From: an uncultured Collinsella sp.
GTDB lineage: Bacteria; Actinomycetota; Coriobacteriia; Coriobacteriales; Coriobacteriaceae
Length of the DNA stretch: 22,003 bases
NCBI GenBank assembly: GCA_934654795.1
Contig: CAKUGT010000026.1
Span: 1-22,003, forward strand
Direction of reading: 5' to 3'
Position 1 is the stretch's first letter. Each line of letters opens with the position of its first letter. Made by a program: the position numbers and the translations under genes. A model generated the notes under the pieces. The model made no database searches and was not told the origin of the DNA. It was given only the letters and a program-made list of their open reading frames with translations. Shown here one piece after another: positions 1 to 22,003 of this stretch.

Positions 1-1725
1 GTGCGACAGCTGCATGGGGCTACCGATATTAAAGGTCTCGTCGCCGGCCAGGTCGCGAATGCTGCGCTCGACCTCGGTGATCTGGGTCGCCAGACCCTCG
101 GACAGGCTGCGCAGCCGATCGGGATCCACGAGCATGCCCGCGCGCTCCATCTTGGCAAGTACCGGAACGAGCGGCATCTCGATGCCATCGAACACGTTGG
201 CGGCATTCTCGCGGGCCATGCACTCGCGCAGCGGTGCGACCAGCGCCAGTGTCAGGGCCGCAGTACGGGCGGCTGGCACCGGAGCGTTCTCACCAGCACC
301 CTCTGCGCCGCGCGCCGCAGGCAACGCCATCTGCAAATACGTATCGGCAAGATACGCCTCGTCAAACTCGGAGCGGTCGGAATCCAACAGGTAGGCAGCA
401 ACAACGGTATCGAAGATGCGCGTGGAATCGACTGCCAGCGGATCCATGAGCTCGGGGTTAGAAGAATCGATGGGCGAAAGCTCGTGCAACAGCGCCTTCA
501 TATCCGGGCTCGCCACGCGGCCCTCCATAAACAGGCGTGCAAGTATGCCGACGATTACGCCGTGGGCGAAGTTGAAGCCCTCAACCTCAGCCGCCGCACC
601 GCTGTCGGACTCCTCAAGCGCAAACAGGCCTTTGGACGTCGCTAGCCACAGCGTGCGCGTCAGACCAAAGAGCGCGCCCTCTTCCTTATCGTCGTCCACC
701 ACGGCGGCGACCCACTCGCCGGCATCAATCGCGCGGGAGGCCTCAGCTGCAACGGCACCAAGCGCGTCAGCATCGCCGGCAGCAGCACGCAAAACGGCGG
801 GAATCTCAAACGTGCTAGCAGCGGCAGCAGCGCCACCCTCGTCACCGATCAGCGCCAAGAAACGGTTCTGCATGGCGGTAATGCCAAGCGTTCCCAGCGC
901 CGCGGAAACCTCGTCGGCAGAAAACGCCGGGAATGAGGTCGCGTCAAAATCGAGCTCAACAGGCGCATCGGTGCGAATGGTTGCAACCTTGCGGCTCAGC
1001 AGCGCGTCGTCGATGTGCGCACGCAGGTTCTCGCCCATCTTGCCCTTGACCTCATCAGCATGCGCGATGACCTCGTCCAGGCTGCCGTACTGCGCGATGA
1101 GCGCGCTCGCCTTTTTGGGGCCGATGCCCGGTACGCCGGGAATATTGTCCGACGTATCGCCCTTCAGACCGTAAAAATCGGGCACGAGCGCCGGCGTGAT
1201 GCCGTGATACAGGTCATCCACGCTCTCGGGCGTCATGATCGCCACGTCGGACAGGCCCTTGCGAGTCGAGACCACGTTAACGTGCTCGGTCACAAGCTGA
1301 TACATGTCGCGGTCGCCGGTCACCAGCAGCATGTCGCAGCCGGCCTCCTCGCCCAGGCGCGCCATGGTTCCCAGGATATCGTCGCCTTCCCAGCCCTCGG
1401 ACTGCAGAATCGGCACGTTGAGCGCACCGAGCAGCTCCTTTATCATGGGGAACTGCGCGTGAAGGTCGGGATCCATGGGCGGACGCTGCGCCTTGTACTG
1501 CGGCAGCATCTCCATACGCACGCGCGGCTTGCCCTTGTCAAACGCAACGACGACGCCATCAGGATTGAAGGCGTCGATCATCTTGAGGAACATATTCAAG
1601 AAGCCAAAGATCGCGTTGGTGGGGCGACCGTCCGGCGCGTTCATGGTCGGCGGCACGGCGTGGAAGGCGCGATGCATGAGCGAGTTGCCGTCGATGACGG
1701 CAAAGGTACGGCGCTTGTCAGACAT
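1..1725 (-). CDS. polA: DNA polymerase I, N-terminal 575 residues (partial, runs off window start)
   Basis: Repair and Okazaki-fragment polymerase acting on the chromosome. Translating the minus strand from ATG at 1725 gives an open frame to base 1. The 5' nuclease domain is clear: the metal-binding start IDGNSLMHRAF (about residues 11-21), YKAQRPP (77-83), GDDILGT (114-120), TGDRDMYQLV (136-145) and the helix-hairpin-helix stretch YGLKGDTSDNIPGVPGIGPKK (from residue 185). A central 3'-5' exonuclease-like region follows, but the metal-binding DxE of motif I and the YxxxD of motif III are not visible, so proofreading is probably lost, as in several Gram-positive enzymes. The frame then enters the polymerase domain (IEMPLVPVLAKMERAGMLVD, FNIGSPMQLSH); the catalytic palm lies outside the window. 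A GAGG about 8 bases upstream supports the start. It is divergent from the M18 peptidase gene. Confidence 0.95.
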   Translation of the reverse strand, partial: MSDKRRTFAVIDGNSLMHRAFHAVPPTMNAPDGRPTNAIFGFLNMFLKMIDAFNPDGVVVAFDKGKPRVRMEMLPQYKAQRPPMDPDLHAQFPMIKELLGALNVPILQSEGWEGDDILGTMARLGEEAGCDMLLVTGDRDMYQLVTEHVNVVSTRKGLSDVAIMTPESVDDLYHGITPALVPDFYGLKGDTSDNIPGVPGIGPKKASALIAQYGSLDEVIAHADEVKGKMGENLRAHIDDALLSRKVATIRTDAPVELDFDATSFPAFSADEVSAALGTLGITAMQNRFLALIGDEGGAAAAASTFEIPAVLRAAAGDADALGAVAAEASRAIDAGEWVAAVVDDDKEEGALFGLTRTLWLATSKGLFALEESDSGAAAEVEGFNFAHGVIVGILARLFMEGRVASPDMKALLHELSPIDSSNPELMDPLAVDSTRIFDTVVAAYLLDSDRSEFDEAYLADTYLQMALPAARGAEGAGENAPVPAARTAALTLALVAPLRECMARENAANVFDGIEMPLVPVLAKMERAGMLVDPDRLRSLSEGLATQITEVERSIRDLAGDETFNIGSPMQLSH

Positions 1726-1767
1726 AGTGAATACCTCGCTTTGGGCTGGGCACAGTTTGCTCACACC

Positions 1768-1773
1768 AGTTTA
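1768..1773 (-). promoter_or_regulatory. Possible -10 box for polA
   Basis: On the minus strand this reads TAAACT within GTGTAAACT, about 42 bases upstream of the polA ATG. No convincing -35 box is seen. It lies in the divergent gap between polA and the M18 aminopeptidase. This is a weak call from a short match only. Confidence 0.25.
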
Positions 1774-1833
1774 CACGCTCCCCGCCCCACGGCCACCGCA
1801 CATCAGGCTTCCCTGCCGCCGCGGGCCCGCGCG

Positions 1834-1842
1834 TGATACGAT
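1834..1842 (+). promoter_or_regulatory. Possible extended -10 promoter (TGATACGAT) for the M18 aminopeptidase
   Basis: The bases TGATACGAT form an extended -10 (TG, one base, TACGAT) 49 bases before the peptidase ATG. The same nine bases occur upstream of the phosphate transporter gene at 10827-10835. No clear -35 box is seen, which is common for extended -10 promoters. Confidence 0.4.
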
Positions 1843-1891
1843 GGCTCACGGTACATCAACCAGTACGATCGATCCGAAAGGAGCCTGCGTC

Positions 1892-3289
1892 ATGGAGCGT
1901 CCCTGCGCATGGAAAAAGTACACGCCACAGCAAATCGAGGAGCTCGAGGAGCTTTGCCGCGGCTATAAGCAGTTTTTGAGCGAGAACAAGACCGAGCGCC
2001 TGTGCGTCAAGACCGGCATCAAGATGGCCGAGGAGGCGGGATACGTCGACCTGGAGACCGTGATTGCCGAGGGTCGCGCGCTCAAGGCAGGCGACAAGGT
2101 GTACGCCGCCAACCACGGCAAGGACCTTATGCTCGTCAACCTTGGCACCGCCCCGCTCGAGCAGGGCTTTAACATCCTGGGCGCCCACGTGGACTCGCCG
2201 CGCCTGGACCTTAAGCAGAATCCCGCCTTCGAGGCCGGCGACATGGCCTACCTCGACACGCACTACTACGGCGGCGTCAAGAGCTACCACTGGGTGGCCT
2301 CCCCGCTCGCGCTTGTGGGCGTCATCTGCAAAAAGGACGGCACCACCGTCGACATCAACATCGGCGACAAGACGGACGACCCGGTCTTTACCATCTCCGA
2401 CCTGCTGATCCACCTTTCGAGCGAGCAGATGTCCAAGCCCGCCAAGGACGCCGTCGACGCCGAGATCCTCGACGTGATCGTGGGCGGCCGCCCCGTCAAG
2501 TTTGACGAGGACGACAAGGACGCCCCCAAGGAGCCCGTCAAGCAGATGTTCCTGGACATCCTCAAGGAGCAGTACGACGTCGAGGAGGAGGACTTCCTCT
2601 CCGCCGAGATCGAGGTCGTGCCCGCCGGCCCCGCCCGCGATATGGGCCTCGACCGCTCCATGATTCTGGGCTATGGCCACGACGACCGCGTCTGCGCCTA
2701 TCCGTCCATGCTCGCCCAGATCAATGTCGCCGATGTCGAGCGCACGAGCATCACGCTCATCGTCGACAAGGAGGAGATCGGCTCCGTGGGCGCCACCGGC
2801 ATGACGAGCCGCTTCTTCGAGAACACCGTCGCCGAGATCATGACGCTTGCCGGCGAGGACAGCCCGCTGGCCCTGCGCCGCGCGCTCGCCCGCAGCCGCA
2901 TGCTCTCCTCCGACGTGTCCGCTGGCTTCGATCCGGGCTACGCCGGCAAGTTCGAGACCAAGAACGCCGCCTTTATGGGTCGCGGCCTGTGCTTTAACAA
3001 GTACACGGGCAGCCGCGGCAAGGGTGGCTCCAACGACGCCGACGCCGAGTACATGGCGCTCATCCGCGACATCATGGACGAAGCGGGCGTAGACTTCCAG
3101 ACCTGCGAGCTCGGTCGCGTCAACGCGGGCGGCGGCGGCACCATCGCCTACATCATGGCCAAGTACGGCATGAACGTCATCGACTCCGGTGTTGCCGTCC
3201 TGTCCATGCACGCCCTGTGGGAGGTCGCCAACAAGGCCGATATCTACGAGGCCTACCGCGGCTACAAGGCCTTCCTCGAGCGCGCCTAA
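1892..3289 (+). CDS. M18 family aminopeptidase (aspartyl aminopeptidase type)
   Basis: A cytosolic di-zinc aminopeptidase that removes N-terminal residues, typically acidic ones, from peptides. The 465-residue product has the usual M18 length. Metal and catalytic residues are visible in order: GAHVDSPRLDLK with H99 and D101, GYGHDDRVCAY with D264/D265, VDKEEIGSVGATG with E294/E295, and the C-terminal LSMHALWEVANKAD with H440. The frame stays open upstream to 1475, but ATG 1892 is preceded by AAAGGAG at 1877-1883 and matches the expected family N-terminus, so the longer version is rejected. It is a single gene between a divergent promoter region and a hairpin that starts 13 bases after the stop. 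Peptide scavenging is the likely role; exact substrate preference cannot be read from the sequence. Confidence 0.95.
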   Translation: MERPCAWKKYTPQQIEELEELCRGYKQFLSENKTERLCVKTGIKMAEEAGYVDLETVIAEGRALKAGDKVYAANHGKDLMLVNLGTAPLEQGFNILGAHVDSPRLDLKQNPAFEAGDMAYLDTHYYGGVKSYHWVASPLALVGVICKKDGTTVDINIGDKTDDPVFTISDLLIHLSSEQMSKPAKDAVDAEILDVIVGGRPVKFDEDDKDAPKEPVKQMFLDILKEQYDVEEEDFLSAEIEVVPAGPARDMGLDRSMILGYGHDDRVCAYPSMLAQINVADVERTSITLIVDKEEIGSVGATGMTSRFFENTVAEIMTLAGEDSPLALRRALARSRMLSSDVSAGFDPGYAGKFETKNAAFMGRGLCFNKYTGSRGKGGSNDADAEYMALIRDIMDEAGVDFQTCELGRVNAGGGGTIAYIMAKYGMNVIDSGVAVLSMHALWEVANKADIYEAYRGYKAFLERA

Positions 3290-3302
3290 CCAACCCTTCA
3301 TC

Positions 3303-3369
3303 AGTTGCGGTGAAATACGGACTAAACTGGCCCATAACCGGCCAAAACAGACCGTATTCCACCGCAACT
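3303..3369. repeat. 67-bp imperfect inverted repeat between the M18 peptidase and yaaA
   Basis: The arms are 21 bases each (3303-3323 and 3349-3369) and match at 19 of 21 positions. The 25-base loop contains a second small dyad, TGGCC (3328-3332) with GGCCA (3340-3344). The downstream arm is followed by TCCTTTTTGG, so on the plus strand it could work as an intrinsic terminator for the peptidase gene. The arms are much longer than a normal terminator needs, so it may instead be a dispersed palindromic repeat. Confidence 0.75.
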
Positions 3370-3392
3370 TCCTTTTTGGCAGAGGAGAGTCC

Positions 3393-4202
3393 ATGCTGCA
3401 GGTCATCATTTCGCCCGCCAAGCAAATGCGCGCGGCCAGAGATGCTTTTGAAGTCCTGGGCATTCCACCTTTTGTGCACGAGACGGCTCGCCTCCACCGC
3501 GCACTGCTAGATATCGAGCGGAATGAAGGCAGCGGCGGTCTGCAGGCGCTATGGAACGTGAGTGACAAACTGCTGGGGCCTTGCCTCAACACCCTGCATG
3601 AGTTCGGGCCCATCTTGGGAAACGGCGATCTCGACAATCCCGCACTCGCCCGTCACCTCTCCCCTGCCGTCATGTCCTATCACGGCATTCAATACCAGAG
3701 CATGGCGCCCGAGGTGATGGATTCCGCGCAGCTCGCATGGCTGCAAGACCATCTGTGGATCCTCTCGGGCCTTTACGGATGCGTACGCCCCTTTCATGCC
3801 GTCGAACCGTATCGGCTGGAAATGGGCGCGAAGCTCGCCGTTGACGATGCCCGAGACCTCTACGCGTTTTGGAGCGACAAGCTCGCGCAGGTTATCGCCC
3901 CGGCAGGCTCAAACACCACGATCGTCAACCTCGCCAGCGTAGAGTATACCAAAGCCGTTCTGCCCCATCTCGCGGGCGACGCCACGGCCGTCACATGCCT
4001 TTTTGGCGAGGGTATCCGCAACGGGAAGCCCATCCAACGGTCGACCGCCAGCAAAAAGGCGCGCGGCTCCATGGTGCGGTGGATGGCAGAAAACGAGCTC
4101 GAGGATGCAAGCGGACTTACCGCATTCAACATCGGCTATCGTCACATCCCCGAGCTTTCGGACGAAAACACCCTGGTTTTCATGAACGCGCAGGCACAAT
4201 AG
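3393..4202 (+). CDS. yaaA: YaaA family peroxide-stress protein (DUF328)
   Basis: A soluble cytoplasmic protein of the YaaA family. In E. coli YaaA limits intracellular free iron and so protects DNA during hydrogen peroxide stress; its biochemical activity is linked to DNA binding. Family landmarks seen here are the N-terminal ISPAKQM, the YHGIQYQ block, LSGLYGCVRP, EPYRLEMGAKL, LYAFWSDKL, NLASVEYTKAV and the late KKARGSMVRWM. At 269 residues it is slightly longer than the E. coli protein (about 258). The ATG at 3393 has AGAGGAGAG just upstream and the ISPAK motif sits at residue 6, so the longer open frame from 3189 is not used. It follows the large inverted repeat and is convergent with the gene at 4225-4740, 22 bases apart. 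For an anaerobe a role in tolerating oxygen exposure is plausible but inferred. Confidence 0.93.
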   Translation: MLQVIISPAKQMRAARDAFEVLGIPPFVHETARLHRALLDIERNEGSGGLQALWNVSDKLLGPCLNTLHEFGPILGNGDLDNPALARHLSPAVMSYHGIQYQSMAPEVMDSAQLAWLQDHLWILSGLYGCVRPFHAVEPYRLEMGAKLAVDDARDLYAFWSDKLAQVIAPAGSNTTIVNLASVEYTKAVLPHLAGDATAVTCLFGEGIRNGKPIQRSTASKKARGSMVRWMAENELEDASGLTAFNIGYRHIPELSDENTLVFMNAQAQ

Positions 4203-4224
4203 GCCCGCCGTTTCCAACCCCCCG

Positions 4225-4740
4225 TTACTCCGCCAAGCCATCGGCCTTTACAATCTCGCTCGTCGAGCCGTCCTGATAGGTAATCTCGACATGTTCCACC
4301 TCGGACACCTTGGCGCCCGACGGGGGCTCCAGGCGCCATTCCGTCAGGGCGATATCCATCGTCGTGGGCACATCCCCTTGATCTTTGAGCTCGACCAACA
4401 GCGTCTTAAGCGACGCATCGAAGGTCACGCGCTCGATCTCTTCACCAGGAATGGAACCACCGCTCAGCTGCAGCTGGACAAATCCATCGCGCGGATACCA
4501 ATAGTCGCCCGGCGCGGCAACGGTATTGCCGCCAGAGACCTTCATCGTCATAATCGGTAGGCTATCATCAGCCTCGAACTCCCATGCAACGCCGCCGCGA
4601 CCACCAAACGTCCAGATACAAAAGGCAATCACCAGCACGGCAAGCACCGCAAAACCAATCGCGACAAGGCCATGGTGCGCACGGCTTTCCTCGGCCGATA
4701 CATCCCATTGCGTCTCTCGATACAGATGCTTGTCTTCCAT
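4225..4740 (-). CDS. Membrane-anchored protein of unknown function
   Basis: I do not recognise this family. The 171-residue product has a charged N-terminus (about residues 1-23), a single hydrophobic segment (about 24-47, GLVAIGFAVLAVLVIAFCIW) and an extracytoplasmic domain of about 120 residues with alternating hydrophobic strands, suggesting a small beta-rich domain. There is no lipobox, so the hydrophobic segment is probably an uncleaved anchor. ATG 4740 is chosen because GGGGAGG lies 5 bases upstream; the open frame extends to 4920 but that would run through the TPP riboswitch. It is transcribed divergently from thiC and convergently with yaaA; nothing in the context suggests a thiamine role. 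Confidence 0.8.
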   Translation of the reverse strand: MEDKHLYRETQWDVSAEESRAHHGLVAIGFAVLAVLVIAFCIWTFGGRGGVAWEFEADDSLPIMTMKVSGGNTVAAPGDYWYPRDGFVQLQLSGGSIPGEEIERVTFDASLKTLLVELKDQGDVPTTMDIALTEWRLEPPSGAKVSEVEHVEITYQDGSTSEIVKADGLAE

Positions 4741-4765
4741 GTTCGCCTCCCCACAGGCACGCTCG

Positions 4766-4796
4766 TTGGCCCAATCGTACCCATTCAGGCTATACT
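4766..4796 (+). promoter_or_regulatory. Probable thiC promoter
   Basis: TTGGCC at 4766-4771 and TATACT at 4791-4796 are separated by 19 bases, slightly long for a housekeeping promoter. The predicted transcription start (about 4802-4804) falls just before the first stem of the TPP riboswitch, which is what the arrangement requires. Confidence 0.5.
4774..4779 (-). promoter_or_regulatory. Possible -10 box for the gene at 4225-4740
   Basis: On the minus strand this reads TACGAT within TGGGTACGAT, 34 bases upstream of the ATG. The same TACGAT hexamer appears in the two extended -10 candidates at 1837 and 10830. No -35 was identified. Confidence 0.3.
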
Positions 4797-4810
4797 TGAG
4801 CCCATGACAT

Positions 4811-4907
4811 AACGGGGAGCTTGCAGGACAAGACGGCAGGCTGAGACTGGGCGCGCCCGCCCTGACCCGCAAACCTGATATGGGTAATGCCAACGAAGGG
4901 AGCCGTG
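4811..4907 (+). promoter_or_regulatory. TPP riboswitch (THI element) controlling thiC
   Basis: The conserved TPP aptamer core is present in order: GGGGAGC (4814-4820), GGCTGAGA (4839-4846), GACCC (4864-4868), ACCTGAT (4873-4879), TGGGTAATGCC (4881-4891) and GAAGGGAG (4895-4902). ACGG (4812-4815) can pair with CCGT (4903-4906) to close the P1 helix. The P3 arm carries an extra GC-rich stretch around 4848-4860. The ribosome binding site AAGGGAG (4896-4902) is part of the aptamer's conserved 3' end, and there is no terminator hairpin with a U-run before the start codon. Thiamine pyrophosphate binding should therefore block translation initiation directly. Confidence 0.96.
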
Positions 4908-4910
4908 CCA

Positions 4911-6245
4911 ATGAGCACACAGACCGAGCCCAAGCTCGTCACGCAAATCGACTTCGCCCGTGCCGGGCAGATTACGCCGCAGATGAAGGAGGTTGCCGAG
5001 CGCGAGCATCGCGACCCCGAGTACATCCGCGAGCGCGTGGCCGACGGCCGCATCGCCATCCCCGCCAACATCGTGCATATCAAAAAGGGCATGCGCGCCT
5101 TTGGTGTCGGCGAGGGCCTGTCCACCAAGGTCAACGTCAACCTAGGCATCTCGGGCGATAAGGCCGATGCCGCCGAGGAATGGAAGAAGGTCAAAATCGC
5201 CGAGGACTTTGGCGCCGACGCCATCATGGACCTTTCCAACTCGGGCAAGACGCGCCAGTTTCGCCAGCAGCTCATCGACGAGACACCGCTTATGGTGGGC
5301 ACCGTCCCCATGTACGACGCCATCGGCTATATGGAAAAGCCGCTGGTCAAGCTTACCAAGGATGACCTGTTCGAGGTCGTGCGCGCGCACGCCGAGGACG
5401 GCGTGGACTTTATGACCATCCACTGCGGCATCAACAAGTCGGTCACCAAGACCTTTAAGGAGACCGGCCGTCTCATGAACATCGTCAGCCGCGGCGGCTC
5501 GCTGCTGTTTGGCTGGATGGAGGTCACCGGCAACGAAAACCCCTTCTACGAGTACTTTGACGAGCTGCTCGAGATTTGCCACGAGTACGACGTGACGATT
5601 TCGCTCGGCGACTCCTGCCGCCCGGGCTGCCTCTACGACTCCAACGATGCCACCGAGACCGCTGAGATGATCGAGCTGGGCAAGCTGTGCAAGCGCGCTT
5701 GGGCCGCCGGCGTCCAGGTCATGGTCGAGGGCCCGGGTCACATGGCGCTCGACGAGATCGCCGCCAACATGAAACTGCAGAAGCGCCTGTGCCACAATGC
5801 CCCGTTCTATGTGCTCGGGCCGCTGGTGACCGATATCGGCGTGGGTTACGACCACATCACCGCTGCCATCGGCGGCGCCATCTCCGCCAGCTCCGGTGCC
5901 GACTTCCTGTGCTACGTGACGCCGGCCGAGCACCTGTGCCTGCCCAACGCCCAGGACGTGCTCGATGGCCTCATGGCCACTAAGATTGCCGCGCACGCCG
6001 CCGATATCGCCAAGAAGGTGCCGCACGCCCGCGATATGGACGACAAGATGGGCCAGGCACGCCGCAAGCTCGACTGGGATGCCATGTGGAAGTGTGCTCT
6101 CGACCCGGTCACCGGCAAGAAACGCTACGAAGAATCCCCCGCCGCCACCGAGGGCACCTGCACCATGTGCGGCAAGATGTGCGCCGTCCGCACCGTTAAC
6201 AAGGTGTTCGAAGGCACGACGATCGACCTCGGCATGGAGGACTAG
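4911..6245 (+). CDS. thiC: Phosphomethylpyrimidine synthase ThiC
   Basis: A radical-SAM-type enzyme that converts aminoimidazole ribotide to hydroxymethylpyrimidine phosphate, the pyrimidine half of thiamine. The 444-residue product is the short form lacking the long N-terminal extension of the E. coli protein. Typical stretches are seen: RIAIPAN, NVNLGISGD, DLSNSGK, GTVPMYDA, DGVDFMTIHCGI, SRGGSLLF, DSCRPGC, VMVEGPGHM, GPLVTDIGVGYDHI and GADFLCYVTPAEHL. The iron-sulfur cysteines near the C-terminus are C417, C420 and C424 (CTMCGKMC), a CX2CX3C spacing, one residue shorter than the CX2CX4C of E. coli. The start is ATG 4911, 8 bases after AAGGGAG; the in-frame ATG at 4886-4888 belongs to the riboswitch core and should not be used. 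It is regulated by the TPP riboswitch and followed by thiD 182 bases on. Confidence 0.97.
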   Translation: MSTQTEPKLVTQIDFARAGQITPQMKEVAEREHRDPEYIRERVADGRIAIPANIVHIKKGMRAFGVGEGLSTKVNVNLGISGDKADAAEEWKKVKIAEDFGADAIMDLSNSGKTRQFRQQLIDETPLMVGTVPMYDAIGYMEKPLVKLTKDDLFEVVRAHAEDGVDFMTIHCGINKSVTKTFKETGRLMNIVSRGGSLLFGWMEVTGNENPFYEYFDELLEICHEYDVTISLGDSCRPGCLYDSNDATETAEMIELGKLCKRAWAAGVQVMVEGPGHMALDEIAANMKLQKRLCHNAPFYVLGPLVTDIGVGYDHITAAIGGAISASSGADFLCYVTPAEHLCLPNAQDVLDGLMATKIAAHAADIAKKVPHARDMDDKMGQARRKLDWDAMWKCALDPVTGKKRYEESPAATEGTCTMCGKMCAVRTVNKVFEGTTIDLGMED

Positions 6246-6285
6246 CCCTGTCGCCGCGGCCGCCTCTGGCGGCGAGCTGGTGCCT

Positions 6286-6322
6286 GTCAATTGTTGACGT
6301 GTGAACATTTGCTTACATTTGC
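6286..6322. promoter_or_regulatory. Operator-like repeats in the thiC-thiD spacer
   Basis: GTCAATTGTTGAC (6286-6298) is a dyad with 5-base arms and a 3-base centre. It is followed by two copies of ACATTTGC (6305-6312 and 6315-6322) 10 bases apart, one turn of the helix. This could be a protein-binding site upstream of thiD. No regulator is suggested by the sequence itself. Confidence 0.3.
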
Positions 6323-6340
6323 GTAAAGATTGCATCGCCC

Positions 6341-6370
6341 GCCCGGGTTCGACATAGAGTCGGCCCGGGC
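6341..6370 (+). terminator. GC-rich hairpin after thiC, possible terminator
   Basis: GCCCGGG (6341-6347) pairs with CCCGGGC (6364-6370), and inside it CGAC (6350-6353) pairs with GTCG (6359-6362). The following bases ATCTTTATAAT are only moderately T-rich. It may end the thiC transcript, or separate riboswitch-controlled thiC from thiD. Confidence 0.5.
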
Positions 6371-6375
6371 ATCTT

Positions 6376-6381
6376 TATAAT
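6376..6381 (+). promoter_or_regulatory. Possible -10 box (TATAAT) for thiD
   Basis: A perfect TATAAT lies 46 bases before the thiD ATG, directly after the hairpin at 6341-6370. Any -35 would fall inside that hairpin, and no good match exists at 16-18 bases. The hairpin may therefore affect promoter use; the call rests mainly on the perfect hexamer. Confidence 0.4.
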
Positions 6382-6427
6382 GCTGGCTTAAAGACCCATT
6401 TGATTCCGACCGAACAAGGGAGCAAAC

Positions 6428-7258
6428 ATGGATCGCAGTAAGGTACCTGCCGTCCTGTCCATCGCAGGATCCGATTCCAGCGGCGGCGCCGGCATTCAGG
6501 CCGACATCAAGACCATCACGGCGCACCGCCTGTATGCCGAGACGGCCATCACCGCCATCACCGCACAAAACACGCTCGGTGTCACCGCCGTGCAGAATAT
6601 CTCCCCTGATATCGTCGCTGCGCAGATCGACGCCGTATTTGACGATATCCGCCCCAGCGCCGTCAAGATCGGCATGGTTTCCTCTGCCGAGATTATCGAG
6701 GTTATCGCCGACCGCCTGAGCGCCTGGAACGCGACAAACGTGGTCGTCGACCCCGTCATGGTAGCCACCTCGGGCGCACGGCTGATTGCCGAAGATGCCG
6801 CCGAGGCGCTCACCCGCCGCCTGTTCCCGCTGGCGACGGTTATCACGCCCAATATTCCCGAGGCCATGGCCCTGCTTGACTACGAGGTCGACTCCGAGCG
6901 CACACAGCAAAATGCTGCCATGCTCCTCACCCGCCGCTTTGGTTGCGCATCCCTCGTTAAGGGTGGGCATCTTGTCAACGAGGCCAACGACGTATTGGCC
7001 GAACCCGCGCCACTCGATGACGAGGGCAACCATCTGGGCGATCCGCTCACCACGTGGTTCCGCCACAAGCGCATCGAGACCGACAACACGCACGGCACCG
7101 GCTGCACGCTCTCGTCCGCCATCGCCTGCGCGCTGGCCCAGGGCATGGATCTTGCCGACGCCGTCAACGCCGGCAAGGCCTACCTAACCGGCGCTCTCGC
7201 CGCCGGCTTTGACATGGGCAAAGGCTCTGGCCCCGTCAACCACATGTGGCAATATTAA
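6428..7258 (+). CDS. thiD: Hydroxymethylpyrimidine / phosphomethylpyrimidine kinase ThiD
   Basis: A cytosolic ribokinase-fold enzyme that phosphorylates HMP and HMP-P to HMP-PP, the step after ThiC. The 276-residue length is normal for the family. Motifs seen are VLSIAGSDSSGGAGIQADIK (residues 9-28), the conserved VVDPVMVATSGARL, TPNIPEA, LVKGGH, and the anion-hole and catalytic segment THGTGCTLSSAIA (from residue 221, C226). ATG 6428 has AAGGGAG 6 bases upstream. It lies downstream of thiC in the same direction, but the 182-base gap holds a hairpin and its own promoter-like box, so thiD may be expressed separately from the riboswitch. No second TPP aptamer is visible in front of it, so salvage phosphorylation of HMP could continue when thiC is shut off (inference). 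Confidence 0.96.
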   Translation: MDRSKVPAVLSIAGSDSSGGAGIQADIKTITAHRLYAETAITAITAQNTLGVTAVQNISPDIVAAQIDAVFDDIRPSAVKIGMVSSAEIIEVIADRLSAWNATNVVVDPVMVATSGARLIAEDAAEALTRRLFPLATVITPNIPEAMALLDYEVDSERTQQNAAMLLTRRFGCASLVKGGHLVNEANDVLAEPAPLDDEGNHLGDPLTTWFRHKRIETDNTHGTGCTLSSAIACALAQGMDLADAVNAGKAYLTGALAAGFDMGKGSGPVNHMWQY

Positions 7259-7277
7259 GATTTGCAGCCCAAAACCG

Positions 7278-7304
7278 CCGCAAAGGGGACAGGCACCTTT
7301 GCGG
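7278..7304 (+). terminator. Hairpin downstream of thiD
   Basis: CCGCAAAGG (7278-7286) and CCTTTGCGG (7296-7304) form a perfect 9-bp stem with a 9-base loop, 19 bases after the thiD stop codon. No T-run follows on the plus strand, so termination would be weak or factor-assisted. Confidence 0.5.
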
Positions 7305-7319
7305 TGGCTCCCACAAACA

Positions 7320-7374
7320 TCTCGATCTGTAACAGTTAGAGCCCATTTTTCAGCCCACCTGTTATAGATCGAGA
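7320..7374 (+). repeat. Inverted repeat 1 of a twin pair (16-bp arms)
   Basis: The arms at 7320-7335 and 7359-7374 (core CTCGATCTGTAACAG) pair over 16 bases with a 23-base loop. The only non-Watson-Crick pair is a G-U wobble when read as plus-strand RNA. The sequence resembles no family I can name. It lies in the tail of the thiD transcript and is repeated in near copy at 7399-7456. Confidence 0.8.
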
Positions 7375-7398
7375 CATTCAAATTCCACTGAGAAGATA

Positions 7399-7456
7399 GT
7401 CTTGATCTGTAACAGTAACCTCGGCTAAATCGACCCTAGATGTTACAGATCGAGAC
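7399..7456 (+). repeat. Inverted repeat 2 of a twin pair (16-bp arms)
   Basis: The arms at 7399-7414 and 7441-7456 carry the same ATCTGTAACA core as repeat 1 and pair over 16 bases around a 26-base loop. Again the single exception is a U-G wobble in plus-strand RNA. The repeat is displaced from the first by about 80 bases, so this is probably an old tandem duplication of one hairpin unit whose loop has diverged. Confidence 0.8.
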
Positions 7457-7469
7457 AAACCAACGAAAC

Positions 7470-7501
7470 AAGCCACCACAAGGGTACCTTTGTGGTGGCT
7501 T
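7470..7501 (-). terminator. Terminator hairpin of the SGNH hydrolase gene
   Basis: AAGCCACCACAA (7470-7481) pairs perfectly with TTGTGGTGGCTT (7490-7501) around a short GGTACC-containing loop. On the minus strand it starts 10 bases after the hydrolase stop codon and is followed by TGTTTCGTT, a moderately T-rich tail. It also faces transcription arriving from thiD, so it may work in both directions. Confidence 0.7.
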
Positions 7502-7510
7502 GGGGCCGTG

Positions 7511-8170
7511 CTACTCACCGAGCATCTCTTTGAGCTTGGCTGCCACGGCGTGACCCAGGCTCTCGTGGCTTTCGGGCATCATATGCAGATAGTCGATATC
7601 GCCCGGCTCGGCAAACTCGGCGGCATTCAAAAAGTCGCAGCCAAACTGCTCGGCCACGTGCGCATAGTACTCGCCAAAATGCTCAGATGCCTCAACGGAA
7701 TGCTCGTCAAAGTCGGTCATATACACATCGGCGATCTGCGGCTTGATCTTGATAGGAGCCATCAGCAGGATGCGCGGGCAAGGCGCAGCGTCGGTCCACG
7801 GAAACGCGCGGACGGCGCGAATCAGCGCCATGGCGCCACGGGCGATATCGGAAGCTGTCACGTTAAAGACCGTCTTGCAATCGTTAGTTCCCAGCATAAT
7901 AACGATTGCATCCAGCGGCTTATGAGCCTCGAGCAGCATCGGCAGCGCGCGGATGCCGTTAAGATTGGTGTCCAGATGGCACATGTCGTCGCGTACCGTC
8001 GTGCGGCCGTTGAGGCCTTCTTCAATTACATGCCAGCCATCGCCTAAATCACGTTGGGCCACACCACACCAGCGCACATCCTGCGCATAGCGCACCGCAG
8101 TGCCATCGCGCATACCAGCCGGATCATAGCCATAGGTGTTGCTGTCACCAAAGCACAGAACGTTTTTCAT
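7511..8170 (-). CDS. SGNH/GDSL family hydrolase (arylesterase-like)
   Basis: A predicted cytosolic serine esterase of the SGNH fold. In the 219-residue product block I is FGDSN with nucleophile S10, the block II glycine lies near LNGRTT (53-58), block III is GTND (94-97, N96) and block V is DYLH with D193 and H196. No signal peptide is visible, which fits intracellular arylesterase relatives such as Mycobacterium smegmatis Ms-Act. The physiological substrate cannot be read from the sequence; short-chain esters are typical for the family. ATG 8170 is chosen because GGGGAG lies 6 bases upstream and the GDSN motif then sits near the N-terminus as usual; the open frame extends to 8242 without further support. 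It lies downstream of the PARG-like gene but is separated from it by a terminator, so it is probably its own unit. Confidence 0.9.
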   Translation of the reverse strand: MKNVLCFGDSNTYGYDPAGMRDGTAVRYAQDVRWCGVAQRDLGDGWHVIEEGLNGRTTVRDDMCHLDTNLNGIRALPMLLEAHKPLDAIVIMLGTNDCKTVFNVTASDIARGAMALIRAVRAFPWTDAAPCPRILLMAPIKIKPQIADVYMTDFDEHSVEASEHFGEYYAHVAEQFGCDFLNAAEFAEPGDIDYLHMMPESHESLGHAVAAKLKEMLGE

Positions 8171-8187
8171 CGTAAGCTCCCCACTCA

Positions 8188-8220
8188 ATAAAAAGCCGAC
8201 GGGAGCAGCCCCCATCGGCT
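8188..8220 (-). terminator. Terminator of the PARG-like gene
   Basis: On the minus strand AGCCGATGGG and CCCGTCGGCT form a stem around a GC-rich loop (8194-8220), followed by TTTTATT. It starts 25 bases after the stop codon of the PARG-like gene and before the SGNH start. Confidence 0.75.
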
Positions 8221-8245
8221 CGGTATATCGCATCACGCGCACCGT

Positions 8246-9379
8246 TTACAGGTACTTGCGCCAGTCGTCGTCATCCTCGTCATCCTCGGCAGCGGCCTGA
8301 GCCTGCTCGGCGGCACGGGCGGCTGCGGCGCGGGCGGCAACCTGAGCATAGGACTCCTCGTTGCGCTCGGGGAAGTTTGCCAGCACGTGCTCGAACTTGG
8401 CGAAGTCCTCGTCCCAGCGCGTAGAGGGCACGGCAAAGAAGACCTGCTTGACCTTGAAGTCGCCCGATGCGAGTTCCTTGCGGAAGAGCTCGGCCACGGC
8501 CTCGGCATCAATGCCGTTGCTGTCGCAGCCCCATGCGCCCAGCACGAGCTTCTCGCGACCCAACTCGTCGCAGATGGCGAGCACAAAGCGGATGCGGTCG
8601 CGCAGGGCATCCAGCAGAGCATCGTCGCTCACGCGATACTCTTGGCGGGCGCGCTTAACGTTGGGCGCGGCGGCCACGATCACGTCGGCGTATGCATGCA
8701 CGTGGTTGCGGTCGAAGCGCACCGCAGGCACCACCAGGGCGCGGTTACGATAGAGCTCGCAGTTGATGTTGCGGCGACGGTTCTCGCCGTACCACTTACG
8801 CTGCTTATCGAGAACGTTGTACAGATACGAATCGGCGCAGAGCGTCGCCTCCTGACCCAGATAACCCTGAATATAGCCACCGCCCGGGTTGGTGAACGAG
8901 GCAAAGGCGAGCACGGCCATGTCGCAGAACTGCGCATAACCACGACCGTTGTCCAAGATGACCTGCGTGGCGGAGGCATCGAGCACGGTGACCTCGGGCA
9001 GAACCGGAGCGGGCTCCTCAGCAGGCGCGGACTCAGCTTCGGCGATTTCCTCGGCAGGCTCCTCGACGGGCTCGGGCGCTGCCTCGGTCTCGGGCGCTGC
9101 CTCGACCTCGGCAGTCTCCGCGTCCTCGACGTCCTCGGCGACCTGCTCTTCGGGGGCCACAGCAGTCTGAACCTTGGCCTTCATCGCCGCGACAAAGCCG
9201 GCGGGCATGCCGTCAAACTCGCGAACACCGGCAAGCGAACGCTCGATATCCTTGGCGAACGCTTCGGACACAGTCGCCACATGGCGCTCGGCGGCCTTGG
9301 CACGGGCCTCGCGCTTGGGATTGGGCTGACCCGCTCGGTTGGACCTGCGGTTACGGTTCCTGTTGTCGACGTCTGCCAT
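8246..9379 (-). CDS. PARG-like macrodomain protein (TIGR02452/DUF2263 type) with an altered catalytic motif
   Basis: The 377-residue product has three parts. Residues 1-70 are basic at the start (RNRNRRSNR) and then helical. Residues 72-127 form a long Ala/Glu/Pro-rich acidic linker. Residues 128-345 form a macrodomain resembling bacterial poly(ADP-ribose) glycohydrolases, and an acidic tail (EDDEDDDD) ends the protein. Macrodomain signs are NPGGGYIQGYLGQEATLC (165-181), YLYNVLDKQRKWYG, ALVVPAVRFDR, ADVIVAAAPN (231-240) and LVLGAWGCDSNG. The family signature is GGG-X6-8-QEE, with the second glutamate catalytic in the Thermomonospora curvata enzyme; here the motif reads Q176-E177-A178. The protein may therefore bind ADP-ribose without cleaving it, or use another residue. 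ATG 9379 has AAAGGTGA upstream. It is a single gene with its own terminator. Confidence 0.88.
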   Translation of the reverse strand: MADVDNRNRNRRSNRAGQPNPKREARAKAAERHVATVSEAFAKDIERSLAGVREFDGMPAGFVAAMKAKVQTAVAPEEQVAEDVEDAETAEVEAAPETEAAPEPVEEPAEEIAEAESAPAEEPAPVLPEVTVLDASATQVILDNGRGYAQFCDMAVLAFASFTNPGGGYIQGYLGQEATLCADSYLYNVLDKQRKWYGENRRRNINCELYRNRALVVPAVRFDRNHVHAYADVIVAAAPNVKRARQEYRVSDDALLDALRDRIRFVLAICDELGREKLVLGAWGCDSNGIDAEAVAELFRKELASGDFKVKQVFFAVPSTRWDEDFAKFEHVLANFPERNEESYAQVAARAAAARAAEQAQAAAEDDEDDDDWRKYL

Positions 9380-9442
9380 AAGTGGTCACCTTTCCTGTCG
9401 CTGCCGCTATCGGCTTTTCCCATCCATGATACCCCGCCGCTA

Positions 9443-9470
9443 CAAAAAAGACGGCCCCGCAGGACCGCCT
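9443..9470 (-). terminator. Terminator of the Bax-inhibitor-1 family gene
   Basis: On the minus strand GGCGGTCC and GGGGCCGTC form an 8-bp stem (9450-9469) around a 3-base loop, followed directly by TTTTTT. It lies about 50 bases after the stop codon at 9519, and before the PARG-like gene start. Confidence 0.85.
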
Positions 9471-9518
9471 TTCACATCGTTTTACCGCGTCCGACAAGAA
9501 ACGCTGCAATCCCCCGCG

Positions 9519-10214
9519 CTAGTCGCGACGACCGAGGATGTTCAGGATGCGCAGGAACACGTTGATAATGTCCACGAACAGATTGGACGCCATGAGCACC
9601 GCATTGGGCAGCGTAGGCGGCACTGTCGTGGCAACATAGGTGTCGTAGCCAATAAAGCCGGCGAACACCACGATCACGATCAGGTCGGTGATGGTCTGCG
9701 AGACGCCCATAAACATCAGCACGATCTCAACCAGAATAGTGGCGAGCAGAATGCCAAAGCCGATGCCATATACGCGCTGGAAAAACTTGGGGAACGTCAC
9801 GCCCAAGGCGCCAAAGACAAAGGTGATGGCGGCCGTGGCGATAAAGGCAGTGTTGATGGTGGGCAGGTCGTAGTTGGCAAGGCCAAACGACGCGGTCAGG
9901 CCAAAGGTACTCGCAAAGATTACGTAGCCCACAAGGGACAGACCCACGGACTGCTTGCCCGCAGCAGCCGACATCATGACCATGCCGACGATGGTTAAAA
10001 TAAACGAGCCAAAGACCAGTGGCAGGGCGGCGCCGCTCATCATCATGCGGGCAAACGCCATGGTGCTCGTAAAGTAAGCACCGGCGCCCATGGCGCAAAA
10101 GCCCAAGAAGATGAGGGCGGACATGGCAAGATTGTACGCGCGCGGCGACATCTCCTTGGCGCGGCTTGCGCCGGTCTCGATGGGGCCGTTCTGATAGCCC
10201 TGGATATCGTTCAT
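9519..10214 (-). CDS. Bax inhibitor-1 / YccA family membrane protein
   Basis: A 231-residue integral membrane protein with about seven hydrophobic segments from residue 28 on, matching the BI-1 (TMBIM, UPF0005) fold. Recognisable features are the ASTFGLTASFG segment, the GFIGYDTYVATT stretch near the C-terminus (the family's conserved aspartate is probably the D here) and the final NLFVDIINVFLRILNILGRRD, typical of bacterial members, which keep the LYLDxxNLFLxLL-like end. Bacterial homologues include a pH-dependent calcium leak channel (Bacillus YetJ) and the FtsH-interacting YccA of E. coli; which role applies here is unknown. ATG 10214 has AAAGGACG 7 bases upstream. It ends in a clear intrinsic terminator and is preceded by a TACAAT box, so it is probably monocistronic. 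Confidence 0.92.
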   Translation of the reverse strand: MNDIQGYQNGPIETGASRAKEMSPRAYNLAMSALIFLGFCAMGAGAYFTSTMAFARMMMSGAALPLVFGSFILTIVGMVMMSAAAGKQSVGLSLVGYVIFASTFGLTASFGLANYDLPTINTAFIATAAITFVFGALGVTFPKFFQRVYGIGFGILLATILVEIVLMFMGVSQTITDLIVIVVFAGFIGYDTYVATTVPPTLPNAVLMASNLFVDIINVFLRILNILGRRD

Positions 10215-10269
10215 ACTTCGTCCTTTCAAAAAGCGCCACAACAGCGCCGTAGGTGACAAGATTCCTGCC

Positions 10270-10275
10270 ATTGTA
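10270..10275 (-). promoter_or_regulatory. Possible -10 box (TACAAT) for the Bax-inhibitor-1 family gene
   Basis: The minus strand reads TCGGGTACAATGG here, 55 bases upstream of the ATG. A good -35 is not apparent. Confidence 0.35.
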
Positions 10276-10293
10276 CCCGAATGCCGCGCGCTC

Positions 10294-10632
10294 TTACCCG
10301 CGGCGCCCGCCCTCGAGCGTGCAGTCAAACGCCCATACCCACCAACGCATCACGTGCGCCTGCGAGCCGTCCGCCCGCTCACACGTTTGGTCCTCCAGAT
10401 ACAACTCGGTCGCATGTCCGCCAAAACGTACCTTATAGGTTGCCGTACGAATGCCGTGAACCGTCAGGCCAAACCCGGTGGTCGAGATAATTTCGTCGAT
10501 CGTAAAGCAACGGCCGTCGACCCAGCAGACGGTGACCGGCACGACTTGTCCGCCCGCAAGGATGCGGGTCACAACGTCCACATACTGCTTGTGCACGCGC
10601 CGAGTTTTGCCGTCTGTCTGTCGATATTCCAT
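10294..10632 (-). CDS. Small protein of unknown function
   Basis: I do not recognise this family. The 112-residue product is soluble, starts with basic residues (MEYRQTDGKTRRVHKQY) and has alternating beta-type stretches (VVPVTVCWVDG, CFTIDEII, ATYKVRFGGHATELYLED) ending in a tryptophan-rich segment (MRWWVWAFD), suggesting a small beta-barrel-like domain. No catalytic motif is evident. Two in-frame starts are possible: ATG 10632, with AGGGG just upstream, and ATG 10653. A TACAAT box at 10662-10667 would place the transcript start near 10655, which favours 10632. It is upstream of, and in the same direction as, the Bax-inhibitor-1 gene, and divergent from the PiT transporter. Confidence 0.75.
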   Translation of the reverse strand: MEYRQTDGKTRRVHKQYVDVVTRILAGGQVVPVTVCWVDGRCFTIDEIISTTGFGLTVHGIRTATYKVRFGGHATELYLEDQTCERADGSQAHVMRWWVWAFDCTLEGGRRG

Positions 10633-10661
10633 GGCCCCTATTATCGAACGCATGTTTGCAT

Positions 10662-10667
10662 ATTGTA
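10662..10667 (-). promoter_or_regulatory. Possible -10 box (TACAAT) for the gene at 10294-10632
   Basis: The minus strand reads GCTTTACAATATG here, 30 bases upstream of the ATG at 10632. No clear -35 was found. Confidence 0.4.
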
Positions 10668-10826
10668 AAGCGAACAGACTGTGGTTTTGGGGTGTTGGGG
10701 CGCGCGCACGTGTCCTCATGGTGTGTTAGCAAAAAGAACACCCGCGGTCAACAGGGCTAATATTCATTTTTAGTGCCAAAAAATTCACTGCTCCCATCAG
10801 AACTCGGTAAAGAAACCCGCAGGAGG

Positions 10827-10835
10827 TGATACGAT
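10827..10835 (+). promoter_or_regulatory. Possible extended -10 promoter (TGATACGAT) for the PiT operon
   Basis: The nine bases are identical to the candidate in front of the M18 peptidase (1834-1842). They lie 47 bases before the transporter ATG. The rest of the 250-base gap (10633-10882) is A/T-richer than its surroundings and shows no riboswitch or long repeat that I can identify. Confidence 0.4.
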
Positions 10836-10882
10836 TTATCATGTTTCTGTAACGTGCCTGCAAACTTCGAGAAAGCCCATAT

Positions 10883-11932
10883 ATGGACGTAACGTTCTCA
10901 ACCTTCCTCGGCCAACTTGTGTCGAACCCAGTCCTTGCCGTCACCGTGATCCTCGCGCTCGGCGCCATCTTCGTCAATGGATGGACCGACGCACCCAACG
11001 CCATCGCAACCTGCGTCACTACGCGTTGCATGCCCGCCCGCGCCGCCATCCTCATGAGCGCCGCATTCAACTTCTTGGGCGTGCTCATCATGACGCACTT
11101 TAACGCAAGCGTCGCCAACACCATCTCCCATATTGTCGACTTTGGCGGAAACAGCACCATGGCGCTCGCCTGCCTGTGCGCGGCGCTGTTCTCCATCGTC
11201 GTCTACGGCGCCACAGCATCGCGTTTTGGCATCCCCACCTCGCAAAGCCACAGCCTTATCGCCGGCCTGACCGGTGCCGCCATCGCCCTCGGCGGTGCGA
11301 GCAGCGTCAACGTCCACGAATGGATGAAGGTCATCTACGGCCTGGCGCTCTCCATCGGCCTGGGCTTTGTCATGGGCTGGGTCCTGTGCAAGCTCGTCTC
11401 GATTCTTTTCGCCGCCGCCAACAGGCGACGTGCCAATGTCTTCTTTAAATACGCTCAGATCGCGAGCGCTGCGGCCATGAGCTTTATGCACGGCGCGCAG
11501 GATGGACAGAAGTTCATCGGCGTGCTCTTTTTAGGCGTGGCCTTTGCCAGCGGCCAGACGAGCGTCGGCGATGCCGGCATCCCCATCTGGATCATGCTAC
11601 TATGCTCGGCCACTATGGGTATCGGCACCAGCGTGGGCGGCGAGCGCATCATCAAGTCCGTCGGCCAGAGCATGGTTAAGCTCGAGAAATATCAGGGCTT
11701 CTCTGCCGACCTCGCAGGCGCCGCAAATCTGCTGCTTGCCACGCTCACCGGCATCCCCGTGTCCTCCACTCACATCAAGACCTGCGCCATCATGGGCGTC
11801 GGCGCCGTCAAGCGCCTCTCGGCCATCAACTTCGGTGTCGTCAAGGACATGATGTTCACCTGGTTCTTCACCTTCCCCGCCTGTGGACTCATCAGCTTTG
11901 TCATGGCCAAGCTGTTCATGATGTTCCTCTAG
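10883..11932 (+). CDS. PiT family inorganic phosphate transporter
   Basis: A low-affinity, ion-coupled inorganic phosphate permease of the inner membrane. The 349-residue product has about ten hydrophobic segments. The two inverted PiT signature repeats are seen: GWTDAPNAIATCVTTR (33-48), corresponding to the GANDVANA motif, and later SFMHGAQDGQKFIGVLFLG. Each half also has its serine-rich loop, GIPTSQSHSLIAGLTGA (116-132) and GIPVSSTHIKTCAIMGVGA. The ATG at 10883 has only a weak ribosome site (GAGAAAG), but the N-terminus fits the family and no better start exists. DUF47 follows 67 bases downstream, the usual partner arrangement, so the two are likely one operon. PiT systems normally serve phosphate-replete growth and complement the Pst system at 17225-20714. 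Confidence 0.95.
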   Translation: MDVTFSTFLGQLVSNPVLAVTVILALGAIFVNGWTDAPNAIATCVTTRCMPARAAILMSAAFNFLGVLIMTHFNASVANTISHIVDFGGNSTMALACLCAALFSIVVYGATASRFGIPTSQSHSLIAGLTGAAIALGGASSVNVHEWMKVIYGLALSIGLGFVMGWVLCKLVSILFAAANRRRANVFFKYAQIASAAAMSFMHGAQDGQKFIGVLFLGVAFASGQTSVGDAGIPIWIMLLCSATMGIGTSVGGERIIKSVGQSMVKLEKYQGFSADLAGAANLLLATLTGIPVSSTHIKTCAIMGVGAVKRLSAINFGVVKDMMFTWFFTFPACGLISFVMAKLFMMFL

Positions 11933-11999
11933 TCAAACCGAGCGTCCATCTGGACCGTAATACTCCGCCCACCCGTCTTCGCCTCGAAAGGACCCACTC

Positions 12000-12623
12000 A
12001 TGGCAAAGAAACCCGATTCGTTCTACTTTGACAACTACGTCGCTTGCGCCGACCTTGCCGTCCAGGCCGCCGAGCTGCTCACCAAGATTTTCGAGAACTT
12101 CGATCCCATGCAAATCCATGACATGCTCGATAAGATGCACGCAATTGAGCATGCGGCCGATAAGAAGCACCATGAGCTCGAAGACGCCCTGCTCACCGCC
12201 TTTATCACCCCACTTGAGCGCGAGGACCTGGACCTGATGAGCTGCTCACTCGACACTGTGCTCGACCGTATCGAGGGCGTCGTGCAGCGCGTCTACTTCA
12301 CCAACATCCAGAGCATCCATCCCGACGCCATCGTCATCGCCCACAAGGTGACCGACGCTTGCCGCGCTATGAAGGACCTGATGGTCGAGCTGCCTAACTA
12401 CCGCAAGTCCAAGACCCTGCGCGAGCTGGTCATCCAGATCAACACCATCGAGTCCGAGGCCGACGAGCTCTATATCAACGCCATGCGCAACCTGCACGTC
12501 AACGGCAAGGATCCGCTCGAGGTCATCGCCTGGCGTGACGTGTATGCCTTCCTGGAGTACTGTGCCGACTGCTGCGAGAATGTGGCTGATGTTGTGGATT
12601 CGATTGTGATGAAGAACAGTTAA
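12000..12623 (+). CDS. DUF47 family PhoU-like protein (PiT accessory protein)
   Basis: A cytosolic all-helical protein of the PhoU-like DUF47 family (207 residues, normal length), encoded next to PiT transporters in many bacteria and thought to regulate or couple to them. The family start FYFDNYVACADLAVQAAELL (about residues 8-27) and the metal-ligand-like helices HAIEHAADKKHHELEDALL, FITPLEREDLDLMSCSLDTVLDRIEGV and INTIESEADELYINAMRNL are clear, as is the last helix DVYAFLEYCADCCENVADVVDSIVMK. ATG 12000 is preceded by GAAAGGA. It is the second gene of the PiT operon. Its stop codon overlaps the beginning of an 88-bp tandem repeat, so the hairpin at 12715-12826 may form in the 3' end of this transcript. 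Confidence 0.94.
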   Translation: MAKKPDSFYFDNYVACADLAVQAAELLTKIFENFDPMQIHDMLDKMHAIEHAADKKHHELEDALLTAFITPLEREDLDLMSCSLDTVLDRIEGVVQRVYFTNIQSIHPDAIVIAHKVTDACRAMKDLMVELPNYRKSKTLRELVIQINTIESEADELYINAMRNLHVNGKDPLEVIAWRDVYAFLEYCADCCENVADVVDSIVMKNS

Positions 12624-12792
12624 TTGGGGGTACGTGTCCCGGCGGCGAAGGGCCGGCCACGGTTTGCTTTCTCACTCCGGCTGCTTTGCAGAGTCGTTCA
12701 AAAGCGGTTAATTAGTGGTACGCGTCCCACCGGCGAAGGCCCGGCACCTATTTGCTTTCTCACTCCGGCTGCGTGGCAGAGTCGTTCGAAAG
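12619..12792 (+). repeat. Tandem repeat of 88 bp, two copies
   Basis: Copy 1 (12619-12706) and copy 2 (12707-12792) align at an exact 88-base offset without gaps. The stretch TTTGCTTTCTCACTCCGGCT is identical in both, as is CAGAGTCGTTC; the flanks differ by scattered substitutions. Copy 1 begins at the stop codon of the DUF47 gene. Only copy 2 keeps a full complementary partner arm downstream. The sequence does not match a family I can name. Confidence 0.85.
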
Positions 12793-12826
12793 TAAATAGG
12801 TGTCGGGCCTTCGCCTTACGTATCAC
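12715..12826 (+). ncRNA. Candidate long structured RNA hairpin (28-bp stem)
   Basis: The arms 12732-12759 and 12788-12815 pair over all 28 bases as plus-strand RNA: 26 Watson-Crick pairs and two G-U wobbles. An outer helix of 8 bp (12715-12722 with 12819-12826, one more G-U) extends it across a small internal loop. The 28-base apical loop has its own short stem (CTGC with GCAG), kept in the upstream repeat copy although its loop differs (GTG versus TTT). All non-Watson-Crick pairs are wobbles on this strand only, which argues for selection on plus-strand RNA. There is no T-run after it, so it is not a simple terminator. It could be a 3'-UTR element, a small RNA, or a mobile palindromic repeat. 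Confidence 0.6.
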
Positions 12827-12988
12827 CATTGGGAACCTGGGCTAATAGGCGGAATGCATGGTGGCTTTGGTTGAAAGCGTCTTTGGCATCAGTCATGACT
12901 TTGGGCAGTGCTGAGCGTTTGGCTGAATGTTGCTCTGGGTACCCTTTGGTTGTCTTTTATTTCGTTATTAAATTGTTGGAGGGCTTGT
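12827..12988. other. Remainder of the DUF47-nitroreductase gap
   Basis: Together with the repeats this completes a 365-base gap without a recognisable gene. This part is T/G-rich compared with the rest of the window (TTTGGTTGTCTTTTATTTCG and similar). I see no protein gene, RNA gene or clear promoter in it beyond the ribosome binding site TTGGAGGG directly before the nitroreductase. Confidence 0.5.
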
Positions 12989-13519
12989 ATGTCTTATTTG
13001 GATCTGGCTCGCGCTCGGTATTCTTGTCGTTCGTTTGAGTCGCGTCCTGTTGAGCAGGCGGTGGTTGATGCTGTTGTTGAGGCCGGGCGCATTGCTCCTT
13101 CTGCTTGTAATAATCATCCGACCCGTGTGATGGTGCTGGATACTCCTGAGTTGTTGGAGAAGGCTGCTGCTTGTCAGCCGCGGTTTGCTCGCGATGGGTC
13201 TATCTTTGGGGCTCCGCTTATTTTTCTGATCTGCAGCGTTACCGACGATGCTTGGGTGCGTCCGTATGACCAGATGAGCTCCAGTACTATCGATACCTCC
13301 ATTGTGTGCGATCAGATGATGATGGAGGCTACCGAGCAGGGTCTGGGGACGTGCTGGGTGTGCCATTTTAAGCCTGAGGTGGCACAAGAGCAGTTCGACC
13401 TGCCCGAGGGCGTCTACCCCTATCACATGCTCGTCTGCGGCTATCCCGCCGACCATATTGCCGACCCCGAGCATCGCAAGGCCCGTACCATTCCCCTCCC
13501 CGACTTCCTCATCAAGTAG
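12989..13519 (+). CDS. Nitroreductase family protein (FMN-dependent)
   Basis: A predicted FMN-dependent NAD(P)H oxidoreductase of the small nitroreductase family (176 residues). Features are the N-terminal ARARYSCRSFESRPVE (7-22), with the family's S-x-R-x-F FMN-binding signature, the PSACNNHP segment (37-44), the core helix ATEQGLGTCWVCHF and the late MLVCGYPAD. Substrates are unknown; such enzymes reduce nitro compounds, quinones or enones. TTGGAGGG precedes ATG 12989 by 5 bases. Codon use is odd: about the first 250 bases favour T-ending codons (GCT, CGT, TGT, GTT, GAT), unlike every other gene here, whereas the last 140 bases return to the C-ending codons typical of the window. This suggests a mosaic origin by recombination. 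It shares a bidirectional terminator with divIVA. Confidence 0.92.
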   Translation: MSYLDLARARYSCRSFESRPVEQAVVDAVVEAGRIAPSACNNHPTRVMVLDTPELLEKAAACQPRFARDGSIFGAPLIFLICSVTDDAWVRPYDQMSSSTIDTSIVCDQMMMEATEQGLGTCWVCHFKPEVAQEQFDLPEGVYPYHMLVCGYPADHIADPEHRKARTIPLPDFLIK

Positions 13520-13537
13520 TTTTTTGGGACATGCAAT

Positions 13538-13570
13538 AAAAAAGGACCCGCAACTTGCGGGTCCTTTTTT
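13538..13570. terminator. Bidirectional intrinsic terminator between the nitroreductase and divIVA genes
   Basis: A perfect palindrome: AAAAAAGGACCCGCAA, one central base, then its complement ending in TTTTTT. The 10-bp GC-rich stem has U-runs on both strands, so it can end the nitroreductase transcript (plus) and the division operon (minus). It starts 18 bases after the nitroreductase stop and 22 bases beyond the divIVA stop. Confidence 0.95.
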
Positions 13571-13592
13571 ATCGACTGATTGTAATCCGGCG

Positions 13593-14270
13593 TTAGTCCA
13601 GGTCGTCAGCGGCGAAGTTGTCGATCGGGGCAAAGGGATCGGCCACGGGGACAACCGGATCGGCGACGGGCAGGGGCTCGGCGGCAGGGACGGTCACAGC
13701 CGGAGAAGCGGCGGAACCAACCGGCGTGGAGGCCATGAGGTCGGCCGGGAAGGAGTTCTGGGCATCATCCATGAAGTGCTGGATGAGCTTGAGGTACTCG
13801 GCCTTGAACTCCTCGCGGGAAGCCTTGAGACGATCGATTTCCTCGAGCTCGGCCTGCTTCTCGGTCAGAGCCTGGCGGATAACCTCGCGGGCCTTAGCGT
13901 CAGCCTCGTTGCGGATACGCTCAGCGTTCTCGTTGGCATCGTTGACGATGGTCTCAGCGGTCTGCTGGGCAGCGATCAGGGCAGCGGAAATCTGGCGCTC
14001 CTGGGCAGTGAAGTCGGGGGCGGGGGCAGCCACAGGGGCAGCGGGGACGGCCTGGGCGGCAGCGTCCTGAGCCTGGGCAAGCTGAGCCTGCGCATCGGCA
14101 AGCTGCTGCTCGGTGGCGGTCAAGCGACCCTTAAGGTCGACAATCTTGGCGAGCATAGCATCAACCTCGGAGGACAGCGTCTCCAAGAAGACGTCGACCT
14201 CGGCGGGGTCGTAGCCGCGCTTGGCCTCAGAGAAAGTCTGAGCCTGGATGTCAGCAGGGGTAATAGCCAT
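13593..14270 (-). CDS. divIVA: DivIVA family cell-division / polar-growth protein
   Basis: A cytoplasmic coiled-coil protein that binds curved membrane at poles and septa and recruits division or wall-growth factors. The 225-residue product opens with the DivIVA lipid-binding domain (ITPADIQAQTFSEAKRGYD, then PAEVDVFLETL, residues 3-32), followed by coiled coils (about 34-70 and 88-165) separated by an Ala/Pro stretch (73-86), and ends in a Pro/Ala/Val/Asp-rich disordered tail containing the repeat PVADPVVPVADPF. ATG 14270 has AAAGGAG 9 bases upstream. It is the last gene of a minus-strand operon with yggS, sepF and yggT, the standard Gram-positive order, and is followed by the bidirectional terminator. 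Confidence 0.93.
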   Translation of the reverse strand: MAITPADIQAQTFSEAKRGYDPAEVDVFLETLSSEVDAMLAKIVDLKGRLTATEQQLADAQAQLAQAQDAAAQAVPAAPVAAPAPDFTAQERQISAALIAAQQTAETIVNDANENAERIRNEADAKAREVIRQALTEKQAELEEIDRLKASREEFKAEYLKLIQHFMDDAQNSFPADLMASTPVGSAASPAVTVPAAEPLPVADPVVPVADPFAPIDNFAADDLD

Positions 14271-14331
14271 AACATGTCTCCTTTATCATCGCCTCGGCGC
14301 CATACGCCCGACGTAAGTTACTGAGTCAGTT

Positions 14332-14613
14332 CTATACGAGTATACCTATAAGAAGCTGCAGAACCAGCCTCTGCACCAACTGCAACGCAATAATCGCAAT
14401 GACCGGCGAAAAATCGACGCCACCCATCGGAGGAATAAACCGACGGAATAGGTTGAGCCACGGACCGCACACGCTATCGAGCACCGCAGCGATATCCTGG
14501 AGCAAGCCGCCTTGCTTCATGGGGATCCACGTCATAAGGCAGTAGACCACAATAAGTGTGGAATAGAAGTTAAACAGCGTGTTGACCAGCTGGACGATAG
14601 TGTAGATGTTGAT
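14332..14613 (-). CDS. yggT: YggT (YlmG) family membrane protein, start codon non-canonical or unresolved
   Basis: A small membrane protein of the YggT/YlmG family, linked to division-site or membrane-complex organisation in bacteria and plastids. The frame gives INIYTIVQLVNTLFNFYSTL then IVVYCLMTWIPM (first hydrophobic helix), a hydrophilic LLQDIAAVLDSVCGPWLNLFRRFIPPMGGVDFSP middle with the family's P-x-x-x-x-F-R-x-x-P signature, and a second helix ending LLIGILV. The only canonical starts in frame are GTG 14550 and ATG 14535, both of which would delete most of the first helix. A good Shine-Dalgarno sequence GAGGAG (14620-14625) lies 6 bases before ATC 14613, directly after the sepF stop codon, so initiation at ATC, or ATT at 14619, is likely; a base error is the alternative. 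From 14613 the product is 93 residues, normal for the family. Confidence 0.85.
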   Translation of the reverse strand: MNIYTIVQLVNTLFNFYSTLIVVYCLMTWIPMKQGGLLQDIAAVLDSVCGPWLNLFRRFIPPMGGVDFSPVIAIIALQLVQRLVLQLLIGILV

Positions 14614-14634
14614 GAGAATCTCCTCGTCTTGTCT

Positions 14635-15357
14635 TTACTTAAGGTAGCCGTCGGCACGGAGTTTCTTCAGGTCCGAGTCCTTAACCTCGCAACCGGCGGG
14701 CAGCACCATGAACACGCGGTCGCCTACCTCCTTGACCGTGGCGCCCAGACCGCAGGCAAAGCCGTAAGAGAAGTCCAAGACGCGCTTGGCAACTTCGGTG
14801 CGTACGCCCACAAAAATCAGTGCGACAGGCTGCTTGGTGCGAACGCGGCGCACCACAGTCTCCACGTCGTCATAGCTCTCGGGACGCAGAACATAAGCCG
14901 GCAGCTGCGGCGTGGCGTTGATGATATTGCTCGCATAGGCCGAGGCGTCGCTCGGTGCAGGCGCGGGCGCAGCGGCGGCACGGGCGCGGGTGTTCTCGGC
15001 GTAACTCGACGGCGTGTCATAGGCACCAGGACGATAACCGCTCGCAACGCTGTCCTGCGAGCGCGAAGGCGGGTTATACGTCGTGGCATGGCGGGAGTCA
15101 TCGCCAACGAGCTGGCCGGAACGCGTATACACGGCAACCGACTCAGCTTCACCACGGCGCGTCTGCCCCAGCAAGCCATTGCTCGGCTCGTCTTGGGTGT
15201 AGAAGCCCTCGCCCGAAGCACCGCTGTAGCCGTTGCCCTGATAACCATCGTCATAGCCGTCATCGTAGCCGTAGTCGTCGTCCTGGCCATAACCCTGGTC
15301 GTAACCCTGCTGGCCGCCCAGGTGCATCTTATTTTTAATCTCGTCAAGGAAGCCCAT
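14635..15357 (-). CDS. sepF: Cell division protein SepF
   Basis: The FtsZ membrane anchor and bundling protein, acting at the division septum. The 240-residue product has the three SepF parts: a short amphipathic membrane-targeting helix (MGFLDEIKNKMHLGG, residues 1-15), a long low-complexity linker (about 16-150, first Gly/Tyr/Asp-rich with repeated DDGY/QGY units, then Ser/Ala/Pro-rich), and the C-terminal SepF domain (154-240) with the VLRPESYDDVETVV start, the LIFVGV strand, RVLDFSYGFACGLGATVKEV and the VFMVLPAG strand. The linker is longer than in Bacillus (SepF about 150 residues), similar to actinobacterial forms. ATG 15357 has AGAGGA upstream and places the targeting helix at the N-terminus; the longer frame to 15408 is not used. 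It lies 60 bases after yggS and 21 bases before yggT. Confidence 0.95.
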   Translation of the reverse strand: MGFLDEIKNKMHLGGQQGYDQGYGQDDDYGYDDGYDDGYQGNGYSGASGEGFYTQDEPSNGLLGQTRRGEAESVAVYTRSGQLVGDDSRHATTYNPPSRSQDSVASGYRPGAYDTPSSYAENTRARAAAAPAPAPSDASAYASNIINATPQLPAYVLRPESYDDVETVVRRVRTKQPVALIFVGVRTEVAKRVLDFSYGFACGLGATVKEVGDRVFMVLPAGCEVKDSDLKKLRADGYLK

Positions 15358-15417
15358 GGTTGTGTCCTCTCGCGGTTTAGTGCAGGCGCCCCGATAATCA
15401 GTGCGCACTTCAGAGCC

Positions 15418-16155
15418 TTATTTTACTGCAAACTCCGGGCTAAATACTACCCTGCCCAGGCGAACGAGCGTAGAGCCCTCCTCAAGGGCAGGCTCAAAGT
15501 CCTCGCTCATCCCGCAGGAAAGCTCAGGCAGGTTCAAATCGGGATGCGCCGCCTCCAGCTCATCCCTCAGCCCGCGTAGCCCGGCAAAGGTGCGGCGTGC
15601 CACATCCTTATTCCCCCGGGGCGCCATAGTCATAAGCCCCTGCACGCAAATTCCCTCGAGCTCCGCAAGCTCACCCGCGGCGGCGCGAATCTCATCGGGC
15701 GAAAAGCCTCCCTTCGACTCCTCACCACTCACATTGACCTCAATGAGCACGCGCTGGGGGCCGGCGAGCTCGCCTGCCTCAATCTTGCGGACAGCACGGC
15801 TCGAGATCGCCTGTGCAAGATGCAGCGAACCCACCGAGTGAATCAGCTCGGCTGAGCCCAGCACCGCATTGATCTTATTGGTCTGCAGGTTGCCGATCAT
15901 ATCGAAGCGCACCTCGGGCAGCTCCGGATGCTCAGCCAGACCCGTAAGCTTGCGAACCAGCTCCTGCGGGCGGTTCTCGGCAAAATGGCGATACCCCGCC
16001 TGGATGGCAGCAACAGTCTCATCGACACCAACGGTCTTGGACACGGCAATGAGGCGCGCGGCGTCGTGGGGGCGGCCCGCGTGATCGAGCGCCGCATAAA
16101 AACGTTCCAGAATCTGCTCGCGGCGAGCGCGCATCAAGTCCAAATAGTTATCCAT
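15418..16155 (-). CDS. yggS: YggS/YlmE family PLP homeostasis protein
   Basis: A cytosolic pyridoxal-phosphate-binding protein (COG0325) with a TIM-barrel fold like the N-terminal domain of alanine racemase. It is not known to catalyse a reaction but keeps vitamin B6 and amino acid pools balanced. The 245-residue product shows AVSKTVG with the PLP-binding K40, FAENRPQEL, RFDMIGNLQTNK (the usual HxIGxLQxNK, with F-D-M for the usual W-H-F), VLIEVNVSGEESKGGF, GLMTMAP, and the C-terminal LSCGMSEDFEPALEEGSTLVRLGR (usual LSMGMSxDxxxAI). ATG 16155 has GGAGG 9 bases upstream. In Gram-positive bacteria this gene (ylmE) sits between ylmD and sepF; here ylmD lies 4.5 kb away, on the far side of the pst-phoU genes. 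Confidence 0.95.
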   Translation of the reverse strand: MDNYLDLMRARREQILERFYAALDHAGRPHDAARLIAVSKTVGVDETVAAIQAGYRHFAENRPQELVRKLTGLAEHPELPEVRFDMIGNLQTNKINAVLGSAELIHSVGSLHLAQAISSRAVRKIEAGELAGPQRVLIEVNVSGEESKGGFSPDEIRAAAGELAELEGICVQGLMTMAPRGNKDVARRTFAGLRGLRDELEAAHPDLNLPELSCGMSEDFEPALEEGSTLVRLGRVVFSPEFAVK

Positions 16156-16205
16156 TGCTAATCGCCTCCGCTGACAGCCAAACAAGTAGTCCCATGCTAA
16201 CGCAA

Positions 16206-16237
16206 GAGCGCGGCCCCGCATGTGCAAGGCCGCGCTC
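16206..16237 (-). terminator. GC-rich hairpin between phoU and yggS
   Basis: GAGCGCGGCC (16206-16215) and GGCCGCGCTC (16228-16237) form a perfect 10-bp stem with a 12-base loop. On the minus strand the following bases TTGCGTT are only weakly T-rich. It may end the pst-phoU transcript partly or completely before the yggS-sepF-yggT-divIVA genes. Confidence 0.55.
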
Positions 16238-16274
16238 ACTTAGGTATTTACAATCTTTCGACGAACGGGGCTAC

Positions 16275-17132
16275 TTACTCCTCGTCGTCCTCGCCATCGT
16301 CCTCGTCCTCAAGATGATCGAGCAGGTAGCGAAGACCCTCGCTGACCTCGTTAACGGGCACCTTGGCAACGTAGCGCGCGTCGACGGCGGGCCTCATGAT
16401 AACGCCCTCGCCCGAAGGCACGCGCATGCTCTCGAGCTCATCCTCGTCCACACGGGCAATATCGCCGGCGTTCATACGCTGACCAGTCAACAGGAAGGTC
16501 AGACGGCAAGCGGCATCGATGGAAATCGAAGCGATGCGATCGAGGTAGCGCGAAACCATGATGGCGCGGCGCAGGTCGTCATAGTTGCTATCGTCGTCCA
16601 TAAAGTCGCCCGTATCCATACGGTTAAAGGTGCGGAAGAACTTCTCGTAGGCGGCGTGCACCGGCTCGTCCTCGACGGCCAGGTTGCAGATGATGGACAT
16701 GTCATTGGTGACGAGCGCAGAAAGCGAAGAGCCCAGCACCTGGTAGACGGCCTCAGCCTCGGCCTCGACCGTGCCGACAAGCTCCTTGGGCAGCGAGATG
16801 TCGGCCTTGATCATATGACGCGTGGCACGGCAGATCTGACGGACCTTATCGGTCATGCGCTGCAGGTTAAAGTCGACGTAGATGATCGTCTGAAGCAGGC
16901 GGAAGTCGGAGGCGACCGGTGACTGCGTGGCGATCAGGTTGTAGCAGACGGCCTCCAGGTTGGCGCAGCGCGCGTCAATCGAAAGCGTGCGCTTCTTGGT
17001 CTTGGTGGCGAGCTTGCGGTCGTCGGTCACATAGGCCTTCACGGCATCGTGGAGGGCCAGATCGACGGCCTCGTAGATGCTCAGCATCTCGTGACGGGCC
17101 TCGATGAGCTGACGGGAAAACAGTTTGCGCAT
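16275..17132 (-). CDS. phoU: Phosphate signalling complex protein PhoU
   Basis: A cytosolic helical protein that links the PstSCAB transporter to the phosphate-sensing kinase and damps phosphate uptake. The product shows two PhoU half repeats with helix pairs such as DDRKLATKTKKRTLSIDARCANLEAVCYNLIATQSPVASDFRLLQ (about 37-82) and the second-repeat MVSRYLDRIASISIDAACRL (about 196-215). At 285 residues it is longer than the usual 215-240; the extra 60 or so residues carry a PSGEGVIMRPAVDARYVAKVPVNE segment and an acidic tail (HLEDEDDGEDDEE). ATG 17132 has GGAGTGA upstream. It follows pstB after 92 bases that hold a small imperfect hairpin (17189-17217). No phoR/phoB-type regulator is in the window. 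Confidence 0.93.
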   Translation of the reverse strand: MRKLFSRQLIEARHEMLSIYEAVDLALHDAVKAYVTDDRKLATKTKKRTLSIDARCANLEAVCYNLIATQSPVASDFRLLQTIIYVDFNLQRMTDKVRQICRATRHMIKADISLPKELVGTVEAEAEAVYQVLGSSLSALVTNDMSIICNLAVEDEPVHAAYEKFFRTFNRMDTGDFMDDDSNYDDLRRAIMVSRYLDRIASISIDAACRLTFLLTGQRMNAGDIARVDEDELESMRVPSGEGVIMRPAVDARYVAKVPVNEVSEGLRYLLDHLEDEDDGEDDEE

Positions 17133-17188
17133 GGTTCACTCCAATCAGTTGGGTGCGGTCATGCCGCCCGCACAGTGAATACGCACCG

Positions 17189-17217
17189 GACTAGGTCCGA
17201 TCGGTTTGGGACTAGTC
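17189..17217 (-). promoter_or_regulatory. Imperfect hairpin between pstB and phoU
   Basis: GACTAGGTCC (17189-17198) and GGGACTAGTC (17208-17217) can pair with a one-base bulge. It lies in the 92-base gap between pstB and phoU and has no T-run, so it is more likely a transcript-processing or stability element than a terminator. Confidence 0.3.
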
Positions 17218-17224
17218 GCACCGA

Positions 17225-18028
<804 letters not shown>

Positions 18029-18040
18029 GGGACTCCTTAA

Positions 18041-18946
18041 CTAGCGACGCTTGCGCGACAGGAAGCGCGCAAACAGGTTGAAGGCCAGAATGATCACCAT
18101 CAGCAAGAGCGCGGTGCCGTAGGCTGCGTTCATGTTGATGCCGTCGTTTGCAAGCAGGTACAGGTGAACCGTCATGGGGCGGCCGGAATCGAGCGGCGAA
18201 ATAGGTAGATTGATGGCTTGGCCCATGGTGTAGAGCACCACCGCGGTCTCGCCAATGGCACGGCCGATGGCGAGGACGATGCCCGTGGCAATACGGCCAA
18301 AGGCAGAAGGAAGCACGATCTTGGAGACGACCTGCCACTTGGTGGCGCCCAGGCCGTACGCGCCCCAACGGATATAGCGCGGAACGGCGCGAATGGCCTC
18401 TTCGGTGGTGCGCATGACGATGGGAAGCATCAAGAGCGCGAGTGCCAGAGCGGCCGAGACCATCGAAAGGCCCAGACCCATGGCCTCGACAAACAAGGCG
18501 TAGCCAAACAGGCCCATAACGATAGAGGGCACCGAGGCCAAAGCGTCAGCAGCGTAGCGAATGAGCTCGACGACCTTGCCCTGCTTGGCGTACTCGGCCA
18601 GATAGACGGCTGCCAGCACAGCAATCGGCGTGCAGATAAGCATGGCGAGCGCCGTCACATAGACGGTCGAGACGATCGTGGGCCAAATTCCGCCCTCGGC
18701 GTTGACGCCCTGGGGCCAACCGAAGATAAAGTCGAGCGAGATATGCGGCAGGCCGTTAATGACCACATATGCGATGATAGCGACCAGCACTAGCGTGGTG
18801 ATATAGGCAGCCGCGCGGAATACGCCGAGCATGATCTTGTTGGACAAGTCCTTGTTGATGCGGCCCTTCTTGCCGTGGGAAAGGGCACGCTTGATGCGCT
18901 CGCGCGACGAGGTCGTATCGACCGTCGTGTCAACGGAATCGGACAT
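18041..18946 (-). CDS. pstA: Phosphate ABC transporter permease PstA
   Basis: One of the two membrane subunits of the phosphate importer. The 301-residue product has a hydrophilic N-terminus of about 45 residues, then about six membrane helices. The cytoplasmic EAA loop is clear: EEAIRAVPRYIRWGAYGLGATKWQ leading into VVSKIVLPSAFGRIATG, followed by the AIGRAIGETA motif shared with PstC. The GGIWPTIVSTVYVTALAMLICTPIAV segment near residue 90 is a PstA/PstC hallmark. The start ATG 18946 is 3 bases after the pstC stop codon, so translation is probably coupled. Confidence 0.96.
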   Translation of the reverse strand: MSDSVDTTVDTTSSRERIKRALSHGKKGRINKDLSNKIMLGVFRAAAYITTLVLVAIIAYVVINGLPHISLDFIFGWPQGVNAEGGIWPTIVSTVYVTALAMLICTPIAVLAAVYLAEYAKQGKVVELIRYAADALASVPSIVMGLFGYALFVEAMGLGLSMVSAALALALLMLPIVMRTTEEAIRAVPRYIRWGAYGLGATKWQVVSKIVLPSAFGRIATGIVLAIGRAIGETAVVLYTMGQAINLPISPLDSGRPMTVHLYLLANDGINMNAAYGTALLLMVIILAFNLFARFLSRKRR

Positions 18947-18949
18947 AGC

Positions 18950-19876
18950 CTACCCCCTCTTCTTCTTGGAAATCAGACGGACGACGCCCACCAGCGTGGC
19001 GGAGATGATAAACAGGACCACGCCCATGCCGAACAGCGCCGAGCGGTGCAGACCCGAGGAATAGCTCATGTCGAGCGCGATCTGGCTCGTGAGCGTCGAG
19101 ATGGGGCTCGCAATGCTGTCGGGAATAACCGGGGCGTTACCCACGACCATGAGCACGGCCATGGTCTCGCCGATGGCACGGCCCATACCCAGCACGATGG
19201 CATCCACGATACCCAGCTTGGCGGCAGGTAGCACGACCTTATAGATGGTCTGCCACTTGGTGGCGCCCATGGCATAGGATGCCTCGCGAATGCCCATAGG
19301 GATGGAATTGAGGGCATCGATGGTGAGCGTCGTGATGGTGGGGACGATCATGATGGCAAGCACGAACCATGCCGTCAGCGCACCAAAACCAAGACCACCG
19401 GTCAGCTGCGCGATAAGCGGGCGGATGATGATCATGCCAAAGAAGCCGTAGATAATCGAGGGGATGCCCGCCAGAAGGTCGACGGCGGGGCTGATGAGCT
19501 TGCGCACGCGCTTGCCGGCGATCTCGACCAGATACACGGCCGTGCCCACGCCTAGGGGCACGCCCATGGCAAGTGCGCCGACAGTCACCAAGCCCGAACC
19601 GGCCAGCAGCGACATAATGCCGTAATGTCCCTCGGAAGGCGCCCACGTAAAGCTAAAGAAGTCTGCCAGGCCAATATCGGTAAAGACGGGCAGGGCCGAG
19701 TACGTGGTAAAGACAAAAATCAGGATGACGGTGACGACCGCCAGGAACGCGCAGGCAAAGAAGATCCACTGCAGCGCCTTCTCTTTAAGATAGGTGCTGC
19801 GCGATACCAGTGCCAGCTCACGCTTCTTGGGTGCCTGAGCCGTCTGCTCAGTCTGGGGGCTTTCCTGTGCTTCCAT
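18950..19876 (-). CDS. pstC: Phosphate ABC transporter permease PstC
   Basis: The second membrane subunit of the importer. The 308-residue product starts with a polar stretch (about 1-40) and has about six helices. Typical segments are FFSFTWAPSEGHYGIMSLLAGSGLVT, IPSIIYGFFGM, the EAA loop NSIPMGIREASYAMGATKWQ leading to TIYKVVLPAAKLGIVDA, and GMGRAIGETMAVLMVVGN. ATG 19876 is chosen because it lies one base after the pstS stop codon and has GGGGAG upstream within pstS; the frame is open to 19900 without better support. Together with pstS, pstA and pstB it forms a tightly spaced operon. Confidence 0.96.
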   Translation of the reverse strand: MEAQESPQTEQTAQAPKKRELALVSRSTYLKEKALQWIFFACAFLAVVTVILIFVFTTYSALPVFTDIGLADFFSFTWAPSEGHYGIMSLLAGSGLVTVGALAMGVPLGVGTAVYLVEIAGKRVRKLISPAVDLLAGIPSIIYGFFGMIIIRPLIAQLTGGLGFGALTAWFVLAIMIVPTITTLTIDALNSIPMGIREASYAMGATKWQTIYKVVLPAAKLGIVDAIVLGMGRAIGETMAVLMVVGNAPVIPDSIASPISTLTSQIALDMSYSSGLHRSALFGMGVVLFIISATLVGVVRLISKKKRG

Positions 19877-19877
19877 G

Positions 19878-20714
19878 CTACTCACTCCCCTTCCCGTCAT
19901 TGGTGACGGGAATAAAGCCCGCCTCGCGAATCTGCTTGTCCATCTTCCCGGACGTCACGTAGTCGATGTAATCCTGAGCTTGCTTGGAAGGCGTTCCCTT
20001 CACAAAGAAGTAGAGGTCACGCGAAATGGGGTAGCCGCCGCTTGCAACCGTCTTCTCGGAGGCCTCGACATGATTGACCGAGACGGCCCTGACCGAAGTC
20101 TTGGCGTTGAGGCTCTCGACGAAGCCCAGCGAAATGTAGCCGATGGCCCCACGCGAACGGGACACGACATCACGCACCTGGCCCGTGCCCGAAAGAACGG
20201 CCGAGCGGCGATCGAACGGCGTGCCATCCATCACGATGGTGCGGAAGGCCTCACGCGTGCCGGAAGCCTCGTCGCGGTTGATAACCTGAATCTTCAGGTC
20301 CTCGCCACCGACCTCTTTCCAGTTGGTGATCTTGCCGGCATAGATATCGCGAAGCTGCTCAGTCGAGAGGTTCTCAACAGGGTTGTCCTCATTCACGATG
20401 ACCGCAATACCGTCATGGGCGATAACGATTGGAGTCAGGCCCAGATCCTGTTCGTCGGCATTGAGTCCACGGGAGGAGCTGGCGATATCGGCCGTGCCAG
20501 CGCTGACGGCTTCGATGCCAGCGGAAGAGCCCAAACCGGAAACGAGCACGTCGATGCCGGTCTCCTCCTTAAAGCCCTCTGCCGCAATCTCGGCGATAGG
20601 AAGGCAGGTCGTGGAGCCGGCCACGGTAATGGAAGAGGTAGAAGATCCCGAAGAACAGGCGCACAGCGTAAGCGTAAGCACAGCGGCGCTCAGGACCGAT
20701 ACGATCTTTCTCAT
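19878..20714 (-). CDS. pstS: Phosphate-binding lipoprotein PstS
   Basis: The extracytoplasmic receptor of the high-affinity phosphate importer, tethered to the membrane. Residues 1-19 form a lipoprotein signal (MRKIVSVLSAAVLTLTLCA) with lipid attachment at C20 in LCAC, followed by a Ser-rich linker. The phosphate-binding regions are visible: VAGSTTCLPIAE, SGLGSSAGIEAVSAGTADIA, SSRGLNADE, and the RDEASGTREAF loop. The domain TNWKEVGG and the C-terminal FVKGTPSKQAQDYIDYV also fit. Length (278) is typical of Gram-positive PstS. The ATG at 20714 overlaps the ylmD/yfiH stop codon as ATGA, so pstS is translationally coupled to the preceding gene; no separate promoter is obvious in the overlap. Confidence 0.97.
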   Translation of the reverse strand: MRKIVSVLSAAVLTLTLCACSSGSSTSSITVAGSTTCLPIAEIAAEGFKEETGIDVLVSGLGSSAGIEAVSAGTADIASSSRGLNADEQDLGLTPIVIAHDGIAVIVNEDNPVENLSTEQLRDIYAGKITNWKEVGGEDLKIQVINRDEASGTREAFRTIVMDGTPFDRRSAVLSGTGQVRDVVSRSRGAIGYISLGFVESLNAKTSVRAVSVNHVEASEKTVASGGYPISRDLYFFVKGTPSKQAQDYIDYVTSGKMDKQIREAGFIPVTNDGKGSE

Positions 20715-21511
20715 AGCATCACGCCGATCGCAGCATGGCGCCCACAGGTGCCGTCCTCGTTACGGTAGGAATAAAAGCGATCGTTCTGACGCACAGTCGA
20801 AAGCTGGGTATCCACGATATTATCCGCGTCCACACCGGCATCTACCAGCGCCTCACAAATGGCAGCGGAAAGATCGAGCATGCGAGAGGCACTCGCATCG
20901 ATGCAAGAGAACTCGACGGCAAAGCGATCCATGAGTTCCTGGGATACCTCATATTCGTCAGCCAAGATATGGGGGCCGATATAGGCGGAAACGTCGCTCG
21001 CATCGCAGCCGGCAGCATCGCAAAGCGCCTGGCACGCCTTGGCAGAAATACGTGCAATCGTGCCCTTCCAACCGGAGTGCACCACGGCAAATCCGCCGGG
21101 GGCCACCAGCACCACGGGAACGCAGTCGGCAAAGCAGAGCAGCACGGGCACGTCATGGGCCGTACAGACGATGGCATCGCAGCCCTCGGCAATCTGCTCG
21201 CGAACAGCCTCAAGATCGTCGGCGCCGTTCGAAGTCACCGTAACGATATGGTCACCATGTACCTGATTGGGCACGAGCAGATTATGCTCGCACTCAGTGG
21301 CGCCCATAGCTTCGAGCGCTCGACGACGATTCTCTTGAACAGCAAAGGGGTCATCGCCTACATGCGAGCCCAGGTTGAGCGAGGAGTACGCATCTTCAGA
21401 AACGCCACCGGTGCGCTCGGTAAAGGCAAAGCGGACATCGGATGTCGCGCCCTCCACCAACGTAACTCCATCATGGTCGACACGCGAAACGTTGTCCGCA
21501 CGTGCTGCCAT
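20711..21511 (-). CDS. ylmD: YfiH/YlmD family multicopper-like purine nucleoside phosphorylase
   Basis: A cytosolic zinc enzyme (formerly laccase-domain or PgeF family) with reported purine nucleoside phosphorylase and adenosine deaminase activity in several homologues; in E. coli (YfiH/PgeF) it edits the peptidoglycan intermediate UDP-MurNAc. The 266-residue product shows YSSLNLGSHVGDD (42-54), NQVHGDHI with metal ligand H85, DAIVCTAHDVPVLLCFADCVPV with C130, and FAVVHSGWKGT with H145. The C-terminal RQNDRFYSYRNEDGTCGRHAA is also typical. ATG 21511 has AGGAGG 7 bases upstream. It is preceded by ftsZ and its terminator, the normal Gram-positive neighbour, but is followed by pstS, overlapping it by 4 bases. 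Confidence 0.95.
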   Translation of the reverse strand: MAARADNVSRVDHDGVTLVEGATSDVRFAFTERTGGVSEDAYSSLNLGSHVGDDPFAVQENRRRALEAMGATECEHNLLVPNQVHGDHIVTVTSNGADDLEAVREQIAEGCDAIVCTAHDVPVLLCFADCVPVVLVAPGGFAVVHSGWKGTIARISAKACQALCDAAGCDASDVSAYIGPHILADEYEVSQELMDRFAVEFSCIDASASRMLDLSAAICEALVDAGVDADNIVDTQLSTVRQNDRFYSYRNEDGTCGRHAAIGVML

Positions 21512-21538
21512 ACTAAAGCCTCCTAATAACACAAGTAC

Positions 21539-21553
21539 CGCGGCGTCGCCGCG
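21539..21553 (-). promoter_or_regulatory. GC palindrome in the ylmD leader
   Basis: CGCGGCGTCGCCGCG is a perfect 7+1+7 palindrome, 28 bases upstream of the ylmD start codon. As RNA it could form a tight hairpin close to the ribosome binding site; there is no T-run, so a terminator is unlikely. Confidence 0.4.
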
Positions 21554-21647
21554 CAGTCCGCGTTTATACGGCTGTCATACTTCCTTAAAAGGATACCCGC
21601 AGCGGTAGGGACCAAACGTAAAGGGAACGTAAGGAGATTGGAGGCTT

Positions 21648-21661
21648 TCGTTTACAAACGA
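21648..21661. promoter_or_regulatory. Dyad TCGTTTACAAACGA between ftsZ and ylmD
   Basis: A 14-base perfect dyad (TCGTTT AC AAACGA) just downstream of the ftsZ terminator on the minus strand, upstream of ylmD-pst. It has the look of a protein-binding site (operator), but no promoter boxes could be fixed with confidence around it. Confidence 0.35.
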
Positions 21662-21665
21662 GAAA

Positions 21666-21698
21666 CAAAACGGGGTGCATCCAAATGGACACACCCCG
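21666..21698 (-). terminator. Terminator of ftsZ
   Basis: On the minus strand CGGGGTG and CACCCCG (21671-21698) form a stem, extended by TCC with GGA inside, followed by TTTTG. It lies 24 bases after the ftsZ stop codon and separates ftsZ from ylmD and the pst genes. Confidence 0.8.
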
Positions 21699-21721
21699 TG
21701 CAGGTCGTTGAGAAAAACAAA

Positions 21722-22003
21722 CTAGAAGCTACCGCGCTTCAGGAAGTCGGGAAGCTCGAACTGGTCGTTGCCAAAGTTGGGCAGCTCGGTACCACCGACG
21801 TTGCGGGTCGGAGCGGCCTGAGCCGGGCTGGCAGCCGGAGCGGTGCGCTGCGGCTCAGCGGAGGCAGCGGCCTTGCTCTGAGACTGCTGAGCAGCAAAGA
21901 GCTCGTCCTGACGGTTGACGTTGGAATCGGAGAAGCCCGTAGCGATGACGGTGATACGCACCTGATCGCCCAGGGACTCGTCGACAACGGTACCGAAGAT
22001 GAT
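21722..22003 (-). CDS. ftsZ: Cell division protein FtsZ, C-terminal 93 residues (partial, runs off window end)
   Basis: The tubulin-like GTPase that forms the division ring. The visible part begins at IIFGTVVDESLGDQVRITVIATGF, the highly conserved end of the FtsZ C-terminal domain, followed by a disordered Ala/Ser/Gln/Pro-rich linker of about 45 residues and the conserved C-terminal peptide ELPDFLKRGSF, the docking site for partners such as SepF, which is encoded 6 kb downstream on the same strand. The GTP-binding domain lies outside the window. It ends in its own terminator and heads the division cluster. Confidence 0.95.
   Translation of the reverse strand: MIFGTVVDESLGDQVRITVIATGFSDSNVNRQDELFAAQQSQSKAAASAEPQRTAPAASPAQAAPTRNVGGTELPNFGNDQFELPDFLKRGSF

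Follow-up and report, generated by a model that had tools for sequence, protein, structure and literature searches.

A pstSCAB-phoU block in the division gene cluster of Coriobacteriia, probably ancestral and repeatedly lost in Coriobacteriales

Here we describe a division gene cluster, from an uncultured Collinsella sp., in which the phosphate uptake genes pstSCAB and phoU stand between ylmD and ylmE. The explanation that we consider probable is that ylmD-pstSCAB-phoU constitutes an ancestral part of the division cluster of the class Coriobacteriia and of some sister lineages, inherited vertically, repeatedly lost within the order Coriobacteriales and, in the family of this organism, predicted to be under a Pho-type switch. 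The sequence-based part of this explanation, demonstrated below, comprises the gene order across the class, the agreement between trees and the remnants left by the losses.

Genes of the window and comparison with known clusters

The window is the whole stretch of DNA analysed, i.e., the 22,003 nucleotides at positions 1-22,003 of contig CAKUGT010000026.1 (assembly GCA_934654795.1). Its minus strand carries, in transcription order, ftsZ, ylmD (pgeF), pstS, pstC, pstA, pstB, phoU, ylmE, sepF, ylmG and divIVA, the order that a sequence-only reading of this DNA had proposed and that the profile matches uphold. The C-terminal part of ftsZ (21722..22003) leaves the window and, as a fragment, matches FtsZ_C (PF12327) with 24.1 bits (4.6e-05), under the cut-off of 27; the full gene is present in locus L031. 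ylmD (20711..21511) passes the cut-off of PF02578 (218.9 bits) and stays under that of TIGR00726 (123.6 against 141.15). All four Pst products exceed the curated NCBIfam cut-offs, which places them in the PstSCAB phosphate uptake system: PstS (19878..20714; TIGR02136, 245.5 bits, cut-off 206.6), PstC (18950..19876; TIGR02138, 271.5, cut-off 196.45), PstA (18041..18946; TIGR00974, 277.2, cut-off 193.45) and PstB (17225..18028; TIGR00972, 377, cut-off 343.2). Since the product of phoU (16275..17132) passes PF01895 (53.7 bits) and does not reach the curated equivalog TIGR02135 (89.9 vs 130.25 bits), we class it as a PhoU-domain protein, which probably works as PhoU. There follow ylmE, of the YggS family (15418..16155; TIGR00044, over cut-off), sepF (14635..15357; PF04472), ylmG, of the YGGT family (14332..14610; PF02325), and divIVA (13593..14270; TIGR03544, over cut-off). 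The plus strand carries a PiT-type phosphate transporter gene (10883..11932; best NCBIfam match PitA, 111.6 bits, under the cut-off of 800) and that of a DUF47/PhoU-like partner (12000..12623; TIGR00153, 37.8 bits, under the cut-off of 104.3), named in part from its adjacency to PiT. Scans of the window against Rfam and for tRNAs returned no match.

The order ylmD-ylmE-sepF-ylmG-divIVA extends widely among Gram-positive bacteria. In Streptomyces, such a cluster follows ftsZ (excerpt of PMC5943314). The window has the same genes in the same order on one strand once pstSCAB-phoU is set aside, with ylmD next after ftsZ, so that the classical arrangement is recovered as had been claimed; it differs by the presence of pstSCAB-phoU between ylmD and ylmE and of a terminator between ftsZ and ylmD. 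The pstSCAB-phoU operon, in turn, is part of the Pho regulon in E. coli and other bacteria. The five genes and their order are identical to those of E. coli, and a Pho-box-like 11-bp repeat lies upstream in the lineage of the window, but here the block is led by ylmD and sits in the division cluster.

The tight coupling of ylmD with pst held when the junctions were recomputed from the sequence: ylmD and pstS overlap by 4 nt (ATGA), and pstS-pstC and pstC-pstA are separated by 1 and 3 nt, respectively. The following gaps are of 12 nt (pstA-pstB), 92 nt (pstB-phoU), 119 nt (phoU-ylmE) and 60 nt (ylmE-sepF). This order is not an assembly artefact, since 20 Collinsella loci (L031-L050, isolates and MAGs, YlmD 87-100 % identical) share it within the reach of their contigs (L039 and L042 begin at ylmD and L043 stops after pstC).

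Spread, inheritance and loss of the linkage

A lineage-specific insertion had been put forward as one explanation. Recent entry of pst in Collinsella would agree with the fact that, of the 21 Coriobacteriaceae loci fetched from outside the C. aerofaciens group, phoU stands alone in the slot in 15 and both pst and phoU are missing in three, and that in the fetched loci of the other families of the order (the pst-bearing f5 excepted) ylmD adjoins ylmE within contig reach. It is nevertheless contradicted by the gene order in 159 sampled genomes of the class. Window-type pstC occurs in 91 of them, in 80 of which ylmD lies just upstream on the same strand; the linkage is present in 18 of the 20 families having this pstC, as well as in five genomes that do not belong to the class (comparison with 236 genomes of the phylum), and the loci fetched across the class show the full ylmD-pst order in the division cluster. 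Some of the 11 unlinked genomes correspond to contig ends, which do not explain five of the seven in family f13.

The trees also argue against a recent insertion. PstSCAB of 39 loci (37 linked, plus L094 and L098) form one clade (SH-aLRT 99). For 37 loci, the Pst tree and the tree of FtsZ, YlmD, YlmE and MurC have 23 of 34 splits in common (patristic r 0.917), compared to at most two in 500 tip shuffles, which do not control all causes of agreement; two strongly supported deep Pst splits contradict the division-gene tree. Both trees are without L090 (a short contig, also out of the gap counts) and the contig-end loci L110, L114, L115 and L116, and represent the C. aerofaciens group by L031, L044 and L046 only, three loci that are excluded from the counts of -10 boxes before phoU and from the 35-locus and pstB-phoU box counts below. 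As the Pst tree agrees for the most part with that of the division genes, these data point to vertical inheritance with later losses in Coriobacteriales.

Traces of such losses persist. Where pst is gone, the phoU in the slot belongs to the same clade as its linked counterparts, again at odds with a recent insertion. The slot phoU is the sole phoU of the genome in G001, G021, G082, G017, G018, G023, G054 and G084 (22 genomes searched). In L094, whose pst is unlinked, a ylmD-like piece overlaps pstS. The “classical” order found in sister lineages of the order is best read as secondary loss, and the solo phoU as a relic. Class-wide order thus rules out a recent insertion in Collinsella, to which we accord next to no probability.

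Transcription signals around the block

An intrinsic terminator (21670..21699, minus strand; 13-pair stem, 4-nt loop, T-rich tail) parts ftsZ from ylmD, and inspection of the 11 distinct spacers aligned from the C. aerofaciens group shows its stem and tail. Since this terminator is strong, the pst block is not simply part of the ftsZ transcript, and simple co-transcription of pst with ftsZ in the window is unlikely. Beyond it lies the direct repeat CCTTACG-TTCC-CTTTACG (21617..21634, minus strand), the only match without mismatch of CYTTACRNNNNCYTTACR in the window, which has the two half-sites, the 11-bp spacing and the position upstream of phosphate genes that define a Pho box. The family consensus, CYTKACR-N4-CYTKACR, is fitted exactly by 11/11 distinct spacers (21 loci) of the window group, and in each of five relatives the window-type site is one of only four exact genome-wide matches of CYTKACRNNNNCYTKACR. 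At 20-21 nt after the repeat, GGTATCCTTTT is unchanged in all 11 distinct spacers; TATCCT (21590..21595, minus strand; 4/6 to TATAAT) is the candidate -10 box of a ylmD-pst promoter. A canonical sigma-70 consensus scan of 13400-22003 gave one site, inside pstC, vs 3.1 in shuffles, and none before ylmD or phoU. The idea that phosphate import may be co-transcribed with ylmD gains support from this predicted Pho promoter, with its site at 21617-21634.

In Coriobacteriaceae relatives the repeat also precedes the solo phoU, the second pst operon, PiT-DUF47 and a pstB-PhoB-PhoR-like operon. That second (type-B) operon of Collinsella (L100-L104) resembles the block in having pstSCAB and Pho-box-like repeats upstream, GTAA-N7-GTAA preceding its pstS in nine of 12 genomes looked at (0.08 expected), but it lies away from the division cluster, its PstC is 37-39 % identical, and no adjoining phoU was recognised in five loci. 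Before solo phoU the repeat occurs within one mismatch in 13 of 15 cases, followed after 8-10 nt by TA[CG]A[CG]T in 13 of 14 plus-strand sites, in contrast to the 20-21 nt of the window group. In E. coli Pho promoters the box lies about 10 nt before the -10. Exact matches number 47 in 16 genomes vs six for a backward-pattern control, the consensus being built in part from the sites counted and the window letters seen first, so that the shuffle figures overstate; within 16 division loci, all 15 exact matches are beside phoU or PiT. A solo phoU left in the slot would have a Pho-box-like promoter and, being often the only phoU of its genome, would probably work with the second Pst encoded elsewhere.

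The distribution of the box has limits. No exact match lies upstream of ylmD in L056, L066 and L105, the remaining pst-bearing loci of Coriobacteriaceae, or anywhere in G006, G021 and G177, three of the 16 genomes; in the nearest genome, the second pst operon (L100) has neither the 7-4-7 pattern within three mismatches nor GTAA-N7-GTAA (best site, three mismatches). When the C. aerofaciens group is set aside, a box within two mismatches precedes ylmD in only three of 35 loci (1.4 expected), and none occurs in 29 pstB-phoU gaps, so that the Coriobacteriaceae Pho box is rejected for other lineages and this part of the model applies to Coriobacteriaceae only.

The repeat could also be the site of another OmpR-type regulator. 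Response regulators over the curated PhoB cut-off were found in 0/13 genomes searched, and in G001 two of the four exact sites are away from phosphate genes, one upstream of a phosphofructokinase gene and one between a pyrE-like gene and that of a Mg-ATPase. Against this, one G001 site precedes an additional pstB that is accompanied by PhoB-like and PhoR/PnpS-like genes, and the four exact genome-wide sites of G017 are all, by position, at phosphate genes (type-B pst, solo phoU, PiT and a pstB-response-regulator pair); we regard a non-phosphate regulator as improbable. The regulator behind the box in L178 (L178:6492-7244) has PhoB as best NCBIfam match (215.7 bits, under the cut-off of 296.2), and the kinase PnpS and then PhoR, also under their cut-offs. 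As Pho-box-like repeats precede both ylmD-pst and other phosphate genes, the division cluster probably contains a promoter that is switched on by phosphate starvation.

At the other end of the block, the phoU-ylmE spacer contains a conserved stem-loop (16206..16237, minus strand; spacer fold z -2.69), insulator- or terminator-like and without a U-tract; when 20 Coriobacteriaceae spacers are aligned, 11 of its 13 pairs show both-sided (compensatory) changes. It is followed by TAGCAT (16194..16199, minus strand), the putative -10 (TAnnAT) of a separate ylmE-sepF promoter, whose T, A, A and T are invariant in 20/20 aligned spacers. Transcription through phoU into ylmE-sepF, by which phosphate would set SepF and YlmE levels from the Pho promoter, was part of the sequence-only reading. 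It is weakened by both elements, by the terminators with T tails that follow phoU in L066 and L105 and by the pstB-phoU gaps, in which no box was found; what stands is that leakage is possible, since the stem-loop of the window has no U-tract. Spacing elsewhere is also in its favour: four of six f5 loci have ylmD overlapping or directly adjoining ftsZ (-8 to -1 nt), and in the class outside the order the phoU-ylmE gap is of -4 to 16 nt in 19/21 loci and the ylmE-sepF gap of 19-46 nt in 17/17. Read-through in the window is doubtful, and control of SepF and YlmE by this route unlikely. Those narrow phoU-ylmE gaps indicate that, in the class outside the order, the gene coupled to ylmE-sepF is phoU rather than pst. 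There, unlike in E. coli, phoU lies near ylmE-sepF, with 43-140 nt between it and pstB, and phoU-ylmE-sepF is, judging from sequence, a compact unit that has a -10 box of its own. A -10-like box precedes phoU in 19/30 loci.

Phosphate supply and division

In the explanation that we favour, a PhoB/PhoP-type regulator would bind the 11-bp repeat after the ftsZ terminator in the family of the window; when phosphate is short, ylmD-pstSCAB(-phoU) would be switched on, transcription would end or be attenuated at the stem-loop after phoU, and ylmE-sepF would restart from its own promoter. ylmD would be the steadily coupled gene. Relatives of YlmD (YfiH/FAMIN) are purine-nucleoside enzymes, and human FAMIN uses phosphate to cleave adenosine (excerpt of PMC6978800), a link that offers a plausible metabolic reason for the pairing with pst.

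An old but idle linkage, pst remaining by inertia in a dcw region that resists rearrangement, is a weaker though serious contender. The frequent losses within the order imply a dispensable neighbourhood, and the -10 before phoU together with the terminator after ftsZ suggests little transcription shared with ftsZ or sepF. However, the ylmD-pstS gap is of -121 to +77 nt in all 21 loci measured in the class outside the order (starts chosen by script), tighter than mere co-location, and Pho-box-like sites precede the solo phoU. Somewhat less probable still is an ancient phosphate-division superlocus, in which the Pho promoter in the cluster and the position of PhoU among ylmE and sepF would tie septum formation or wall editing to phosphate, PhoU, often the only one of its genome, linking the Pst sensor and the division genes.

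Among the literature matches listed, no title or abstract opening concerns pst in a division cluster, within a scope that left aside subscription papers, likely ones on dcw evolution included. It is still an open question how bacteria couple their division with the supply of nutrients, and here an importer with a predicted starvation switch has been kept among the division genes in much of a class. The relatives with a solo phoU or with no phoU constitute natural deletions, ready-made controls, and because these occur in close relatives, a link between division and phosphate would be testable in culturable gut bacteria.

Phosphate genes within the division cluster

The minus strand of the window reads ftsZ (its end), ylmD/pgeF, pstS, pstC, pstA, pstB, phoU, ylmE, sepF, ylmG and divIVA, and each gene name in this cluster is backed by profiles. 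PhoU and PgeF score above their Pfam cut-offs and below the NCBIfam equivalog cut-offs, while FtsZ, present as an end piece only, falls below its cut-off. The same order recurs in 20 Collinsella loci (L031-L050, the window's own C. aerofaciens group), up to their contig limits. The window is assigned to this group by its nearest relatives, which puts it in the family Coriobacteriaceae, order Coriobacteriales and class Coriobacteriia. The gene order proposed in the sequence-only reading is thus upheld by profiles and recurrence, and its tight junctions by sequence reading and gap computation: phosphate-import genes amid the division cluster are genuine, and more interesting than "an insertion".

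The window's PstC and YlmD were searched for in a class sample of 159 genomes, of which 91 have a PstC close to the window's (56-98% identity), here called type A. Among the ylmD matches listed, ylmD lies on the same contig and strand as type A pstC in at least 80 of these 91, from 18 of 20 families, at 0.76-2.2 kb upstream as measured between matches. The 11 genomes unlinked among the ylmD matches listed comprise three with contig ends (G129, G168, G133), five of the seven genomes of family f13, and G131, G137 and G087. Counted from PstC matches, type A occurs in 14/27 genomes of f1 (which includes the window's nearest genome), 7/26 of f5 and 0/23 of f2, the three families making up the whole order in this sample, and in 70 of the remaining 83.

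The complete series ftsZ, ylmD, pstSCAB, phoU, ylmE, sepF, ylmG, divIVA is present in most fetched loci of sufficient reach, the exceptions being L094 and L098, where pst is not directly preceded by a full ylmD, and L097 and L098, where the genes from sepF to divIVA went unrecognised. In L094 (genome G087) a short ylmD-like reading frame (8652-8915, in pst-gene orientation; 37% over 90 columns) overlaps pstS, and is likely a remnant of the ancestral ylmD-pstS junction. In several families outside the order (L080-L083, L088, L092, L093, L095, L113), an opposite-strand frame of 184-334 aa, membrane-like or proline-rich in some, lies between ftsZ and ylmD. The phylum sample numbered 236 genomes, some 215 of which belong to other classes; at least five of the latter (G183, G198, G212, G395, G345) have the ylmD-pst pair, with the same gene order as in the class and ftsZ upstream in three.

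Descent of pst and retention of PhoU

The PstSCAB proteins of 39 loci (37 ylmD-linked loci, L094 and L098) group in a single clade (SH-aLRT 99) that is separate from the type-B operons, which are located elsewhere in the genome, and from other pst operons. When restricted to the linked loci (37), trees of Pst and of FtsZ/YlmD/YlmE/MurC agree in 23 of 34 splits, where 500 tip shuffles never gave more than 2, and have a patristic correlation of 0.917. Of the strongly supported splits, 20 of 26 in the Pst tree are found again in the division-gene tree, and 17 of 19 in the division-gene tree are found again in the Pst tree. Two deep Pst splits, both strongly supported, conflict with the division-gene tree. 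These trees are quick searches with SH-aLRT support only, some rows lacking half of the division-gene columns. The idea of a lineage-specific insertion is not borne out, given the class-wide linkage and the agreement of the trees.

Beyond the C. aerofaciens group, losses were counted in 21 loci fetched from f1. Pst is present in three (L056 from C. intestinalis, L066, L105); in 15 the slot between ylmD and ylmE holds only phoU, which in L065 follows a 2-kb stretch; and L061, L119 and L136 have neither pst nor phoU there. The slot of L056 (genome G006) reads phoU-pstSCAB-phoU, with phoU genes on both flanks, and the sister genome G016 retains only the ortholog of the second phoU. When 22 genomes were searched for PhoU domains, G001 (the window's nearest genome), G021, G082, G017, G018, G023, G054 and G084 each had a single PhoU gene, lying in the slot. 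G006 had two there, G112 had two, G145, G036, G150 and G139 had one outside the slot, and G022, G177, G154 and G078 had none. Type-B PstC, away from the slot, is 37-39% identical to the window's, and no phoU was recognised beside type-B pst in the five loci examined (L100-L104). PhoU thus tends to remain with the division genes once the local Pst is gone. The sequences show the linkage, descent and losses of pst in the division cluster, and also the spacer elements described below.

Transcription units and spacers

In 21 loci of the class outside the order, with script-chosen gene starts, gaps measure -121 to +77 nt for ylmD-pstS, 43-140 nt for pstB-phoU, -4 to 16 nt for phoU-ylmE (19/21 loci) and 19-46 nt for ylmE-sepF (17/17). 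A -10 box (at least 5/6 to TATAAT) lies inside the pstB-phoU gap in 19 of these 21 loci, that is, in 19/30 of all loci tested against 4.5 expected, with none among the f1 or f5 loci of that set. From gaps and boxes, phoU outside the order seems part of a ylmE-sepF unit, and pst part of a ylmD unit. The ftsZ/ylmD boundary of the window holds a strong intrinsic terminator; ylmD overlaps or abuts ftsZ in 4/6 f5 loci. In f5 loci L068, L099 and L106-L109, pstC is part of a 654-861 aa open frame that runs on as pstA, so that a PstC-PstA fusion is likely, judging by the reading frames, in several f5 genomes.

In Coriobacteriaceae the phoU-ylmE spacer carries a strong stem-loop, its pairing kept through both-sided changes at 11/13 pairs, followed before ylmE by an invariant TAnnAT box (20/20 spacers); the two together span 16194-16237 of the window, minus strand. 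In L066 and L105 the stem is not formed at the same place, and T-tailed terminators are found instead. The stem-loop could be a terminator, an insulator or an operator, and insulation of ylmE-sepF is what the spacers suggest. The earlier proposal that phosphate status may reach division proteins by read-through is weakened in Coriobacteriaceae by the conserved stem-loop and TAnnAT box.

A Pho-box-like repeat and a proposed phosphate regulon

The ftsZ-ylmD spacer of the window carries TTACGTTCCCTTTACGTT, spotted by reading, a Pho-box-like repeat (CYTKACR-N4-CYTKACR; 21617-21634, minus strand). All 11 distinct C. aerofaciens-group spacers have the exact box, 20-21 nt before TATCCT. Within one mismatch, the repeat occurs in 13/15 ylmD-phoU gaps with solo phoU (9 exact), with TA[CG]A[CG]T 8-10 nt past it at 13/14 plus-strand sites, and in 8/12 type-B regions; GTAA-N7-GTAA precedes type-B pstS in 9/12 genomes against 0.08 expected. 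Shuffle figures for the repeat overstate, because the consensus was shaped on the same sites; a less circular whole-genome scan of 16 genomes gave 47 exact matches versus 6 for the backward pattern, with no exact repeat in G006, G021 or G177.

Five C. aerofaciens-group genomes have four exact repeats each, in the same letters. In G001, where the surroundings were read, they stand before ylmD-pst; before extra pstB, PhoB-like and PhoR/PnpS-like genes (locus L178, 5561-8672; pstB above its cut-off, regulator and kinase below theirs); before a phosphofructokinase gene; and between Mg-ATPase and pyrE-like genes. A VanR-like regulator and kinase lie just upstream of the extra-pstB operon (L178, 3513-5472), and L181 has pstB and a response regulator arranged as in L178. 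The four exact repeats of G017 map by position to type-B pst, to a solo phoU, to PiT and to a pair of pstB and response-regulator genes.

Across 16 division loci, all 15 exact repeats adjoin phoU (9) or PiT (6); the exact box is absent from division loci L056 and L066, and in L105 stands only before PiT. The repeat was not seen in the loci scanned outside Coriobacteriaceae. Just beyond divIVA, the window holds a second phosphate unit, PiT and a DUF47/PhoU-like gene (10883-12623, plus strand), a neighbourhood present in many fetched Coriobacteriaceae loci. Exact sites precede PiT in L057, L060, L105, L118, L134 and probably L063, where the site lies inside an over-long PiT frame; the window has a 3-mismatch site only (10848-10865). 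We infer from these sequences that a regulator would bind the repeat, with phosphate induction.

Purine-nucleoside activities are reported for bacterial YlmD and YfiH, and adenosine cleavage with phosphate for their human homologue FAMIN (PMC6978800). In Streptomyces coelicolor, sporulation division is reported to be disturbed by ylmE deletion, and less by ylmD deletion (PMC5943314). In the window's lineage, we propose that phosphate supply may matter for YlmD.
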